Source: Barnesiella intestinihominis YIT 11860 | GTDB taxonomy: Bacteria; Bacteroidota; Bacteroidia; Bacteroidales; Barnesiellaceae | Direction of reading: 5' to 3' | Assembly: GCF_000296465.1 (NCBI RefSeq) | Contig: NZ_JH815205.1 | Span: forward strand, 186,001-250,000 | DNA length: 64,000 nt | Shown: in pieces, positions 1 through 64,000 of the stretch | Position numbering within the stretch: position 1 is the first letter of the stretch | How the letters are laid out: each line of letters opens with the position of its first letter | Made by a program: the position numbers and the translations under genes | Notes under the pieces: generated by a model | Database searches by the model: none | Seen by the model: the letters and a program-made list of their open reading frames with translations, nothing else | Told to the model about the DNA's origin: nothing

Positions 1-542
1 CGTTAGGCAATCTGTCCCCTCGCCAAAAGCGGGACTTCACACTGGTAATGAAAGGGCATATCGCTCTCGCCTCTTGTCATTATCCGCAAGGTACGCGCGG
101 AGCCCAACTCGATGCCCTCGCCCGCCATTTCCTATGGGACGACCACCTCAACTACTTGCACGGGACTGGTCATGGAGTCGGGCATTTCCTCAATGTCCAC
201 GAGGGACCACAAAACATACGCCTCGAAGAAAATCCCACGCCTCTCATGCCGGGCATGATTACCTCTAACGAACCGGGATTATACCGTACCGGCGAATATG
301 GCATACGTTGTGAAAATTTAGTCTTGACAGTGCCCGATTACGAAAATGAATTCGGCATGTTTTACCGGTTCGAGACTCTTACCCTTTTCCCCTTCGATAC
401 CGAGGCTCTCGATATTCCCATCATGACCGAGAAAGAAATCGAGTGGCTCAACAGCTATCACGAAATGGTCTATGACCGATTAAGTCCGATGCTTGACGAG
501 GAAGAGCAACAATGGTTACACCGCAAAACAACAGCAATTTAA
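1..542 (+). CDS. M24 family Xaa-Pro aminopeptidase (aminopeptidase P type), 3' part only
   Basis: The reading frame is open from base 3, so the gene begins upstream of the window; about 179 C-terminal residues are present. They hold the metal-binding half of the pita-bread fold: GTGHGVGHFLNVHEGP supplies His ligands and SNEPGLY and CENLVL supply the two Glu ligands. This is the arrangement of aminopeptidase P (M24B), a cytoplasmic dimetal exopeptidase that removes an N-terminal residue preceding proline. The stop is followed after 25 bases by the carbonic anhydrase gene on the same strand. The family is clear; the N-terminal domain cannot be judged because it lies outside the window. Confidence 0.93.
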   Translation, partial: LGNLSPRQKRDFTLVMKGHIALASCHYPQGTRGAQLDALARHFLWDDHLNYLHGTGHGVGHFLNVHEGPQNIRLEENPTPLMPGMITSNEPGLYRTGEYGIRCENLVLTVPDYENEFGMFYRFETLTLFPFDTEALDIPIMTEKEIEWLNSYHEMVYDRLSPMLDEEEQQWLHRKTTAI

Positions 543-567
543 TCCAAGTTAAAATTATAAACTAATC

Positions 568-1086
568 ATGGCACTTATAAAATCAGTACGGGGATTTACC
601 CCGAAAGTCGGTAAAGACTGTTTCCTCGCCGATAATGCAGTTCTCATCGGCGATACCGTTATCGGCGACGAATGTAGTATCTGGTTCGGAGCCATCTTGC
701 GAGGCGATGTCAATTCTATTCGTATCGGCAACCGGGTTAACATTCAAGACGGATCGGTATTGCATACTCTATACGAAAAATCCACCATCGAAATCGGCGA
801 CGACGTATCCATCGGACACAACGTTACCATACACGGAGCTACCATACACGACGGAGCCCTCGTAGGCATGGGCTCGGTAATTCTCGACCATGCTGTCGTA
901 GGCGAAGGAGCCATCGTTGCCGCCGGATCGGTTGTGTTGAGCAAGACAGTCATCAAACCGGGTGAGCTTTGGGGCGGAACACCGGCCAAATTCATCAAAA
1001 TGGTAGACCCCGAACAATCGAAAGAGATCAATCAAAAAATCGCCAAAAACTACCTGATGTATTCCAAGTGGTACGAGGAAGAATAG
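568..1086 (+). CDS. gamma carbonic anhydrase family protein (left-handed beta-helix)
   Basis: 172 residues built almost wholly of hexapeptide repeats (IGD, IGN, VGE type turns at about residues 27-145), the left-handed beta-helix of the gamma-class carbonic anhydrase/YrdA/PaaY group. The three expected zinc-ligand histidines are present as H66, H84 and H89 (in SVLH and IGHNVTIHG). Length matches the short bacterial Cam-like proteins, which act as trimers. Whether this member hydrates CO2 or has another role cannot be told from sequence; many YrdA-like members have unproven activity. A strong terminator follows the stop. Confidence 0.92.
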   Translation: MALIKSVRGFTPKVGKDCFLADNAVLIGDTVIGDECSIWFGAILRGDVNSIRIGNRVNIQDGSVLHTLYEKSTIEIGDDVSIGHNVTIHGATIHDGALVGMGSVILDHAVVGEGAIVAAGSVVLSKTVIKPGELWGGTPAKFIKMVDPEQSKEINQKIAKNYLMYSKWYEEE

Positions 1087-1105
1087 TCTTTCCGTAATAT
1101 CATGC

Positions 1106-1140
1106 AAAGGGACTGCCGATTAGCAGTCCCTTTGTCTTTT
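1106..1140 (+). terminator. rho-independent terminator after the carbonic anhydrase gene
   Basis: A perfect 11-bp stem (AAAGGGACTGC at 1106-1116 with GCAGTCCCTTT at 1123-1133), a 6-base loop and a T-rich tail. It sits 19 bases after the stop codon. Confidence 0.85.
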
Positions 1141-1221
1141 GATAACACGGTACAATGATCGAAATAACCTATGGTTATAACCGATAACCACAAAGAAATC
1201 CCATATTCGAAATGAAATCTC

Positions 1222-1229
1222 TACCTTTG
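1222..1229 (+). promoter_or_regulatory. Bacteroidota -7 box for the yeiH-like gene
   Basis: TACCTTTG matches the TAnnTTTG -7 consensus of the primary sigma factor of this phylum. It lies 117 bases before the start codon of the next gene and after the terminator of the previous one. I see no clear -33 TTG element. Confidence 0.5.
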
Positions 1230-1345
1230 CGTCCGAAAAGGGAAACGACACCCGGAATGAACGTATATCGCATTCCGCATTAACTGTATCAAACGGCAAA
1301 TTTTCCCCAACTCGATTATAAAAAAACAATTTAATTCATTTTGAT

Positions 1346-2383
1346 ATGTTCAGCGAAAAACAAGGAAATGTCCTCCACGGTATTCTGTTGATTGTACTTT
1401 TTTCATTCTCCGCCTTTTACATTGCAGAATTCCAATTTATAAAAAATCTATCACTCAGCCCCCTCATCGTAGGCATCATACTGGGTATGCTCTACGCCAA
1501 CAGCCTGCGTAACCGATTGCCCGAGACATGGGTTCCGGGCATAAAATTCTGCTCGAAACAAGTACTTCGTGCCGGTATCGTCCTCTACGGATTCCGGTTG
1601 ACCTTCCAAAGCGTTATCGCCATAGGAGCCTCGGCCATACTCATCGACGTGATTATCGTCACCTGCACCATTCTATTGGGTTTCTTGGTGGGGAAACTGT
1701 TGAAGATGGACAATGACCTCGCCCTGCTCACCGCCACAGGTAGCGCCATCTGTGGAGCCGCTGCTGTTTTGGGTGCAGAACCGGTAGTAAAAAGCGAACC
1801 CCATAAAACAGCAGTTGCTGTCTCGACGGTTGTCATTTTCGGTACGCTCTCGATGTTCATTTATCCCATTCTTTACCGAGCCGGAGTATTCGACCTCACA
1901 CCCGAACAAATGGGACTCTACACAGGCTCTACCTTACACGAAGTAGCCCACGTGGTAGGGGCGGGTAACGCGATGGGGAAAGAGATTTCCGACTCGGCAA
2001 TCATCGTAAAAATGATTCGAGTCATGCTCCTTGCCCCGGTTTTACTCATCATGAGTTTTGCCTTAGCCCGCCGAGCCGTAAAAGCAGTCAAAGGAGACAA
2101 AAATACAACCGTCACTCAGCGAGGAAAAATCACCATTCCCTGGTTCGCATTCGGTTTCCTTGCCGTTATCGGATTCAATTCGTTCGATTGGCTTCCCGTT
2201 CCAGTAGTAGACGGAATCAATAGCCTCGACACCTTTATGCTTACAATGGCTATGACAGCTTTGGGAGCCGAAACCAATTTCGAAAAATTCAAACAAGCAG
2301 GAGCCAAACCATTTCTTTTAGCGGCCATATTGTATATATGGCTGTTGGGAGGAGGTTATCTGCTCGTCAAATGGTTAGCATAA
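1346..2383 (+). CDS. YeiH/UPF0324 family putative sulfate exporter
   Basis: 345 residues, polytopic, with about ten hydrophobic segments spread over the whole length (for example residues 10-32, 36-52, 75-95, 100-120). Conserved family pieces are visible: LSPLIVGIILGMLYAN near the N-terminus, LLTATGSAICGAAAV in the middle and STLHEVAHVVGA. The family (PF03601 type, YeiH/PSE) is annotated as inner-membrane sulfate or sulfonate exporter, but the substrate is experimentally weak. The gene stands alone, with its own -7 box upstream and a gene-free repeat-rich region downstream. Confidence 0.9.
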   Translation: MFSEKQGNVLHGILLIVLFSFSAFYIAEFQFIKNLSLSPLIVGIILGMLYANSLRNRLPETWVPGIKFCSKQVLRAGIVLYGFRLTFQSVIAIGASAILIDVIIVTCTILLGFLVGKLLKMDNDLALLTATGSAICGAAAVLGAEPVVKSEPHKTAVAVSTVVIFGTLSMFIYPILYRAGVFDLTPEQMGLYTGSTLHEVAHVVGAGNAMGKEISDSAIIVKMIRVMLLAPVLLIMSFALARRAVKAVKGDKNTTVTQRGKITIPWFAFGFLAVIGFNSFDWLPVPVVDGINSLDTFMLTMAMTALGAETNFEKFKQAGAKPFLLAAILYIWLLGGGYLLVKWLA

Positions 2384-2518
2384 ATCATAATCACATCAAA
2401 CGACAACGGGCTGAATCGTAAATTTACCACCTCTCCCTACGGGCATTCCCCGGATTTCATCTATGATGAGCAGAAAGAGAGGAGCCCTGACTCTGTCATC
2501 TCCACTGCCGGTATTTTT

Positions 2519-2604
2519 TAACCCCTCCGTCTCTACGTGCCACCTCCCCTATATTTTGCGTTGCAAAACACAGAGGAGGAGGTTAACACCGATAGTGTCA
2601 TACT
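2519..2604 (+). repeat. dispersed GC-rich hairpin repeat, loop type A
   Basis: Begins TAACCCCTCCGTC, continues CCACCTCCCCTATATTTTGC, a short loop, GCAAAACACAG and GGAGGAGGTTAA, then CGATAGTGTCATACTA. The same succession, including the trailing CGATAGTGTCATACTA, occurs in reverse complement at 31979-32071. Confidence 0.8.
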
Positions 2605-2736
2605 AAACCCAATTCAATAGAAAATTCGAGGGAGTAGATTTGAATTTTAACGATGAATCTTTTATCGAATACTTCGTTCCTGTTCTCTTTGGAGAGAGGT
2701 TAAAAAAGATTTCATAAGATTTTCGATTGAGGGTTT

Positions 2737-2802
2737 AACCCCTTTGCCCGGCGGGCATTCCCCCTATTCACTTCGCAGCACAAGGGAGAAGGAGAATACC
2801 CT
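2737..2802 (+). repeat. dispersed hairpin repeat, degenerate copy
   Basis: TTAACCCCTTTGCCCGGCGGGCATTCCCCCT followed by CACTTCGCAGCACAAGGGAGAAGGAGAAT (given here as two pieces) keeps the outer modules of the family but has a diverged loop. Confidence 0.55.
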
Positions 2803-2974
2803 CAAAGTTCCAAAGAGATAAAAGGCTGTTCAAAGCGACACTTTCAATCCCCTCCCCCTACTCTCACAACATCATAGGACATTTCACATTCCACCTTTAT
2901 TTTTTTGAAAAGTGACAATATCGATATTTAGAACAACGAATGATTACATATCGCTTTGGAGTGGGAATCTGAAA

Positions 2975-3036
2975 CACCTCCCCTGTGTTTTGCAACGCAA
3001 AATATAGGGGAGGTGGCACGTAGAGATGGAGGGGTT
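2975..3036 (-). repeat. dispersed GC-rich hairpin repeat, loop type A, inverted copy
   Basis: On the plus strand CACCTCCCCTGTGTTTTGC, loop, GCAAAATATAGGGGAGGTGG, CACGTAGAGATGGAGGGGTT. Its reverse complement matches 2519-2585 almost base for base, including the ACGTGCC linker, so the two copies form a long inverted repeat about 390 bases apart. Confidence 0.8.
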
Positions 3037-3234
3037 GAAAACGACATCTCATCAGCCGGTTTATATCGGACATATCCCTGCACCCACCGTATTCCACAGC
3101 ATTACAGGATGCTGTGGAAGCAGCGGTATAAGTGAGAGACCGAAGGAAAAGAAGTTTCGAGGAAAGGGGTTATAAAAAAGATACATCGACGAACCCACTA
3201 TCGTTTAATATCTCTCCAAAAAAACTATTCTCAA

Positions 3235-3759
3235 CTATTTAATTTTCTTTTTCACATTACCAGAAGAGGCTTTTCCCGGAACCAACTTGGTTCGGGTTCT
3301 ATTCTTACTTTTTTCCTCTCCTTCCTTCACGACTTTTTTCGGAGCATAAGTCTTCGGCTTTCTTCCTTGATGCGAAGCCTCATCGGACTTCTTCACCATC
3401 GAATTTTTGGAACGACGATTCGGACGAAGTTCCTCCTGTCCACTGGCAAATCTCTCTCGGCCCCCTCGTTGCTTCTTTTCAACCTCGGGATTTTCAGCTC
3501 CCGATAGTTTCTCTTTACGAGAAGAACCGTAACGGCGCAATTTATACTCCCGCTGTTCCATAGGGATAAAATGCAACGGTTCCCCGTCTATTTTCACTTT
3601 ATCGCCTTCGGCCACCCGGCTACCCAACGTAGCCAACTCGCCGTTGATAGTCACCCGCTCATCGGCAATCATTTTATCGGCTTCCCGACGGGAACAAAAT
3701 CCCGAATCACTAATGTACTTATTGACCCGAATACCCGATCGTATCACTTTCTTTACCAT
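3235..3759 (-). CDS. S4 domain RNA-binding protein with basic tail (pseudouridine-synthase-like N-terminus only)
   Basis: 174 residues from the ATG at 3759; a TTG two codons earlier is a poorer start. Residues about 11-57 form an S4 RNA-binding domain of the RsuA/RluB/RluF type (NKYISDSGFCSRREADKMI...VTINGE...). The catalytic pseudouridine-synthase domain that normally follows is absent. In its place is a roughly 100-residue low-complexity tail rich in Lys, Arg and Glu (for example KNRTRTKLVPGK). It probably binds rRNA or ribosomal particles without modifying them. It lies 17 bases downstream of murI and is likely cotranscribed with it. Confidence 0.8.
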   Translation of the reverse strand: MVKKVIRSGIRVNKYISDSGFCSRREADKMIADERVTINGELATLGSRVAEGDKVKIDGEPLHFIPMEQREYKLRRYGSSRKEKLSGAENPEVEKKQRGGRERFASGQEELRPNRRSKNSMVKKSDEASHQGRKPKTYAPKKVVKEGEEKSKNRTRTKLVPGKASSGNVKKKIK

Positions 3760-3776
3760 AATCAAAACTCTATATT

Positions 3777-4622
3777 TTATCCCAACACTATATGCTCAGC
3801 CTCTACCGGCTCATTCAAAAACAGGGTCGCTGCCTCGGAAAACTTTCGAGGCGATTCCGTCGTCAGATAGCGGCAACCGCCCTCTTTCGAGCAACGACTC
3901 TCTATCTCGGGATGCCGTTTCAAGTAATCGTCCAACCTGTCGGTCACCAAAGGACCTTGCAAGACTACCGAAATAGACGGAGGAAGATAGGCCCTAATTT
4001 TGTCGAGTAACAACGGATAATGGGTACACCCCAATACTATCGTATCAATTTCATCGGACTGCGACAAAAGTTCGTCGATATATTTCTTAACAAAATAATC
4101 GGCTCCCCTCCCTTGTGCTTCGTTGTTCTCCACCAACGGAACCCACATGGGACATGACTGTCCGTATACCACGAATTCGGGATACATCTTCTTTATCTCC
4201 AACTCATAGGAGCCCGACTGTATCGTACCCGGTGTAGCCAAAATCCCGATATGCCCCGTACGCGACAGTTCGGAAAGCGACTCGACCGTCGGACGAATAA
4301 CCCCCAAAACCCGTTTATCGGGAGCGAGACGAGGCAAATCTTTTTGCTGGATACTACGAAGCGCCTTTGCCGAAGCCGTATTGCAAGCCAAAATAACCAA
4401 AGAGCACCCTTCGTCGAAAAGATGAAATACAGCCTGCTTAGTAAATTCATATACGATCTCGAACGACCTCGTACCATAAGGAGCCCGCGCATTATCCCCC
4501 AAATAGAGATAATCATATCGAGGCAGGCCTTTACGCACCTGTTCGAGAATAGTAAGACCTCCGTATCCCGAATCGAAAATTCCGATGGAACCTACATTAG
4601 TAGGTATTTTTGTCGCATCCAT
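3777..4622 (-). CDS. murI: glutamate racemase
   Basis: 281 residues. Converts L- to D-glutamate for peptidoglycan. The signature pieces are all present: GIFDSGYGGLTIL near the N-terminus, the first catalytic Cys in ILACNTASA and the second in VLGCTHYPLL. The start ATG at 4622 gives a usual family length. Neighbours upstream are the envelope genes ompH and bamA, but a strong terminator at 4644-4674 separates them, so expression may rely on readthrough or on a promoter in the short gap that I cannot identify. Confidence 0.97.
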   Translation of the reverse strand: MDATKIPTNVGSIGIFDSGYGGLTILEQVRKGLPRYDYLYLGDNARAPYGTRSFEIVYEFTKQAVFHLFDEGCSLVILACNTASAKALRSIQQKDLPRLAPDKRVLGVIRPTVESLSELSRTGHIGILATPGTIQSGSYELEIKKMYPEFVVYGQSCPMWVPLVENNEAQGRGADYFVKKYIDELLSQSDEIDTIVLGCTHYPLLLDKIRAYLPPSISVVLQGPLVTDRLDDYLKRHPEIESRCSKEGGCRYLTTESPRKFSEAATLFLNEPVEAEHIVLG

Positions 4623-4639
4623 TATTAGAAGTATAAATA

Positions 4640-4674
4640 TGGAAAAAGGATGATAACGTTCTTATCATCCTTTT
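4640..4674 (-). terminator. terminator after the ompH pair
   Basis: A perfect 13-bp stem (AAAAGGATGATAA at 4644-4656, TTATCATCCTTTT at 4662-4674) with a 5-base loop. Read leftward it ends in a T5 run, so it terminates minus-strand transcripts from ompH. Confidence 0.85.
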
Positions 4675-4698
4675 CGCAACCCCTCGACGAGGGAATAA

Positions 4699-5214
4699 TT
4701 ATTTCAATCCCAATTTCGCTTTCACCAACGGAGTCACATCTTCACTGGGTGCTCCCTGATAAATAACGATAGGATAAGCCAAATCAAAAATATAAGTAAA
4801 TTTACCCTCTGCCCCTACCGACTTAATGGCATCCATCAACTTCTGTTGAATAGGAGCGAAAAGAGCTTCTTGTTGTTTTTGAATATCCTGAGACGCCATT
4901 TCCCGGAAACTCTCGATACGAGATTGGGAATCTTGAACCTCCTGCATACGACGAGCACGTATCGTCTCGGGAATCGTATCGCCCAATGCCATATACTCTT
5001 TATACTTCTTCGTGAACTCTTCTTGAATTTTTACAAACTCATCTTCATATTTCTTATTAATATCTTGAAGAGTTTGCTCGGCAGTTGCCTTCTCTGGCAT
5101 CAACATAAAAATCTCCTGAGAGTTAACGGTACCGAATTTAAGGGCTTGTTGCGCTTGTGATACAAAACTCAAAGAGCAAATGCACACTGCGGCGAAAAGA
5201 AATTTCTTAATCAT
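4699..5214 (-). CDS. OmpH/Skp family periplasmic chaperone, second copy
   Basis: 171 residues with an N-terminal Sec signal (about residues 1-21, ending SQA-QQ). The mature part is a highly charged helical Skp-like body: KFGTVNSQEIF strand, then long coiled-coil arms rich in Glu, Lys and Gln at about residues 45-125, then a closing strand region (FTYIFDLAYPIVIYQG). Skp/OmpH trimers hold unfolded outer-membrane proteins on the way to BamA. It is the tandem paralogue of the gene at 5273, 58 bases apart, and both lie downstream of bamA on the same strand. Confidence 0.9.
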   Translation of the reverse strand: MIKKFLFAAVCICSLSFVSQAQQALKFGTVNSQEIFMLMPEKATAEQTLQDINKKYEDEFVKIQEEFTKKYKEYMALGDTIPETIRARRMQEVQDSQSRIESFREMASQDIQKQQEALFAPIQQKLMDAIKSVGAEGKFTYIFDLAYPIVIYQGAPSEDVTPLVKAKLGLK

Positions 5215-5272
5215 ACTATAATTTTTTTGTTTCTATACTGTAAGTTATGAATAATGGCACAAAAGTAAGCAT

Positions 5273-5788
5273 TTATTTTGAATATCCTAACTTTGTGAGC
5301 ACTTCATTACTAATATCTATCTTCGGCGACGCAAAAATAATATTCGGAGAAGAAGCTCTATCGATAACCATCATGTAGCCTTTATCTTCCGAAATCTTCT
5401 TAATGGCATTATAAATATCGTCTTGAATAGGCTTCATAAGACTTTCGCGCTTTTTGAACAACTCGCCCTCAGGGCCGAAATACTTACGGCGCAATTCAAC
5501 GACCTCCGTCTCCTTATCACGGATTTCCTCTTCTCGTTTTACCTTCATTTCCTCGGTAAGAAATACCAAATCCGATTGATAGTTTTTATACATTGTTTTA
5601 GCTTCGGCCGCCTTGTCGTCACACTCTTTTTGCCAACGTTGAGACACTTGGTTCAACTGTTCGTTGGCCATTTCGTACGAAGGAATATTTTTGAGTATAT
5701 ATTCCATATCGACCAAAGCATACTTCTGAGCTACCGACGACGCAGTAAAAGCTAGTACCGCCATCGCAAAAAGAACTATTCTTTTCAT
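5273..5788 (-). CDS. OmpH/Skp family periplasmic chaperone, first copy
   Basis: 171 residues, signal peptide at about 1-20 (LAFTASSVAQ), then the Skp body: KYALVDMEYILKNIPSY, charged helical arms at about residues 40-130 and a C-terminal DRASSPNIIFASPKIDIS strand. Same length as the neighbouring copy but clearly diverged, so this is an old duplication, as is common in this phylum. It follows bamA on the same strand after a hairpin terminator, so it may be partly independently expressed. Confidence 0.9.
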   Translation of the reverse strand: MKRIVLFAMAVLAFTASSVAQKYALVDMEYILKNIPSYEMANEQLNQVSQRWQKECDDKAAEAKTMYKNYQSDLVFLTEEMKVKREEEIRDKETEVVELRRKYFGPEGELFKKRESLMKPIQDDIYNAIKKISEDKGYMMVIDRASSPNIIFASPKIDISNEVLTKLGYSK

Positions 5789-5861
5789 ATCGTTATTCTA
5801 TTTAATTAAACATTCCCGTTTCAATAAACCATATAACATAAAACACTTTCTAAAAAATAAA

Positions 5862-5891
5862 GATAGCGCGATTCTACCAAATCGCGCTATC
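5862..5891 (-). terminator. hairpin between bamA and ompH
   Basis: A perfect 11-bp stem (GATAGCGCGAT at 5862-5872, ATCGCGCTATC at 5881-5891) with an 8-base loop. On the minus strand it is followed by a T-rich tract, so it looks like a terminator or attenuator after bamA. Confidence 0.75.
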
Positions 5892-5933
5892 CTTTTAGAG
5901 CATTTAACACAAACGTATCTGTTTTTTCACAAA

Positions 5934-8600
5934 TTAAAATTCCTGACCTAAGATAAAGTGGAAATGGCCACCCCCTTTCTCTCCTTGTACTTTATCGAAA
6001 CCATAAGCCCAGTCGATACCCATCAATCCGATCATCGGCAAGAAGATACGAACGCCCACTCCGGCCGAACGTTTCAGAGAGAATGGATTGAAGTTTTCGA
6101 GCGATGTCCACGCATTACCGCCCTCGACAAAAGCTAAACCATATATCGTAGACGAAGGCTGCAACAAGAACGGGAAGTGCAACTCCATCGAGAACCGGGT
6201 ATAAGCCCGACCGTCGGAATAGGGCGTAAGAGCACCGTTATCATAGCCCCTCAACCCGATTGTTTCCGTAGCATATGTATAAGACCCGGTCATACCGTCG
6301 CCACCCACATGGAATGTTTCGAAAGGCGTTTGCTTATACTTGTTATACGACCCCAACAATCCGAAATCGGCACGTCCCATAAGCACAAGTGTATATTTTT
6401 CGGAGTTATTCAACGGGGTATATACACGGCTCTTGAATTTTATTTTATAATATTCTATCCAGCGATATAACTCTTCTCGGTCGGCTCTCGACGAACTCTC
6501 ATAGAGGCTCTTGTAATCTTTCTTAGAGAATAATGAATAAGGAGGAGTAAATTGAGCCGATAACGTAAATTGAGAACCTCGACGTGTATAAATGGGATTA
6601 TCTATCGAACTTCTACCCAGCGTCAATCCCAACGTAAAACTGTGAGAAGTACCGTTCTGCATATAGTACAGATACTCCCAATTTTTAAGAATATATGCCT
6701 GATAGCCCAATTCTGCCATAAAAGTAAAATAGTCATCGGGCCACTCCAAACGTTTCCCGAATCCGAAGGAAACCCCGATCATCTGCAAAGACTTGTTCGG
6801 GTCTAAGGCATTTTCATAAGCATTTTGATAATAATCGTCATAATAGGAGTTACCCAAGTAGCTGTTTCCCCAGTAACCTCCATACAAAGAATTATTGTAT
6901 AAACTGTTGTAGCTTCGGCTCAAAAAAGAACTTTCGATACCGGTCTGACGGCTATAATAAGCCGAGAACTGGAACGAGTTCGGACGTTTTCCTCCGAACC
7001 ACGGATCATAAAACGAAATACTATACTGCTGATAATAACGTGCATTCGTTTGCGCACTGATCGTAAACGTTTGCCCGTCGCCCTGCGGAATGATACCTTT
7101 AAACGATTTAGGGTTGAGCAAATTCTTGATGGAGAAATTCGTAAACTTCAAACTAAGTTTTCCGATAACACCCGTCTGCCCCCAACCGGCCGAAAATTCG
7201 ATTTGGTCGTTGGCTTTCGATTCGAGATTATAAACCAAATCGACAGTACCGTTTTCTTCGTTCGGTTCCGGTTTTATATCCATTGTCTCAGGATCGAAAT
7301 GCCCGGTTTGAGCTATTTCACGAGCAGAACGCATCAAGTCCGATTTACTGAACAACTCTCCCGGTTTCGTACGTAATTCCCGACGGATAACATGCTCATA
7401 CAAACGGTCGTTACCATTGATGACAACCTTGTTGATACGGGCCTGCGGACCTTCGAACAAACGTATCTCCAAATCGATGGAGTCGTTCAGCACATTGCCC
7501 TCGATAGGAACCAACTGAAAGAAAAGGTATCCTCTGTCCATATATAAATTGGCAACCGCATCTTCATCTTCCATCGTTCGCTTGTTCAGCATTTTCTGAT
7601 TATAAACATCGCCCGGCTTCATACCCAATACAGCCGAAAGATAATCCGACGGATAAATCGTATTGCCTACCCAGTCTATATTTCGGATATAATATTTCTT
7701 TCCCTCATCGATTGTCAGGTAAACATCTACCGTTTTATCGTTATACCGCACCACACTGTCGTTTACGATAGCGGCATCCCGGTATCCCAACTCGTTATAT
7801 TTCTCGATAATCAGATTTTTATCATTCTTATAATTCTCTTCGACAAACTTTTTCGTTCGGAACAAATGAAGCAAATTACCCTTTTCATTGGTTTTTTTCA
7901 TAGCCCATTTTATTTTCCTATCCGACAAAACCTCGTTCCCGTCTATATATATCTTATGGACCTTAACTTTCTCTTTCTTATCCACATAAATATCGACGAT
8001 CACCTCGTTCTCATGGGTCAGGTCATCGGTCTGTTTTATGTTCACCTCTGCATTCTTAAAACCCTTTTCCTCGAAATGTTTTTTGATAATCGTCGTGGCA
8101 CGATCCACTATATTGGGAGTTATCTGGTTTCCTTTGACCAACCCCAAGCGCATTTCCAAATCTTCCCGCTCACTTTTCTTAATCCCGTGGTAATTTATTT
8201 CCGAAATACGCGGTTGTTGTTTTAATTGTATTTCGAGCCATGCCTTATTGCCATAGGCCTTCGTCCACTTAATCACGACATCGGAAAACAAACCTTGCCT
8301 CCAAAATTTTTTGGCTGCCTCGGTAATGGCATTACCGGGTATTTCGATAACCTGTCCTACTTCCAACCCAGAGTAACCTATCAATACATAATCCTCATAA
8401 TTGGGAGCCCCGGTAACCGTGATACCGGCAATCTCATATTTCTGCGGAATGGCCGAATAAACGACCTTCGGATTATATATCGTATCGAGTTTCTCTTCAT
8501 TCTGTGCGGTCACAGCCTGCACACAAAAAGACAAAAACAAAAAAACAGCCAAACTTTTCAAAGGCATATAATATCGCATTTTCAATCTCTTTTTCTTCAT
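5934..8600 (-). CDS. bamA: outer membrane protein assembly factor BamA
   Basis: 888 residues: signal peptide about 1-33, five POTRA repeats over about residues 55-440, and an Omp85 beta-barrel from about 470 to the end. The last residue is Phe (ILGQEF), the normal barrel C-terminal signature. Glycine- and tyrosine-rich stretches around residues 570-600 look like an extended extracellular loop. BamA inserts beta-barrel proteins in the outer membrane. Its start directly abuts the uppS stop (no spacer), so the two are translationally linked, and two OmpH chaperones follow. Longer than proteobacterial BamA, as usual for the phylum. Confidence 0.97.
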   Translation of the reverse strand: MKKKRLKMRYYMPLKSLAVFLFLSFCVQAVTAQNEEKLDTIYNPKVVYSAIPQKYEIAGITVTGAPNYEDYVLIGYSGLEVGQVIEIPGNAITEAAKKFWRQGLFSDVVIKWTKAYGNKAWLEIQLKQQPRISEINYHGIKKSEREDLEMRLGLVKGNQITPNIVDRATTIIKKHFEEKGFKNAEVNIKQTDDLTHENEVIVDIYVDKKEKVKVHKIYIDGNEVLSDRKIKWAMKKTNEKGNLLHLFRTKKFVEENYKNDKNLIIEKYNELGYRDAAIVNDSVVRYNDKTVDVYLTIDEGKKYYIRNIDWVGNTIYPSDYLSAVLGMKPGDVYNQKMLNKRTMEDEDAVANLYMDRGYLFFQLVPIEGNVLNDSIDLEIRLFEGPQARINKVVINGNDRLYEHVIRRELRTKPGELFSKSDLMRSAREIAQTGHFDPETMDIKPEPNEENGTVDLVYNLESKANDQIEFSAGWGQTGVIGKLSLKFTNFSIKNLLNPKSFKGIIPQGDGQTFTISAQTNARYYQQYSISFYDPWFGGKRPNSFQFSAYYSRQTGIESSFLSRSYNSLYNNSLYGGYWGNSYLGNSYYDDYYQNAYENALDPNKSLQMIGVSFGFGKRLEWPDDYFTFMAELGYQAYILKNWEYLYYMQNGTSHSFTLGLTLGRSSIDNPIYTRRGSQFTLSAQFTPPYSLFSKKDYKSLYESSSRADREELYRWIEYYKIKFKSRVYTPLNNSEKYTLVLMGRADFGLLGSYNKYKQTPFETFHVGGDGMTGSYTYATETIGLRGYDNGALTPYSDGRAYTRFSMELHFPFLLQPSSTIYGLAFVEGGNAWTSLENFNPFSLKRSAGVGVRIFLPMIGLMGIDWAYGFDKVQGEKGGGHFHFILGQEF

Positions 8601-9338
8601 TTATAGTTGTTCGCTCGTTTTTCCGAAACGACGTTCTCTGGCTTGATATTCGACAATGGCTCTATAAAGGCTTTCGCCGGTAAAATCGGGCCAGTATTCT
8701 TCTGTAAAATAAAATTCGGCATACGAGAGTTGCCACAACAAAAAGTTACTGAGTCGTATTTCTCCTCCCGTCCTAATTAACAAATCGGGATTAGGCATAT
8801 TCACAGTTGTCATGAACTCATCGACTGTCGTTTCCGTAATGTCGTCCACCGACAATCTACCCTTTTGAACCTCCTGTGCGATACACCGGGCCGCGCGAGC
8901 GATTTCCCATCGGGAAGAATAGCTCAACGCCAAGTTCAAAACAATACGCTCACCTCCCGACGTATCACGAATACATTTCAACAACCGTGCTTTCACATCA
9001 GATGGCAAGCGGTCCAAATCGCCGATGACCGACAAACGGACTCCCTTCTCTACCATTCCGGGAGTTTCCCGCTCTATACCAAAAACGACCAAAGCCATAA
9101 GAGCATCGACTTCCGCTTGCGGACGATTCCAATTTTCCGTCGAAAAAGCATATAAAGTAAGGTATTGCACCCCTACTTCGGCAGCTGCATCCGTTATCTC
9201 ATGAACGACATCAAGACCTTTGCGATGCCCCTCCGAACGGTCCAGCCCTCTCTCCTTAGCCCAACGCCCGTTGCCGTCCATAATAATGGCAATGTGTTTG
9301 GGCACACGAGTTAGATTTATCTGCTCTACGTAAGTCAT
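8601..9338 (-). CDS. uppS: isoprenyl transferase (undecaprenyl diphosphate synthase)
   Basis: 245 residues from the ATG at 9338. Makes the C55 lipid carrier for peptidoglycan and surface glycans. Motifs: IAIIMDGNGRWAKERG with the catalytic Asp, GHRKG, YAFSTENW, and RTGGEIRLSNFLLWQ near the C-terminus. The frame is open for 18 more codons upstream, but the ATG at 9338 is preferred because it has AGAGG four bases upstream, lies seven bases after the stop of the preceding gene and gives standard family length. It ends exactly where bamA begins. Confidence 0.96.
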   Translation of the reverse strand: MTYVEQINLTRVPKHIAIIMDGNGRWAKERGLDRSEGHRKGLDVVHEITDAAAEVGVQYLTLYAFSTENWNRPQAEVDALMALVVFGIERETPGMVEKGVRLSVIGDLDRLPSDVKARLLKCIRDTSGGERIVLNLALSYSSRWEIARAARCIAQEVQKGRLSVDDITETTVDEFMTTVNMPNPDLLIRTGGEIRLSNFLLWQLSYAEFYFTEEYWPDFTGESLYRAIVEYQARERRFGKTSEQL

Positions 9339-9345
9339 TCCTCTT

Positions 9346-10020
9346 TCAACGATTATCGTTGTTACAAATTTCTTTTTTACGGCCGAATTCATACGTGATT
9401 GAAAACAAAGTCGTCGAAAACCAATCCGTATTTTTCAGCACACTGCTTTCTATATGGTAAGGATCTGCGAGTGCCTTTCCGTCGAAACTGTCTCCCAACG
9501 TTTTGTGCATAGCAAATTCCAAACTTATATTCCATCTCGGAGCTATTTTATATTTAACCCCGGCTCCCAAAGAAGCATCGAAACTCACATAACCGCCTCC
9601 GACAGTCGAATATCCTACTCCCACCCCCGCCAACAAATATGGAGAAAGCCGTTTCGTTCCCAGATAAGAATATCCCATTCCATAATTAAAGAAATTGAAT
9701 TCTATCTGTCCTCCCAACCGATATTGCCAACTCTCAAACGAGTAATCACTTCCGTTGGGGAAACGATTGTCAAAATCACGGGTATCGCCTGAAAACTGCA
9801 TGGCTGAAATATCGGTCTTTACAGCCCACCGATAATTCAACAAAAAACGGAACACTCCGCTTATCGCAGCACCCGGCCGATGCCACGGCGAAACCTGATT
9901 GGCATCGCCCATATAACAACTTATTCCACCCGCTATCCCCGCATCATAACGGAAATCCTGTGCAGATAAAACAGCTGTACTACTCATTATTATCACTATA
10001 ATCGGAATTATTTTTTTCAT
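9346..10020 (-). CDS. DUF6089-type outer membrane beta-barrel protein
   Basis: 224 residues with signal peptide about 1-20 (STAVLSAQ). The rest alternates aromatic and glycine residues (FRYDAGIAGGISCYMGDAN, RLGGQIEFNFFNYGMGYSY, LLAGVGVGYSTV), the pattern of a small eight-stranded outer-membrane barrel. The position immediately before uppS and bamA is typical of the DUF6089 family in Bacteroidales. Function is unknown; the context suggests an envelope role. Confidence 0.8.
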   Translation of the reverse strand: MKKIIPIIVIIMSSTAVLSAQDFRYDAGIAGGISCYMGDANQVSPWHRPGAAISGVFRFLLNYRWAVKTDISAMQFSGDTRDFDNRFPNGSDYSFESWQYRLGGQIEFNFFNYGMGYSYLGTKRLSPYLLAGVGVGYSTVGGGYVSFDASLGAGVKYKIAPRWNISLEFAMHKTLGDSFDGKALADPYHIESSVLKNTDWFSTTLFSITYEFGRKKEICNNDNR

Positions 10021-10099
10021 GCGTGTGCCATTTTTACGAGCCTACATACATAAAACGAAATAAACCGATGAAAAGTATCTTTTTTCTTCAAAACACTCA

Positions 10100-11590
10100 T
10101 TATGGTATCGGCGGATATCTCAACCTACCGATTGCTCCTCGCCATATTTCATTATAAATATCACCGGAGTTATTTTCCCCTCCGAATATATAAATATAAG
10201 GAATCTGGTAATCGCTCGTACGAGCAACCGACATAGCCGGGACCCTCCGAATAGGCATAAACTTCCACAACGAAGCCGCGCTCCGAGAGGTAAAGTCCGC
10301 ATCGACAACCATCACCGAAGCAAAAGCCCGCGGATTGATATAGGTAGGCATAGCCAACGACTGAGGAGCCTTGCTCCATGTATTGCCGTTATTTACCGAA
10401 ACATATACCGAATCGGCTACCCCGGCAGCCTCGCGCCCCCCGATCACAATCCACGATGTGTATTGCGTCGTTATCCAGTACTCACTGGTCGTAAAAGTGA
10501 AATACGGAAACAGAATGGCTCCCTCGCACGGTTTTATCGAGCCTTGTAATTGAGCCCAAGCCTCACCGTCATATCCCCATGTCGCACCGGTCAGATTATC
10601 GTCGGCCATTCGTCCGCCCACCATAATGGACTGGGGAGAATCCAAATCATACTCCGACGCGAATGTCACCATAGGGCTACTGCCCGTAATGGGGAAATTA
10701 GCAGCTGTCGGATAAGGTACAAATCCAGCAGGACGAGGATAGCAATCGTGTTTATAAACACCGTTCTCCGACACGACACCCAACAGCCTCGACTTCCACG
10801 TTCCTACCAACGAATAAAACGTTTGCCCGGTCGAAGTCCACTCTACACCATTTTCCGACCGATATAGCTCGCCGGTTTGCGAAAGCATATACAAAGCCTC
10901 ATCGGTAGCTTGTAAAGATTTCAAATCAGGTATAAACGATAACGACAAAGGCTGCGGTGTCCAGTCATCGGCATAAGGATCTTCCGCCGTATATAATGTA
11001 CAAGTCGAATTAGAGACTATGAAAGATTGAACTTTCCCTTTATAATAAACGGCTTTTTGCGCATCGACCGTTGCTTGACTGCCACACGGTAAAGGCCGAA
11101 CGCCGAACATGGTATTCCAATACAATGAGTCGGGGTCGATTTGATGGACATTTACCTTAACGGAATACCACTTCACGGTCGTACCGTTTTGAGCCGTCAC
11201 CTCCAACGAAACTTTCGACGTAAAATCGATAGAATCGGTAGGATTGGCTATATAGTCTATCGTATCGTTCTTGGCAGGATCGCCTTTGTCCATATAAATC
11301 TTAGCCTGTGCGACGTTATCGAACGAGATATTCGCAATCAATGCGGAAACATCGGTTCCGACAGGTAAAGAATCGGCATTATAAATCTGGCCTTTATTCA
11401 AGTCTATCGTAAAAAATATCGTATCTAAATGAGCTAACACCGAGTCATTGGCCGCCAAAGAAAAACCGGAAACCCGTACGCTCTCCGATACAGTATATGA
11501 TATAACATCATCTTCGGTCGAATTACACGAAATGCCGGATAAAAATAAAGCCGCTATACACAGAAAAAAATATATTTTTTGCTTCTTCAT
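10100..11590 (-). CDS. DUF6242-type lipoprotein
   Basis: 496 residues. The N-terminus (MKKQKIYFFLCIAALFL then SGISCNS) is a lipoprotein signal with Cys at about residue 22. Residues about 35-140 form an Ig-like domain (VSESVRVSGFSLAAN...). The remainder looks like a Kelch/BNR type beta-propeller (repeated blocks with WKSRLLGVV, YDGEAWAQLQGS, YIYIFGGENNSGDIYNEIW). This matches the DUF6242 family of Bacteroidales, of unknown function. It is monocistronic, with its own -7 box upstream. Probably anchored to the outer membrane. Confidence 0.8.
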   Translation of the reverse strand: MKKQKIYFFLCIAALFLSGISCNSTEDDVISYTVSESVRVSGFSLAANDSVLAHLDTIFFTIDLNKGQIYNADSLPVGTDVSALIANISFDNVAQAKIYMDKGDPAKNDTIDYIANPTDSIDFTSKVSLEVTAQNGTTVKWYSVKVNVHQIDPDSLYWNTMFGVRPLPCGSQATVDAQKAVYYKGKVQSFIVSNSTCTLYTAEDPYADDWTPQPLSLSFIPDLKSLQATDEALYMLSQTGELYRSENGVEWTSTGQTFYSLVGTWKSRLLGVVSENGVYKHDCYPRPAGFVPYPTAANFPITGSSPMVTFASEYDLDSPQSIMVGGRMADDNLTGATWGYDGEAWAQLQGSIKPCEGAILFPYFTFTTSEYWITTQYTSWIVIGGREAAGVADSVYVSVNNGNTWSKAPQSLAMPTYINPRAFASVMVVDADFTSRSAASLWKFMPIRRVPAMSVARTSDYQIPYIYIFGGENNSGDIYNEIWRGAIGRLRYPPIP

Positions 11591-11627
11591 TAACTGATAT
11601 GAGTTACAGGTTTGCAGTTACAATCGG

Positions 11628-11635
11628 CAAATTTA
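11628..11635 (-). promoter_or_regulatory. -7 box for the DUF6242 gene
   Basis: Read on the minus strand this is TAAATTTG (TAnnTTTG), 38 bases before the start codon. Confidence 0.5.
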
Positions 11636-11799
11636 GCAACATTTTTTTCTTTGTACACTACAAACACCGATAATTATAATTATTTATGGATAAACCGATT
11701 CATATACATCGATTTCCCAATTCAAAAATAAATAAAAAAAGAGAGATAGCCGTTTCATTTTAGACGAACCGAATAATTGACACGGCAAATAATCTGTTT

Positions 11800-12855
11800 T
11801 TACCTATTTTCATACCAGTCTATTTTTGCTTCGCCACAATATTCAGAGCGCACAAGCAGCCCCTTTACGACAGGCGCGACAATTCCATTTCCCAGAAACA
11901 TCGGCCCGGTTTCTACTCTCGTTTCGTCCCAATATCCCGAATCTAAAAATGACTGTAACAATACAGCTCCCCCTTCTACCAAAAGATGTTGTATGCGTCG
12001 ACGGTATAGTTCGTTCAACAAACCGGGTATTAAATCTTTCCCGAAAGGGAGGCGAATAACTTCGACAGAATCGGGCAAAACCGGATAAACAATATCCTTC
12101 GCCGTAATAACAAGCGAAGGCAATCCATCTGTAAACACGTGCGAACCAGACGGAACGCGGGCATGTTCGTCGAGAACGATTCGCAAAGGTGAACGCCCGT
12201 ACCACAAACGGGTAGTCAGCGACGGATTATCGGCAACTGCCGTGTTCGTCCCCACCAATATGGCATCTGCTTCGGCACGCAAACGATGTACCCACACAGA
12301 CGAAACATCGTCCGAAATCCGAATGGCAAGTTCTCCCGGTTTCCGAATCCGGTCGATATAACCGTCCCGACTCTGCGCCCACTTCAAAGTAACGAAAGGA
12401 CGCTCATCGATTTGGCAGGTCATAAAAGTTCGGTTCAAAGCCTTACATTCTTCTTCCAATACCCCAATGACAACTTCTATACCGGCCTCCCGCAACCGGG
12501 CGACACCCTGCCCCGACACCTTCGGGAACGGATCGAGGCAGCCGACAACGACCCTCGGTATCTTCTTTTGGACAATCAAGTCGGCACAAGGAGGAGTTTT
12601 CCCGTAATGAGAACAAGGCTCCAAAGAAACATACAATGTACATTCCGGCAACAGTCCTGCATCCCGCACCGAATTTATGGCATTCACCTCGGCATGCGGT
12701 TGACCGTAACACCGATGATATCCCTCTCCTATAATTCGCCCCCGATGTACGACGACCGCACCCACCATCGGATTGGGTGACACGTATCCTCGACCCAGAG
12801 AAGCCAACTGCAAACAGCGTCGCATGAAAACGGCATCCATATCTGTTTTATCCAT
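11800..12855 (-). CDS. ribD: bifunctional riboflavin biosynthesis deaminase/reductase
   Basis: 351 residues. N-terminal cytidine-deaminase-like zinc domain (residues about 1-145) with HAEVNAI and PCSHYGKTPPCADL; C-terminal reductase domain (about 150-345) with VTLKWAQSRDGY, ADAILVGTNTAVADNP and LLVEGGAVLLQSFL. It deaminates and then reduces the pyrimidine intermediate from GTP cyclohydrolase II. Both domains look complete. It stands alone, divergent from prmC with about 120 bases between starts; other rib genes are not in the window. Confidence 0.96.
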   Translation of the reverse strand: MDKTDMDAVFMRRCLQLASLGRGYVSPNPMVGAVVVHRGRIIGEGYHRCYGQPHAEVNAINSVRDAGLLPECTLYVSLEPCSHYGKTPPCADLIVQKKIPRVVVGCLDPFPKVSGQGVARLREAGIEVVIGVLEEECKALNRTFMTCQIDERPFVTLKWAQSRDGYIDRIRKPGELAIRISDDVSSVWVHRLRAEADAILVGTNTAVADNPSLTTRLWYGRSPLRIVLDEHARVPSGSHVFTDGLPSLVITAKDIVYPVLPDSVEVIRLPFGKDLIPGLLNELYRRRIQHLLVEGGAVLLQSFLDSGYWDETRVETGPMFLGNGIVAPVVKGLLVRSEYCGEAKIDWYENR

Positions 12856-12940
12856 ATTCCGATTTTTTTATTAAAGCCCGATTTGATCGGTGTAGTTTTT
12901 CTGCACGAAATATCTATTCCCAAAAATCAAAACAGTTTCT

Positions 12941-12948
12941 TAACTTTG
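12941..12948 (+). promoter_or_regulatory. -7 box for prmC-recX-comF
   Basis: TAACTTTG, 27 bases before the chosen prmC start. Transcription from here would begin after the longer in-frame start at 12883, which supports the internal ATG at 12976. Confidence 0.6.
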
Positions 12949-12975
12949 CATGGATTTACAAATATCGATCTACCC

Positions 12976-13836
12976 ATGCAACAAAGTATCGATCTGTTAC
13001 GGCGCAAACTGGGAGAAATCTACCCTCCCGGAGAAATCACCGGATTCACCCGAATGATTTTCGAATCCCTGTGCGGCTATACCCCCACCGATATTCTGCT
13101 GCACAAAGATACGATTTTATCCGAGGATATACACCGTAAAATCGAACGTATAACCGACAGGCTCTCGCAGCAAGAACCCATTCAATACATTTTGGGATAT
13201 ACCGATTTTTGCGGGCGGCGTTTCGATATTGCCCCCGGAGCTCTCATTCCCCGCCCCGAAACAGAAGAATTGACAAGACTCGTTATAACGGAAAACTCCG
13301 GTCAACCTTCGCGCATAGCCGATTTGGGAACAGGAAGCGGTTGTATTGCCGTTACTCTTGCGCTCTCGTTGTCCGACAGCAAGGTCGAGGCATGGGATAT
13401 CTCGACAGAGGCTTTGGAAATTGCTCAGCGTAACGCCCGAAAACACAATGCTCATGTAAATTTCTTTCAACGGGATATTCTCCGTTACGATGTATCAGAA
13501 CTACCAGAGGAATCATTAGACATCATCGTCAGCAACCCGCCCTATATCCGCCGATGCGAGAGCCGATCCATGAGTGCCAATGTGCTGGAATACGAACCTC
13601 ATATAGCCCTGTTCGTCCCGAACGAAAGCCCTCTTCTGTTCTATGAAAAAATAGCTATGGACAGCGTTCGGCTTTTATCCCCCGGAGGCAAGCTCTACTT
13701 CGAAATCAACGAGGCACAAGGCGAAGCATGCGCCCGTATGTTGGAAGCAGCGGGATATAAGCACATCAGAATCATCAAAGACCTGTATGAGAAAAATCGA
13801 TTCGTTTCTGCTATAAAACCCATACGACATGGCTAA
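12976..13836 (+). CDS. prmC: peptide chain release factor N(5)-glutamine methyltransferase
   Basis: 286 residues from ATG 12976. N-terminal helical domain, then a class I SAM methyltransferase with the SAM loop IADLGTGSGCIAV and the catalytic SNPPYI motif. Methylates the GGQ glutamine of RF1 and RF2. The frame extends 31 codons upstream, but that stretch overlaps a -7 box, so I take the downstream ATG. The stop overlaps the start of recX by 8 bases. Confidence 0.95.
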   Translation: MQQSIDLLRRKLGEIYPPGEITGFTRMIFESLCGYTPTDILLHKDTILSEDIHRKIERITDRLSQQEPIQYILGYTDFCGRRFDIAPGALIPRPETEELTRLVITENSGQPSRIADLGTGSGCIAVTLALSLSDSKVEAWDISTEALEIAQRNARKHNAHVNFFQRDILRYDVSELPEESLDIIVSNPPYIRRCESRSMSANVLEYEPHIALFVPNESPLLFYEKIAMDSVRLLSPGGKLYFEINEAQGEACARMLEAAGYKHIRIIKDLYEKNRFVSAIKPIRHG

Positions 13837-14296
13837 AACACTAACTCCGCCCGAAGCCCTCCACCGATCGGCCGCCCTCTGCTCTTCATCGGAACACTGT
13901 ATAGCCGACATACGGGAAAAGCTCTCCCGATGGGGTATCGGAGAGCCGGATGCCCGAACAATCGTCGAACGACTCGTTCAAGAAAGATTCATCGATGAAG
14001 GAAGATACGCCATTGCTTTCGCCAAAGACAAATTCCGTTTTTCCGGGTGGGGACGAATAAAAATCCGCTATGCCCTGCAACAGAAACGAATCGGGAATAG
14101 TGACATCGTCAATGCCTTATCTCTCATCGACGAGGAAGCATACACGACCCGCCTCGCCGACCTGCTCGAAAAGAAATCTCGTTCGATTAACGACGAAGAT
14201 GTCGAGGTTCGACGCTCCAAATTACTTCGTTTCGCCGCGTCCCGAGGGTTCGAAACCGAATTAGTTTTTCGCATCCTTAAAGAAATCGAATCATGA
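13829..14296 (+). CDS. recX: regulatory protein RecX
   Basis: 155 residues of three-helix repeats typical of RecX: EKLSRWGI, VERLVQERFIDEGRYAIAF, KIRYALQQKRIGNSDI. RecX binds and inhibits RecA filaments. It starts inside the prmC 3' end and its stop overlaps the comF start by 4 bases (ATGA), so the three genes are an operon. recA is not in the window. Confidence 0.92.
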   Translation: MAKTLTPPEALHRSAALCSSSEHCIADIREKLSRWGIGEPDARTIVERLVQERFIDEGRYAIAFAKDKFRFSGWGRIKIRYALQQKRIGNSDIVNALSLIDEEAYTTRLADLLEKKSRSINDEDVEVRRSKLLRFAASRGFETELVFRILKEIES

Positions 14297-14988
14297 AAAC
14301 GCCCCCGTTCCTCAAAGATTTCATCGATTTGTTCTTTCCCCGGCTCTGCCCGGTCTGTCAACGGGCGTTGAACAGGAATGAAGAAAACATTTGCACCACC
14401 TGTTTGCATCGATTACCGCGCACCGGTTATCACCTCGACCCGCTCAGCCCGATGGCACAACTTTTTCTCGGAAAAGTTCCCATTGAAAAATGTGCGGCAT
14501 TTTTCTTTTTCTCCACGCCGAGCGACGCCCGGCAACTCATACACCACATCAAATACCACGGAGGAAAACAATGTGGTTTCACCTTAGGGAAAATTTACGC
14601 GAACGAACTGCTGCCCAGCGGATTTTTCGACGACATAAACGCGTTGGTTCCCGTCCCCTTGCATCCGGCGAAATTACGCCGCAGAGGATACAATCAAAGC
14701 GAATGGATTGCTCGGGGAATCGAACAAGTCACCGGAATCGAAGTCTACACAGAATGGTTATACCACTCCCAAAACACTAAATCGCAAACTGGAAAAAATA
14801 TCTACGAACGCTGGCTGGACACCCGCACCGCTTACGAAACGGACTCAGAGCTCGATTTATCCGACAAGCATATCCTGTTAGTCGACGACGTTGTAACCAC
14901 AGGCGCGACTCTTCTGGCTTGCGCACAGGCGCTCTATCTTCACGGGAAGCCCCGAATCAGCTGTCTCACACTCGCTGCGGTACTATAA
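14293..14988 (+). CDS. ComF family phosphoribosyltransferase-like protein
   Basis: 231 residues. An N-terminal four-Cys zinc module (CPVCQRAL...CTTC) is followed by a type I phosphoribosyltransferase fold: VPVPLHPAKLRRRGYNQSEW and the PRPP loop LLVDDVVTTGATL. ComF/GntX proteins are linked to DNA uptake in competent bacteria; their enzymatic substrate is unknown. It is the last gene of the prmC operon. The stop codon overlaps the first base of a MITE-like element by one base. Confidence 0.9.
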   Translation: MKTPPFLKDFIDLFFPRLCPVCQRALNRNEENICTTCLHRLPRTGYHLDPLSPMAQLFLGKVPIEKCAAFFFFSTPSDARQLIHHIKYHGGKQCGFTLGKIYANELLPSGFFDDINALVPVPLHPAKLRRRGYNQSEWIARGIEQVTGIEVYTEWLYHSQNTKSQTGKNIYERWLDTRTAYETDSELDLSDKHILLVDDVVTTGATLLACAQALYLHGKPRISCLTLAAVL

Positions 14989-15180
14989 GAAGCTGTTTTA
15001 AATTTATTCCGAGACAGATTGAGCCCTATGTTGAAGCAGATCGGAGTCCGAGATTTTTGTCAATAGCGGGCTATTGACAAAAATCAAGGGATTCAAGATG
15101 CCAAACAGGGGCTCAATATGGCCGGAACATACCTGCTTGAAATGATAATATTATTTCTCTATAAATTTAAAACAGCGTCT
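14988..15180. mobile_element. MITE-like element, copy 1 (193 bp)
   Basis: Bounded by AGAAGCTGTTTTAAATTTAT on the left and its inverted copy on the right (19 of 20 matching). Inside, 15053-15084 is a perfect 15-bp hairpin (ATTTTTGTCAATAGC, GG, GCTATTGACAAAAAT), and further outer pieces pair (ATTGAGCCC with GGGCTCAAT), so the whole unit can fold into one long hairpin. No open reading frame. A second copy of identical length is at 34451-34643. I see no convincing target-site duplication. Confidence 0.85.
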
Positions 15181-15233
15181 AAATATTTTCATATTTTTCA
15201 CCTGCCATTCGACCGTTTATCTGCTATTTTTCT

Positions 15234-15241
15234 TACCTTTG
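15234..15241 (+). promoter_or_regulatory. -7 box for pyrE
   Basis: TACCTTTG 29 bases before the pyrE start codon, just downstream of the MITE-like element. Confidence 0.6.
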
Positions 15242-15270
15242 TGTTTTAAATATTCTAAACATTATTCGTC

Positions 15271-15927
15271 ATGAAAACGGTAGAACGATTACTTGCTGAA
15301 AAACTATTAAAAATCAGTGCTATCAAACTACAACCCGAAAATCCTTTCGTTTGGGCATCGGGCTGGAACTCGCCCATATATACCGACAATCGCAGAACAC
15401 TCTCTTACCCCGAAGTCAGGACGTTTATTAAAGTAGAGCTCTGCCGGGTAATTATGGAAAACTTCGGCGAAGTAGATGCCATTGCAGGTGTAGCCACCGG
15501 AGCAATCGCACAAGGGGCACTTGTCGCCGAAACCTTAGGATTACCTTATGTTTATGTACGCTCCGCACCGAAAGACCACGGTTTGGAAAACCTCATCGAA
15601 GGAAATTTAAAACCCGGTCAAAAAGTAGTTGTCATCGAAGACCTCATTTCTACCGGAGGCAGTAGCTTAAAAGCAGTCGAAGCCATACGAAACGCAGGCT
15701 GCGAAGTAATCGGTATGGCCGCCATCTTCACCTACGGATTCCCCGTAGCGGCCCGCAAATTCAAATCGGCACAAGTCGAATTGATTACATTGAGCAACTA
15801 TAATGCAATGCTCGAAACCGCATTGGAAACCAATTATATCAAACCCGAAGACCTTGAAACATTGCAGGAATGGCGTAAAGACCCGGCAAGCTGGCAAGGT
15901 CCCAATAACAACACGCCTTCGGTATGA
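15271..15927 (+). CDS. pyrE: orotate phosphoribosyltransferase
   Basis: 218 residues. Converts orotate and PRPP to OMP in pyrimidine synthesis. Shows the N-terminal PFVWASGWNSPIYTDNR, the flexible-loop Lys (YVRSAPKDHG) and the PRPP-binding VVVIEDLISTGGSS. Normal length. Its stop overlaps the next gene's start by 4 bases (ATGA). Confidence 0.96.
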   Translation: MKTVERLLAEKLLKISAIKLQPENPFVWASGWNSPIYTDNRRTLSYPEVRTFIKVELCRVIMENFGEVDAIAGVATGAIAQGALVAETLGLPYVYVRSAPKDHGLENLIEGNLKPGQKVVVIEDLISTGGSSLKAVEAIRNAGCEVIGMAAIFTYGFPVAARKFKSAQVELITLSNYNAMLETALETNYIKPEDLETLQEWRKDPASWQGPNNNTPSV

Positions 15928-16346
15928 CAAGTTTCGAAAGTAAAACGGTACGAATAGCCCACTCCTCCGAGCGGGTCTTTGAATTGCTTTCCGACCTCTC
16001 CAACCTCGAAAGGTTCAAAGGAGCCTTGAATGCTCCCGGAAACGAAAAGCTGAAAATTACAGGTTACAACAAGGACAGCCTCTCTATCGAAGTGAGCCCC
16101 ATAGGATCTATCACTTTCAGAATCATAGATCGGGAACCCAATAAAACGATAAAGTTCGAAGCCGAAAACTCCCCGCTTCCTCTCAATCTGTGGATACAGT
16201 TGGTCTCAACCGGAGAAAATGAAACGGCATCGCGTATCACGGTCAAAGCGGAACTTAACCCTTTCATCAAACCGATGGTCTCCAAGCCATTGCAGGAAGG
16301 TGTTGATAAAATGGCCGATATGCTTGTCATACTGCCCTACGAATAA
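15924..16346 (+). CDS. SRPBCC/START-like domain protein
   Basis: 140 residues with the helix-grip layout: an N-terminal strand with SERVFELLSDLSNLERF, antiparallel strands, and a C-terminal long helix (ISKP-type PLQEGVDKMADML). This resembles the small SRPBCC proteins found beside pyrE in Bacteroidales. Such folds bind hydrophobic ligands; no specific ligand can be inferred. Translationally coupled to pyrE. Confidence 0.8.
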   Translation: MTSFESKTVRIAHSSERVFELLSDLSNLERFKGALNAPGNEKLKITGYNKDSLSIEVSPIGSITFRIIDREPNKTIKFEAENSPLPLNLWIQLVSTGENETASRITVKAELNPFIKPMVSKPLQEGVDKMADMLVILPYE

Positions 16347-16391
16347 AAAGTTATTTTAATTTTTTCATCTGACAACAAAAACGTAACTCGA

Positions 16392-17732
16392 ATGGCGCAA
16401 AAACTTTGGGAAAAATCGGTACAAGTCGATCGGGACGTCGAACAGTTCACAGTCGGGAAAGACCGGGAAATGGATTTATATTTGGCTCCTTTCGATATAC
16501 TGGGATCGCTGGCTCATATCTCCATGTTGCAATCCATCGGGTTGCTTACCGCCGAGGAACTGAAACAACTCACCGAAGAGTTACGGAACATCTATCGGGA
16601 TACCGAAACCGGTAAATTTTTAATCGAAGAAGGTGTCGAAGACGTGCACTCGCAAGTCGAACTCTTATTAACCCGCAAATTGGGCGACATCGGAAAAAAA
16701 ATCCATAGCGGGCGCTCCCGTAACGATCAAGTATTGGTCGACCTCAAACTCTTCACCCGTTCTCGCTTGCAGAATATCGTAAAAAAGACGAAGAAACTAT
16801 TCGATACCCTCATCGCCCAAAGCGAGAAATACAAACAAGTACTCATGCCGGGGTACACCCATTTGCAAGTCGCTATGCCCTCCTCTTTCGGACTATGGTT
16901 CGCCGCCTATGCCGAAAGTCTGGTAGACGACCTCATCGTCATGCAAGCCGCCTACCGGGTGTGCAACCGCAATCCGTTAGGGTCAGCCGCAGGATACGGC
17001 TCTTCATTCCCGCTGAATCGTACGCAAACCACCGATAGCCTCGGGTTCGAAACGATGGATTACAACGTCGTGTACGCTCAAATGGGACGAGGAAAAACCG
17101 AGCGTATCGTAGCCTCCGCTATCACATCTATTGCCGCGACTCTCGCTAAACTGGCATTCGACGCCTGTCTGTACAATTCGCAAAACTTCGCCTTCATTAA
17201 ATTGCCCGATGCCTTCACGACCGGTTCGAGCATCATGCCCCATAAGAAAAACCCCGATGTTTTTGAATTGACACGAGCCAAATGCAACAAATTACAAGCA
17301 TTACCCTATCAAATCACACTCATCGCCAATAACTTGCCATCGGGTTATTTCAGAGACCTACAAATCATCAAAGAACTGTTCCTGCCCTCGTTCGACGAAT
17401 TGGAAGAATGCTTGAACATGGTCGACCTCATGATTTCTCAAATTGCCGTCAATGAGCATATTCTCGACGACAAACGATATGATTATATGTTCAGCGTGGA
17501 AGAAGTAAACCGGCGAGTACAAACAGGTACACCTTTCCGAGATGCCTATAAACAAGTGGGATTGGAAATCGAAGCCGGGAAATTCTCCCCCGACAAGCAT
17601 ATCCATCATACCCACGAAGGCAGCATCGGTAATCTGTGTAACGACCGCATCACGGAACTCATGCGAAAAACGATCGACTCTTTCGACTTCGCTCGTACCG
17701 AAGCGGCAGAAGCTCGACTCTTAGGTCGCTAA
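16392..17732 (+). CDS. argH: argininosuccinate lyase
   Basis: 446 residues, fumarase/aspartase superfamily. Cleaves argininosuccinate to arginine and fumarate, the last step of arginine synthesis. The superfamily signature GSSIMPHKKNPDVFEL is intact, as are HSGRSRNDQV and PGYTHLQVAMP. It follows the pyrE pair by 45 bases; other arg genes are not in the window. Confidence 0.96.
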   Translation: MAQKLWEKSVQVDRDVEQFTVGKDREMDLYLAPFDILGSLAHISMLQSIGLLTAEELKQLTEELRNIYRDTETGKFLIEEGVEDVHSQVELLLTRKLGDIGKKIHSGRSRNDQVLVDLKLFTRSRLQNIVKKTKKLFDTLIAQSEKYKQVLMPGYTHLQVAMPSSFGLWFAAYAESLVDDLIVMQAAYRVCNRNPLGSAAGYGSSFPLNRTQTTDSLGFETMDYNVVYAQMGRGKTERIVASAITSIAATLAKLAFDACLYNSQNFAFIKLPDAFTTGSSIMPHKKNPDVFELTRAKCNKLQALPYQITLIANNLPSGYFRDLQIIKELFLPSFDELEECLNMVDLMISQIAVNEHILDDKRYDYMFSVEEVNRRVQTGTPFRDAYKQVGLEIEAGKFSPDKHIHHTHEGSIGNLCNDRITELMRKTIDSFDFARTEAAEARLLGR

Positions 17733-17795
17733 TAAATTATTTTAGACAGACATTTCATAGCGGTAAATCGAACTGCTTCTAAACATACGACAATT

Positions 17796-18788
17796 ATGGA
17801 ATATAAACCTCAACCAGACCGCTATACCAACGGAATGCTTTATCGCCGATGTGGAGACAGCGGCATACAACTACCCGTCATATCCCTCGGATTTTGGCAC
17901 AACTTCGGGAACACCGACTGTTATGCCACCGGATTGGAATTGGTCGAATATGCATTCGACCACGGAGTATGCCACTTCGATTTAGCCAACAACTACGGCC
18001 CCCCGGCAGGCAGTGCCGAAGAAAACTTCGGACGCATGATGAAACAAAGTTTCGCCGCACATCGCGACGAAATGTTCATTACGTCGAAAGCCGGGCACGA
18101 AATGTGGCCCGGCCCCTACGGAGGATGCAGCTCCCGCAAAAATCTCATGGCAAGTATCGACCAAAGCCTGAAAAGAATGAACCTCGACTATGTCGATCTC
18201 TTTTACAGCCACCGATACGACGGAATTACCCCCATCGATGAAACCATGCAAGCCCTCGTCAATATCGTCCGGCAAGGCAAAGCCTTATATATAGGACTAT
18301 CCAAATATCCGGTCGACAAGCTATTGTATGCTTTGAACTACTTGCACGATGCCGGCGTTCCGTGCTTGGCCTATCAAGATCGCTACAACATGTTCGACCG
18401 TCACATAGAAAAAGAACACCTGCAAATTTGTATGGAAAAAGGCATCGGGGTAGTGGCATTCTCCCCGTTGGCACAAGGCATACTCAGTTCCAAATATTTG
18501 AACGGCATACCGGCCGATTCACGAGCAGCCCGTCCCGAAGGTTACTTGAAACAATCCGATGTCACTCCGGATAAAATCGCTAAGGTAACCCGTCTTCGGC
18601 CAATCGCAGAACAAAGAGGACAAAGCATATCGCAATTGGCGATCGCTTGGATACTACGCCGCAAAGAAATCGGTAGTGTAATTATCGGAGCCCGCAACCT
18701 CGACCAGTTGAAAGACAGTTTGCATGCAGTGGATAATTTGTCCCTCTCACCGTCCGAAATAGAACTCATAGAAAACATATTGAAATGA
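17796..18788 (+). CDS. aldo/keto reductase (YghZ/L-glyceraldehyde-3-phosphate reductase type)
   Basis: 330 residues, complete TIM barrel: N-terminal YRRCGDSGIQLPVISLGFW, catalytic Asp/Tyr region HFDLANNYGPPAGSAE, ITSKAG with the Lys, and YSHRYD with the His. C-terminal SVIIGARNLDQL binds NADPH. Closest in style to YghZ/Gpr enzymes that reduce toxic aldehydes. Cytoplasmic. Its stop overlaps the start of the following lipoprotein gene by 4 bases. Confidence 0.93.
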   Translation: MEYKPQPDRYTNGMLYRRCGDSGIQLPVISLGFWHNFGNTDCYATGLELVEYAFDHGVCHFDLANNYGPPAGSAEENFGRMMKQSFAAHRDEMFITSKAGHEMWPGPYGGCSSRKNLMASIDQSLKRMNLDYVDLFYSHRYDGITPIDETMQALVNIVRQGKALYIGLSKYPVDKLLYALNYLHDAGVPCLAYQDRYNMFDRHIEKEHLQICMEKGIGVVAFSPLAQGILSSKYLNGIPADSRAARPEGYLKQSDVTPDKIAKVTRLRPIAEQRGQSISQLAIAWILRRKEIGSVIIGARNLDQLKDSLHAVDNLSLSPSEIELIENILK

Positions 18789-19273
18789 AACGAACAGGCA
18801 ACATTCTCATTCTCCTCCTTATCACAATCATCGCTACAAGCTGCGACGGAGGCGACCGCGACCGCATACCGGCTGCCGCCGTCCGGGTAGAATTTGCCAA
18901 CCAAGCCATGTGGGACCAATACGGTGTAAGCGGTAGTTTCATACACCGCCAGTTCATTCTCAACCAGAAAATTCCGGCAGGATTTCCCTACACCCTATCT
19001 TCGGCCACAGGATACGGAGGGCTCATGCTTATTACTAACGAACACGGTGTGCCCTACGTCTACGACCTCTGTTGTCCCGTAGAAATCAACTCCAACATAA
19101 GAATCAAATTCGACGAGAACAATCTTTGCCTAAGATGCCCCAAATGCGGTTCCACCTACGACATCACCACAGGAGGTCCCATGACAGGGACGGCAAAAGA
19201 CGGTCGTTATTTCTTGCAAAGTTACAATATAGCTCCCTATGGCTCAGCCGGAGGCCAGTTAATATACCGTTGA
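18785..19273 (+). CDS. lipoprotein with a Rieske-like cysteine module lacking the His ligands
   Basis: 162 residues. Lipoprotein signal with Cys20 (IIATSCDGG). The C-terminal half resembles a Rieske cluster domain, but where a Rieske protein has CxH and CxxH, this one has DLCCPVE (C96, C97) and CLRCPKCGSTYD (C115, C118, C121). The GSTYD tail fits the Rieske GSxFD, so the fold is probably retained with Cys in place of His; it may bind zinc or an all-Cys iron centre, or nothing. It is translationally coupled to the aldo/keto reductase. The family is common in Bacteroidales but uncharacterised as far as I know. Confidence 0.7.
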   Translation: MKRTGNILILLLITIIATSCDGGDRDRIPAAAVRVEFANQAMWDQYGVSGSFIHRQFILNQKIPAGFPYTLSSATGYGGLMLITNEHGVPYVYDLCCPVEINSNIRIKFDENNLCLRCPKCGSTYDITTGGPMTGTAKDGRYFLQSYNIAPYGSAGGQLIYR

Positions 19274-19422
19274 TATTGACTTTTAGCTAAGAACTCCACC
19301 CCTGCTTTAATGTAAACAAGAGGAGAAAAGTTAAGAAATACAGCAAAAACACGACTTAAAATTCCCCTCCATCGGGCGGGAAAGTCTCAAATAAAACTTT
19401 CCATTAGATTTTCGAGCCGTAA

Positions 19423-19454
19423 TTTTGCAAAAACAAAAAAGCATTTTATCTTTG
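19423..19454 (+). promoter_or_regulatory. promoter of the tRNA-Gly/tRNA-Leu operon
   Basis: TTTTG at 19423-19427 and TATCTTTG at 19447-19454 with 19 bases between, the expected -33/-7 spacing. The first tRNA begins 12 bases after the -7 box. Confidence 0.8.
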
Positions 19455-19465
19455 CACTCGCAATT

Positions 19466-19538
19466 GCGAAAATAGCTCAGTTGGTAGAGCACAACCTTGC
19501 CAAGGTTGGGGTCGCGGGTTCGAGTCCCGTTTTTCGCT
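19466..19538 (+). tRNA. tRNA-Gly (GCC)
   Basis: Seven-base acceptor stem GCGAAAA/TTTTCGC, D arm GCTC..GAGC, anticodon stem CAACC/GGTTG with loop TTGCCAA (anticodon GCC at 19499-19501) and T arm GCGGG/CCCGT with TTCGAGT. Discriminator T; CCA is not encoded. Confidence 0.97.
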
Positions 19539-19546
19539 CTAAGGCT

Positions 19547-19630
19547 GCCCGAATGGTGGAATGGTAGACACGAAGGACTTAAAATCCTTTGGCTATTGCA
19601 GCTGTGGGGGTTCAAGTCCCCCTTCGGGTA
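19547..19630 (+). tRNA. tRNA-Leu (TAA), integration target
   Basis: 84 bases with a long variable arm, as expected for tRNA-Leu. Anticodon stem AAGGA/TCCTT, loop CTTAAAA (anticodon TAA at 19580-19582), T arm GGGGG/CCCCC with TTCAAGT. The acceptor stem GCCCGAA pairs with TTCGGGT (first pair G-U), discriminator A. The last 13 bases belong to the att core of the integrative element, so its 3' end is element-derived or restored. Confidence 0.95.
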
Positions 19631-19649
19631 CTGCATAGAGCTGTTAATC
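19618..19649 (+). repeat. attL core of the integrative element
   Basis: CCCCCTTCGGGTACTGCATA at 19618-19637 is repeated exactly at 31578-31597; with two mismatches the match runs on through GCTGTTAATC to 19649. It covers the 3' end of tRNA-Leu, the classic tyrosine-integrase target. Confidence 0.92.
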
Positions 19650-19676
19650 ATTTGATTTTCAGCTCTATTTATTTTT
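19637..19676 (+). terminator. tRNA-Leu terminator supplied by the element
   Basis: AGAGCTG (19637-19643) pairs with CAGCTCT (19660-19666), followed by ATTTATTTTT. A matching but different hairpin (AAGGCTG/CAGCCTT) is found at the other end of the element. Confidence 0.75.
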
Positions 19677-19680
19677 ACAG

Positions 19681-19701
19681 GTAGCCAAAGGGTAGCCAAA
19701 A
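19681..19701 (+). repeat. integrase arm-type site, left end
   Basis: Two tandem copies of GTAGCCAAA-like sequence (GTAGCCAAAG, GGTAGCCAAAA). The identical 21-base string occurs in the same orientation at 31444-31464. The position just inside both att cores and the internal tandem structure fit arm-type integrase binding sites. Confidence 0.75.
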
Positions 19702-19792
19702 GACACATTACTCCCTGTTTTATCTCCATTCTTATATACGTGTGCAGACGATTATTACGGGTAATACCCCTATGAAGATCGTATAATAAATG

Positions 19793-19808
19793 AGGGGGAA
19801 TTCCCCCT
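19793..19808. repeat. perfect 16-bp palindrome near the left end of the element
   Basis: AGGGGGAATTCCCCCT is a perfect palindrome 15 bases upstream of the operator-like site at 19823. Possibly a protein-binding site; nothing else identifies it. Confidence 0.5.
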
Positions 19809-19822
19809 ATTTAGATTTGCTT

Positions 19823-19870
19823 AAAAGTATATGAAACTCATACACTTTTTTGATATTATCATTATATTTG
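19823..19870 (+). promoter_or_regulatory. operator-like palindrome plus -7 box, copy 1
   Basis: A 27-bp imperfect palindrome (AAAAGTATATGA...TCATACACTTTT, 19823-19849), then 13 bases, then TATATTTG (19863-19870). The same unit with the same 13-base spacing occurs at 24932-24979, so one element regulator probably controls both promoters. The transcript from here enters the gene-free region 19871-20134. Confidence 0.7.
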
Positions 19871-19910
19871 TATGTCCTTATTAGTTATCCTTTTTGTCTG
19901 GTATTGGGAA

Positions 19911-19965
19911 GGGGGTATGTCCAATTTTGGTGAGCCCCTTCTTTTATACCTCATCGATAAAAGAC
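19911..19965 (+). repeat. imperfect internal repeat of the element, copy 1
   Basis: Starts GGGGGTATGTCCAATTTTGG and ends TTTTATACCTCATCGAT. About 52 bases match 24435-24490 with a handful of changes and one indel. An inverted TACCTC/GAGGTA partner lies downstream of each copy (20018-20035 here). Confidence 0.75.
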
Positions 19966-20124
19966 AAATTTATGGATATAACAAAGTAAGGAAAATTTTC
20001 CCCACTATTTTACGCTCATTGATGAGAGGTAAATTAGATTGCAAGTTGGACGTTTTAACCGAGTGGGGGAATTAGGCAGGTTACAGGAAACGCCCTAAAT
20101 TATAAATGGTTTATAAGAGTATAA

Positions 20125-20153
20125 AGCAAAAAAAGAGGGCGCAAAACGCCCTC
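20125..20153 (-). terminator. terminator of the higBA operon
   Basis: Stem GAGGGCG/CGCCCTC (20135-20141, 20147-20153) with a 5-base loop; on the minus strand it is followed by a T run. It lies 27 bases after the antitoxin stop. Confidence 0.85.
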
Positions 20154-20179
20154 CTCGTTATGGATCCTGCTTTATATGC

Positions 20180-20512
20180 TTACCACAAAGCAACTTTTCC
20201 GCCTATTCCCAAATCAAGGGTGGCCGTTGTAATTCCCAAAGCCTTAAAAACTTTGCTCATAGTAGGAAGTGTTATTATACACTTACCGCTCTCCAACTTA
20301 CAAATTTGAGAGCGTTTCACGCCTACTTTTTTGCCTAATTCCTCCTGTGTGAGGTTCTGTTTGAGCCTTTCTGCCTTGATAGCCTCTCCAATGTAATAAG
20401 CCTGCAAATCATCTTTGAGTTGAGCTTCCATAGCGTCCCTTTCGGGAGTGCCCACCTTTCCCCATACATCATCTATCAATTTGTCTGCTGGTGTGAAATT
20501 CATCTTTGCCAT
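20180..20512 (-). CDS. XRE-family antitoxin (HigA-like)
   Basis: 110 residues. A helix-turn-helix of the XRE type occupies about residues 43-97 (KQNLTQEELGKKVGVKRSQICKLESG split across two helices, then LPTMSKVFKALGI). The N-terminal 40 residues are typical of HigA-like proteins that neutralise a RelE-fold toxin. It lies 5 bases downstream of the toxin gene, the toxin-first order of higBA pairs, and a terminator follows. It probably represses its own promoter at 20880. Confidence 0.85.
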   Translation of the reverse strand: MAKMNFTPADKLIDDVWGKVGTPERDAMEAQLKDDLQAYYIGEAIKAERLKQNLTQEELGKKVGVKRSQICKLESGKCIITLPTMSKVFKALGITTATLDLGIGGKVALW

Positions 20513-20517
20513 ATCTG

Positions 20518-20859
20518 TTACTTTTTATCATTAAAATATTCTTTCCTTATTCTCTCTGCCTTTTCTATCTCCTTTTTAGGGGTTTTCTGCGTCTTTTTCA
20601 CTATCCCGTGAGTAACCACTACCAAAGCCCCTTTCTTGGTGTCCCAGAAAGCAAACAGACGGTAACAAATTCCGTTGAAAAGCGTCCGTAACTCCCATAT
20701 ATCAGAGTTTTCCAATTTCTTGAAAACGTCCTTTTCTATTAGACCACTCTGCACTCTACGAATATTATACGCTATCTTCTGCTGTGCCTTGAATGGCTGC
20801 TGCCTTACAAAACTGTTCGCCTCATCGCTTAGTATTATGGTTATCGTATGCCCGTCCAT
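20518..20859 (-). CDS. RelE/HigB-fold toxin (phage Gp49-like)
   Basis: 113 residues from the ATG at 20859. Pattern of the HigB/phage-derived Gp49-like group: TIILSDEANSFVRQQP, LENSDIWELRTLFNGICYRLFAFWD, VVVTHGIVKKTQKTPKKEIEKAE. These are ribosome-dependent or free mRNA interferases. The frame is open 17 codons further upstream, but a -7 box lies at 20880-20887, downstream of that alternative start, so the shorter form is right. Confidence 0.87.
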   Translation of the reverse strand: MDGHTITIILSDEANSFVRQQPFKAQQKIAYNIRRVQSGLIEKDVFKKLENSDIWELRTLFNGICYRLFAFWDTKKGALVVVTHGIVKKTQKTPKKEIEKAERIRKEYFNDKK

Positions 20860-20879
20860 ATCGTTTCTTGTTATATTTA

Positions 20880-20887
20880 CAAAGATA
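20880..20887 (-). promoter_or_regulatory. -7 box for higBA
   Basis: Reads TATCTTTG on the minus strand, 20 bases before the toxin ATG. It decides the toxin start. Confidence 0.65.
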
Positions 20888-21076
20888 ATAATTTGTTTCC
20901 AAATTAGCAAACAATCGTATCTGTTTTTATTCTATTTTAGAAAAATTTCTCTCTCGGCTTGCCGTTCGTCTTACTCCACCCGGCATGAAAGCTCGGAGGG
21001 GAGATGTTCAGGAAATCGGGATCCGATATATTATAAACATCGGTATCTCTTATGTTAATGTTCAAAATATTTCGTT

Positions 21077-21376
21077 TCATATCGCCTTAAAATCCAATCG
21101 GCCTAAATTGTCATTTATAGACTTAATGATACTTTCCTGTATCAAGGTCCCGCATTGGGTTGTTAGTTGTATAAAGTGATCTGTATCATTATCTGATACA
21201 ATTCCGTACTTGTTTTTCCAGTTGCAAAAAGAGTTCTCTATATCTCGCAATCCTGCCAACATGATTAATAACTCCCTTGTCTGTCCACTGATGACTGCGT
21301 TACGCATGGTATCGACGCTACGATGTTCGATTACTTCTACTGTCTGCTCATCTTGTTTTAATTCGGTTGTTTCCAT
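21077..21376 (-). CDS. hypothetical small acidic protein of the element
   Basis: 99 residues, no recognised domain. Predicted mostly helical: charged N-terminus (METTELKQDEQTVEVIEHR) then LLIMLAGLRDIENSFCNWKNKYG. No signal peptide. It has a good ATG and lies on the same strand as the two small genes to its right, so it looks like a real accessory gene of unknown function. Confidence 0.6.
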   Translation of the reverse strand: METTELKQDEQTVEVIEHRSVDTMRNAVISGQTRELLIMLAGLRDIENSFCNWKNKYGIVSDNDTDHFIQLTTQCGTLIQESIIKSINDNLGRLDFKAI

Positions 21377-21548
21377 ATAAAAAAAGTTTATTGTTTAACG
21401 ATGTTCGGAATAGCGGGAATCCTCCCGGACACGTCCGCTACCGGTGGGATAGCTTACTTTCACAAGCGGCTGCCCCGTCTATAATTTAACAAACATATAA
21501 AAGCCCCCTATTAGGGTAGGGTAACCCGGAGCGGATAAACCGCTCCTT

Positions 21549-21881
21549 TTAACTGCATACTTCTACCAAGTTCGCCCGCTTAAAAGAGCGATATTCCTGT
21601 CTCTCGGTGTCATAGTACGTTTGCAACGTCTCATTTGCCTTTCTTCCTGTGCCCTGTGTCGGCGGTAGTATAGACTCTTTCAGTGTCCCGTATGCCTCTC
21701 TTATCGTCCCGTCTATCTTGCGGAAATAAAACCGCACGATCCGATGTTTCATTTGTACTTTTAACTTCATATTTGCCCATGCCGTTTTGAGAGCCTCCGA
21801 CATCGTATATCCGTTGCGTTTTACAAACTGCCATGCAAGGCTCATAATCTCGCTTAACTGTGTTCTGTTCCGTGTACTCAT
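21549..21881 (-). CDS. SH3 beta-barrel fold-containing protein (DUF2693-like)
   Basis: 110 residues. N-terminal helix pair (MSLAWQFVKRNGYTMSEALK) then a strand-rich half: VRFYFRKIDGTIREAYGTL, YYDTERQEYRSFKRANLVEV. This two-part layout matches small mobile-element proteins of Bacteroidales annotated as DUF2693/SH3-like. Function unknown. It shares the N-terminal LFKMAW/LAWxFVK type helix with its right neighbour. A GGAGCGG/CCGCTCC hairpin follows the stop by two bases. Confidence 0.7.
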   Translation of the reverse strand: MSTRNRTQLSEIMSLAWQFVKRNGYTMSEALKTAWANMKLKVQMKHRIVRFYFRKIDGTIREAYGTLKESILPPTQGTGRKANETLQTYYDTERQEYRSFKRANLVEVCS

Positions 21882-21988
21882 ATCTTTATTTATTTTGTTG
21901 GTCTTTATTAAAGTAGCCCGGCTTTTGTTTCCCCAGTGACCGGGCTACCGTCTCATGCTGTTTTGGAAGAGCACGTGTATTTGGTGTA

Positions 21989-22276
21989 TCAATCTCCGCA
22001 ATAACGCCCGCTTTGGCTTCTGTAATACTCCGTTATCCCTCTTTCCATTGTTGCGTCAAATACAACCGATTCGGGCTTTTGTGCGGGTTCCAACTTTTTC
22101 ATTAACCGGCGAGCCTCTTTTTCGGCTTTGCGGGCTTCCGCTTTCATCTTAAACCATGCGTTCCTCAAACAAGCACTGAACGACTGGCAGAACTCACGGC
22201 CGAGAACCGAGATAGAGCGTTTATACATTGACCATGCCATTTTGAAAAGTTGCGATTTGTCGATTTTCGTTTTCAT
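21989..22276 (-). CDS. hypothetical small basic protein of the element
   Basis: 95 residues from the ATG at 22276. Basic helical protein (QLFKMAWSMYKRSISVLG, FKMKAEARKAEKEARRLMKK) without a recognised domain. A longer start 12 codons upstream would lie on the -7 box at 22310-22317, so it is rejected. The gene is divergent from the XRE regulator gene and its promoter overlaps one of the regulator's likely operators. Confidence 0.6.
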   Translation of the reverse strand: MKTKIDKSQLFKMAWSMYKRSISVLGREFCQSFSACLRNAWFKMKAEARKAEKEARRLMKKLEPAQKPESVVFDATMERGITEYYRSQSGRYCGD

Positions 22277-22309
22277 ATCTTTGTTTGTTTTTGTTTTACT
22301 TTGTTGATA

Positions 22310-22421
22310 CAAATGTAAGTACTTTATTTTACATTACAAAATAAAATGATAAATAAAATACTACATTTAACATTTATTTGTAAGTAGTTTATTTTACACT
22401 TTTATTATTGTTGTATTTTTG
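22310..22421. promoter_or_regulatory. divergent promoter region with two operators of the XRE regulator
   Basis: Leftward -7 box at 22310-22317 (TACATTTG on the minus strand) and rightward -7 box TATTTTTG at 22414-22421. Two nearly identical sites, 22315-22333 and 22380-22398 (18 of 19 bases: GTAAGTACTTTATTTTACA and the same with one C to G change), each hold a TGTAA-N10-TTACA dyad. One covers the leftward -7 box, the other the -33 region of the rightward promoter: a repressor arrangement. Confidence 0.75.
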
Positions 22422-22443
22422 TAAAAAAATAACAATACTAGAT

Positions 22444-22737
22444 ATGAATCGAATAAAAGAACTACTCAAAGAAAAGGGGGTAACAATTAACGAGTTATCC
22501 GATAAATTAGGTATAAGTAGAGTAACATTATCAAGCCAAATAAATGGAACGGCGAACATTATTTCGTATGAGAAAATTGCAAAAGCATTAAATGTTCCGA
22601 TGTGGCAACTATTTGCATCACCGGAAGAAACAAAAGGAGAAGATCTAATTGCCTTAATTCAGTACAAAAGTGACTATTACAAAGCAACTTCGGTAGATGA
22701 ATTAAAAAAAATCATATTCCAGATAGAAGAGAAATAG
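22444..22737 (+). CDS. XRE-family transcriptional regulator
   Basis: 97 residues from ATG 22444. Helix-turn-helix at about residues 5-58 (IKELLKEKGVTINELSDKLG, ISRVTLSSQINGTANIISYEK) with a short C-terminal tail. An upstream in-frame start would precede the -7 box and is rejected. Two repeated dyads upstream suggest autoregulation and control of the divergent small gene. A plausible master regulator of the element. Confidence 0.85.
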   Translation: MNRIKELLKEKGVTINELSDKLGISRVTLSSQINGTANIISYEKIAKALNVPMWQLFASPEETKGEDLIALIQYKSDYYKATSVDELKKIIFQIEEK

Positions 22738-22802
22738 GAAACTGTTTATCTATTTGTGTACCTGTATATTAGTTTGTCGAATAATTCTAAATATGTAATA
22801 AC

Positions 22803-23348
22803 ATGAAGAAAGTACTTTTTATGGTAATATGCTTGCTTGCCACATTGTCAATCAATGCCCAAGAGTTCAAATTTGAAAAGATAATAGAGGTAAATAAAAC
22901 CCAATCGGAGTTGTATTCGCTTTCAAAGATGTTCGTTGCTGATTTTTGGAACTCTGCCAAGAATGTAACTCAAAATCAAGATGATGCAGCACACACAATC
23001 CAATTAAAGGCAATAAAAGACATTGAAGTAAAAGCCGGAATGGGACTGGTGAATTTATACACGTATAAGTATTCCGTAAAGCTGCAAGCAAAAGACAACA
23101 AATGTAGAGTACAAATATACGATGTTGAGTGTATAGAAGCGTATCAAGTTGGGTTAGGAAAGGAATACAAAATTCCACAGATACAGCCATTCACAGGAAA
23201 TGACACAGACCAAAAAACAAAATCAATGGGAAAGGGCGTTTCAAAGAAAAAGGCTGTTGAAATGATGCAGGAATTAAATTCGTTTTTTAATTCAATAATA
23301 GCATCCTACGAGAAGCAATTAGAAAACTCTGCTGATGATAATTGGTAA
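22803..23348 (+). CDS. DUF4468-type secreted protein
   Basis: 181 residues with a Sec signal (about 1-19, ending SINAQ). Residues about 22-125 match the DUF4468 pattern (FEKIIEVNKTQSELYSLSKMF, IQLKAIKDIEVKAG, YSVKLQAKDNKCRVQIYDVE), thought to have a TBP-like fold; function is unknown. It is exported, unusual for cargo of a small integrative element, and lies between the regulator and the Fic gene on the same strand. Confidence 0.8.
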   Translation: MKKVLFMVICLLATLSINAQEFKFEKIIEVNKTQSELYSLSKMFVADFWNSAKNVTQNQDDAAHTIQLKAIKDIEVKAGMGLVNLYTYKYSVKLQAKDNKCRVQIYDVECIEAYQVGLGKEYKIPQIQPFTGNDTDQKTKSMGKGVSKKKAVEMMQELNSFFNSIIASYEKQLENSADDNW

Positions 23349-23373
23349 TATCTAGTATAAAAAAACAATTATT

Positions 23374-24135
23374 ATGAACGAGGAAATAACAAAGCTATTG
23401 CTTCAATGCGACACGTTGAAAGCCCGTTTGTTGGGGCTGCGCCCATTACCACCGGATGCCCTGCAAAAGATAGAGAATGCGTTTGCCATTGAATACACCT
23501 ATGAAAGCAACCGGATCGAGGGAAATACGCTCACACTGCAAGAAACGGAGTTAGTAGTGAACGAGGGGGTTACTATCGCCGGAAAGTCAATGCGGGAACA
23601 CCTTGAAGCAATTAACCACGTTGAAGCGATAGACTACATAAAGGACTTTGCAAAGGGAGGTATGGAAATATCGGAGCGCACAATCAAGGAAATACACGCT
23701 ATTGTGCTACATGGAATAGACAGAGAGAATGCCGGACGTTATCGGGGCGTGCCTGTTATGATTTCGGGAAGTACACATGTCCCCCCACAGCCGTATTTGA
23801 TACAACCACAAATGGAGGCTTTTATGACAAGGTTTGCCGAAATGGAGGAGCAAGGCATTCACCCGGTGCTCATTGCGGCTTACCTTCATGATGAGTTGGT
23901 ACGCATACACCCGTTTATAGACGGGAACGGGCGTACATCTCGGCTTCTGATGAATCTATACTTACTCCGCAACGGTTATACACTGGTAAATCTCAAAGGC
24001 AGCAACGAGGACAAAATAAGCTATTACAAGGCACTGGAAGCCTCTCATACGGAGAACAATCCGGCAGAGTTCCAAAAGGTCGTTATACGGGCTGAAATAG
24101 AATCTTTAAGCCGGTATCTCTCAATTGTAGGATAG
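23374..24135 (+). CDS. Fic family protein (likely AMP transferase, class II)
   Basis: 253 residues. The Fic core motif is intact at about 179-190 (HPFIDGNGRTSR: catalytic His179, phosphate-binding GNGR). An inhibitory motif of the form S-x3-E-G lies in an N-terminal helix at residues 45-50 (SNRIEG), the class II layout in which the Glu blocks ATP. The beta-hairpin flap is GVPVMISGSTHVPP. Expected activity is AMPylation of a target protein. It begins 25 bases after the DUF4468 gene. No separate antitoxin is needed for class II; the target is unknown. Confidence 0.92.
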   Translation: MNEEITKLLLQCDTLKARLLGLRPLPPDALQKIENAFAIEYTYESNRIEGNTLTLQETELVVNEGVTIAGKSMREHLEAINHVEAIDYIKDFAKGGMEISERTIKEIHAIVLHGIDRENAGRYRGVPVMISGSTHVPPQPYLIQPQMEAFMTRFAEMEEQGIHPVLIAAYLHDELVRIHPFIDGNGRTSRLLMNLYLLRNGYTLVNLKGSNEDKISYYKALEASHTENNPAEFQKVVIRAEIESLSRYLSIVG

Positions 24136-24161
24136 TATTGTCTGGATTTGAATTAAAGATT

Positions 24162-24411
24162 ATGAATGAAGCAATGATTTTATTAGTAACAACAGCAGAA
24201 TATTTTTAGGGAATTACACTTTGCTGTGTACCTTCAATAACGGAGAAAAGAGGAAGGTGGATTTACCCCCCTATTAAACTATCCCGCCTATGCCGAACTT
24301 AAAGATGAAAAAGAGTTTGAGCGTTACGGGGTGGACGGTATGGTATTTTGGGCGAACGGTGCAGATATAGCTCCGGAGTTCCTTTACGAGAACGGGACTC
24401 CGGTAAGTTGA
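24162..24411 (+). pseudogene. DUF2442-type gene broken by two single-base frameshifts
   Basis: Three reading-frame pieces join into a DUF2442-like protein: MNEAMILLVTTAEYF, then GNYTLLCTFNNGEKRKVDLPP, then LLNYPAYAELKDEKEFERY and VDGMVFWANGADIAPEFLYENG. Each join needs one extra base, the first in a T5 run near 24200 and the second in a C6 run near 24273. Both lesions are one-base contractions of homopolymers. This could be true decay, phase-variable tracts or sequencing error. The intact family is usually paired with DUF4160. Confidence 0.8.
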
Positions 24412-24434
24412 GGCAATAGGAAATATAACACAGT

Positions 24435-24490
24435 GGGGGTATGTCCAATTTTAGTGAGACCCTTTATTTTATACCTCATCAATGAGAGAT
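24435..24490 (+). repeat. imperfect internal repeat of the element, copy 2
   Basis: GGGGGTATGTCCAATTTTAG to CTCATCAATGAGAGA, matching 19911-19965. A reverse-oriented TTTGATGAGGTATA lies at about 24613-24630, so each copy is followed by an inverted partner. Confidence 0.75.
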
Positions 24491-24931
24491 TAAACGGTGA
24501 TTCGGATAATACGCAACTGTCTGCGTATTTAAATATTTTACCTTGCCGTAATCATGCTGTAATTTTTCCGGGTATTATGCTTTTACATATACCATTTTTT
24601 GGGTATGTAAAATACATCTTTGATGAGGTATATAATTAAGTATTTGATTTATAGGTTTTTCGGAATTCCGACAGGGGCATTTATAAACTCTACTGCTTGC
24701 CGGCAACATTTTATATTAAAATATTCCATTTGTTTGCGCTCAAAATTGCGCTCAAACTGATAATCAACATTTTAAGTAAAGCGGAAAATTCCGCCGTATT
24801 CAATATGGTTAGTTGCAGTGCAAAACTGTTTTCAAATTGATAACATGTTAGTTAGAAAGGAAAAATCCCTGCAAACTGATAAACAATAAGTTACAATCTT
24901 AATGTTAAATCCGTAGATTTTACGGAATTAA

Positions 24932-24979
24932 AAAAGTGCATGAATTTCATACACTTTTATTCAATTATCCTTATATTTG
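24932..24979 (+). promoter_or_regulatory. operator-like palindrome plus -7 box, copy 2
   Basis: AAAAGTGCATGAA/TTTCATACACTTTT palindrome at 24932-24958, 13 bases, then TATATTTG at 24972-24979. Same design and spacing as 19823-19870. It would drive a short transcript to the right. Confidence 0.7.
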
Positions 24980-24985
24980 CAATGT

Positions 24986-25083
24986 ATCTCCGTCTGGGCG
25001 GGCGGAGAGGTCGAGCACTATTGGAGTCCTGCTTGCACATGGATTGTGTGGGCGGGCTTTTTTAAATCCCCGAAATTAGGGGA
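24986..25083 (+). ncRNA. candidate small RNA downstream of operator-promoter copy 2
   Basis: From the expected start near 24986 the transcript holds a small CTCCG/CGGAG hairpin, a GGGCGGGC element followed by TTTTTT near 25050-25060, then an AAATCCCC/GGGGATTT hairpin at about 25061-25083. No convincing reading frame: the long open frame here is the shadow of the minus-strand gene at 25096. Proposed only on promoter plus structure. Confidence 0.35.
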
Positions 25084-25095
25084 TTTACATACAGT

Positions 25096-25278
25096 CTATA
25101 AATTTTTAGTATTTCTATTCCGCTTCTGTTCGAGCCTATCGGCCGCATTCTTAATTATTCCCGCCAATATACGAGCGTATGACACGCTTAAATCACGATA
25201 GACATTCCCGATATGGAGACGGATAACTGTTCTGGTGTCCTCAACTCTGACATGTCCGTATTTTACACGTTTCACCAT
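25096..25278 (-). CDS. hypothetical 60-residue basic protein
   Basis: 60 residues, basic (MVKRVKYGHVRVEDTRTVIR...SARILAGIIKNAADRLEQKRNR pattern, C-terminus rich in Arg, Lys and Asn). Perhaps nucleic-acid binding. Supported by an ATG start and by lying on the coding strand of the small-gene train to its right; no homology recognised. Confidence 0.45.
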   Translation of the reverse strand: MVKRVKYGHVRVEDTRTVIRLHIGNVYRDLSVSYARILAGIIKNAADRLEQKRNRNTKNL

Positions 25279-25486
25279 AACAAATACTATTTAATTACAT
25301 CATAAATATCTCTCTCGCTTACCTCTTTTCGATTTGCTGGGATTTCTCCTTGAAAAGGATAAATTATACCAAACAAGAAAGAAACGCTCTTAAATCGCCT
25401 TATTTGGCTTTATTTTTCAAAAAAGATAGGGATATAGCCTTAAACGATACCCCTATCTGCGTCCTTACGTGGGGTTGCGTGCAGCT

Positions 25487-25678
25487 TCACACGCCTATTT
25501 TGCCGTTTTTTCCTGTCTCCGGCTCTGTATCTTCATTATCTGGCAAAGACTTAATGAGCTCTAAAAACAAATTATCCTCTTGGCTATTGAGCTCTTCTAA
25601 GTCTCTCGTGTTAATTACACCGTTCTTTAACCATTTTAATAAGATAATGCGCTTTTGGCGATCAATTTGTATTCTCAT
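25487..25678 (-). CDS. small hypothetical protein, tandem paralogue B
   Basis: 63 residues. Its N-terminus MRIQIDRQKRIILLKWLKNG aligns without gaps to the next gene's MRMKLNREIRIVLLKWLKKG, so the two are a tandem duplication. The rest is acidic. It begins inside the 3' end of its paralogue (17-base overlap), in a GATGAGAAT string that also forms the start of the other copy. Function unknown. Confidence 0.65.
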   Translation of the reverse strand: MRIQIDRQKRIILLKWLKNGVINTRDLEELNSQEDNLFLELIKSLPDNEDTEPETGKNGKIGV

Positions 25679-25844
25679 CTATTTGCCTCCTTTCTTCTTC
25701 TCTATATTGGTTTGTGAGGTTTTTCAGAGCCTCCACCCATTCCTCGTCCTCGCCCTTTATCGGTAAATCTCCCGTGTTGAGTTCACCTTTTTTTAGCCAT
25801 TTTAACAAGACAATTCTTATCTCCCTATTTAGTTTCATTCTCAT
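25662..25844 (-). CDS. small hypothetical protein, tandem paralogue A
   Basis: 60 residues from the ATG at 25844, chosen because it aligns exactly with the start of paralogue B; the frame is open four codons further. N-terminal helix with RIVLLKWLKKGELNTGDL, C-terminal charged tail. Its start lies inside the 3' end of the preceding gene, so translation is probably coupled along all three genes. No known domain. Confidence 0.65.
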   Translation of the reverse strand: MRMKLNREIRIVLLKWLKKGELNTGDLPIKGEDEEWVEALKNLTNQYREEERRQIDENTN

Positions 25845-26133
25845 CTGAAATGCCATTCGTTAATTTATCGATAAGTTCGTCCATCTCCTCGTCGGTCAAA
25901 TCTTCAAACTTGATGTTGTTAGAAGTTTCCCTTTGTTTGGGAGCTACATATTCCAATAACTTAAATAAGAGTTGTAGTCTCTCTTTGGGTTCGAGTACTT
26001 TCAAATCTGATTTCATTTGCTCCCAATTAGCGGATAACGTTTGTACGATCCACTCTTTTGCCGTCTGGGTCGCCTTGTTGGGCGTCCCTTTTTTGCGGCC
26101 TCCTGTTTTTAAACAGCCTTTTTTTCGTCCCAT
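25825..26133 (-). CDS. hypothetical protein with GGRKKGTPNK N-terminus (DUF5681-like)
   Basis: 102 residues. The basic N-terminus GRKKG...GGRKKGTPNKAT is the mark of short phage and plasmid proteins grouped as DUF5681-like. The rest is helical and acidic at the end (LTDEEMDELIDKL). Possibly DNA binding. First of three overlapping genes read leftward. Confidence 0.65.
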   Translation of the reverse strand: MGRKKGCLKTGGRKKGTPNKATQTAKEWIVQTLSANWEQMKSDLKVLEPKERLQLLFKLLEYVAPKQRETSNNIKFEDLTDEEMDELIDKLTNGISDENETK

Positions 26134-26229
26134 TTTTTTCTATTTTTTCTATTTTAAAGAAAATACATCTTTCTTTCTTCTTTTATAACATCGCCGTCCG
26201 GCTCTTTTTCGACGTCCCATTTTTTCACT

Positions 26230-26403
26230 TCATTCTATTTTAGAAAAAAATTCACATTTACCAGTCCTTAAAACTTCTTCTACCTCATAGCTACAAAGCG
26301 GATCCGGCAAAATCGTTTGTCCTCTTGCTGTACATACGACTATATAGCCGTCATACTCGTTGAAACCCGGAATCTTATTTTTGCAATTATCACAAATAAC
26401 CAT
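26230..26403 (-). CDS. 57-residue protein with CxxC, likely zinc-ribbon-like
   Basis: Begins MVICDNCKNKIPGFNEYDGY and ends FFSKIE. Cysteines sit at positions 4, 7, 24, 37 and 50, with an N-terminal CDNC pair. It starts at the ATG at 26403 and lies in line with its neighbours on the minus strand. The N-terminal pair with later cysteines suggests a small metal-binding module. A GGTAGCAC/GTGCTACC hairpin (26419-26443) separates it from the upstream gene. Confidence 0.55.
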   Translation of the reverse strand: MVICDNCKNKIPGFNEYDGYIVVCTARGQTILPDPLCSYEVEEVLRTGKCEFFSKIE

Positions 26404-26454
26404 ATTCTTAAATTTGAGGGTAGCACCCGTTTAGAGTGCTACCGTATGGAATTA

Positions 26455-26766
26455 TTAGACGAATGTGTCTGCCAGATTATCCAAAAAAGCATCTTCTTCC
26501 GGGGATAACTCCTCCGGCTTCATGACCCCGGCGATAGCGTCTATCTCCTCATCGGTATATGCATCCCGTTCGCCTATCGCCTCTTTCAGACGCTTTTTTA
26601 TTCTTTCTACTTTTTCACGGGCTTCTTTTTCTGCTTTGTCATATTCGTTACCAAATACCCCGTTTCCTTTGCCGTCCATAATATTATCTATTGCCTTGTC
26701 CCATTCTTTTTCCGCTTCTTTTAGCTCGTCTTGCAGTGCAAGTACTTTTACTTCTTCTTTTCTCAT
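26455..26766 (-). CDS. hypothetical coiled-coil protein of the element
   Basis: 103 residues, very highly charged helix from residue 2 to about 68 (LQDELKEAEKEWDKAID, EKEAREKVERIKKRLKEAIG), then an acidic tail (DEEIDAIAG, SPEEDAFLDNLA). Probably a coiled coil. No known family. Ten bases separate it from the gene upstream. Confidence 0.6.
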   Translation of the reverse strand: MRKEEVKVLALQDELKEAEKEWDKAIDNIMDGKGNGVFGNEYDKAEKEAREKVERIKKRLKEAIGERDAYTDEEIDAIAGVMKPEELSPEEDAFLDNLADTFV

Positions 26767-26776
26767 AATTTTGCTT

Positions 26777-27049
26777 TTACATGTAATTAAACATTCTTTT
26801 TATGGCTATATAGGCGTTGTATAAATCTTCTCTCGACACAATGAATTTCTCTTTGCCGGCAACGTCGGAAATGAACCTTCCGGACAATTCAACCGTTTCT
26901 ATTTCCGATCCCATCTTGTTGAGCAAATCCCGTGTTCTCAACATTAGGTTTTCCGTCTCTTTTGGGGTTATCGCATACACACAACACCCGGCAGTGACGA
27001 GTACCCGCTCGCCGTCTGCTTTAATTTTAAATTTTACTGTTTTTTCCAT
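26777..27049 (-). CDS. hypothetical protein of the element
   Basis: 90 residues, mixed strand-helix (VKFKIKADGERVLVTAGCCV, then a helix TENLMLRTRDLLNKMG, then EKFIVSREDLYNAYIAIKRM). No recognised domain. It follows the DUF6291-type gene by 38 bases on the same strand and is likely cotranscribed. Confidence 0.6.
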   Translation of the reverse strand: MEKTVKFKIKADGERVLVTAGCCVYAITPKETENLMLRTRDLLNKMGSEIETVELSGRFISDVAGKEKFIVSREDLYNAYIAIKRMFNYM

Positions 27050-27087
27050 TTTTCAAATTGTTAAATATTGGTTTTTGATTGTCGGGG

Positions 27088-27900
27088 CTAAAAAGGCAGA
27101 GCAGATTCTCCCCCGTCTTGTAAGTTGCCAGTATCTCCCGTTGCCAGCTTGGTAGCGATGGCTTCTGCAAACTCTGCATATCGCTCCTGTTTGGTCTTGG
27201 AATTAGGTTTTTGATGGATTCCGGATTGCTCATCTCGTGCTCGTTTTAATTCAATTCTTAACCAGCGGGCAAAGTGTTGTTGTGCATCGCTGACGCTTTT
27301 TCTTGCAATACCCTCGTTTTGAAGTTTACGGATATAAGCCTCGATATAGAGCCTCGATTCGCTCTCGTCGATGTGGTTGTTCATCGATAGTGTTTCTATC
27401 CACGTTTGATTTGAGAGTAGTTCTTCACGTAGATCTGTCAGTGGCTTGTCAACGTCTTTGCCAAAATCTTCTTCTTTTTCTTTGCTTCTCGATAGAGAAG
27501 TTTCTTTTAAATCATTATCATATACATTATCATTATCATATACAGTTACGTTTGTTACATCATGACAGCATTTGTTAGTTTTGTTATCATTTGTTACGTT
27601 TGTTGTTTTTACACCGTTTCCAGTATTTCCCTTTACATACCTCGATGCCATTCCCTTTTTACCGGCCTCGCTCCGCTTGGCTACAATATCATTGTACTTA
27701 TTCGTATTGTAATCTATTTCTTTTTTAATGAAGGAGAATGCCATTTTAGCCATAGGTTTCAGCTCCGATAGTGTCCCCGTTGCAACATACTCAATAATTG
27801 CATCGTACACTTCAAGTCTGACCTCCGCAGGATAATCCAATAGTATCTCTTGCCATTCAACATTAAAAATGAAAGATTTCTTTTTCGAATTTACAGCCAT
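27088..27900 (-). CDS. DUF6291-type replication-like protein
   Basis: 270 residues. N-terminal block SFIFNVEWQEILLDYPAEVRL...VYDAIIEYVATG is the DUF6291 pattern found in Bacteroidales mobile elements. The middle is low complexity (Asn, Thr, Lys; KTTNVTNDNKTNK). The C-terminal block (ESRLYIEAYIRKLQNEGI...HFARWLRIELKRA) resembles domains of phage replication-initiation proteins. Probably the element's replication or primosome-loading accessory; no helicase or primase is nearby. Confidence 0.75.
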   Translation of the reverse strand: MAVNSKKKSFIFNVEWQEILLDYPAEVRLEVYDAIIEYVATGTLSELKPMAKMAFSFIKKEIDYNTNKYNDIVAKRSEAGKKGMASRYVKGNTGNGVKTTNVTNDNKTNKCCHDVTNVTVYDNDNVYDNDLKETSLSRSKEKEEDFGKDVDKPLTDLREELLSNQTWIETLSMNNHIDESESRLYIEAYIRKLQNEGIARKSVSDAQQHFARWLRIELKRARDEQSGIHQKPNSKTKQERYAEFAEAIATKLATGDTGNLQDGGESALPF

Positions 27901-27945
27901 TACAATATCCCTTTTTTAAGTGTCTGATTTGTCCGGTTTGTTGTT

Positions 27946-28221
27946 CTAATTCAATACTATGTTATTAAGTGGATCCGTTTCCTCTAAAATCGTCCATTCA
28001 GGGAAATATCCAATAGATTTTATTACGCTCTCACCCACCTTGTTCTTCATATCTTCCAGTGAGTTAAACCCGATAGCCCTTGCAAATCCGTCGTCTATTT
28101 TCAGCTCTTTCAGATTCGTATTTTTCCATATCTTAAAGGTGAGCGGTATATTGTCAAATCTGTTCTCGACAACTATTTTATATTTGCTCGTTTCTTCTAT
28201 TGTTTTTGCATTTCTTTTCAT
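27946..28221 (-). CDS. hypothetical protein of the element
   Basis: 91 residues, strand-rich start (YKIVVENRFDNIPLTFKIWK) and a central helix (FNSLEDMKNKVGESVIKSIG). No recognised domain. Lies between the DUF6291-type gene and the gene at 28234, same strand, short gaps. Confidence 0.55.
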   Translation of the reverse strand: MKRNAKTIEETSKYKIVVENRFDNIPLTFKIWKNTNLKELKIDDGFARAIGFNSLEDMKNKVGESVIKSIGYFPEWTILEETDPLNNIVLN

Positions 28222-28233
28222 CGCCTTGTATAA

Positions 28234-28770
28234 TTATAACACGTTTGATTGTTTCCTTAAATAATTGAGAATCTCGTCAAAACCGCCCATACATAACTGC
28301 TTGCAATACGAGGGTATGAGCACTTTTGCACCCTCCAACACTATAAGCTCTATTTCCGACGGTATGATTTTCTCGGCTTCCGATGTGGCGGTCTCGTCTT
28401 GGTGGACTATGAACAGAAAACCGTCGTTTTCATACCCGTACAGTGGGTTAGGCTTTTCTTTCCCTTTTACCGTGTATGTTCGCACCGCCGGGGCATAGCC
28501 ATACGCATAACCGCTCAATTTCCCGTCCATAAAATAATCCTTCAATCCTGTAAAATTTAGGCTGTCTTTGGCTTGTAGCCTCATCTGTGGCGCACTTGAT
28601 TTGCAGCTCGTCTTAGGCACGAGGAACATAGATACACGACCGTCACGGCCTTTTAATTTTTCCATTGGCGCATAGTTGCCGGCGGTCGCCGTAATCACAT
28701 ACTTAGGTGTTTTACTGCCGTTTCTCTCCAACGACAAACGGGCATAATAGATAATATTGGGGGTTATCAT
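28234..28770 (-). CDS. hypothetical protein of the element, coupled to the HTH gene
   Basis: 178 residues from the ATG at 28770, which overlaps the HTH gene stop by four bases (ATGA); the frame is open 14 codons upstream but the overlap argues for this start. Strand-rich (YVITATAGNYAPMEKLKG, MRLQAKDSLNFTGLKDYF), with an acidic centre (DETATSEAEKIIPSEIELIVLE). No domain recognised. Confidence 0.6.
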   Translation of the reverse strand: MITPNIIYYARLSLERNGSKTPKYVITATAGNYAPMEKLKGRDGRVSMFLVPKTSCKSSAPQMRLQAKDSLNFTGLKDYFMDGKLSGYAYGYAPAVRTYTVKGKEKPNPLYGYENDGFLFIVHQDETATSEAEKIIPSEIELIVLEGAKVLIPSYCKQLCMGGFDEILNYLRKQSNVL

Positions 28771-29057
28771 TTTACACCCCCTCCCACGCAATACTCTTGC
28801 GCCTTTTGCCATATTTCCTCGTCGGTAGATACCCGGTTACTCTGCATCCACTCTTCAAGCTCGGATCTATTAAAATAACACATTTTACCGGTTGGGCTTT
28901 TGTAGTGAGGAACTTTACGCCCCATTGTCAACTTGTACAAATAACTCATCGATACACCCATGTAACGGGCTGCTTCTTCACTTGTCAATACTGGTTTTGT
29001 AATACCGATAATGTTTTCCGCAATATAATCGGCAAACTCTTTTGCTTTCTCTTCCAT
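28767..29057 (-). CDS. excisionase-like helix-turn-helix protein
   Basis: 96 residues from ATG 29057; the frame is open to 29168 but the ATG before EEKAKEFADYI gives the usual small Xis-like length. Residues about 22-75 form a MerR/Xis-type winged HTH: LTSEEAARYMGVSMSYLYKL...KVPHYKSPTGKMCYFNRSELEEWM. Such proteins help integrases excise elements or load replication proteins. It stands third from the integrase. Translationally coupled to the following gene. Confidence 0.8.
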   Translation of the reverse strand: MEEKAKEFADYIAENIIGITKPVLTSEEAARYMGVSMSYLYKLTMGRKVPHYKSPTGKMCYFNRSELEEWMQSNRVSTDEEIWQKAQEYCVGGGVK

Positions 29058-29194
29058 ATTTTTTTTGATTTGAGAATTAAGGCTTTCAGGGCTGAGGTGC
29101 AAGGCTCGCCCGTCTTTACCCGTTGTAATCTTCTGGGATAGGCTTGCACTCGCTATCCCTCTGAACACATGGACGAAGATATAGAGTATAAGAA

Positions 29195-29229
29195 ATAAAA
29201 AAACACACCGGTATGTTACCGGTGTGTTT
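29195..29229 (-). terminator. strong hairpin terminator of the 29306 gene
   Basis: Perfect 13-bp stem AAACACACCGGTA/TACCGGTGTGTTT with a 3-base loop (29201-29229); on the minus strand it runs into a T-rich tract. Confidence 0.85.
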
Positions 29230-29305
29230 AGTCATTTTGAACCAAAATCACACAAAAAAAGAAAACTTACTTATTACTACCAGTATATAAGAGTATTTTT
29301 AGCGT

Positions 29306-30148
29306 TTATTCTGTGGAAGTATAACATAATTCATCGAAAATATCATCTACCTTATCATGTCCTTTTGGTAAATAATTATTATCCCCTTCCATACTACGCG
29401 CCTCCATTCCATTGATTTGTAACCAGTTTTTTCGTGCATTCCCTAAATTTTTCCACCCAAATTTTAATTTAAAAAAGTTCCAATTTGTAGTCGGATTCCC
29501 GTTTGAATATTTTTTTGAAAGATTCAATTTTGACGATACCTCTTGGCAAAAGTAGTCTTGTAATTGTTTTGTGTCTAACCAATCATTATTTTTGTCAATA
29601 AGCCCCTTATCTATGGCGACTTCAACTATATCCTTTAATCTTCCGTCCTCAATAAGCATAATATCCCTATCATTATCAACCGTTATTTTAGTTGAATTAC
29701 TATACTCATTTATTATGCTTATTTGGCACATTGTTTTACTCAAACATTTATAAATTTCATGCCCTATATTATCTAAATAACGATACAATTCATGAACAAA
29801 ATCCACCCCTTCATCGATCTCGTTTTTACAGCACGTATAATCTATATACTTTTCCATATACATGTTTGATTTTTTACTCATAGCAAACAAAATTTCCGCC
29901 TTTGTTTTTAAATCTATTGGGCTGTTTTCTATCTGTTCAAATTGATATTTAATGCGAATTTGCCCAAAGATTATATTTTCAAAATCCGATAATTTTGTGT
30001 CTAATTTAGACCATTTTATAACATAGATTTCATTTTTCCATAACTTATACCTGCAAAGTGAAAAACCTCTTTCTTCACAACATATAATAATTTCATAGTA
30101 CTCTTTACAAAGCCGCTGCATATCAACTTCTGACTCCATGTTTTCCAT
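29306..30148 (-). CDS. hypothetical protein next to the integrase
   Basis: 280 residues, AT-rich and rich in Lys, Ile, Asn and Glu. Appears soluble and helical; Cys are frequent (IIICCEER, YTCCKNE) without a clear metal motif. The C-terminal part (DTKQLQDYFCQEVSSKL, NWNFFKLKFGWKNLGNARKNW) looks like a separate small domain. It lies 23 bases after the integrase gene on the same strand. Possibly a regulator or partner of integration; I cannot place it in a family with confidence. Confidence 0.55.
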   Translation of the reverse strand: MENMESEVDMQRLCKEYYEIIICCEERGFSLCRYKLWKNEIYVIKWSKLDTKLSDFENIIFGQIRIKYQFEQIENSPIDLKTKAEILFAMSKKSNMYMEKYIDYTCCKNEIDEGVDFVHELYRYLDNIGHEIYKCLSKTMCQISIINEYSNSTKITVDNDRDIMLIEDGRLKDIVEVAIDKGLIDKNNDWLDTKQLQDYFCQEVSSKLNLSKKYSNGNPTTNWNFFKLKFGWKNLGNARKNWLQINGMEARSMEGDNNYLPKGHDKVDDIFDELCYTSTE

Positions 30149-30171
30149 ATCGTTCTGTATAAATAAGTTTA

Positions 30172-31395
30172 TTAAATATCAAGTTCCGGCAAGCTGTTTA
30201 TTGCGTCCTGTTTTAGCTTGTCTATGGCGTGCATATACTTTTCTGTCATTTGTAGGCTACTATGCCCCAAAAGACTCGATACCGTCTTTATATTAGCTCC
30301 GTTATTAAGGATATTTACAGCAAAACTATGCCTCGCACAGTGCCAACTAATATTTTTATTGATTCCGGCTCTTTTTACCCAACGTTTCAATGATTTTAAG
30401 CACATTTCATAACTCGGCAAAGGAAATATCAAATCGTCCTTGCTATTGGAGTTTGCCGGCATACCTATCAACTTTAACAAACTATCGTTAAGAGGTATAA
30501 CAACTCCGCTTTTTGTGCTATGTCCTTTTGTCTTGTTCTGCTCAAACCTCAACAGCTTATTAGAATAGTCCACATCGGCAAATGTAAGCTCTTTAACATC
30601 ACAAAATCGCAAACCGCAGTAGAGACAAAAAATAAATGCCCGCCTTATGTTGGGGTTCTCATTTTCCCGTTTTGTACTTACCAAAAGTTGTATCTCCTCC
30701 TGTGATAGTATTTCTTTCCTTAGTTGGCTGTCATCTACTTTTATAGAAATCCCGGAACACGGATTTATCCGCATTACACCATGCTCGACTGCATGTTTTA
30801 TCACTTTCTTAAAACGTGCATATAGGCTTCTCGCCCCCTCCCCGACACTCCTGCTTTGCAAATACTCTGAAAAGGATAGAATCATATCCTTAGTAATCTG
30901 ATCCGGCCTAATCATATCCTTATACTTGTTATATTCCGGTGTCTCATTAAGAAAATCGACAAACCGCCCAAATGCAATCTGGATCATTCTAATATCTTTC
31001 TTAGTGTAATTATCTATATATGTCCGGAAATAGTCTAAAAAATTTACTTTTCTATTGCTTTTAAGTCTATATCCTTCTGTCATTTCTAACAGTTCCTGCC
31101 CCTTCTCAAACCTTATCTTTTTTGCCAATTCCAACGTATCTTTATTCTGTTGCCTCTCTATCGGTGTCCTTGGTGCTTGCCAGAGGTACAAAGACAAATG
31201 CTCCCTTTTCCGGTCTTTCCTCGTAACTTCTCTGCCAAGTTTTTCGTTATATATTTTTTGATACCCCAAATAATAATCGAGAAACAAACTTTCTCTACCG
31301 TCCGATAATACCTTAGCTCCGAGTTTGGGGTTATCTGTCGTATCTTGACTAATAATATATGTATTATCGCTCCTCAACTTTTTTTTAGTAGCCAT
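30172..31395 (-). CDS. tyrosine recombinase/integrase
   Basis: 407 residues: N-terminal arm-binding region (about 1-105), SAM-like core-binding domain (about 110-205), catalytic domain (about 215-400). The catalytic residues are visible: Arg in YCGLRFCD, His-x-x-Arg in HCARHSFA, His in LLGHSS and the nucleophile Tyr in EKYMHA. This is the phage-type integrase of the element, 183 bases from the right att core and reading inward. Its own promoter lies between it and the att site and is close to the arm-type site, so Int binding may repress it. Confidence 0.95.
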   Translation of the reverse strand: MATKKKLRSDNTYIISQDTTDNPKLGAKVLSDGRESLFLDYYLGYQKIYNEKLGREVTRKDRKREHLSLYLWQAPRTPIERQQNKDTLELAKKIRFEKGQELLEMTEGYRLKSNRKVNFLDYFRTYIDNYTKKDIRMIQIAFGRFVDFLNETPEYNKYKDMIRPDQITKDMILSFSEYLQSRSVGEGARSLYARFKKVIKHAVEHGVMRINPCSGISIKVDDSQLRKEILSQEEIQLLVSTKRENENPNIRRAFIFCLYCGLRFCDVKELTFADVDYSNKLLRFEQNKTKGHSTKSGVVIPLNDSLLKLIGMPANSNSKDDLIFPLPSYEMCLKSLKRWVKRAGINKNISWHCARHSFAVNILNNGANIKTVSSLLGHSSLQMTEKYMHAIDKLKQDAINSLPELDI

Positions 31396-31417
31396 TTCTT
31401 TTAAATTCCTTTGTTTG

Positions 31418-31425
31418 CAAATATA
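31418..31425 (-). promoter_or_regulatory. -7 box of the integrase gene
   Basis: Reads TATATTTG on the minus strand, 22 bases before the ATG. The arm-type repeat at 31444-31464 falls over its -33 region. Confidence 0.65.
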
Positions 31426-31443
31426 GGAATTTTTTTATCCCGA

Positions 31444-31464
31444 GTAGCCAAAGGGTAGCCAAAA
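31444..31464 (+). repeat. integrase arm-type site, right end
   Basis: Identical to 19681-19701 in the same orientation, 113 bases inside the right att core. Further inward-outward dyads (ATATGAAAATA with ATTTTCATAT; AAATTTGAATA with TATTCAAATTT) lie between it and the core. Confidence 0.75.
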
Positions 31465-31577
31465 ATATGAAAATATAATCTTAAATTTGAATACATAAGA
31501 TAATATAAAATTATTTTCATATCTGATTTTCTTGCACTTATATTCAAATTTTAATATCATTTTTTCACGGTGTTACA

Positions 31578-31609
31578 CCCCCTTCGGGTACTGCATAAGG
31601 CTGTTAATC
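31578..31609 (+). repeat. attR core of the integrative element
   Basis: Second copy of CCCCCTTCGGGTACTGCATA (31578-31597) plus the imperfect extension to 31609; see the left copy at 19618. Confidence 0.92.
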
Positions 31610-31635
31610 TTGCGATTTACAGCCTTTTTTATTTT
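31597..31635 (+). terminator. displaced original terminator of tRNA-Leu
   Basis: AAGGCTG (31597-31603) pairs with CAGCCTT (31620-31626), then TTTTATTTT. It sits at the same place relative to the att core as the hairpin at 19637 but differs in sequence, so it is probably the pre-insertion tRNA terminator. Confidence 0.7.
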
Positions 31636-31704
31636 AAACACCCAAAATGTCCACCCCGCCAAAACGGCTCAGTCGATAATTAACGGGGATTGTTCGTGTT
31701 TGTC

Positions 31705-31746
31705 CTCCTCCCCCTGCCGTGTCCCGTAGCCTTACGGGGTTTCACA
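31705..31746 (+). repeat. dispersed hairpin repeat, loop type B fragment
   Basis: CCTCCCCCTGCCGTGTCCCG followed by TAGCCTTACGGGGTTTCAC. The CCGTGTCCCGTAG/TTACGGGG core recurs at 43240, 48222 and 56793. Confidence 0.6.
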
Positions 31747-31783
31747 TATAAAATCGGAACAGAAACGAAAAGGGAATACGTCT

Positions 31784-31849
31784 CAACCTCTCCCCCTGTG
31801 TTTTGCGCAGCAAAATATAGGGGGAGTGCCCGTAGGGCGAGGGGGTTAA
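31784..31849 (-). repeat. dispersed GC-rich hairpin repeat, loop type A
   Basis: CAACCTCTCCCCCTGTGTTTT, GC loop, GCAAAATATAGGGGGAGTGC, CCGTAGGGCGAGGGGGTTAA: the family modules with slightly different outer arms. Confidence 0.75.
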
Positions 31850-31978
31850 TATATACAATCAAATATTGCTTTGCGACACAGGGGAGAAGATTGAATACTT
31901 TTTATCTTACCGGCAAAAATCACACGACAAAAGAGAGCCGCAATACTCCTTGTCTAACTCTTAGAACAGCGAAAGATT

Positions 31979-32071
31979 AGTATGACACTATCGGCGTGCT
32001 TTTTTAACCTCCTCCCCTGTGTTTTGCGATAGCAAAATATAGGGGAGGTGTCCGCAGGACGGAGGGGTTAA
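31979..32071 (-). repeat. dispersed GC-rich hairpin repeat, loop type A, extended copy
   Basis: Reverse complement of the unit at 2519-2604, including TAGTATGACACTATCGG at one end and GACGGAGGGGTTAA at the other. The stem CTCCCCTGTGTTTTGC/GCAAAATATAGGGGAG encloses a 4-base loop. Confidence 0.8.
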
Positions 32072-32198
32072 GTCCCATCAATTCCACCTATATCAAGTAC
32101 CCCCTGATACATTCTTCTCTCTGTTGAAAAGAATTGACAAACAAGAGATCTTTTCAAACTTTGTTCAATCATGCCATAAAATCGTACATACCGTCACA

Positions 32199-32206
32199 TA
32201 CTTTTG
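32199..32206 (+). promoter_or_regulatory. -7 box for the 32223 gene
   Basis: TACTTTTG 16 bases before the ATG at 32223. It rules out the longer in-frame start at 32124. Confidence 0.55.
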
Positions 32207-32222
32207 CTCCAAAAACAAAAGT

Positions 32223-32684
32223 ATGGAAAATCTCGAAAAACAATTTGAACAAGAACTATCGGCAAGTCGAATGCAAATAGAACTGCTGCGTAATCAAGTG
32301 TTGTTACAGTATTACACACAGCTCCTCGAACTCGATCCCCTTTTGCAACCCCAAGAGGTAAAAGCCCTGATGAGCTGTATCAACACGCTCGAACGTTACG
32401 CCCGTAAATATGATTCCAAAAAGAAACATAATGATACGACACAAGCCTCTTCGGCAACACAGCAATCGGCACGCAGCGATAACGAAAACATAGATTCCAT
32501 ACCTGACAACAACCAAAAACAAGACCCTTGTAATCTAACAATAGTCAATCCTCTGACAATTGTCAAAGAAACATCGCCCCATCAAATCCCCCTCGTCCGA
32601 CCGGTAAAAAATCAATTACCTAAAATGATAAAGGCAACAACGCCCGGCAATCCCAAAGGAAAAAGGAAAAAGAAACGTAAATAA
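32223..32684 (+). CDS. hypothetical protein with coiled-coil N-terminus and basic tail
   Basis: 153 residues from ATG 32223. Residues about 1-65 form a helix pair (LEKQFEQELSASRMQIELLR, LLQPQEVKALMSCINTLERY). The middle is polar and disordered (HNDTTQASSATQQSARSDN) and the end is strongly basic (GNPKGKRKKKRK). Possibly nucleic-acid binding. No family recognised. It stands alone outside the integrative element. Confidence 0.6.
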   Translation: MENLEKQFEQELSASRMQIELLRNQVLLQYYTQLLELDPLLQPQEVKALMSCINTLERYARKYDSKKKHNDTTQASSATQQSARSDNENIDSIPDNNQKQDPCNLTIVNPLTIVKETSPHQIPLVRPVKNQLPKMIKATTPGNPKGKRKKKRK

Positions 32685-32782
32685 AACCTCGCTCAGAAAC
32701 AGGTCCAAATTGTTTCGAACCATTCTCAAAATCAATATTTCAAAACCTCCGACCGAATTCCAATAAAAAAGTATCCCGGAAA

Positions 32783-33679
32783 TCAATTCCGCATGCGATA
32801 CTCATTAGGGGTAACACCCACTTTCTGCTTGAATAAACGACTGAAATGTTGTGGATACTTGAACCCCAAGCTATAAGCAATTTCACTGACCGAAAGACTG
32901 GTATCGAAAATACGGTCTTTCGCTACTCCGATCAACTTAGCTTGTATATACTCCTGTGCAGAATTTCCGGTCTCTTTTTTAATCAAGTCACCAAAATAAT
33001 TAGGCGACAAATGCAAGGAATCGGCACAATATTGAACCGACGGAAGCCCTATGATTTGAGGTTTCTCCGATTGAAAATAATCGTTCAACAAATTCTCGAA
33101 GCGAGTCAAAATATCTTTATTCACATGGCTGCGAGTAATAAATTGTCGGTCATAAAACCGAACGCAATAATTCAAGAACAATTCTATATTATTTACAATC
33201 AATGTCTTGCTATGCTTATCGATAGCATGTTGCAATTCCGACTCTATATTATGAAAACAATCGAGAATTACTTTTCGTTCCTGTTCCGACAAATGAAGCG
33301 CCTCATTCGATTCATAAGAAAAGAAAGTATAGTTCTTCATCTCGCGTACAAGCGAAGTACCCCGTATCAAATCAGGGTGGAACAAAAGAGCCCAGCCCTT
33401 AGGCTGGAAATATTCTCCATTATTGACAATCCCTACGACTTGTCCCGGAGCCAGAAAAACAAGCGTTCCTTCTTGATAATCATAATAATTCCGACCATAA
33501 CGAATATCCCCGCATTTCACATCTTTCAAAAAAACGGCATAAAAACCAAACCGTTGAAGAGAATGCAGCATAGGCTTGCATTTCGAAAAATCGACAACGC
33601 TGACTAACGGGTGCAAGGTTTCTTGTCCCATCATATCGTTATATTGGAATATATTGTCAAGTTTCAAAATCTCGTTCAT
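32783..33679 (-). CDS. AraC-family transcriptional regulator
   Basis: 298 residues from ATG 33679; a TTG 16 codons upstream is less likely. The N-terminal cupin-like sensor (about 1-170) is followed by two HTH motifs at about 190-298 (QYCADSLHLSPNYFGDLIKK, SVSEIAYSLGFKYPQHFSRL, FKQKVGVTPNEYR). It is divergent from the flavodoxin-type gene at 33913, which it probably controls. Confidence 0.92.
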   Translation of the reverse strand: MNEILKLDNIFQYNDMMGQETLHPLVSVVDFSKCKPMLHSLQRFGFYAVFLKDVKCGDIRYGRNYYDYQEGTLVFLAPGQVVGIVNNGEYFQPKGWALLFHPDLIRGTSLVREMKNYTFFSYESNEALHLSEQERKVILDCFHNIESELQHAIDKHSKTLIVNNIELFLNYCVRFYDRQFITRSHVNKDILTRFENLLNDYFQSEKPQIIGLPSVQYCADSLHLSPNYFGDLIKKETGNSAQEYIQAKLIGVAKDRIFDTSLSVSEIAYSLGFKYPQHFSRLFKQKVGVTPNEYRMRN

Positions 33680-33773
33680 AATCGTTTGTCTTTCAAAATT
33701 CCACAAAAAAAAAGAATACACTCTCAAAAATATTTAATCATACGAAACGCAGTCATTCTCTGTTTTACGAAAA

Positions 33774-33886
33774 CAAAGTTAATACTTTTCCAAATAGGTC
33801 TCATACCTCAACTTCCGAATCCGTAAAAATGGTATATCTATCTGTAATCTATATACAAAGCCCTTACGATTTCCCTTCTAATTTTG
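33774..33886. promoter_or_regulatory. divergent promoters between the AraC gene and the flavoprotein gene
   Basis: Leftward TAACTTTG (minus strand, 33774-33781) and rightward TAATTTTG (33879-33886). The rightward box is 26 bases before the start at 33913. Confidence 0.5.
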
Positions 33887-33912
33887 TCTCACGAATCTAA
33901 TGGTAAAGAAAC

Positions 33913-34452
33913 ATGAACAAAAATGTACTGATACTTTCTTCAAGCCCGCGGCGAGGCGGCAACTCCGACCGCCTATGCGATGCTTTCCTACAAGGCTGTA
34001 AAGATGCCGGGCACACGGTCGAAAAAATATTTCTAAAAGACAAACACATAAACTACTGCACAGGTTGCGGTATATGTAGCATGTACGGCAAGCCTTGTCC
34101 GCAAAAAGACGATGCCGCCGAAGTGCTCGAAAAAATGATTGCCGCCGATGTCATAGTCATGGCAACGCCCGTCTATTTCTATACGATGAGTGCACAGATG
34201 AAAACCCTCATCGACCGTTGTTGCGCCCGTTACACAGAAATCACAAACAAAAATTTTTATTTCATCGTAACGGCCGCCGAACCGAGTATCCCGGCTATGG
34301 AACGCACGATTGACGGATTCCGAGGATTTCTCGACTGTCTCGAAGGAGCTCGTGAAAAAGGGATTATCTATGGAACCGGGGTATGGAAAGTCGGAGAAAT
34401 AGAAGGAAAACCCGTTTTGAAAGAAGCCTATGAAATCGGGGAAAAAATTTAG
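33913..34452 (+). CDS. flavodoxin-fold NAD(P)H-dependent oxidoreductase (iron-sulfur flavoprotein type)
   Basis: 179 residues. Phosphate-binding SSSPRRGGNSDRLCDAF at the N-terminus, a cysteine group YCTGCGICSMYGKPCPQKDD at about 48-68, and ATPVYFYTMSAQMKTLIDR. This is the FMN_red/flavodoxin_2 group; the CxxCxxC-type cluster suggests an iron-sulfur flavoprotein, although the usual spacing is CX2CX2CX5C. Probably reduces quinones or small electrophiles. The stop codon overlaps the second MITE-like element. Confidence 0.88.
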   Translation: MNKNVLILSSSPRRGGNSDRLCDAFLQGCKDAGHTVEKIFLKDKHINYCTGCGICSMYGKPCPQKDDAAEVLEKMIAADVIVMATPVYFYTMSAQMKTLIDRCCARYTEITNKNFYFIVTAAEPSIPAMERTIDGFRGFLDCLEGAREKGIIYGTGVWKVGEIEGKPVLKEAYEIGEKI

Positions 34453-34643
34453 AAGATGTTTTAAATTTATTCCGAGACAGATTGAGCCTATGTTGAAGCA
34501 GATTGGAGTTCGAGATATGCAGTCAATAGCGGGCTATTGACAAAAATCAAGGGATTCAAGATGCGAGACAGGGGCTCAACATGGCCGGAACATACCTGCT
34601 TGAAATGATAATATTATTTCTCTATAAATTTAAAACAGCTTCT
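34451..34643. mobile_element. MITE-like element, copy 2 (193 bp)
   Basis: Ends AGAAGATGTTTTAAATTTAT and an inverted AGAAGCTGTTTTAAATTTAT (19 of 20). Same length as copy 1 and about 90 percent identical; the left arm of the inner hairpin has diverged here (TATGCAGTCAATAGC) while the right arm matches copy 1. Begins inside the TAG stop of the upstream flavoprotein gene. Confidence 0.85.
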
Positions 34644-34663
34644 TAATAAACAATCAAATAATT

Positions 34664-35218
34664 ATGACGAACAAAATAATATTAATCATGATGTTGCTCA
34701 CATGCCTATCCACTCCCGCTCAGAAAAAGGAGATCGGCGAGAAAATACTTGTCGTCTATTTCTCACACAGCGGTAATACCCGCACCGTTGCAGAACAAAT
34801 TACCCGACCGACCAGAGCCGACTTGTTCGAAATACAACCCCAAGAAGCCTATCCCACCGACTACCATTCAGTCGTGAATCAAGCTAAAAAAGAGATAAAT
34901 ACCAACCATCGCCCTGCGCTGAAAAACGATGTACAAGATTTCGATAAATACGACATAATATTCGTCGGCTCGCCCAACTGGTGGAGCACCATAGCGCCAC
35001 CGGTAGCTACATTCTTGGAAAGACACGATTTCTCGGGAAAAACCATCGTTCCTTTCATGACTCATGGAGGAGGCCGATTCGGGCATTCTATTTCCGACAT
35101 GAAGAAATTATGCCCCGATGCATCTTTCTTAGAAGGTCTGGCAATCAGAGACAGTTATGTAAACGACAATCGTCAAGACGTAGTTAAATGGTTGCAAACA
35201 CTAAAACGCCTTAATTAA
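34664..35218 (+). CDS. exported flavodoxin
   Basis: 184 residues. N-terminal signal (about 1-19, LTCLSTPAQ), then a flavodoxin domain with the FMN phosphate loop FSHSGNTRTVAE and VGSPNWWSTIAPPVATFL. Exported flavodoxins of this kind are frequent in Bacteroidales next to CMD and aldo/keto reductase genes. FMN binding outside the cytoplasm is unusual and cofactor loading is unexplained. It follows the MITE-like element and precedes the CMD gene by 15 bases. Confidence 0.88.
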   Translation: MTNKIILIMMLLTCLSTPAQKKEIGEKILVVYFSHSGNTRTVAEQITRPTRADLFEIQPQEAYPTDYHSVVNQAKKEINTNHRPALKNDVQDFDKYDIIFVGSPNWWSTIAPPVATFLERHDFSGKTIVPFMTHGGGRFGHSISDMKKLCPDASFLEGLAIRDSYVNDNRQDVVKWLQTLKRLN

Positions 35219-35233
35219 TTAAATGATTATGTT

Positions 35234-36064
35234 ATGAAACAAAAAATAGTTCTGATAATAGGAATATCTTTAAGCTTAACATTTGGTGTCGAAGCTAAAA
35301 ACGATAAAAAAGATACGACGATGGACAGAATAGAAACATGTAAACAAAATTATACCCGATTGTTCGGTGGTGAAGCTCTCTCAGGGAAAGGAAGCGACCC
35401 CGAGTTGATGGATATACTTCAAAAATTCATTTTCGGCGAAGTATTCGAAACCGGTTCTCTCGACCACAAAACCCGCGAGATGATTACGTGTGTCACCTTA
35501 GCCTCCATGCAAACACTCCCCCAGTTGAAATCCCATGCAGCAGCGGCACTCAACGTAGGAGTATCTCCGATAGAATTGCGCGAAGCCATCTATCAATGCG
35601 CCCCATTTATCGGATTCCCCAAAACATTGAATGCCATTTCGACAATTAATGAAGTCTTTCAAGAAAAAGGAATCCCTTTACCTTTGGAAGCACAAGGAAC
35701 GGTGAATGAAGACAACCGATACGAAAAAGGGAAAGAAATACAATACCCTCTATACGGCGACGAAATAGCCCGAACATTTAGTAACTTACCCGACGAAATG
35801 AATGAAAGTCTCCCTCGGTTTCTCACCGAAGTAGGTTTCGGTGATTTCTATACCCGTTCTGGACTCGACATCAAAACAAGGGAGCTACTTTCTCTTTGTG
35901 TATTAGCAGCTATCGGAGCTGAATCTCAAATACATTCGCACAGCAAGGGCAATATCAAGGCTGGAAACGACAAAGCCACCCAAATCGCAGCGATGATACA
36001 ATGCCTTCCCTACATAGGATTTCCAAATGCGTTGAATGCGATTCGTATTATCGACGCTTTATAA
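35234..36064 (+). CDS. exported carboxymuconolactone decarboxylase-like protein, two domains
   Basis: 276 residues: signal about 1-21, then two CMD/AhpD-type helical domains at about 45-130 and 165-275 (TREMITCVTLASMQTLPQLKSH and TRELLSLCVLAAIGAESQIHSH mark the repeated core). The AhpD CxxC is absent: the repeat lines carry CVTLA and CVLAA with single Cys and a His. Function uncertain; perhaps a redox or ring-lactone enzyme. Cotranscribed with the exported flavodoxin. Confidence 0.87.
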   Translation: MKQKIVLIIGISLSLTFGVEAKNDKKDTTMDRIETCKQNYTRLFGGEALSGKGSDPELMDILQKFIFGEVFETGSLDHKTREMITCVTLASMQTLPQLKSHAAAALNVGVSPIELREAIYQCAPFIGFPKTLNAISTINEVFQEKGIPLPLEAQGTVNEDNRYEKGKEIQYPLYGDEIARTFSNLPDEMNESLPRFLTEVGFGDFYTRSGLDIKTRELLSLCVLAAIGAESQIHSHSKGNIKAGNDKATQIAAMIQCLPYIGFPNALNAIRIIDAL

Positions 36065-36133
36065 TACATTACAAAGAAATAAGATTTGAAGAAAACGATC
36101 CAATCTTAATTCTCTCTCCGAGGCCTATCCGAT

Positions 36134-36179
36134 AAAAAGCGGGAAAAGGGAAATGGATTTTTCCCTTTTCCCGCTTTTT
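36134..36179. terminator. bidirectional terminator between convergent genes
   Basis: A perfect 20-bp stem (AAAAAGCGGGAAAAGGGAAA at 36134-36153 with its complement at 36160-36179) and a 6-base loop. A/T tracts on both sides allow use in both directions. Confidence 0.9.
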
Positions 36180-36224
36180 CTGTGAAAGAGGTCGGGCTAT
36201 ATACCCATACCACAACAACGTCTA

Positions 36225-37091
36225 TCAGCTGTTTGGATTAAACTTTTTGTCATATTCCAATAAATACCTTGCCATATCTGGATCATTGAAATCAACTTTA
36301 AGTTTACCGGTATCCATTCTTCGAATGGTCTCCTTATCCTCTTCTGTCAGTTCAAAATCGGCTATATTGAAATTGCTCGCCATACGATCCTTATGAATAG
36401 ATTTAGGAATAGCGACAATGCCCTCGCTCGTTAGAAACTTCAAAGCCACCTGTGCATTGGTTTTACCATATTTCGTACCGATAGCCTTCAAAGTCTCATC
36501 TGTAAAAAGTCTGTCCGACCCCTGTGCCAAAGGGCCCCATGCCATCAAATGCATCCCGTAGTCGTTGATTAATTCTCGCATCCTCTTCTGTTGGGAAAAG
36601 ACGTGCGTTTCTAACTGTAACACAGAAGGTTTCACTTCCACATTCTCCACCAAATCTACGAATCGGGCATCATAGAAATTACTCAAACCGATAGCACGCA
36701 CCATACCGTCTCGGTACGCTCGTTCCATAGCTCGGTACGTCCCGTAATAGTCTCCGAAAGGCTGATGTATGAGTAACAAATCTATATAATCGGTTTTCAA
36801 TTTTCGAAGCGACTCACCGATACTTCGGAAGGCCTTCTCCTCTCCTGCATTGGAAATCCACACTTTGGTCGTAATAAACAATTCGTTGCGAGGTACACCA
36901 CACTTCTCGATAGCCCGTCCTACACCGTCCTCATTATAATAGGCCTGTGCTGTATCGATTAATCGATAACCTACTTCAATGGCATCCAGAGCGCAACGTT
37001 CGCATTCCTCCGAATTAACAAGGAATACACCATAACCCAACACCGGCATCTCGACACCGTTGTTCAATTTAATTGTCTTCATTTCAGTCAT
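36225..37091 (-). CDS. aldo/keto reductase (2,5-diketo-gluconate reductase type), second copy
   Basis: 288 residues, complete AKR barrel: LNNGVEMPVLGYGVF, catalytic DTAQAYYNEDGVG (Asp, Tyr), TTKVW (Lys), LLIHQPFGDYYG (His), C-terminal IPKSIHKDRM for NADPH. Its start overlaps the stop of the preceding paralogue by 8 bases. The substrate is unknown; such pairs handle small aldehydes or ketones. Confidence 0.93.
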   Translation of the reverse strand: MTEMKTIKLNNGVEMPVLGYGVFLVNSEECERCALDAIEVGYRLIDTAQAYYNEDGVGRAIEKCGVPRNELFITTKVWISNAGEEKAFRSIGESLRKLKTDYIDLLLIHQPFGDYYGTYRAMERAYRDGMVRAIGLSNFYDARFVDLVENVEVKPSVLQLETHVFSQQKRMRELINDYGMHLMAWGPLAQGSDRLFTDETLKAIGTKYGKTNAQVALKFLTSEGIVAIPKSIHKDRMASNFNIADFELTEEDKETIRRMDTGKLKVDFNDPDMARYLLEYDKKFNPNS

Positions 37092-37932
37092 GTATTTTAT
37101 GAGTTCCTATTGCTCTTACAGTCGGCAAATCCATATCGTCATAAATTGGACTCTTTCTCGTGTCCAATCCCGCGATAGCTTTCATTTCCTCATCTGTAAG
37201 AATAAAATCGAAGATATTCAAATTCTCTATCATTCGTTCCTTGCGCACGGTCTTGGGTATAACCACGATGTTGCGCTGGTTGAGCCAGCGAAGCACGACC
37301 GCCCCCACGCCTTTACCGTGCCGTGCAGCGATTTCTTTCAGCACCGGGTGATTGAAAATGTCGTTCTGCCCTTCGGCGAAAGGAGCCCATGCTTCATGTT
37401 GGATGCCCTCCTGTTGCAGAAACGTATTGGCGGCTTGTTGCTGAAAAAACGGGTGAGTTTCCAACTGATTCACAGCAGGTCTTACCTCATTGTGCAGAAA
37501 AAGATCTTGCAATCGTTCGTCAGAAAAGCTCGTCACACCAATAGCGCGAATACGGCCCTCTTTATACAACCGTTCCATTGCCCGCCATGCCGCATAATAA
37601 TTCCCATAGGGTTTATGCATCAGATACAGGTCGAGGTAATCGAGACCCAGTTTCTTCATTGAGAGATCGAATGCTCGCAGGGCATCGTCATACTCATAAT
37701 CCTGTACCCACAATTTGGTGGTAATGAAAAACTCTTCGCGTTTTATGCCGCTTCGACGAATGGCGCTCCCCACCTGTTCCTCGTTAAAATAAGCGGACGC
37801 CGTGTCTATCAGACGGTAACCGACTTCTATTGCATCGGTTACAACCCGTTCTGTTTCATTCTCAGGGATTTGGAAAACGCCGAAACCTATGGCCGGCATC
37901 ATCACCCCGTTGTTCAGTCTTACATCTTTCAT
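37084..37932 (-). CDS. aldo/keto reductase (2,5-diketo-gluconate reductase type), first copy
   Basis: 282 residues, same fold and motifs as its neighbour (MPAIGFGVFQIP, DTASAYFNEEQVG, LYLMHKPYGNYYA, IPKTVRKERM). The two are diverged tandem paralogues in one operon, divergent from an AraC-family gene that probably regulates them. Confidence 0.93.
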   Translation of the reverse strand: MKDVRLNNGVMMPAIGFGVFQIPENETERVVTDAIEVGYRLIDTASAYFNEEQVGSAIRRSGIKREEFFITTKLWVQDYEYDDALRAFDLSMKKLGLDYLDLYLMHKPYGNYYAAWRAMERLYKEGRIRAIGVTSFSDERLQDLFLHNEVRPAVNQLETHPFFQQQAANTFLQQEGIQHEAWAPFAEGQNDIFNHPVLKEIAARHGKGVGAVVLRWLNQRNIVVIPKTVRKERMIENLNIFDFILTDEEMKAIAGLDTRKSPIYDDMDLPTVRAIGTHKIHD

Positions 37933-37957
37933 ATCTTTCTGGTTTGATTGCCTGTTG

Positions 37958-38039
37958 CAAAGTTACCGCACACTCATCGCTCTATTGTTATAAAAATCGA
38001 GGATAAATTTTCACTATTCGTGGTTTTCGGTTATTTTTG
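37958..38039. promoter_or_regulatory. divergent promoters between the aldo/keto reductases and the AraC gene
   Basis: Leftward TAACTTTG (minus strand, 37958-37965) 26 bases before the reductase start, and rightward TATTTTTG (38032-38039) 20 bases before the regulator start. Confidence 0.55.
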
Positions 38040-38058
38040 AGACAAAAGAAAAACGGTT

Positions 38059-38886
38059 ATGGAACAGACGGACTTCGACGGAATTGTTTTTGCCGACACC
38101 TTGCAAGATTTCAATAACTTGCGTTATGCGGGGCATATTGTTCATACCCTTTGCTGCGGCGGCAATATGGGATTTACCTTTCAAGACACACGCTACAATA
38201 TTGCAGTGGGCGATTATGTCATTCTGCCTAATGGAGAACTCGGTTCTGAGTTTTCAATATCCGACGATTTTCAAGGTATTTTAATGAGCCTTTCGGAAAC
38301 CTTTGTCGCCTCTATCGCTATCCGTAGCAATTACGGCATTATAGGACATCTATCGCTTTTACAAAATCCCGTTATGAAACTTTCTCCCCACGACTTTCGG
38401 ATATGTGAAGCTGCCTTGCGAGTCCTTCGTATGCGCATGACCGAAAAAGGGCACTCGTTTTATGAAGAATTGCTCGGTAGTCTACTGACCGCACATATTC
38501 TCGACCTTTACGATATCCATGCCCGTAGCCGTAACGTATCGCAACTGTCGGAACATACAGCCTCGCAATTACGTAAATTCATCGAATTACTGTACAACGG
38601 CGAATACATACGGAACAGGGAACTCGACTTTTATGCTTCCCTCCTCTGTATCACCCCGCATTATTTGTCGGAGCTGTGTCGAAAAGTAAGCGGGCGCCCG
38701 GCTACTTATTGGATAGACCGCTTTACCATTCAGGAAATCACTCGCCTACTTCGTCAAAAGGAACTATCCCTGACGGCAATTTCCGAGCGAATGAATTTCT
38801 CGTCCGTTTCTTATTTCAGCCGTTATGTACAAAAGCGACTCAAAATTTCACCATCGGAATACCGAAACTGTTATACTCGGGACTGA
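38059..38886 (+). CDS. AraC-family transcriptional regulator
   Basis: 275 residues. Cupin-like N-terminal part (NMGFTFQDTRYNIAVGDYVILP) and C-terminal double HTH (ASLLCITPHYLSELCRKVSG, LTAISERMNFSSVSYFSRYV, QKRLKISPSEYR). Divergent from the tandem aldo/keto reductases, hence their likely regulator. Confidence 0.92.
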   Translation: MEQTDFDGIVFADTLQDFNNLRYAGHIVHTLCCGGNMGFTFQDTRYNIAVGDYVILPNGELGSEFSISDDFQGILMSLSETFVASIAIRSNYGIIGHLSLLQNPVMKLSPHDFRICEAALRVLRMRMTEKGHSFYEELLGSLLTAHILDLYDIHARSRNVSQLSEHTASQLRKFIELLYNGEYIRNRELDFYASLLCITPHYLSELCRKVSGRPATYWIDRFTIQEITRLLRQKELSLTAISERMNFSSVSYFSRYVQKRLKISPSEYRNCYTRD

Positions 38887-38947
38887 ACCTACTCCACCAA
38901 TACTTGTCGCTTGGAAAACGTACGATAATCCATCGGTGACATTCCTG

Positions 38948-40555
38948 TCAACGAATCGTATCTTCTTTCCTTCCCTCTTTGGAAAAGCCCATCGCAAACA
39001 GACGACCGACGACCGGAACCCGAAAAACTTTGATGCGATGGACAACTTTCGTATAACGAGCGAAAAGAATGAAAATCAGCAGTAAAATACCGGCAAGAAC
39101 GGCATAACCAAATACCTCTTTAACCGACACCAATATCACCTGTCGTTGCAATTCACCGAAATATATAGAGAATGGCAATCGTACCGTAACCGGATTCAAC
39201 GAATCCAACACTCCGCCTAATGTATAATAATTGGACTGCACGGTGATTTTGAACAACCGGGAAACCACCGCCGTAGCTATCGGGCCTCCGATTCCCTCCC
39301 TCACGAACCCAACGGCGCAAAGAGACTGAAAGAAATGGCGGAAGGGAATTATCTGAGAAAGATAGGTAGTCAATACAATATAAATCATCGTATTACCCAT
39401 ATTTCTCAAAACGACGGGCAGGTAGAGCTTCTCGATGTTCGTGTCGGGTGAAATCAAAAAATACATTATAATCAGATACGACACCACCAAAACAAACCCG
39501 ATAAATGTCGCCATCTTATAACCCGTTCGGAGCCGAGCCAAGACCAACCACGAGGCCAAAGCCCCCAAACCGACACCCAACAGAGAAGGGAAATTCAAAG
39601 AGACATTATTCAATGTATCGTAATGAAGTATTCCCCCGGTATAAACACCCTGCAATACAGTCGATACAGCTGTCAGGAAGTTCAAGGCAAAAAATAAGAA
39701 CATCACCGTAAAGAAATGCTTGTACTTGAAAGTCTCCGCCTCCACATATGGATGCCGGATATGCCCCATACGATACAAGTTGAGAGTCAGAAAGAAGAAG
39801 GCACAAACCAACGCCAGTCGAATATAGGGAGAATCGAACCAATCGTAATAGTCACCATAATTAAATGTAAAAGCTGTTAGTAACAAAACTACACTCCAAA
39901 GCACAAGCCCCACCCAATCTATGCCGTAAAGAGGTAATGGCGGACGTAAATAGAACGGGCGCAAGAACAGATGGGAAAGAAGAATAACCGCAAGCAACAA
40001 CCCCACAGCCAGATAGTGCATATACCGCCAACTGTAAAAGTAGGTGAGATAAGTCGCAGTCAACCCCGATAACTGAATATAACCGAAAATAGATAAATAA
40101 ATAACAGGGAAAAAGACAGCGAAATCGCGAGTAGGAGTTATGCGTAACTGTATGGACGAGAAACACTCGAACGTACCCCACATTCGTAAGAATCCCGCGA
40201 TAAAACAGGTCACAGCCAATAACGGTAGATTGCGAGTCTGCATGGTCACGAGATTACAAACGATAAGTCCGATCGCCACGGCAGGCAAGATCGTCCGCGT
40301 AGGGAATCGGAATTTCAATCGAAACAAAACGGGAAAAGCCATCGTTAACCCTATGAATGAAGCATACCCGGCCATGAGAATATCTTCCTGCATCAGCGAG
40401 GTGGCTCCCATCATCTCGTTCACCGAAACCAAATAGATTCCCCCCGAACACTGAAATACCATAATACAAAACAAGAATATCCCTACCCGAGCCCACATAG
40501 GAACCCACTCTTTGAAAGCGGGAATCTTGCGCATTAAATCATCGAGCGGCGTCAT
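38948..40555 (-). CDS. MFS drug transporter, 14-helix (EmrB-like)
   Basis: 535 residues with about 14 hydrophobic segments. The order HlyD-type adaptor upstream and TolC-type channel before it fits an EmrAB-TolC tripartite pump. Family motifs are weak and the sequence is diverged, as in many Bacteroidales EmrB-like proteins. It starts 17 bases inside the adaptor gene (an alternative ATG at 40534 follows the adaptor stop). Substrate unknown. Confidence 0.85.
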   Translation of the reverse strand: MTPLDDLMRKIPAFKEWVPMWARVGIFLFCIMVFQCSGGIYLVSVNEMMGATSLMQEDILMAGYASFIGLTMAFPVLFRLKFRFPTRTILPAVAIGLIVCNLVTMQTRNLPLLAVTCFIAGFLRMWGTFECFSSIQLRITPTRDFAVFFPVIYLSIFGYIQLSGLTATYLTYFYSWRYMHYLAVGLLLAVILLSHLFLRPFYLRPPLPLYGIDWVGLVLWSVVLLLTAFTFNYGDYYDWFDSPYIRLALVCAFFFLTLNLYRMGHIRHPYVEAETFKYKHFFTVMFLFFALNFLTAVSTVLQGVYTGGILHYDTLNNVSLNFPSLLGVGLGALASWLVLARLRTGYKMATFIGFVLVVSYLIIMYFLISPDTNIEKLYLPVVLRNMGNTMIYIVLTTYLSQIIPFRHFFQSLCAVGFVREGIGGPIATAVVSRLFKITVQSNYYTLGGVLDSLNPVTVRLPFSIYFGELQRQVILVSVKEVFGYAVLAGILLLIFILFARYTKVVHRIKVFRVPVVGRLFAMGFSKEGRKEDTIR

Positions 40556-41594
40556 AGTCCTGGTAGTTTACCTCGCACTCCACATTCAATCCGGCCCGTA
40601 ACCGATTCATATCCTCCGGGGTATTATCGGCAGAGAAAACAATTTTGACCGGAACCCGCTGCTCCACTTTCACGAAATTACCAGCTGAATTGTCTTGCGG
40701 GACAACAGCGAACTGCGCTCCCGTAGCTTTGGATATGGCTTGAACACACCCCTTATAAACCACATCGGGAATGGCATCGATTTTCATATCGACCCTCATG
40801 CCTTCGACAATACGGGTGGTCTGAGTCTCCTTGTAGTTAGCGATTACCCATTTTTCTTTTTCATCGACTATCGATAACAACGTCTGCCCCGGTTGTATAA
40901 GCTGTCCTTCCTGTATGGTCTTACGAGAAGTCACACCATCACAGGGAGCCAATACCACCGTATAAGAAAGATTCAATTTCGCCAAATCCAAAGCAGCCGA
41001 AGCCACGGCGACAGCTGCCTCGTTTTGATTCAACCTCTGGGTTTGTTCCTCTTTCACCAAAACAACGGAACGTTTTTGGCGAACCAACATTTCATACTTC
41101 GCCTTCAACGCCTCGTAATTGGTCTTCACGCCGTCATACTGTTGTGGAGTAACCGCCTCCTCGGAGAGCAATTTTTTATAGCGCACATAATCTTTCTCGG
41201 CATTTTTCAACAACACTTCTACCTCGTCAATACCGGCATCGGAAACTGCCAAATTATTGTGTGCTGTCGAAACCGCCGTTCCCATCGCACTCCGACCGGC
41301 TAAGGCATTTTGATAATCGGCCTCGGCCTGAGCCACCCGCAAACGGAATTCCGTATCCTCGATAAGTAACAAAGTATCGCCTTTATGGACAAACTCATAC
41401 TCATCGAAATATATCTTTTGTATGAAACCCTGCACCCGACTATTGACCGGCACGATCTGCTGCCGTACCTGCGCATTATCGGTATATTCTACTTGCCCTA
41501 AGTGGACGAATCGCGAGCATACCCACACGAACCCAATCATCAACAAAATGATGACAACAAGGTTAAAAACTATTTTTCGAGTTCTCTTATTCAT
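40539..41594 (-). CDS. HlyD/EmrA-family periplasmic adaptor
   Basis: 351 residues from ATG 41594. One N-terminal membrane helix (about 8-29), lipoyl halves (DNAQVRQQIVPVNSRVQGFI and AKLNLSYTVVLAPCDGVTSR) around a long coiled-coil hairpin (about 85-195), then a beta-barrel domain. Connects the MFS pump to the outer-membrane channel. Third-to-last gene order is channel, adaptor, pump on the minus strand. Confidence 0.93.
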   Translation of the reverse strand: MNKRTRKIVFNLVVIILLMIGFVWVCSRFVHLGQVEYTDNAQVRQQIVPVNSRVQGFIQKIYFDEYEFVHKGDTLLLIEDTEFRLRVAQAEADYQNALAGRSAMGTAVSTAHNNLAVSDAGIDEVEVLLKNAEKDYVRYKKLLSEEAVTPQQYDGVKTNYEALKAKYEMLVRQKRSVVLVKEEQTQRLNQNEAAVAVASAALDLAKLNLSYTVVLAPCDGVTSRKTIQEGQLIQPGQTLLSIVDEKEKWVIANYKETQTTRIVEGMRVDMKIDAIPDVVYKGCVQAISKATGAQFAVVPQDNSAGNFVKVEQRVPVKIVFSADNTPEDMNRLRAGLNVECEVNYQDYDAAR

Positions 41595-41607
41595 GACTGT
41601 AAACAAT

Positions 41608-42927
41608 TTATAATGTTCCGGTTAAATAAAGAAGTTTATAATAATTGAAAGCAATATCGATTTGGGCATTTGCCAACTGTACCTCGGCCGATAACTTGGC
41701 ATTACTTGCATCGAGCATATCGGTAATAAGCGACAATTCGTTCTTGTAACGATTCTGAATCACGGCATAATTCTGACCGGCAAGTTCCACATTCTTTCGA
41801 CGGGTATCGAGCTGTTCATAAGCCTCGACATAGCGTGTATAAGCCGCCTGCACAGCCAATTCGGTCTGTTCGCAAACATCGTCATAATGTTCTTTCGTAC
41901 GGCGAATAGTCAATTTACTGCGGCTAACCGACTTATTTGTCTTATACAACGAGGCAAGATTATATTTCACCCCAACTCCCACATACCAATAGTTGAAGTT
42001 CTTGTCGATGGGCGGAACTTCGATAGTGATAGGACCGTCAAAGTGATTTCCTGCCACAAGAGCTATTTGGGGTAAACGTTCTGACTTCACGATTTTATCC
42101 TGACGCTCATTCATCTTCACAGCCAATTCCAACAGCCTCAACTCCGGTGAGTTTTCGACGACCTTCTCCCTCCAATAAGCTTCATCGCCCATAGGAAGCG
42201 CCCGGGAAAGAATAGTCGTATCGGGATCTATCCACACATTTTCGTCCATTCCCAGATTCGTAACCAAATTCCGATTGAGTATTCCCAACGTATTTCTGAT
42301 TTGTACGACCGTAAATTCCAAATCGGACAACAGCAACTCGTATCGGGTAATGTCGTTCTTCAACGCTAGCCCCTCGCCCTGCTTCGCCTTGATATCCTTC
42401 AATAACTGCTTGGTCTGCTCAATATTTTGTTCGTAAACCTTCAATATATTCCGATGTTTAAACAGATCGAAATAGTATCCGGCAAGCAGAAACCTCACTT
42501 TATTCCGGTCCTTCTCCCAGTCGAGCCGAGCACTCTCCTCTTGTAATCGGGCTATCTGTATACCGTTGGAAACGGCCCCACCAGAATAAATCACTTGTGA
42601 AACTTCCAAAGCGAAATTATTCCCCAAATGGGGAATGGGAGCCCGTTCCATTTGGGTGAAATCACGCTCCATCAACGTACCGTCACCCAGATAACTGAAC
42701 GAAAGCGATGCCCTTATATCGGGCAACTTGTCGTTCTTAGCGACCCTCACTGCTTCACGGGCCTCATCAATAGCTGTGACGGAAGGCCGTAGCGATTTGC
42801 TGTTACGATCGGCCAACGAGAACATCTCCTCCATAGTAACGACCTGTCTAACATGTTCCTGCGCACATACACCTTTCACACATAGCGACGCATATAACAT
42901 CGCTATGGACAAATTGAATTTGTTCAT
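41608..42927 (-). CDS. TolC-family outer membrane efflux protein
   Basis: 439 residues, signal about 1-22 (KGVCAQ), then the duplicated helical-hairpin/beta architecture of TolC (helices rich in Ala, Glu and Gln; VSQVIYSGGAVSNGIQIARL is a typical strand-entry segment). First gene of the efflux operon, 13 bases before the adaptor start. Confidence 0.93.
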   Translation of the reverse strand: MNKFNLSIAMLYASLCVKGVCAQEHVRQVVTMEEMFSLADRNSKSLRPSVTAIDEAREAVRVAKNDKLPDIRASLSFSYLGDGTLMERDFTQMERAPIPHLGNNFALEVSQVIYSGGAVSNGIQIARLQEESARLDWEKDRNKVRFLLAGYYFDLFKHRNILKVYEQNIEQTKQLLKDIKAKQGEGLALKNDITRYELLLSDLEFTVVQIRNTLGILNRNLVTNLGMDENVWIDPDTTILSRALPMGDEAYWREKVVENSPELRLLELAVKMNERQDKIVKSERLPQIALVAGNHFDGPITIEVPPIDKNFNYWYVGVGVKYNLASLYKTNKSVSRSKLTIRRTKEHYDDVCEQTELAVQAAYTRYVEAYEQLDTRRKNVELAGQNYAVIQNRYKNELSLITDMLDASNAKLSAEVQLANAQIDIAFNYYKLLYLTGTL

Positions 42928-43119
42928 TCGTTATAAATTATGAATTAAAAAATAGATTTAATAAAATGTATCGACTGCGTAATTGATTAATCGGAATTAG
43001 CCATTCCCCACTGATGAAAAAATTCGAGTTTTGTCAATACATTATTCAAGAAAAAATAAAATGCAGTTTGTATGTTTCTTATCATCGAATACGTGAGGCT
43101 GTATGACCCCGTCCGGGTG

Positions 43120-43151
43120 CAAAGGTAGAAAAAATATCGTTCTTAACGATA
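43120..43151 (-). promoter_or_regulatory. promoter and operator-like palindrome of the efflux operon
   Basis: -7 box TACCTTTG on the minus strand (43120-43127) and, just upstream in the -33 region, the palindrome TATCGTTCTTAACGATA (43135-43151; 7-bp arms, 3-base centre). The position suggests repression by a dimeric regulator. The leader to the tolC start is about 190 bases. Confidence 0.6.
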
Positions 43152-43226
43152 ATTTTTACTGCCCTTTTCTTTTATGAAAAGGATAATAAAAGAATGCATG
43201 CATTACTTCTTTTAATCGGTATAGAT

Positions 43227-43275
43227 ACCTTAATCCTCTTCCCTGCCGTTCCCGTAGCCTTATGGGGTGTTTTGT
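43227..43275 (+). repeat. dispersed hairpin repeat, loop type B fragment
   Basis: CCTCTTCCCTGCCGTTCCCG then TAGCCTTATGGGGTGTTTTG; an isolated, degenerate member in the region between the efflux operon promoter and the NUDIX gene. The rest of 42928-43358 holds only the efflux promoter. Confidence 0.5.
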
Positions 43276-43358
43276 TATCAAACAAATATAGAACGAAGTG
43301 TCACAGAAAGACCCTAAAAAGAGAAGTCTCGGGAAACGGATTCCAACCGTTATTCTAA

Positions 43359-43991
43359 TCAATCAAAAGGGACTACCCAATCATCAGCTTGCACGGCTTC
43401 GAAGCAGAGGACGATTTGCTCGCGAGTAACTTTGTCCTCAGAGAGTGGCGGCAGTTCGTCCAAAGCGAAATAGGCACTACCCTGTGTTTCTATATTGGGA
43501 CGGAACGAGCCGCCTTTGATTTCGCACAAGACAAAGGCTTTATATACGTTATAGGCATAGGGCGGACGGTTATGGAGATTGCGATCTTGCAAAGCAAGCA
43601 GACGGACAGCCTCGACTTCGAGCCCAGCTTCTTCGAGCACCTCTTTCTCGGTATTGGTTTTGACGGTTTGGTTCACATCGACCCACCCTCCGGGCAACGA
43701 CCACGTACCGTCCCTCTCCTCGACCAACAGGATTTTTCCGTCTTGAAAAATAGCAGCCCTCGTATCGAGTTTGGGAGTCTGGAATCCGGTCTCGCCACAA
43801 AAAAGATCCGTCACTCGTTCAAAAGACAATCCGGTCTGCCGACTCACTATCTCCGCCGAAATTTCGCGTATTCGTTGAAACCGCTCCAAATCGAACGGAT
43901 CTTTTGAATAGGTCAAACCCGCTTGTGCGATAAACTGTAATTCTTTGGCCCAATCGAGCCATACCAAACTCTCTTCCTGTCGTTTTTCCAT
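43359..43991 (-). CDS. NUDIX hydrolase with N-terminal helical domain
   Basis: 210 residues from ATG 43991. N-terminal helical part (about 1-65) of the type found in ADP-ribose/NUDIX_4-like proteins, then a Nudix domain (about 68-200). The Nudix box, GWVDVNQTVKTNTEKEVLEE then AGL, keeps the key Glu residues but has Gln for the first Glu and Lys for the Arg of the consensus. It likely hydrolyses a nucleoside diphosphate derivative. Monocistronic. Confidence 0.88.
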   Translation of the reverse strand: MEKRQEESLVWLDWAKELQFIAQAGLTYSKDPFDLERFQRIREISAEIVSRQTGLSFERVTDLFCGETGFQTPKLDTRAAIFQDGKILLVEERDGTWSLPGGWVDVNQTVKTNTEKEVLEEAGLEVEAVRLLALQDRNLHNRPPYAYNVYKAFVLCEIKGGSFRPNIETQGSAYFALDELPPLSEDKVTREQIVLCFEAVQADDWVVPFD

Positions 43992-44361
43992 GATACTCGT
44001 TTTGCTATTATACATATATTAAACGGCAAATCCAGCCGAATAGTGTATAGGATAAACAGTCTCTTTCCCAAACCATACCACCGCTAACGACACGTATATG
44101 ATATTTCTTTTGACTTTAAAGACCTCAATACCTCCCCCTGCGACCCCTTCCATATCTATTCTACCCAACCCCATGATGCTACGGGAAACGGCAGATAAGG
44201 AGTTATCAATATTATTTTTTCCCTCGCAAAAAGGAGTAGTTTGAGAACCGACACATCGAAAAACCGAGTTAAATTTTACTTTTTATTTTCTTGTTTTCTA
44301 AAAAATAAGTATGTTCGCCAACGCAAAAAATTCATCAGATGATATTATCATAAGACTTATT
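43992..44361. other. gene-free stretch between the NUDIX and GntR genes
   Basis: About 370 bases between divergent genes. I see AT-rich sequence and possible promoters but no motif good enough to assign. An in-frame ATG at 44311 could extend the GntR gene. Confidence 0.4.
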
Positions 44362-45063
44362 ATGGATATAAATACAACCATTCAAAAGAAATCGCTCGCA
44401 GAGGAAGTCTCCTCCCTAATCAGGGAACAAATAAACGACGGGAAATTGACCAAGGGAGAAAAGCTACCTACCGAACCGGAGCTAATGAAGCTGTTCGGCG
44501 TAGGGCGCTCCACTGTACGAGAAGCCATCAAAATGCTTGTAAACATGGGATACTTGAGTGTACAACAGGGACGGGGTACTTTCGTGGAAAGCGTTACAGA
44601 AACCAATGAACCATTCCACCAACGATTGAAACGAGCAGACATACAGGAACTGCGGGAGGTACGGGACATCATCGAGGCTCCCATTGCCCGACTGGCCGCA
44701 CAAAGGAGAACAAAGATCGATCTGGAAAATATGAAACGATATATCCAAGAAAGAGGAGAAGCCGCAAAATCGGGCGACGTCGGACGGTGTATCGCCGCCG
44801 ACATAAATTTTCATAGCTCGATAGCCCGAGCTACGCATAACGAGATATTGTCCGAGCTTTACCACAGCATGACGGTTCACCTTACCTCCGGATACGACTA
44901 CATTTATGAGGACACCACTTATCTTATGAAATCGCAACCGCTGCACGAAAGGCTGTTGCACCACATCGAAACAGGAAATATAGAGTCGGCCATGCGAGCG
45001 GCCAAACTATTATGGAAGGACGTAAACATAGAAAAGGAATCCGATGAAGAGCATTTTAATTAA
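44362..45063 (+). CDS. GntR/FadR-family transcriptional regulator
   Basis: 233 residues from ATG 44362 (frame open to 44311). Winged HTH at about 8-72 (KGEKLPTEPELMKLFGVGRS, TVREAIKML) and an all-helical FCD ligand domain (REVRDIIEAPIARLAA, HSSIARATHNEILSELYHSM; acidic and His residues for metal). The downstream MFS gene starts 20 bases inside its 3' end, so it likely controls this operon, sensing a small acid or similar ligand. Confidence 0.92.
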   Translation: MDINTTIQKKSLAEEVSSLIREQINDGKLTKGEKLPTEPELMKLFGVGRSTVREAIKMLVNMGYLSVQQGRGTFVESVTETNEPFHQRLKRADIQELREVRDIIEAPIARLAAQRRTKIDLENMKRYIQERGEAAKSGDVGRCIAADINFHSSIARATHNEILSELYHSMTVHLTSGYDYIYEDTTYLMKSQPLHERLLHHIETGNIESAMRAAKLLWKDVNIEKESDEEHFN

Positions 45064-46261
45064 ACTCAAAGGGCATCCCCATGTCCAAAAAGGTACAGCC
45101 TATACGATATTGTTCGCCATGGGTTTTTGCCACCTATTGAACGATATGATTCAATCGGTTATCCCCGCCATGTATCCTGTCTTGAAAGATAATTTCGGGT
45201 TTACCTTCGCACAAATAGGCATCATCACACTGGTATTCCAACTTACCTCTTCCGTTTTCCAACCTTTTGTAGGACAATATGCCGACCGCCGGCCTCAGCC
45301 CTATTCATTATCCGCAGGCATGTGTTTTACCCTAACGGGGTTATTGCTGCTCGCTTTCGCCTCGAACTTTTTCTTGATTCTCCTCGCTGTCGCGATTATC
45401 GGTTGCGGTTCTTCGGTATTCCACCCCGAAGCATCCCGAGTGGCACAAATAGCATCGGGGGGCAGGAAAAGTCTGGCCCAGTCTATTTTTCAAGTCGGCG
45501 GAAACGGAGGAAGCGCCATCGGACCATTACTCGCCGCATTGATTATTATTCCTTACGGGCAACATGCCGTCGGGTGGTTTTCAATCGCAGCATTGCTCGC
45601 CTCTGCCATACTGGTACGGGTAGGATATTGGTACAAGCTGACGCTTTCCCAAACCGGAATGTCGCATCGAGCTCAACAAACGACAAGTTGTAATTTGAGT
45701 AAGAAAGCAATCCGCAATGCTCTGATTATTCTGGTAATCATGCTATTCTCGAAATACTTTTTTATCTCATGCATGACGAGTTATTTCACCTTCTTTTTAA
45801 TCGAAAAATTCGGCATCACGGTACAACAATCGCAACTTTGCCTATTCGCTTTTCTTGCGGCACTGGCCATAGGGACTTTGCTCGGAGGGTTCCTCGGCGA
45901 CCGGTACGGACGAAAATACGTCATTCTCTTTTCTATCCTCGGTGCAGCCCCCTTCACACTCGTACTACCGTACCTCAATCTGTTTTGGACGCTCGTCATA
46001 GCCGTTATCATCGGTTTCATCATCGCATCGGCCTTTTCTGCCATACTGGTTTATGCTACCGATTTAAAGCCGGATAAAGTAGGAATGATCTCAGGTATTT
46101 TCTTCGGACTTATGTTCGGACTAGGAGGAATCGGTTCCGCATTCTTCGGCTGGCTTGCTGATGAAACGAGTATAGAATTTATTTTCAAAGTCAGTACATT
46201 GTTACCTCTATTGGGTATCATCGCCGGATTTTTACCTAACATAAAACCCTCAAATCGATAA
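45044..46261 (+). CDS. MFS transporter, fosmidomycin-resistance (Fsr) type
   Basis: 405 residues, 12 hydrophobic segments. N-terminal FAMGFCHLLNDMIQSVIPAM is the Fsr-family signature region, and GGFLGDRYGRKYV is the MFS loop motif. The family exports fosmidomycin and probably other compounds. It overlaps the GntR gene and is followed closely by an ABM protein and two DNA-repair genes. Confidence 0.9.
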   Translation: MKSILIKLKGHPHVQKGTAYTILFAMGFCHLLNDMIQSVIPAMYPVLKDNFGFTFAQIGIITLVFQLTSSVFQPFVGQYADRRPQPYSLSAGMCFTLTGLLLLAFASNFFLILLAVAIIGCGSSVFHPEASRVAQIASGGRKSLAQSIFQVGGNGGSAIGPLLAALIIIPYGQHAVGWFSIAALLASAILVRVGYWYKLTLSQTGMSHRAQQTTSCNLSKKAIRNALIILVIMLFSKYFFISCMTSYFTFFLIEKFGITVQQSQLCLFAFLAALAIGTLLGGFLGDRYGRKYVILFSILGAAPFTLVLPYLNLFWTLVIAVIIGFIIASAFSAILVYATDLKPDKVGMISGIFFGLMFGLGGIGSAFFGWLADETSIEFIFKVSTLLPLLGIIAGFLPNIKPSNR

Positions 46262-46265
46262 CAAG

Positions 46266-46655
46266 ATGAAAGCAAAAGAAAATGCGCCCCTAACAACGTC
46301 TTCGAAAGTCGCTGTACTGTTCGAAGTAACACCTAAAAAAGAATATAAGGAAACCTACTTGCAACTCGGAGCTATGTTAAAATCCGAATTGACAAATATG
46401 CCCGGATTCATCAGCGTAGAACGATTTCTAAGTCTGAACGAAGAGGGGAAACTACTCAGCCTCTCTTTTTGGGAAAACGAAGAAGCAGCCTCCAATTGGC
46501 GTAATAAGATGAACCATCGTAACTGCCAAAAGAAAGGGCATGACTCGCTATTCGAAAAATACAAAATTTCCGTAGCCGAAGTCATTCGCCAATATACAAA
46601 AGACGACCGCCAAGAGGCCCCCGAAGACTCCAACCGTTATTTGACAACAAAATAA
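46266..46655 (+). CDS. antibiotic biosynthesis monooxygenase (ABM) domain protein
   Basis: 129 residues; the ABM ferredoxin-like core covers about 15-100 (VAVLFEVTPKKEYKETYLQL, PGFISVERFLSLNEEGKLLS, LSFWENEEAASNWRN). These are small cofactor-free oxygenases or dimeric binding proteins. Four bases after the MFS stop and five before alkA, within the same operon. Confidence 0.85.
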   Translation: MKAKENAPLTTSSKVAVLFEVTPKKEYKETYLQLGAMLKSELTNMPGFISVERFLSLNEEGKLLSLSFWENEEAASNWRNKMNHRNCQKKGHDSLFEKYKISVAEVIRQYTKDDRQEAPEDSNRYLTTK

Positions 46656-46660
46656 CAGAT

Positions 46661-47314
46661 ATGACAGAATATTTTCAATACGGAGAAAAAGAACTCTCTT
46701 ACTTGAAACAGAGGGACAAACGCCTGTCTGAAATCATAGACAAGGTAGGCTGGGTAAAAAGGAGAGTCATTCCGAACCTTTTTGCAGCATTGGTACATTC
46801 CATCGTAGGGCAGCAAATTTCAACAAAGGCTCATGAGACTATTTGGCAGCGGATACAATCTTCATTAGGAGAAATTACACCCCAAAGAGTCATAAGCCTG
46901 ACCGATGAAGAATTGCAACGCTTTGGCATCTCATTCAAAAAAGTGACCTACATTAAACGCGCAGCCACAAAGATATTGAACGGAGAGTTCGACATTCACG
47001 GGCTTTACGACAAGACCGACGAAGAGGTCATCGAATGCTTGTCAAAACTCGACGGGATAGGCACATGGAGTGCCGAAATGCTCATGTTATTTTCCATGCA
47101 ACGACCGGATATTCTAAGTTATAGCGACCTCGCCATTCAAAGAGGACTACGAATGGTATATCACCATCGCGACATAACCCGTAAACTGTTTGAAAAATAT
47201 CGCCGACGTTATTCGCCTTACAGCAGTGTGGCCAGCCTATACCTGTGGGCGGTAGCCGGTGGAGCCATCGAAGGAATGAAAGATTACGCAACGACTAAAA
47301 AGAAACGATCATGA
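46661..47314 (+). CDS. DNA-3-methyladenine glycosylase, AlkA type
   Basis: 217 residues. Helix-hairpin-helix GPD fold: LDGIGTWSAEMLMLF (HhH) and the catalytic Asp in LSYSDLAIQRGL. Lacks the N-terminal TBP-like domain of E. coli AlkA, as is normal for short relatives. Removes alkylated bases. Its stop overlaps the ogt start by 4 bases. Confidence 0.92.
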   Translation: MTEYFQYGEKELSYLKQRDKRLSEIIDKVGWVKRRVIPNLFAALVHSIVGQQISTKAHETIWQRIQSSLGEITPQRVISLTDEELQRFGISFKKVTYIKRAATKILNGEFDIHGLYDKTDEEVIECLSKLDGIGTWSAEMLMLFSMQRPDILSYSDLAIQRGLRMVYHHRDITRKLFEKYRRRYSPYSSVASLYLWAVAGGAIEGMKDYATTKKKRS

Positions 47315-47853
47315 ATACAAAACATGTGATTCTAACACAACACTATCCCTCTCCTTGCGGGGATTTAATACTCGGTTCATACGAAGACCGACTTTGCCTT
47401 TGCAACTGGGTGATAGAAAAACATCAGGGCAGAGTGGACAAAAGATTACAAAACCTGTTGAATGCGGACTATAAAGAAGGGAAATCGGATATCATTCAAG
47501 AAGCCGCCCGACAATTAGACGAGTATTTCAAAAGAGAGCGGACAACGTTCGATATTCCCATACTATTCACTGGTACGGATTTCCAGAAAAAAGTATGGCA
47601 CAAATTATTGGAAATCCCTTATGGACAAACTCTTTCTTATGGTGAAATGGCTAAACGACTGGACATACCGAACGCCGTTCGCGCCGTAGCGAATGCCAAC
47701 GGAGCAAACGCCATCTCCATTTTCGTTCCCTGCCATAGAGTGATCGGTAGCGACCGGTCTCTCACCGGTTACGGAGGCGGGCTCACAGCCAAAAAGTATT
47801 TGTTGGAATTGGAATCGATGGCTACTGTCGGGATATTCGCCAGCAGCCTGTAA
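47311..47853 (+). CDS. ogt: methylated-DNA--protein-cysteine methyltransferase
   Basis: 180 residues. The active-site Cys141 is in FVPCHRVIG, preceded by the DNA-binding helix AVRAVANANGAN. Direct reversal of O6-methylguanine. With alkA it forms an alkylation-repair pair, coupled to an exporter and GntR regulator upstream. Confidence 0.95.
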   Translation: MNTKHVILTQHYPSPCGDLILGSYEDRLCLCNWVIEKHQGRVDKRLQNLLNADYKEGKSDIIQEAARQLDEYFKRERTTFDIPILFTGTDFQKKVWHKLLEIPYGQTLSYGEMAKRLDIPNAVRAVANANGANAISIFVPCHRVIGSDRSLTGYGGGLTAKKYLLELESMATVGIFASSL

Positions 47854-47961
47854 CCCAAACTCAAATACTTATCCCCCTATATTTCCTCACCACGTGACAC
47901 ACCCCTATCGCGCTAAACGTGAGCAGAGGGAAAGGGTTAAAATGACAATCCAAATTTTCTT

Positions 47962-48035
47962 TCAACCCCTCCGTCTTGCAGACACCTCCCCTGCCGTGCC
48001 CCGCAGCATTGCGGAGCACGGCAGGGGAGGTGTTA
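47962..48035 (+). repeat. dispersed hairpin repeat, loop type B, best copy
   Basis: TCAACCCCTCCGTCTTGCAG, then a 24-bp stem (ACACCTCCCCTGCCGTGCCC to CGCA and its complement, one mismatch) with a GCAT loop. The outer part is that of type A copies, but the loop arm is GCCGTGC instead of TATATTTTGC. Confidence 0.8.
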
Positions 48036-48087
48036 AAAGTAACTCTCTATCTCATTTGCGATGAGCAGAAGGAGTGGGTTATATTTT

Positions 48088-48178
48088 TCTATTTCAACCC
48101 CCTCGCCCTCCGGGCACTCCCCCTATCGCTATGTGCACCCCGCAATGCTGCGGGGCACAGCAGGGGGGAGAGGGATAT
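48088..48178 (+). repeat. dispersed hairpin repeat, loop type B
   Basis: TTCAACCCCCTCGCCCTCCG, GGCACTCCCCCTATCGC, then GTGCACCCCGCAATGCTGCG with GGGCACAGCAGGGGGGAG; same modules with one arm diverged. Confidence 0.65.
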
Positions 48179-48206
48179 GCATCACTCTGTTCCCGTTATC
48201 GAAGGT

Positions 48207-48255
48207 ATTATCCCTTCTCTCCTTGCCGTGTCCCGTAGTATTACGGGGGACTCTG
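48207..48255 (+). repeat. dispersed hairpin repeat, loop type B fragment
   Basis: TCTCTCCTTGCCGTGTCCCG then TAGTATTACGGGGGACTCTG. Confidence 0.55.
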
Positions 48256-48365
48256 CATTAGCAATATAAAGGAGCATGTTCGCAAAGGGAAAGGAGTTGC
48301 TATGTATCTGTAAAATTGGTACAACTATCCGTAATTTATCTACATATATCACTAATATTCCCATT

Positions 48366-48373
48366 TATCTTTG
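48366..48373 (+). promoter_or_regulatory. candidate -7 box of the ferredoxin/TonB/ECF operon
   Basis: TATCTTTG, about 270 bases before the first gene. It is the best match in the region; no -33 element is evident. Confidence 0.4.
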
Positions 48374-48645
48374 TATTCTGAAATGAAGGTGATCTAAGCT
48401 CGGAAAAAAGAATGCCTATAAAATCGACATTTACACCATAGGCCGTTACTTTTCGAATCATATCGTCTTATTTCTTCCATTGCAAATGGAAAATCGAGAA
48501 GGAAAAAAAGAATATAAAAAACTCTTTTTTATTGATTATGAGCAAAAAAAATTAAAAAATCTTTGTGTATTTTCGTAGCGATTTTCTGTACTATGCCCAA
48601 CAGATTTATCGAAATATATCATTTAACAGCTAAAAACGAACCTTT

Positions 48646-50169
48646 ATGTTAAGAAAAATCAGGATAGTCGCAGCGACTATCTGTTTCACGCTAATCACCT
48701 TATTATTCCTCGATTTCACGGGGACTCTGCATCTGTGGTTCGGGTGGCTCGCTAAAATACAGTTCCTCCCGGCCGTATTGGCTTTGAACGTAGGTGTCGT
48801 CGCATTCCTCGTTATCCTCACTTTATTGTTCGGACGTGTCTACTGCTCGGTAATCTGTCCGCTCGGTGTATTCCAAGATATCGTTTCGTGGATATCGGGT
48901 AAACGAAAAAAGAACCAATTCCGTTATTCACCGGCTATCTCATGGCTGCGTTACAGCATGTTGGCCTTGTTCATCGTCGCCCTGCTTGCCGGATTCACTG
49001 CTATTGCGGCCCTTATCGCTCCATACAGCGCATACGGACGAATCGCATCCAATCTGTTCGCTCCACTCTATCAATGGGGAAACAATTTACTCGCTTACTT
49101 TGCCGAGCGTATCGACAGTTATGCGTTCTATTCCACCGACGTGTGGCTGAAAAGCATACCCACTTTTATCATTGCCCTCGTCACATTCGTCTCGTTAATT
49201 ATATTAGCATGGAAAAACGGACGCACCTATTGCAACACGATTTGCCCGGTGGGTACTGTTCTGGGGCTATTGTCCCGATTCTCTCTTTTCCGCCCCGTTA
49301 TCGACACGACAAAATGTAACGGTTGCCAATCGTGTGCCCGCAACTGCAAAGCCTCGTGCATCGATGCCAAAAACCACATCATCGATTACAGCCGTTGCGT
49401 GGCTTGCATGGATTGTATCGAAAAGTGCAGGCAGGGAGCTATACGATACATTCCCCGAAGAAAGACTATTTCGGAATCTGTCGAACCAGCACATGAAGAC
49501 AAAAAGGAAAATCCCAGACGAGAGTTCCTCTCGTTCGCCGGATTGTTGGCCGGTACTGCCTTATTGAAAGCTCAGGAGAAAAAAGTAGACGGAGGTCTCG
49601 CGGTCATCGAAGATAAAAAAATTCCCAACCGAATCACACCCATTACCCCGCCGGGTTCGCTAAGCGCATCGAACATAGCCCAGCATTGTACGGCATGCCA
49701 GTTGTGCATATCGGCTTGTCCCAATCAAGTCTTGCGGCCATCGGGTAATCTGATGACTTTCATGCAACCCGAAATGTCGTACGAACGCGGATATTGCCGT
49801 CCCGAATGTACCAAGTGTTCGGAGGTGTGCCCGACAGGGGCCATACGCCCCATCACCGTTGCCGAAAAATCGAGCATACAGATAGGCCACGCCGTGTGGG
49901 TGAAAAAGAACTGCATCCCGCTTACCGATGGAGTAGATTGCGGGAATTGTGCTCGACATTGTCCTGTCGGAGCTATACAAATGGTTCCGTTCCACGGCCG
50001 TCACCGCCATAGAGGAGGTCGCGAAAACAGCGAACAGGACAAGACCATAATGATCCCGGTTATCAATACGGAACGCTGTATCGGTTGCGGTACTTGCGAA
50101 AACCTGTGTCCGGCACGTCCGTTCAGCGCGATCTATGTAGAAGGTCACGAACACCATCGTATCATCTAA
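48646..50169 (+). CDS. membrane polyferredoxin fused to a second ferredoxin domain (NapH/NapG-like)
   Basis: 507 residues. Four or five N-terminal membrane helices (about 7-27, 41-63, 103-126, 170-189) with paired CxxxCP motifs (C67/C71 and C196/C200), as in NapH/polyferredoxins. Two 4Fe-4S clusters follow at about 224-234 and 251-261. At 291-310 there is RREFLSFAGLLAGTALLKAQ, a twin-arginine-like signal, after which comes a second ferredoxin section with Cys groups at about 348-358, 384-395, 423-439 and 478-488. NapH and NapG thus look fused. It probably passes electrons from the quinol pool across the membrane to the operon's reductases. Confidence 0.88.
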   Translation: MLRKIRIVAATICFTLITLLFLDFTGTLHLWFGWLAKIQFLPAVLALNVGVVAFLVILTLLFGRVYCSVICPLGVFQDIVSWISGKRKKNQFRYSPAISWLRYSMLALFIVALLAGFTAIAALIAPYSAYGRIASNLFAPLYQWGNNLLAYFAERIDSYAFYSTDVWLKSIPTFIIALVTFVSLIILAWKNGRTYCNTICPVGTVLGLLSRFSLFRPVIDTTKCNGCQSCARNCKASCIDAKNHIIDYSRCVACMDCIEKCRQGAIRYIPRRKTISESVEPAHEDKKENPRREFLSFAGLLAGTALLKAQEKKVDGGLAVIEDKKIPNRITPITPPGSLSASNIAQHCTACQLCISACPNQVLRPSGNLMTFMQPEMSYERGYCRPECTKCSEVCPTGAIRPITVAEKSSIQIGHAVWVKKNCIPLTDGVDCGNCARHCPVGAIQMVPFHGRHRHRGGRENSEQDKTIMIPVINTERCIGCGTCENLCPARPFSAIYVEGHEHHRII

Positions 50170-50187
50170 TCTCCAAAACGAAAAGCA

Positions 50188-51597
50188 ATGAAAAACGAAC
50201 ATAAAAAGAATTTAGACAGAAGGGATTTCCTGAAAGTATTGGGTGGTGCGGCTGCCGTCACATCGGCAACCCTTCTTCCCGGCTGCAAAAACAAACAAGA
50301 ATCGGCATACACGGCGACAACCGATATTCCCACCGACCAGATGACCTACCGGATAAACCCATCGACCCAAGACCGAGTATCTCTACTGGGTTACGGCTGC
50401 ATGCGCTGGCCGACCGTCTCGAACAACAGCGCCAGAGACAGCAGCGACGATATAGACCAAGAAACTGTCAATAAGCTGGTCGATGTCGCCATTGCCCACG
50501 GAGTAAATTATTTCGATACATCTCCCGCCTATTGCAAAGGCCGCTCGGAACGGGCTACCGGAATCGCCCTCAGCCGCTATCCGAGAGACAAATATTTCAT
50601 CGCCACGAAACTATCGAATTTCGCGCCCTCGACTTGGAGCCGGGAGGCTTCGATAGCCATGTATCACAATTCGTTCAAAGAACTACAAGTAAACTACATA
50701 GACTATTTGTTGCTGCATGGCGTAGGCATGGGGAACGGATTACAAGAGTTCAACGCCCGTTACATCGACAACGGGGTCCTCGATTTCCTCCTCACCGAAC
50801 GACAAGCCGGACGAATACGAAACCTCGGATTTTCTTACCACGGAGACATCAAGGTATTCGACTATCTTCTTTCCCGCCACGATGAATTCAAATGGGACTT
50901 CGTACAGATACAACTCAATTATGTCGATTGGAAGCATGCCAAAGAAGTAAACGAACGGAACACCAACGCCGAATATCTCTATGGAGAATTATCGAAACGG
51001 GGAATACCCGCCATTATCATGGAACCGTTATTAGGCGGCCGCCTGTCGAATGTACACGACCACATAGCCGCCAAACTGAAACAGAGGAAACCGGAATCGA
51101 GCGTGGCATCATGGGCATTCCGTTTTGCCGGCTCTTTTCCCGGTGTATTGACCGTACTGAGCGGTATGACTTATATGGAACACCTGCAAGATAATCTGCG
51201 CACGTTTTGTCCGCTCGACCCACTGAGCGACGCCGACAAAGAATTTCTGGAAGAGACAGCACAACAATTATTGCGTTACCCGACCATACCGTGCAACGAT
51301 TGCAAATATTGCATGCCTTGTCCTTACGGACTGGATATTCCGGGTATTCTGCTGCATTTCAACAAATGTATAAACGAGGGAAACATGCCTTCATCGTCCC
51401 GAGATGCCAATTATAGCAAAGCCCGCCGGGCGTTTCTTGTCGGGTATGACCGAAGTGTTCCCAAACTACGCCAAGCCAACCATTGTATCGGGTGCAACCA
51501 ATGCGTGCACCATTGTCCGCAAAACATTCATATCCCGGAAGAAATGCAACGCATCGACAAGTTTGTCGAAGACCTGAAACAAGGAAGAGAATTTTAA
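50188..51597 (+). CDS. aldo/keto reductase with Tat lipoprotein signal and C-terminal ferredoxin
   Basis: 469 residues. N-terminal RRDFLKVLGG (residues 11-20) followed by TLLPGC with Cys33 looks like a Tat signal with a lipobox. The AKR barrel covers about 50-350 (LLGYGCMRWP, YFDTSPAY, ATKLS, LLLHGVG with the His). C-terminal clusters CNDCKYCMPC (from 369) and CIGCNQCVHHC (from 433) bind two 4Fe-4S. A periplasmic AKR is odd because NAD(P)H is not available there; electrons may come from the clusters. Confidence 0.9.
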   Translation: MKNEHKKNLDRRDFLKVLGGAAAVTSATLLPGCKNKQESAYTATTDIPTDQMTYRINPSTQDRVSLLGYGCMRWPTVSNNSARDSSDDIDQETVNKLVDVAIAHGVNYFDTSPAYCKGRSERATGIALSRYPRDKYFIATKLSNFAPSTWSREASIAMYHNSFKELQVNYIDYLLLHGVGMGNGLQEFNARYIDNGVLDFLLTERQAGRIRNLGFSYHGDIKVFDYLLSRHDEFKWDFVQIQLNYVDWKHAKEVNERNTNAEYLYGELSKRGIPAIIMEPLLGGRLSNVHDHIAAKLKQRKPESSVASWAFRFAGSFPGVLTVLSGMTYMEHLQDNLRTFCPLDPLSDADKEFLEETAQQLLRYPTIPCNDCKYCMPCPYGLDIPGILLHFNKCINEGNMPSSSRDANYSKARRAFLVGYDRSVPKLRQANHCIGCNQCVHHCPQNIHIPEEMQRIDKFVEDLKQGREF

Positions 51598-51606
51598 AGC
51601 CTCGTT

Positions 51607-52755
51607 ATGGAATATAGAACATTAGGAAGAACCGGAATCCGGGTAAGTACCATCGCTCTTGGTTGCGAAGGGTTCATGCACAAAACCGCCGAAGAGGTCA
51701 AGGCCGATTTCGATTTCGCCATAGAAAACGGAATCAATTTCGTGGACATCTATTCTTCGAATCCCGTCCTTAGGAGCCATATCGGATTTGCCTTAGAGGG
51801 AAGACGAGAAAATTTCGTCATACAAGGTCACCTATGTACCACATGGGAAAACGACCAATACCTGCGTACTCGCAACCCACAAAAGACCATAGCCTCTTTC
51901 GAAGCGCTTTTGAAACAACTGCGCACCGATTATCTCGACATCGGTATGATACATTACGTGGATGCCGAAAAAGACTTTCACACCGTATTCGATCATGAAA
52001 CCATCGAAATTGCGCAACGGTTGAAAGCCGAGGGAAAGATACGGGCCATCGGCATGAGCAGCCACAATCCGACCGTGGCGAGCATGGCGGTCAAAACGGG
52101 GCTGATAGATGTCGTTTTATTTTCCATCAATCCCTGTTACGACCTGCTACCTCCCAACGAAGATGTCGACACGCTGTGGGCAGAAGAAAGTTATACCAAC
52201 GCTTTGCAGAATATAGACCCGGTTCGGGAACAATTCTATACTTTGTGCGAAAGGGAAGGCGTGGGTATCGACGTAATGAAAGTTTATGGCGGAGGCGACT
52301 TATTGGATAAAGAAAATTCTCCCTTCGGCCGGGCCATGACACCCGTGCAGGCCATCGAATATGCACTGACGCGTCCGGGTGTGGCAGCCGTCATGGTAGG
52401 CTGCAAAAATAGGGAAGAAATCGCCGAGGCAGTCGCTTGGAGCCATGCCACTCCACAAGAACGCGACTATACCGCCGTAATGACCGGCTTGGAGAAATTC
52501 TCGTGGAAGGGTCATTGCATGTATTGCGGTCATTGCGCACCTTGTACTTCAAAAATAGATATTGCCGCCGTGAACAAATTTTATAACTTAACTGTTGCAC
52601 AAGGAGAAATACCCGAAACCGTGCGAGAACACTACAAGGCACTCACACACCATGCCTCGGAATGTGTCGAATGCGGCGCATGCGAAGTCCGTTGCCCGTT
52701 CGGAGTTAAAATCATAGAGTCCATGCATCAGGCAGCTCAACGGTTCGGGTTCTAA
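51607..52755 (+). CDS. aldo/keto reductase with C-terminal ferredoxin, cytoplasmic
   Basis: 382 residues, no signal peptide. AKR barrel at about 1-285 (LGRTGIRVSTIALG, NFVDIYSSNP, IGMIHYV) and two 4Fe-4S groups near the C-terminus: CMYCGHCAPC from 304 and CVECGACEVRC from 353. Catalytic Tyr/Lys positions are less typical than in classical AKRs. Ten bases after its exported relative; together they suggest a two-compartment reduction pathway. Confidence 0.9.
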   Translation: MEYRTLGRTGIRVSTIALGCEGFMHKTAEEVKADFDFAIENGINFVDIYSSNPVLRSHIGFALEGRRENFVIQGHLCTTWENDQYLRTRNPQKTIASFEALLKQLRTDYLDIGMIHYVDAEKDFHTVFDHETIEIAQRLKAEGKIRAIGMSSHNPTVASMAVKTGLIDVVLFSINPCYDLLPPNEDVDTLWAEESYTNALQNIDPVREQFYTLCEREGVGIDVMKVYGGGDLLDKENSPFGRAMTPVQAIEYALTRPGVAAVMVGCKNREEIAEAVAWSHATPQERDYTAVMTGLEKFSWKGHCMYCGHCAPCTSKIDIAAVNKFYNLTVAQGEIPETVREHYKALTHHASECVECGACEVRCPFGVKIIESMHQAAQRFGF

Positions 52756-52769
52756 ACACAGTAATAAAA

Positions 52770-53201
52770 ATGACTACCGAAAAAAAACAAGAAATCATCA
52801 ATCGGCTCTTTGCCGAACAATGTTCCTGCATTATTTGCAATAATCACGAAATACGCTTGTTTCACGAACGAGGCGTAAAAGATATTTACCGATTATTGAA
52901 AGAAGAACCGGATTTTCTCAACGGATCATTCATTGCCGACAAAGTCATAGGAAAGGCCGCAGCGGCCTTGATGATCTTGGGAGGCGTAAAAGAAGTGTTC
53001 GCCGGTGTCATCAGTCGGCCGGCACTCTCCTTATTTCAATCTCACGGCATAGAACCCGAATACAAAATCGAGACAGAATACATTATCAACCGTACCCGAA
53101 CCGGCTGGTGTCCGTTGGAGAGTCGTTGTAAAAATTTGGAAACTCCGGAAGATTGTCTCGCAGAGATAGACGATTTCATGAACACGATGAAGAATATATA
53201 A
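52770..53201 (+). CDS. DUF1893 protein
   Basis: 143 residues. Matches the DUF1893 (TM1506) type: SCIICNNHEIRLFHERGVKD, then DKVIGKAAAALMILGGVKEV with the conserved IGKAAA, then ISRPALSLFQSHGIEPEY. The fold is cytidine-deaminase-like; the role is unknown. It carries several Cys, including a C-terminal RTGWCPLESRC pair. Between the reductases and the TonB receptor in the same operon. Confidence 0.85.
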   Translation: MTTEKKQEIINRLFAEQCSCIICNNHEIRLFHERGVKDIYRLLKEEPDFLNGSFIADKVIGKAAAALMILGGVKEVFAGVISRPALSLFQSHGIEPEYKIETEYIINRTRTGWCPLESRCKNLETPEDCLAEIDDFMNTMKNI

Positions 53202-53205
53202 ACGC

Positions 53206-55128
53206 ATGAAGACAAAACTTTTACTTTTATTTTTTGCATTAGGAGAAATAACGGCATCGGCTCAAACAGACTCGTTGCCAAATATAACGAAAGCCTCTAA
53301 TGGAAAACTGATCGACGCGATACAAATCCATGAAGTGGTCGTTACCGGAACTCGCAATGAGACCGATATTCGTCATCTGCCTATGACGATTTCCGTCATA
53401 GACCGTAAACAAATCGAGCAGAGCATGCAACCGTCGATTCTCCCTATACTTACCCAACAAGTACCCGGACTATTCATCACAGCCAGAGGTATCATGGGTT
53501 ACGGTGTATCGGGAGGTGCGGCCGGTGGCATGTCGTTACGGGGAATAGGCAGCGGATCGGGTCGCTTGATGGTTCTCATTGACGGACACCCCCAATACAT
53601 GGGATTAATGGGACACCCTATCGCCGATGCTTACCAATCGCTAATGGCCGAACGAGTGGAAGTCTTGCGCGGACCAGCCTCGGTATTGTACGGCTCGAAC
53701 GCTATGGGTGGCGTTATCAACATCGTTACCCGCCAATTACATGAAGAGGGAGTAAAAACCAACATCAACTTAGGATACGGTTCGTTCAACACTTTACAGA
53801 GCGAAGTCACGAACCGCATTCGAAAAGGCGGATTTACCAGCCTGATAAGCGGTTCGTACAACCGAACCGACGGACATCGCCGAAATATGGGGTTCGAGCA
53901 ATACGGGGGATATGCCAAACTGGGTTATGAATTTTCTCCCTATTGGAATATTCGCGGCGACGTAAATGTCACCCACTTCAACGCTTCGCAACCGGGTGAG
54001 GTAACCGACCCGATGATCGACGCAGACCAAAGTATCACCCGTGGTATGACCTCGGTTGCCGTAGAAAACCGCTACGAACGCACATCGGGAGCTGTGAGCT
54101 TTTTCTACAACTGGGGAGACCATTGGATCAACGACGGTTATACCGCCAACCCCGACGACAAGAATAGTCCCAAACCATACCGGTTCGACTCGCACGACGA
54201 CATGATGGGCATATCGTGGTATCAAAGCGCACAGCTTTTTACCGGCAACCGCCTGACTGCCGGAGTTGACTACTACCGCTTCGGTGGCAAAGCACAAAAC
54301 CGTTACGTCGAAGGTGAACGAAATGGAGAACGTGAACACATCGTCGACAAAGTACAGCATGAAATAGCCGGTTATATCGATTTTCGGCAAGACATCAGCC
54401 ATTGGCTCACCCTCGATGCCGGTATCCGTATCGACCACCATTCGCATATCGGTACGGAATGGATTCCACAAGCGGGATTATCGTTCCATTTACCCGGCTC
54501 CATCGAATTGAAAGCAAGTGCAGGCAAAGGATTTCGCTATCCTACCATACGGGAAATGTATATGTTCCCGCCCAAAAATCCCGACCTTCGCCCAGAGTCC
54601 ATGTGGAATTACGAACTGGCCTTCGCCCAACGTTTACTCGACGGAAGGTTGTCGTATGGTATCAATGTTTTTTATATCGACGGGAAAAATCTGATCGTCG
54701 CTGTGCCTCGTGCGGGAGCGACACCCTTGAACATGAACACCGGAAAAATAGACAACACCGGAGTCGAAGCGGAAGCTGCTTACCGTATTCACCCCCATTG
54801 GTCGATCGAAACCAATTACAGCTATCTGCACATGGACAATCCGGTACTCGGCGCACCCGAACATAAGTTCTACGCCGGAGCCATGTTCTCCAAAAATCGC
54901 TGGACTGTCTCCACCGGTCTCCAATATGTAGCCAATCTTTACACAGACGTAGACCATGTCCAAACCGAAGATTTCGTACTATGGAACATCAACGGGTCAT
55001 TCAAAGTCACCGAATGGTTCGACATTTGGGCACGTGGAGAAAACCTCTTGGCACAACGATACGAAATAAATGCCGGATACCCCATGCCCAAAGCTACAAT
55101 CATGGCCGGTATAAACGTAAAATTTTAA
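53206..55128 (+). CDS. TonB-dependent receptor
   Basis: 640 residues: signal about 1-20, plug domain about 38-165 (VVTGTRNETDIRHLPMTISV, LMVLIDGHPQYMGL, VLYGSNAMGGVINIVTR), then a 22-stranded barrel ending in Phe (MAGINVKF). No SusD partner follows, so it is a siderophore/cofactor/metal-type receptor rather than a glycan SusC. The ligand is unknown. Positioned between reductases and the DUF362 and ECF genes. Confidence 0.95.
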   Translation: MKTKLLLLFFALGEITASAQTDSLPNITKASNGKLIDAIQIHEVVVTGTRNETDIRHLPMTISVIDRKQIEQSMQPSILPILTQQVPGLFITARGIMGYGVSGGAAGGMSLRGIGSGSGRLMVLIDGHPQYMGLMGHPIADAYQSLMAERVEVLRGPASVLYGSNAMGGVINIVTRQLHEEGVKTNINLGYGSFNTLQSEVTNRIRKGGFTSLISGSYNRTDGHRRNMGFEQYGGYAKLGYEFSPYWNIRGDVNVTHFNASQPGEVTDPMIDADQSITRGMTSVAVENRYERTSGAVSFFYNWGDHWINDGYTANPDDKNSPKPYRFDSHDDMMGISWYQSAQLFTGNRLTAGVDYYRFGGKAQNRYVEGERNGEREHIVDKVQHEIAGYIDFRQDISHWLTLDAGIRIDHHSHIGTEWIPQAGLSFHLPGSIELKASAGKGFRYPTIREMYMFPPKNPDLRPESMWNYELAFAQRLLDGRLSYGINVFYIDGKNLIVAVPRAGATPLNMNTGKIDNTGVEAEAAYRIHPHWSIETNYSYLHMDNPVLGAPEHKFYAGAMFSKNRWTVSTGLQYVANLYTDVDHVQTEDFVLWNINGSFKVTEWFDIWARGENLLAQRYEINAGYPMPKATIMAGINVKF

Positions 55129-55150
55129 TTTCTTTCATTCACACACATAT

Positions 55151-56134
55151 ATGAAAAAGTACATCAATATCGCCCTATGCGCTTTCTTATCCGCCCTTAT
55201 AGGGATAAGCTGTAACACCCGCGCTCAAAATTCGGAAACTCAACTTTCCAAAAAGGACAATGAAACGCCAAAAGTATATATGTTCAAAGAGATTTCCCCC
55301 GAGAACTTAGTGAAAATATACGAAGCGTTGAACCGTAAAGCGACCGGAAAAGTCGCAGTAAAACTATCTACCGGAGAACCGGGTGGTCATAACTTCTTGC
55401 AACCAGCTCTTATCAAAGACCTCGTACAGAAGGTAAACGGAACGATCGTCGAATGTAACACGGCCTACGGGGGTGGAAGAGCCGACACAGAAAGTCATCT
55501 GAAAGCTGCTGCCGACCACGGTTTCACGGCTATCGCCCCTGTCGACATCATGGATTCGGAAGGAGAAACAGCCCTACCCGTACACGGCGGTAAGCACCTT
55601 AAAGAGAATTATGTGGGAGCCCATTACCCGAACTACGACTTTACCATAATCCTCTCTCATTTCAAAGGCCATGCTATGGGAGGATTCGGCGGAGCAATAA
55701 AAAACATGTCCATCGGCATCGCTTCATCTACCGGAAAAGCATGGATACATTCTGCCGGGAAAACCAAAGGGAACCCGTGGGAAAACCTGCCTGCACAAGA
55801 CGATTTCTTGGAATCGATGGCCGAAGCCGCCAAATCGGTGGCTGAACATTGCGGTGAGAAAATCATTTATATAAGTGTAGCCAATAACCTATCTGTGGAT
55901 TGCGACTGCGATGCCTCCCCCGAAGATCCGAAAATGGGCGACATAGGTATCCTCGCATCACTCGACCCGGTCGCTCTCGACAAGGCTTGTACCGATTTGG
56001 TGAGAGCATCGGAAGACCACGGAAAAATCCACCTCATCGAACGTATCGATTCCCGTCACGGTATGCATACGTTGGAATACGGGGAACAAATAGGTTTGGG
56101 CAGTCAAAAATACGAACTGGTAAAACTGGATTAA
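55151..56134 (+). CDS. DUF362 lipoprotein
   Basis: 327 residues. The lipoprotein signal has Cys21 (LIGISCNTR). The body is a DUF362 domain (about 60-320): AVKLSTGEPGGHNFLQPALI, ILSHFKGHAMGGFGGAIKNM, SIGIASSTGKAWIHS, ASLDPVALDKACTDLV. DUF362 proteins often accompany ferredoxins, but no ferredoxin tail is present here. The mature protein is probably periplasmic or outer-membrane anchored. Function unknown. Confidence 0.88.
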   Translation: MKKYINIALCAFLSALIGISCNTRAQNSETQLSKKDNETPKVYMFKEISPENLVKIYEALNRKATGKVAVKLSTGEPGGHNFLQPALIKDLVQKVNGTIVECNTAYGGGRADTESHLKAAADHGFTAIAPVDIMDSEGETALPVHGGKHLKENYVGAHYPNYDFTIILSHFKGHAMGGFGGAIKNMSIGIASSTGKAWIHSAGKTKGNPWENLPAQDDFLESMAEAAKSVAEHCGEKIIYISVANNLSVDCDCDASPEDPKMGDIGILASLDPVALDKACTDLVRASEDHGKIHLIERIDSRHGMHTLEYGEQIGLGSQKYELVKLD

Positions 56135-56156
56135 TAACAATAAATAATAAACGACT

Positions 56157-56666
56157 ATGCAAACGACCACGGCAAAACTCTATTCCTTAGAGTATAACAA
56201 TGCGAGAACCTACGGTTTTTCCGCCTTGTTCATAGCGGGGAATATTCTTCTTCCCCAATTGTGTCATACGATTCATCTGGGTGGCCCCATGCTATTGCCC
56301 ATCTATTTCTTCACGCTTATCGGAGCCTATAAATACGGGTGGCGCGTGGGATTGCTCACGGCAGTACTCTCGCCCTTCATAAACTCCATGCTGTTCGGGA
56401 TGCCTCTACCCGAAGTCCTACCCGCGATTCTCTCCAAATCGATATTGTTGGCCGCAGCCGCCGGATATGCCGCATATCGATTCGGGAAAGTCTCTCTACT
56501 CATCTTGACGGGAGTCGTACTCTCCTATCAAGTAGCAGGGAGCCTTGTAGAATGGGCTATTGCAGGTAATTTTTTCACCGCCATACAAGATTTTCGAATA
56601 GGCATTCCCGGCATGCTTCTGCAAATATTCGGGGGTTATATCGTTTTAAGACTAATGACCAAATAA
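56157..56666 (+). CDS. ECF transporter S component-like membrane protein
   Basis: 169 residues, five or six membrane helices (about 18-36, 42-60, 64-85, 96-112, 117-135, 145-165). The N-terminal LYSLEYNNARTYGFSALFIA and short length fit substrate-binding S components of energy-coupling-factor transporters. EcfA and EcfT are not here, so it would share a module encoded elsewhere. Its presence at the end of a TonB receptor operon implies import of the same ligand across the inner membrane. The vitamin-like substrate is unknown. Confidence 0.75.
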   Translation: MQTTTAKLYSLEYNNARTYGFSALFIAGNILLPQLCHTIHLGGPMLLPIYFFTLIGAYKYGWRVGLLTAVLSPFINSMLFGMPLPEVLPAILSKSILLAAAAGYAAYRFGKVSLLILTGVVLSYQVAGSLVEWAIAGNFFTAIQDFRIGIPGMLLQIFGGYIVLRLMTK

Positions 56667-57013
56667 TAAAACCGAACCTATTCGCATTGTGCGAGTAAAG
56701 GAAGAGGAAGTATGACGACAATACAGAGAGGAAAGCCCAATAAAAGGCGATTCTGAGAGAGGCAAGCAGTATTCCTATTTCAGAATTTCCCCTGCCGTGT
56801 CCCAGCATTACGGGGAATGACTGCACAGGAGAGGAGAAAATTAAAGATATTAATTCAAATAGCTTCTAACCCTTTTACTCAGAGTACTTCTGTATGCGTG
56901 GTCAGAAACTGTCATTTTTTAATGGGGTTGTGTCGATGTTTTGACACAACCCCATTTTCTATATTGGATTCTACCCAAATAATATTCTGTTATAAAATTG
57001 TTCCCGACGATCG
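56667..57013. other. convergent intergenic region with a repeat fragment and terminator
   Basis: A type B repeat fragment (CCCCTGCCGTGTCCCAGC, ATTACGGGG at 56788-56816) and a hairpin at 56921-56956: AATGGGGTTGTGTC pairs with GACACAACCCCATT around an 8-base loop, followed by T's on the plus strand. Confidence 0.6.
56921..56958 (+). terminator. terminator after the ferredoxin/TonB/ECF operon
   Basis: A 14-bp perfect stem with 8-base loop and a short T run to the right, about 255 bases after the last gene and between convergent genes. Confidence 0.75.
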
Positions 57014-59026
57014 TTACGGTTCTGTCGTTTCCTCCGGAGTAATCGTCACCACATCGACACTGTTTTTGTGCCCGTAGAAAGGACTCTGAGGTTTATAAGT
57101 GGTATTGGGCTCCCCGGTTCTGTCATTGATGTAATAAACGTTTTGAGCCGGGTTGCAATTATTGATTTCTATGGCTGCCGACCAACTGATGTTAATTCCA
57201 CCGTCGCCAATATTCCCTATAAAACCTGATGATGACGAAATACTCGAATAACGTATATAGACATTTTCCGTCTGACAATCATCAAACGATACGCCTCGAT
57301 CGCCCAACACTTGTCCGACAAGACCACCGGCCTGATATCCCGTGAGATGTACATCTGTCGCAGAACAGTTTTTTAAAGCGGCGACTCTATTCCCGACACT
57401 TCCTCCGCCGGAACCAATCCAACCGACCAGACCACCGAGATTTTGAGAAGGAGTGGCAGACGACTTAATCTGTATGTGTCTGACGTGTACATTCTCGAAC
57501 TTGCTGTTCATACTCCACTGATTACCTCCGGTATAACCGATACACCCTGCAAAATAAGAGAACTCTTTGCTGTGATCGACGGGTTCTCCGTCTACATCTT
57601 TTACCGGGAACTCCGCATGGGCAAGACCATTGATCGTTATATTTTCGAAAGTAAGGTTCTTCATGATTCCGTCGAATTTACCCCATACGCCGGTATATGC
57701 ATTATATCTATCCAAAACAAATGAACCCAGCTTATACTCATAGACCGCCCCGAACTTCCCGCTCATGGAAAAATTGCGCAACGTGTGACCTTGTCCGTCG
57801 ACCGTATATGTCCTACCGCTGGAACCGGGATAAATCGGGCTCCACTCGACACCGCTCATATCTATATCGTTGCAGATACGCAAGGTAAAACCGGGGGTAG
57901 CCGTAAGCATATCATCGATATGAGTAGGCAGCCAAGCAAACTCTTCTCTCGTATAGACCGAATAGGTATTGGTCTGTTCATCGTAAGCCGGTTGAGAAGG
58001 TGTGATTTCCTCCGGATTCCACCATTCTTCGCCCTCGATCCATTCGTTCTTGAAACCTTCTTGGATATTTACATCTATCGTTCCGCCCACAGTCAACAGA
58101 TTTCCCAAAATCGTAGTGAGATAATTCCTTTGTACGGGTATATTGGTTGTAAAATCTTTTGTAACGACCGGGGCTGTTCCTTTCAACATCTCCAAACTGA
58201 AATGTATGGCACGTTGCTCGTCGCCGGTAATGAGATAGTCGATTACCAACGTACGGTTATTCGCAGTAGCATCATATCCCCCTTCATAAAATTTATCACC
58301 TGTTTCATCTTGCATAATCGCTGCGGTATAAACCTCCGAACTTTCGGCATCGGCACTACCGACAGCCTCGCCGGTAACGGCATTTAAAGCAGAGAATCGT
58401 ACACAATCGTGATAAGCGACCTTGAAATTATCGGGCATCTCCATGCCTTCGGATGCCCAATCGGTGGTAATCACACGAAGTTTTGCAAACGGGCGTTTCA
58501 AAGTCATGGTTTCACCGAACGTTTGTGTCACCGAGATATTTTTCATAAAGAAATAGGCATCTCTACTCTCGTCGTTCAATTGAGCATCAAGCCCATCTTT
58601 TATCGAAATGTCGGTAAAATCGGACGTGTTATAATGCAAATCGGACGTTTCTCCTTGTTTTACAAAATCGGCCCACGCTACAAATTTATAGGTATTGTTC
58701 GGCGTAAGACGAAATTCGAAGGAAACAGGTCCATAGGTATCGACTACCTGAGTCTGGGGTGCAACGAGCAATGTCGCACCATCTTCGGAATAAACAGCCA
58801 CCTGATAACGAAGATCGTACTTACTCCAATCTACGTTTGTCAATCCTCCTTGTGCACTATTCGTACCGGTCACCGCACGTGTCACCTGCAAGGCTTCGGG
58901 TGCTTCGAACATGATACGCACTGCGTCGCCGTTCGGGTTCGCCCCGGGTTCGTCCAATTCATTGGAACAGCCTGTCATCAGTCCCAACAAAGCCATTCCC
59001 GCTAAAAAATAATAACTCTTTTTCAT
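57014..59026 (-). CDS. fimbrillin-like lipoprotein with DUF6562 region and GLUG-type beta-helix
   Basis: 670 residues. Lipoprotein signal with Cys20 (GLMTGCSNE). Residues about 35-320 form a fimbrillin/Mfa2-like DUF6562 part (RIMFEAPEALQVTRAVTG, YKFVAWADFVKQG, TTNIPVQRNYLTTILGNLLT). Residues about 350-640 form repeats of the GLUG type (GQGHTLRNFSM, GGLVGWIGSGGGSVGN, AGGLVGQVLGD). Likely a surface-exposed fimbrial tip or adhesin. Last gene of a three-gene minus-strand locus. Confidence 0.85.
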   Translation of the reverse strand: MKKSYYFLAGMALLGLMTGCSNELDEPGANPNGDAVRIMFEAPEALQVTRAVTGTNSAQGGLTNVDWSKYDLRYQVAVYSEDGATLLVAPQTQVVDTYGPVSFEFRLTPNNTYKFVAWADFVKQGETSDLHYNTSDFTDISIKDGLDAQLNDESRDAYFFMKNISVTQTFGETMTLKRPFAKLRVITTDWASEGMEMPDNFKVAYHDCVRFSALNAVTGEAVGSADAESSEVYTAAIMQDETGDKFYEGGYDATANNRTLVIDYLITGDEQRAIHFSLEMLKGTAPVVTKDFTTNIPVQRNYLTTILGNLLTVGGTIDVNIQEGFKNEWIEGEEWWNPEEITPSQPAYDEQTNTYSVYTREEFAWLPTHIDDMLTATPGFTLRICNDIDMSGVEWSPIYPGSSGRTYTVDGQGHTLRNFSMSGKFGAVYEYKLGSFVLDRYNAYTGVWGKFDGIMKNLTFENITINGLAHAEFPVKDVDGEPVDHSKEFSYFAGCIGYTGGNQWSMNSKFENVHVRHIQIKSSATPSQNLGGLVGWIGSGGGSVGNRVAALKNCSATDVHLTGYQAGGLVGQVLGDRGVSFDDCQTENVYIRYSSISSSSGFIGNIGDGGINISWSAAIEINNCNPAQNVYYINDRTGEPNTTYKPQSPFYGHKNSVDVVTITPEETTEP

Positions 59027-59060
59027 GATGAAATAATATAAAATGGTTAAAAATATATTC

Positions 59061-60158
59061 TCAATCGGGTATCACCACAACATGTTCATTATCGAAATCA
59101 TCGTCAATACCGATATCGCCGCTTCCTATGGTCTTTGTCAAAAACGGCCCCTTAATAACGGTCTCTCTATTGCGATAAAGGGGCACGTCGATATTCTGGT
59201 AATGATTTATTTCTTTCCCATTTCCATCGTATACAAAGACATCTACCAGCACGTGGTCTTCCCGACGATCCGAAGCAAGCACATAATCATAAGCCAAAAG
59301 AAGCGTTCCATCGTTGGTCAGTGTCGTGGGAGCGGTTTCCATTGTACGAGTCTCGACAAAAGCATTGGGCATTTCTGTTCCCACATTATATCCGACACTG
59401 ACATATTGCTTGTATATGATTTTAATATGCAAATCGTCCACAGCACTCCTTTTCTTTCTAAACTCTTGTAAATCGGTAGCCCATAACCGAAAACGGCCAG
59501 AGGCTCGCTCCATATATACCGAAACCATATGACCATCGGCAGCAGCCCCAGAAGCCTCATTTCCCGACAAACTAACCGGACCTGCTTTATCATCTCGGCT
59601 CGAATCGACTATAAAATCACAATTCCCGGCAGCCGAATTTTTATGATGATTATCCAACGGTTTATGAGATACATTCGCCCTAACGGCATCGAGTTTATCG
59701 GTACTGAAATGCCAGTCGGCAGGCTCTTCCTTCGGCACATAATCGGCCCATGCCAACACCTTATAATTTCCATCTGCCAAACAGAAATACAATGTATCTT
59801 GCGGAGCGTCTGTCAATCTTTCTACCGATATTTCACGGCGTTCCACCAGATTGCCTTTATTCACATCGTCCATCTCCCCCGGCATTTCATACAGCTCGAC
59901 AACAAAGCGCAAACACAATCGCTCATCGGCTGTGTAATTTCCCGAAAGGACAGGTTCTAAATCATTTATCGAAGATTCACCCTCAGCATCATACGTCAAT
60001 TCTTTATAATACACAGGAGGTGTACGATCGGCATTCAGTTCCACCATTACCCATGTTTTCTCCGACTCGGGATATTGATGGATCGTTTTATCACATGCCG
60101 TTACGAATAACGACACAATGCAAACAAACGCTATGATATGAAAACCGTACTCTTTCAT
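59061..60158 (-). CDS. DUF6562-type fimbrial accessory lipoprotein
   Basis: 365 residues. Lipoprotein signal with Cys22 (FVTACDKT). The body resembles the N-terminal half of its neighbour (YKVLAWADYVPKEEPADWHF, VDVFVYDGNGKEINHYQN, IDVPLYRNRETVIKGPFLT), so the two are related. Mfa2/FimB-like anchors of this class cap or anchor fimbriae. Between the DUF3575 gene and the adhesin gene in one operon. Confidence 0.85.
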   Translation of the reverse strand: MKEYGFHIIAFVCIVSLFVTACDKTIHQYPESEKTWVMVELNADRTPPVYYKELTYDAEGESSINDLEPVLSGNYTADERLCLRFVVELYEMPGEMDDVNKGNLVERREISVERLTDAPQDTLYFCLADGNYKVLAWADYVPKEEPADWHFSTDKLDAVRANVSHKPLDNHHKNSAAGNCDFIVDSSRDDKAGPVSLSGNEASGAAADGHMVSVYMERASGRFRLWATDLQEFRKKRSAVDDLHIKIIYKQYVSVGYNVGTEMPNAFVETRTMETAPTTLTNDGTLLLAYDYVLASDRREDHVLVDVFVYDGNGKEINHYQNIDVPLYRNRETVIKGPFLTKTIGSGDIGIDDDFDNEHVVVIPD

Positions 60159-60166
60159 CTCTATTC

Positions 60167-61453
60167 CTATCTGTTTTTCTTATTCCTACGAGCGAAAGAC
60201 CATTTATACGACAGATTTACTCCTGCACGCGTAACTCCCCAATAGACATCGGAACCGGATTTAAATAAAGCGCCATTTCTGCGATTACGATAGGCATCAT
60301 AATCGTACTCGGCAAAACCGACTCCTATGTTAAACTCTATTCCCCACCGATTGTCCTTTCCCCATGAAAAGGCATATCCATAGCTCAGCCCCATACCCCA
60401 AAGCGCATGGTTAGGATCTTGATAACGCGCCTTATCGTTTATGGCGACATTGAACCCCGCCACATGAGTATGCAACCCTATAAAATGACCATTCATAACC
60501 GCTCCCGGCCACCACCGTACTTCGGGTTGAACCGCCAGCAAACGCAACTTACGAGTCGATGTAATATCGTAAGGCGAATACCATACCGGAAGGTCTATCG
60601 ACCAGTGAGGCCACAGCTCGGCCTCAAAACCGAGATTGGCGGTCAGCACAGCGACAAACAACAAATTGGTCTTAACGGCAATCACTCTTCTTCGATTTTC
60701 TGTCGTATTCATCGGAAACGAAGATACCGGTTCCCTTACAGGCAACGAATAGTCGAAAGATAACCTCTCGACATTTACCGGAATACGTTCAGACCGTTCA
60801 TGACATACGATAGCCATACGTGCATTGCGGAACGGAGGGAATATATCGCGAATAATTCTATGCCATGTATAGCCCTTGTCGAGAGCGATAATCTGCGACT
60901 TTCTCCGTTCATTGTCTTTCTCTTTCCCCAAAATATCGAGAACTTTTTCTTTATTGGGAATCTTTGCCCCATTCTTCAATGCAACTTCAAAAGAGTACCA
61001 ATCTTCCCACAGATTTTCCACCCTCATCAAATCCTTCGGAAATCCTGTCTCTTTCGATAAATATTTCGCCAACGCTTGCGAACGATACTCCCCCAACTTA
61101 TGGTTCCATTTAGAAGGCCCCTCGGGAGAAGCGCTTCCTCCGATCCAAAGATAGGCTATACGTACCGAAGCGTCTTTTTGTACTCGGCTCAACACTTCGA
61201 CGATACTATCCAATTGTTTATTAGGGAACAAATCGTATTTATTCACTTTAAATATAACCGGTATAATAGAAGAATGCGCATGATAAAAAACCGAATCTAT
61301 TTTCCCCTCGGGTAAAAAAACGACATAATCCGGGTAACTCTTAGAAAATGAAGATATAGGGGACTTGGATTCTTGAGCTTGAACCAAGCTCACAAGCAAT
61401 ATCCCCCAAAAGATTAGCAATATTCCCCTTTTTATGTGATTACACTTATTCAC
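60167..61453 (-). CDS. OmpA-like/DUF3575 protein of the fimbrial locus
   Basis: 428 residues, signal about 1-26. An N-terminal OmpA-like segment (VNKYDLFPNKQLDSIVEVLS, WIGGSASPEGPSKWNHKLGE) and a C-terminal barrel domain of the DUF3575 type (AVKTNLLFVAVLTANLGFEA, LPVWYSPYDITSTRKLR, YGYAFSWGKDNRWGIEFNIG). Such proteins begin Mfa/Fim-like operons. First gene of the locus; its promoter lies at 61525. Confidence 0.87.
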   Translation of the reverse strand: MNKCNHIKRGILLIFWGILLVSLVQAQESKSPISSFSKSYPDYVVFLPEGKIDSVFYHAHSSIIPVIFKVNKYDLFPNKQLDSIVEVLSRVQKDASVRIAYLWIGGSASPEGPSKWNHKLGEYRSQALAKYLSKETGFPKDLMRVENLWEDWYSFEVALKNGAKIPNKEKVLDILGKEKDNERRKSQIIALDKGYTWHRIIRDIFPPFRNARMAIVCHERSERIPVNVERLSFDYSLPVREPVSSFPMNTTENRRRVIAVKTNLLFVAVLTANLGFEAELWPHWSIDLPVWYSPYDITSTRKLRLLAVQPEVRWWPGAVMNGHFIGLHTHVAGFNVAINDKARYQDPNHALWGMGLSYGYAFSWGKDNRWGIEFNIGVGFAEYDYDAYRNRRNGALFKSGSDVYWGVTRAGVNLSYKWSFARRNKKNR

Positions 61454-61524
61454 TCCGTGATTTCATTTAATATTAAAATTCAAAAGATTTTTTGCGGTCC
61501 CTCTTATGTTAATTATTCTGAATG

Positions 61525-61532
61525 CAAAGATA
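61525..61532 (-). promoter_or_regulatory. -7 box of the fimbrial locus
   Basis: Reads TATCTTTG on the minus strand, 71 bases before the first gene. The surrounding 61454-61646 holds no gene. Confidence 0.6.
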
Positions 61533-61639
61533 ATTTACCACTCAGAAATTACATAGATTAAACAAAATCTGTTAAATTATAATTTTATATTAACACATAT
61601 AACTAATAATCAAACACCTACAAAACATGTCTCTTGTAT

Positions 61640-61673
61640 AAAAAATAAAAGCCACAGCAAAACTGTGGCTTTT
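61640..61673 (-). terminator. terminator of the TonB receptor gene
   Basis: An 11-bp perfect stem AAAAGCCACAG/CTGTGGCTTTT (61647-61673) with a T-rich tail on the minus strand, 27 bases after the stop. Confidence 0.88.
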
Positions 61674-61700
61674 AAGTGTTTATAAACATTAGAAATTGTT

Positions 61701-64000
61701 TCAGAACATCAACTTTGCTCCGGCAAAATAGCTACGAGGCATAGAGGGGCCATAAATATAACCCGAATCTCTTTCCTTTCCCTGATCGAAATCTCTTTGA
61801 TAAGCGTTAAAAATATTCTGAACGCCAGCATTCAGTTGCAGAGTAATGAATTTATACAACGAAAAATCATAAGATATTTTCAGGTTCATATCAAAGAAGT
61901 CGGGAGTAGTTACAGCCATATCTTTCGGTATGTAACCTTTCATGTGCTGAACGATCATAGAACCGGTATAAGTTCCCGAAAGAGCTATGTTCAGAGGTTT
62001 TACCGGAGAATATGTGGCCGTAAAATAACCATACCAATCGGGGGTACGGAATATTCGCTTTTCTGCCGGAACAGAACTATCTTTGCTCCATTTTTCAGGC
62101 CTTGTATAATGACTTTTCTGCCAAGTTACACCTGCTTGTAACTGCACCAAAGAAAGATAGGCTACCTTGCCTTCGACCGTCACCCCTGCAACCTCCGCAC
62201 CCTGTCCGTTACGTCGTTCTTTTATCACCGCATTGTGTTCTTCGTCTTTCCCTATCTCTTCAAGAACAAAAACATGATTCAATCGAGTATAAAAACCTTC
62301 CAACAACAGGTTACATTGAAAAGCCCCGAAACGACGATACATATCGGCCGAAAGACTTACACTGTGGGATTTTTCTTCCCTCAAATTCTCAGCTTGTCTT
62401 ATCATCGTAGCTTCTCCTCCTACCGCAGCAACATGCAAATCTTCATCATACGTTTGGGGAGCCCGAAACCCGGAAGAATAACTTAAACGCAAATTCACAT
62501 CTCTAACAGGATTGAAACGCAAGTTGGCTCTCGGACTGAAAATGACATGATCTATCAGATTATGTTTATCCAACCGTCCTCCAACAAGGATACTCCAACG
62601 ATCGTTCTTCCATTCGTTTTGCAGAAAAGCACTCTCGGTATGTACCTCTTGACGAGTCTTGCGATTATACCCTTTCATCTCATCTCGCAAATTATCATAA
62701 TTATATTCGATACCGGCTGTTAAATCGGCAGGCATAAACAAACATTTATCGAAACTGTATATGTATTGAGTACCTGCCACGACAGTCAAGTCCTCCGTTT
62801 CGCCGTATGCGTTAAGATTTTGTTCCGTTCCGTAATAACTGTCCCTGCCGATATGCTGAGCCGAAGCATATACATTAACCCGATGTTTTTCATCGGGAGT
62901 AAACAGGCTATAATTCAAACCTCCTCCGTCGATAGAATGATTCAACTGCTCCGCTATATCGGCTTCGTGCGGCGGACGGTTCAGGCGATCGCCACCTCGT
63001 CGATATTCACTGATATGATGATATTCAAACGTTAGTTTGGAATAATTGCTGGTTCTCAAATAAGAGCGAAAGCCCAATGTCTGAGCCTTTAATTCGGGCA
63101 ACTCTGTGAACCCGTCGTTATCGTGGTCGTAACCGCTTCGCTGACGATTCTGCCCGAAAATGTAAATACCGGCTTTATTATTGTCGGTTACGAGCGAAGC
63201 ATTCAGCGAAGTGCTATGTCGAAGTCGCCGCTTCCACCAATAGAAGTGATACTGTGCGCTATCGAACCGCTATTACGCAACGGTTCCTTCGTAATAATAT
63301 TGATTGTCCCCGCTATTGCCGAAGCTCCGAATAATGCAGAACCTCCTCCCCGCATCACTTCCACTCGCTCTATCATATTGGCCGGAATCTGTTCCAACCC
63401 ATATACACCCGACAATGCGCTGAATATGGGACGAGAATCCATCAATATCTGTGTATACGGACCGTCGAGCCCATTTATACGGACTTGTTGAAAACCGCAG
63501 TTTTGACAATCGTTCTCGACCCTGACACCCGGCTGAAAATTAAGGCCTTGTGCCAAAGAGTTGGAGTTGGTATTTTCAAACGTCTTTATATTCAAAACAT
63601 TGACCAAAGTCGGCGCTAATTGGCGTGTGGTTTCACTACGATTGGCAGAAACGACAACCCCGTCTAAAACAACGGCATCCTCTTCGATTTCAAAATCGAT
63701 TTCCAAAGTCGTCCCCCTCCTCAGCGAAACCTTACGACGCTCTGTCTTATATCCTACGGAAGAGGTTTCGAGAAAGAAATCTCCCTCCGGCAAATTTTTC
63801 AAAAAATAGTGACCCGATGCATCGGTCATTACACCGATAGTCGTACCTTTCAAAACAACTGAAATATACGGTAAATGTTCTCGTGTGTTCTTATCCAATA
63901 CATGACCGACAATATTGATGTCCAAAGATTTCGATACGGCAGTTTCGGCACATAACTGCCCGGCACACCACAGGCATACCCATAATAATATATAATTCTT
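61701..64000 (-). pseudogene. TonB-dependent receptor with one-base frameshift, 5' end beyond the window
   Basis: Two overlapping-frame pieces make one receptor. The N-terminal piece (from the window edge to 63203) has a signal peptide (NYILLWVCLWCAG), a carboxypeptidase-like domain (about INIVGHVLDKNTREHLPYIS) and a plug (RINGLDGPYTQILMDSR, RGGGSALFGASAIAGTINII). After GGSGDFD, one missing base shifts the frame at about 63210; the other frame continues STSLNASLVTDNNKAGIYIF and runs to the barrel end, AKLMF with terminal Phe, at 61701. The carboxypeptidase-like extension and CQNCGF motif resemble heme/metal receptors. It is either a real lesion or a sequencing error. Confidence 0.85.

Follow-up and report, generated by a model that had tools for sequence, protein, structure and literature searches.

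Seven genes of Barnesiella intestinihominis YIT 11860 belong to a conserved and modular gene cluster of Bacteroidales, in which a NapGH-AKR1 core carries a TonB receptor, a TM1506 protein, a DUF362 protein and an S component as attachments. The genes recur jointly and in conserved order in many genomes, so their grouping exceeds chance. The best explanation, which we hold tentatively and with somewhat less than even confidence, is that Bacteroidales possess a modular redox unit that works outside the cytoplasm and has its own outer-membrane receptor. An earlier note on this DNA had read the genes as coupling uptake to reduction, and its interpretation is partly supported: the module is real and conserved in Bacteroidales; neither ECF import nor a second reduction in the cytoplasm is established, nor is the reductive direction.

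Gene content and recurrence in Bacteroidales

ORF calling on the window, that is the whole stretch of 64,000 nucleotides analysed, confirmed the seven forward-strand ORFs at 48646-56666 (Table 1). They are separated, in order, by 18, 9, 14, 4, 22 and 22 bases, as the earlier note had described (gaps of 4-22 bases on one strand), and Pfam and structure agree with its family labels (polyferredoxin, two AKR-ferredoxins, DUF1893, TonB, DUF362, S component). Terminator-like sites in the region number 9, not above shuffled sequences (mean 11.1). No match to TTTG-N17-23-TANNTTTG, the promoter consensus of Bacteroidales, was found 5′ of the first gene. The search for riboswitches in 46000-60000, in the whole window and in 16 loci found none, returning only tRNAs. 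A role in anti-phage defence was considered and rejected, there being just two marginal BrxP matches, both on Fe-S parts.

Table 1. Features of the cluster (window coordinates)
Feature	Position	Strand	Length and basis
NapGH: NapH-like membrane protein fused to NapG-like polyferredoxin	48646..50169	+	507 aa; Fer4 families (Pfam)
AKR1: Tat-type lipoprotein, aldo/keto reductase with two-cluster ferredoxin tail	50188..51597	+	469 aa; Pfam
AKR2: AKR-ferredoxin, export signal absent, catalytic Lys replaced by His	51607..52755	+	382 aa; Pfam
TM1506/DUF1893 protein, probable AKR1 partner	52770..53201	+	143 aa; PF08973 over cut-off
TonB-dependent receptor	53206..55128	+	640 aa; TonB barrel and plug (Pfam)
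DUF362 lipoprotein, LarA-type fold	55151..56134	+	327 aa; Pfam 6.8e-50; model fold
Solitary S component, six-helix ECF S-component fold	56157..56666	+	169 aa; structure comparison
Terminator-like hairpin, 16 pairs, past the last gene	56921..56956	+	likely transcript end

The S component was searched for in 295 genomes of the order and found in 35, one of them weakly; this last genome (G118, E 9.3e-4) was removed before co-occurrence was counted, leaving 34. Neighbourhoods comprise the loci fetched from the order and 80 loci from named genomes, the latter being the best 80 of at least 561 relatives and not a fair sample. Together they make 115 loci, of which 112 are distinct; the three duplicates were left out of locus counts and kept in the residue alignments of NapGH, AKR1 and TM1506. 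Partners were scored if encoded on the strand of the S component and no more than 9 kb away from it, and since many of these loci are cut by contig ends, partner counts are lower bounds. Among the 112 loci, NapGH accompanies the S component in at least 67, TM1506 in at least 61, AKR1 in at least 55 and the TonB receptor in at least 43. Rarer partners are PRT, a phosphoribosyltransferase (at least 15), a Tat-type DUF362 protein (at least 12), the DUF362 lipoprotein (at least 10) and AKR2 (at least 2).

The gene set, for which the earlier note had proposed a search elsewhere, thus co-occurs in many Bacteroidales. The identical seven-gene order is present in an uncultured Rikenellaceae MAG (L096), Bacteroides fragilis (L104, L138) displays NapGH-AKR1-TM1506-TonB-S, and shorter versions are found in dozens of Bacteroidales, the TonB and S-component genes lying inside the recurring cluster. 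At the genome level, the S component coincides with TM1506 in 24 of 295 genomes (Fisher 5e-22) and with AKR1 in 23 (Fisher 6e-13), kinship being ignored in both values. When only well-covered loci are considered (6 kb or more of sequence upstream and 3 kb or more downstream, n=85), NapGH is present in 56; nine have no scored partner at all and six more have tatC alone. Independent genes merely sharing a promoter region could account for these nine loci and for the varied composition of the cluster. Against this stand the co-occurrence in 295 genomes, the conserved gene order, the strict pairing of NapGH with AKR1 or DUF362 and the shared reading frames described below, and we regard such a loose neighbourhood as highly improbable.

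Three genomes of the same genus carry NapGH-AKR1-AKR2-TonB, with DUF362 in one of the three. Neither the S component nor TM1506 was found in them, and inner-membrane import would thus be optional and not essential to the unit. Of all our results, this one weighs most against the sequence of import and renewed reduction proposed in the earlier note.

The NapGH-AKR1 core and its partners

The NCBIfam models of NapH and then NapG match successive parts of NapGH, both below their curated cut-offs (67.4 vs 213 bits and 68.3 vs 269 bits). NapGH is known as the quinol-oxidising path of periplasmic nitrate reductase. The two systems have in common a NapH-like membrane part and a NapG-like polyferredoxin; unlike in nitrate reductase, both are fused here in one protein whose partner is an AKR or a DUF362 protein. 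Across 103 relatives, the CxxxCP motif and the Fe-S cysteines show a conservation of 97% or more. An internal Tat-like segment lies at about residues 288-312, with RRxF in 72 of the 103, and the polyferredoxin end may itself require Tat.

AKR1 matches the Pfam AKR family (1.5e-33) and Fer4, with TAT_signal just below cut-off (21.3 vs 22.7 bits). Its twin-arginine motif is RRDFL (residues 11-15), and RRx[FLMVI] is present in 90 of 94 sequences. A lipobox pattern matched 51 of these 94 proteins; most of the misses listed carry YGC instead of the residues required by the pattern, and no lipoprotein count is drawn from it. The catalytic tetrad of aldo/keto reductases is Asp-Tyr-Lys-His, and D110-Y115-K141-H177 is intact in 94/94 sequences (three rows being duplicate loci); the eight cysteines are kept in 93.

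The intact tetrad, together with the nearest solved relatives of AKR1, several of which are L-galactose dehydrogenases, may also be read in the oxidative sense. AKR1 would then be a periplasmic dehydrogenase. The TonB receptor would supply it with an alcohol-like ligand, and the electrons taken from this ligand would run through the ferredoxin tail of AKR1 and through NapGH to menaquinone, feeding for instance fumarate respiration. Menaquinone does make oxidation thermodynamically easier. On the other hand, NapGH is known for working in the quinol-oxidising direction, and some neighbours suggest reducing power: a signal-bearing flavodoxin is encoded in 11 of the 112 S-component loci and a Tat-type FMN reductase in one (L042). 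We consider the oxidative route possible but rather unlikely, these two neighbours leaning towards reduction.

AKR1 was detected in 49/295 genomes at E 1e-60. Among S-component loci it never occurs without NapGH (0/55). We also examined 40 further stretches around AKR1 or TM1506 matches, a subset of all matches: AKR1 is present in 39 and NapGH in 36. AKR1 lacks NapGH in three stretches, two of which stop at a contig end, and in L200 other ORFs intervene between NapGH and AKR1. The TonB receptor of this group is absent from most of the 40 stretches and is thus not always needed. The genes following NapGH-AKR1 in 20 regions gave no clue to the substrate.

A twin-arginine signal and the presence of TatC in the B. 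intestinihominis genome make AKR1 a candidate Tat substrate. TatC is found in 246/295 genomes, including 34/34 with the S component, which taken alone says little. The linkage is also local: 26 of the 112 loci have tatC close to the S component, 0.8-0.9 kb past its middle in 25 of them and 2.7 kb in the other (TatA and TatC beside S components were identified by eye). Moreover, tatA-tatC flank NapGH-AKR1(-TM1506/TonB) clusters in L181, L182, L197, L201 and L210. A genome lacking Tat, which by the earlier note would have refuted its reading, is therefore not the case here, and in many relatives tatC is even a neighbour of the S component.

TM1506 is firmly assigned to its family (PF08973, 166.7 vs cut-off 27 bits, E 2.6e-49; PDB relatives by sequence family 1vk9 and 9e9a). 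It occurs in 30/295 genomes, 27 of them with AKR1 (Fisher 1e-21, kinship ignored), and alongside AKR1 in 45 of the 61 S-component loci where it is present. In G139, G221 and G229 AKR1 and TM1506 make up a single open frame, with an ATG at the junction that would permit separate starts. Similarly, TM1506 and the TonB precursor share a stop-free frame in G021, G029 and G096 (loci L148, L149 and L176), where an internal receptor start is possible. The former frames would point to a periplasmic TM1506, the latter to a cytoplasmic one. TM1506 is probably a partner of AKR1, an association that is observed, and judging from the frames it may be made together with AKR1 and perhaps co-exported. Conservation is 97% or higher at residues D57, K58, G61, K62, S82, N107, C114, P115 and E117. 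A phylum-wide search yielded TM1506 in 2/395 genomes, both already among those found here, and so provided no context from outside. No published function for DUF1893/TM1506 was found in the open-access literature searched (preprints excluded). TM1506 is named in an unrelated paper on ADP-ribosylation.

AKR2 matches the AKR family (9.3e-20) and Fer4, and lacks an export signal. Its catalytic Lys is replaced by His in 5/5 sequences, the Tyr position being uncertain across a gap, and it is present in just 2/112 other S-component loci, once as a fragment. The loss of Lys and this rarity weaken the proposal that the substrate would be reduced again inside the cell.

Exported DUF362, receptor and S component

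Each of the 67 loci with NapGH has one exported partner, AKR1 in 55 and a Tat-type DUF362 in 12. Moreover, neither AKR1 nor TM1506 occurs in any of the 15/112 loci with PRT. This exclusion and the pairing with Tat-DUF362 define a second architecture, composed of the S component, PRT, sometimes TonB, Tat-DUF362 and NapGH (e.g. L066, L108, L112). Across 34 S-component sequences from both architectures, residues N29, H37, F51, F52, T53, G81, M82, P83 and Q125 do not vary. The TonB receptors of both also form one group, with 72-73% identity within the genus and 50-52% in G144 and G230, which have the second architecture. Outside this group, receptors of the six genomes examined show no more than 34% over partial stretches, compared with 50-73% for the orthologues. 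Most simply, both architectures would serve one common ligand. Among the NCBIfam models that span the whole receptor, one of vitamin B12 type scores best but stays far below cut-off (147.5 vs 599.7 bits), and vitamin B12 was rejected as ligand. Queuosine uptake was also rejected, the available text of PMC11130926 showing no comparable gene set.

The family label of the S component is the weakest of the seven (Pfam ECF_trnsprt, 20.3 vs 30.7 bits), and PDB sequences searched with its profile gave one irrelevant match, S components being absent from the list. Its identity is borne out by the predicted fold of the whole chain. The AlphaFold model (pLDDT 92) superposes on T. maritima RibU (Z 15.7, 2.7 Å, 151 residues), other S-component entries following down to Z 10.8, and Foldseek also ranks S components first (E 0.01 and above). 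RibU as best structural match does not name riboflavin as the ligand. EcfT (PF02361) was not found in the B. intestinihominis genome; among the 34 S-component genomes it exceeds cut-off in three and was not found in 31. The protein is thus a solitary S component and not part of an ordinary ECF importer. The "ECF-type" label given at first keeps its fold and loses its motor, and ordinary ECF import as a needed step is not supported, in view both of this result and of the same-genus genomes in which the S component was not found. The helix-1 AxxxA motif, tied to EcfT contact in the available text of PMC11109136, is present in the window protein (A23, A27), whereas just 4/34 sequences have it at this position.

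According to the available text of PMC6072759, BtuM is an S component of organisms without ECF module, with one exception, and BtuB is co-located. Solitary S components BtuM and BioY carry vitamins (available text of PMC6072759 and PMC11109136). As far as these sources go, the cluster shares with BtuB/BtuM and solitary BioY the S-component fold, an ECF module that was not found and a nearby TonB receptor gene; it differs by the added exported redox chain, and neither a cobalamin nor another riboswitch was found. By analogy, the window S component fits the solitary BtuM/BioY type, and would transport its ligand without an ECF module.

These vitamin carriers leave room for a supply role, in which the TonB receptor and the S component would import a cofactor or precursor for the exported enzymes, the substrate of NapGH-AKR1 being a different one. 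The absence of TonB from most AKR1 regions examined and the fact that PRT and TM1506 never share one of the 112 loci fit such a role. It is disfavoured by the same-genus genomes, which retain TonB and lose the S component, and by the negative riboswitch search of the window and 16 loci; we consider it unlikely.

The DUF362 protein (Pfam 6.8e-50) is predicted to adopt a LarA-type fold (model pLDDT 76, loops weak): 11 of the 12 top entries of the fold search are LarA-like or carry a racemase name (Z 11.6-13.4), the next row falling to 5.4. DUF362 and DUF2088 belong to one Pfam clan, CL0471 (available text of PMC11770544). The predicted fold is common with the LarA nickel-pincer racemase superfamily; the differences are that the DUF362 protein is exported and that neither LarC nor LarE above cut-off was found. 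In LarA, H174 and K184 are catalytic and cofactor-bearing. The motif K-x-H-x9-K-N is present in 25/25 DUF362 proteins of both subtypes, counted ungapped since a short gap in the aligned Tat subtype is probably in the wrong place, and a weak profile alignment to LarA-like 9q2u (E 0.19) places a Lys opposite K184. A profile search did not find LarC in 24/24 genomes (it was detected in 6/14 controls), and LarE exceeded cut-off in 0/16 genomes, with weaker matches in all 16. A self-made nickel-pincer cofactor is thus unlikely.

Such a cofactor might instead be salvaged. A pyridine-nucleotide-like or pincer-type molecule from other microbes would enter via the TonB receptor and the motor-less S component. 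In the periplasm it would be bound, reduced or matured by LarA-fold DUF362 and AKR1-TM1506, and it would be handled as base or nucleotide by TM1506 or the phosphoribosyltransferase. We regard this salvage as quite improbable; if true, LarC-less bacteria, with LarE below cut-off, would run LarA-type chemistry on a scavenged cofactor.

A proposed periplasmic redox unit

In the redox unit that we favour, the NapH-NapG fusion would move electrons between its periplasmic polyferredoxin and the side of the membrane or cytoplasm, and exchange them, to or from, with the ferredoxin tail of Tat-exported AKR1, TM1506 acting as AKR1 partner. The TonB receptor would admit one particular small, probably cofactor-like ligand to the periplasm, on which AKR1, or the Tat-exported DUF362 in the second architecture, would act, reduction being more likely than oxidation. 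Where present, the solitary S component would carry the ligand or its product over the inner membrane without an ECF motor. Of the initial proposal of outer-membrane uptake followed by periplasmic reduction, the joining of uptake to periplasmic redox chemistry survives as the best reading, without an established reductive direction.

Several points count against this explanation. As an electron donor for reducing a carbonyl, menaquinol is weak, and no way for Fe-S clusters to serve an AKR is known. In addition, 9/85 well-covered loci are partnerless and 11/34 genomes have the S component without AKR1.

We found no description of such a module in the open-access literature searched (preprints excluded), in line with the earlier note, which knew of no named system with this gene set, nor any published link in that literature of DUF362 or NapH to an AKR, or of DUF1893 to DUF362. 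If our reading is right, gut Bacteroidales would handle a scarce molecule in the space between their membranes in a manner not yet described, and some of them would import that molecule without an ATP motor. It would also provide a first context for DUF1893 and exported DUF362, a candidate Tat client in Bacteroidales, and a testable gene set that is present in Bacteroides fragilis too.

Loci of the S component in other genomes

Five loci (L081, L099, L115, L117 and L065) carry, directly after the solitary S component, a further and more distant aldo/keto reductase, which shares 29-31% identity with AKR1, the Tat-type reductase of the cluster. Two others harbor a methyltransferase; the TonB receptor of one of them (L039) displays only 39% identity. 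At L046, the S component has the DUF1893-family protein TM1506 as sole partner, and a 401-aa protein stands before it. A contig labelled Ruminococcus flavefaciens (L111) bears an S-component locus of the Bacteroidales type and is probably a mis-sorted metagenome contig.

Surroundings of the seven-gene cluster

As read from the sequence, the putative DNA glycosylase and alkyltransferase-like ORFs overlap by four bases. In the window, CCCCTGCCGTGYCCY-type sequences gave 6 matches at ≤2 mismatches, against 0.18 expected, and a 24-base inverted repeat corresponds to one pair of these copies. They constitute a small intergenic family of palindromic repeats.

Coordinates of repeats and neighboring genes
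Feature	Location	Remark
CCCCTGCCGTGYCCY-type repeat copies	window 47982-48033, 48152-48166, 48220-48234, 56789-56803, 31711-31725	
DNA glycosylase	window 46661-47314	by eye; just upstream of cluster
Alkyltransferase-like protein	window 47311-47853	by eye; just upstream of cluster
401-aa protein	L046 4562-5764	weak similarity to deoxyhypusine synthase, under cut-off
Methyltransferase	L039 777-1358; L043 10025-10603	S component on one side, TonB receptor on other
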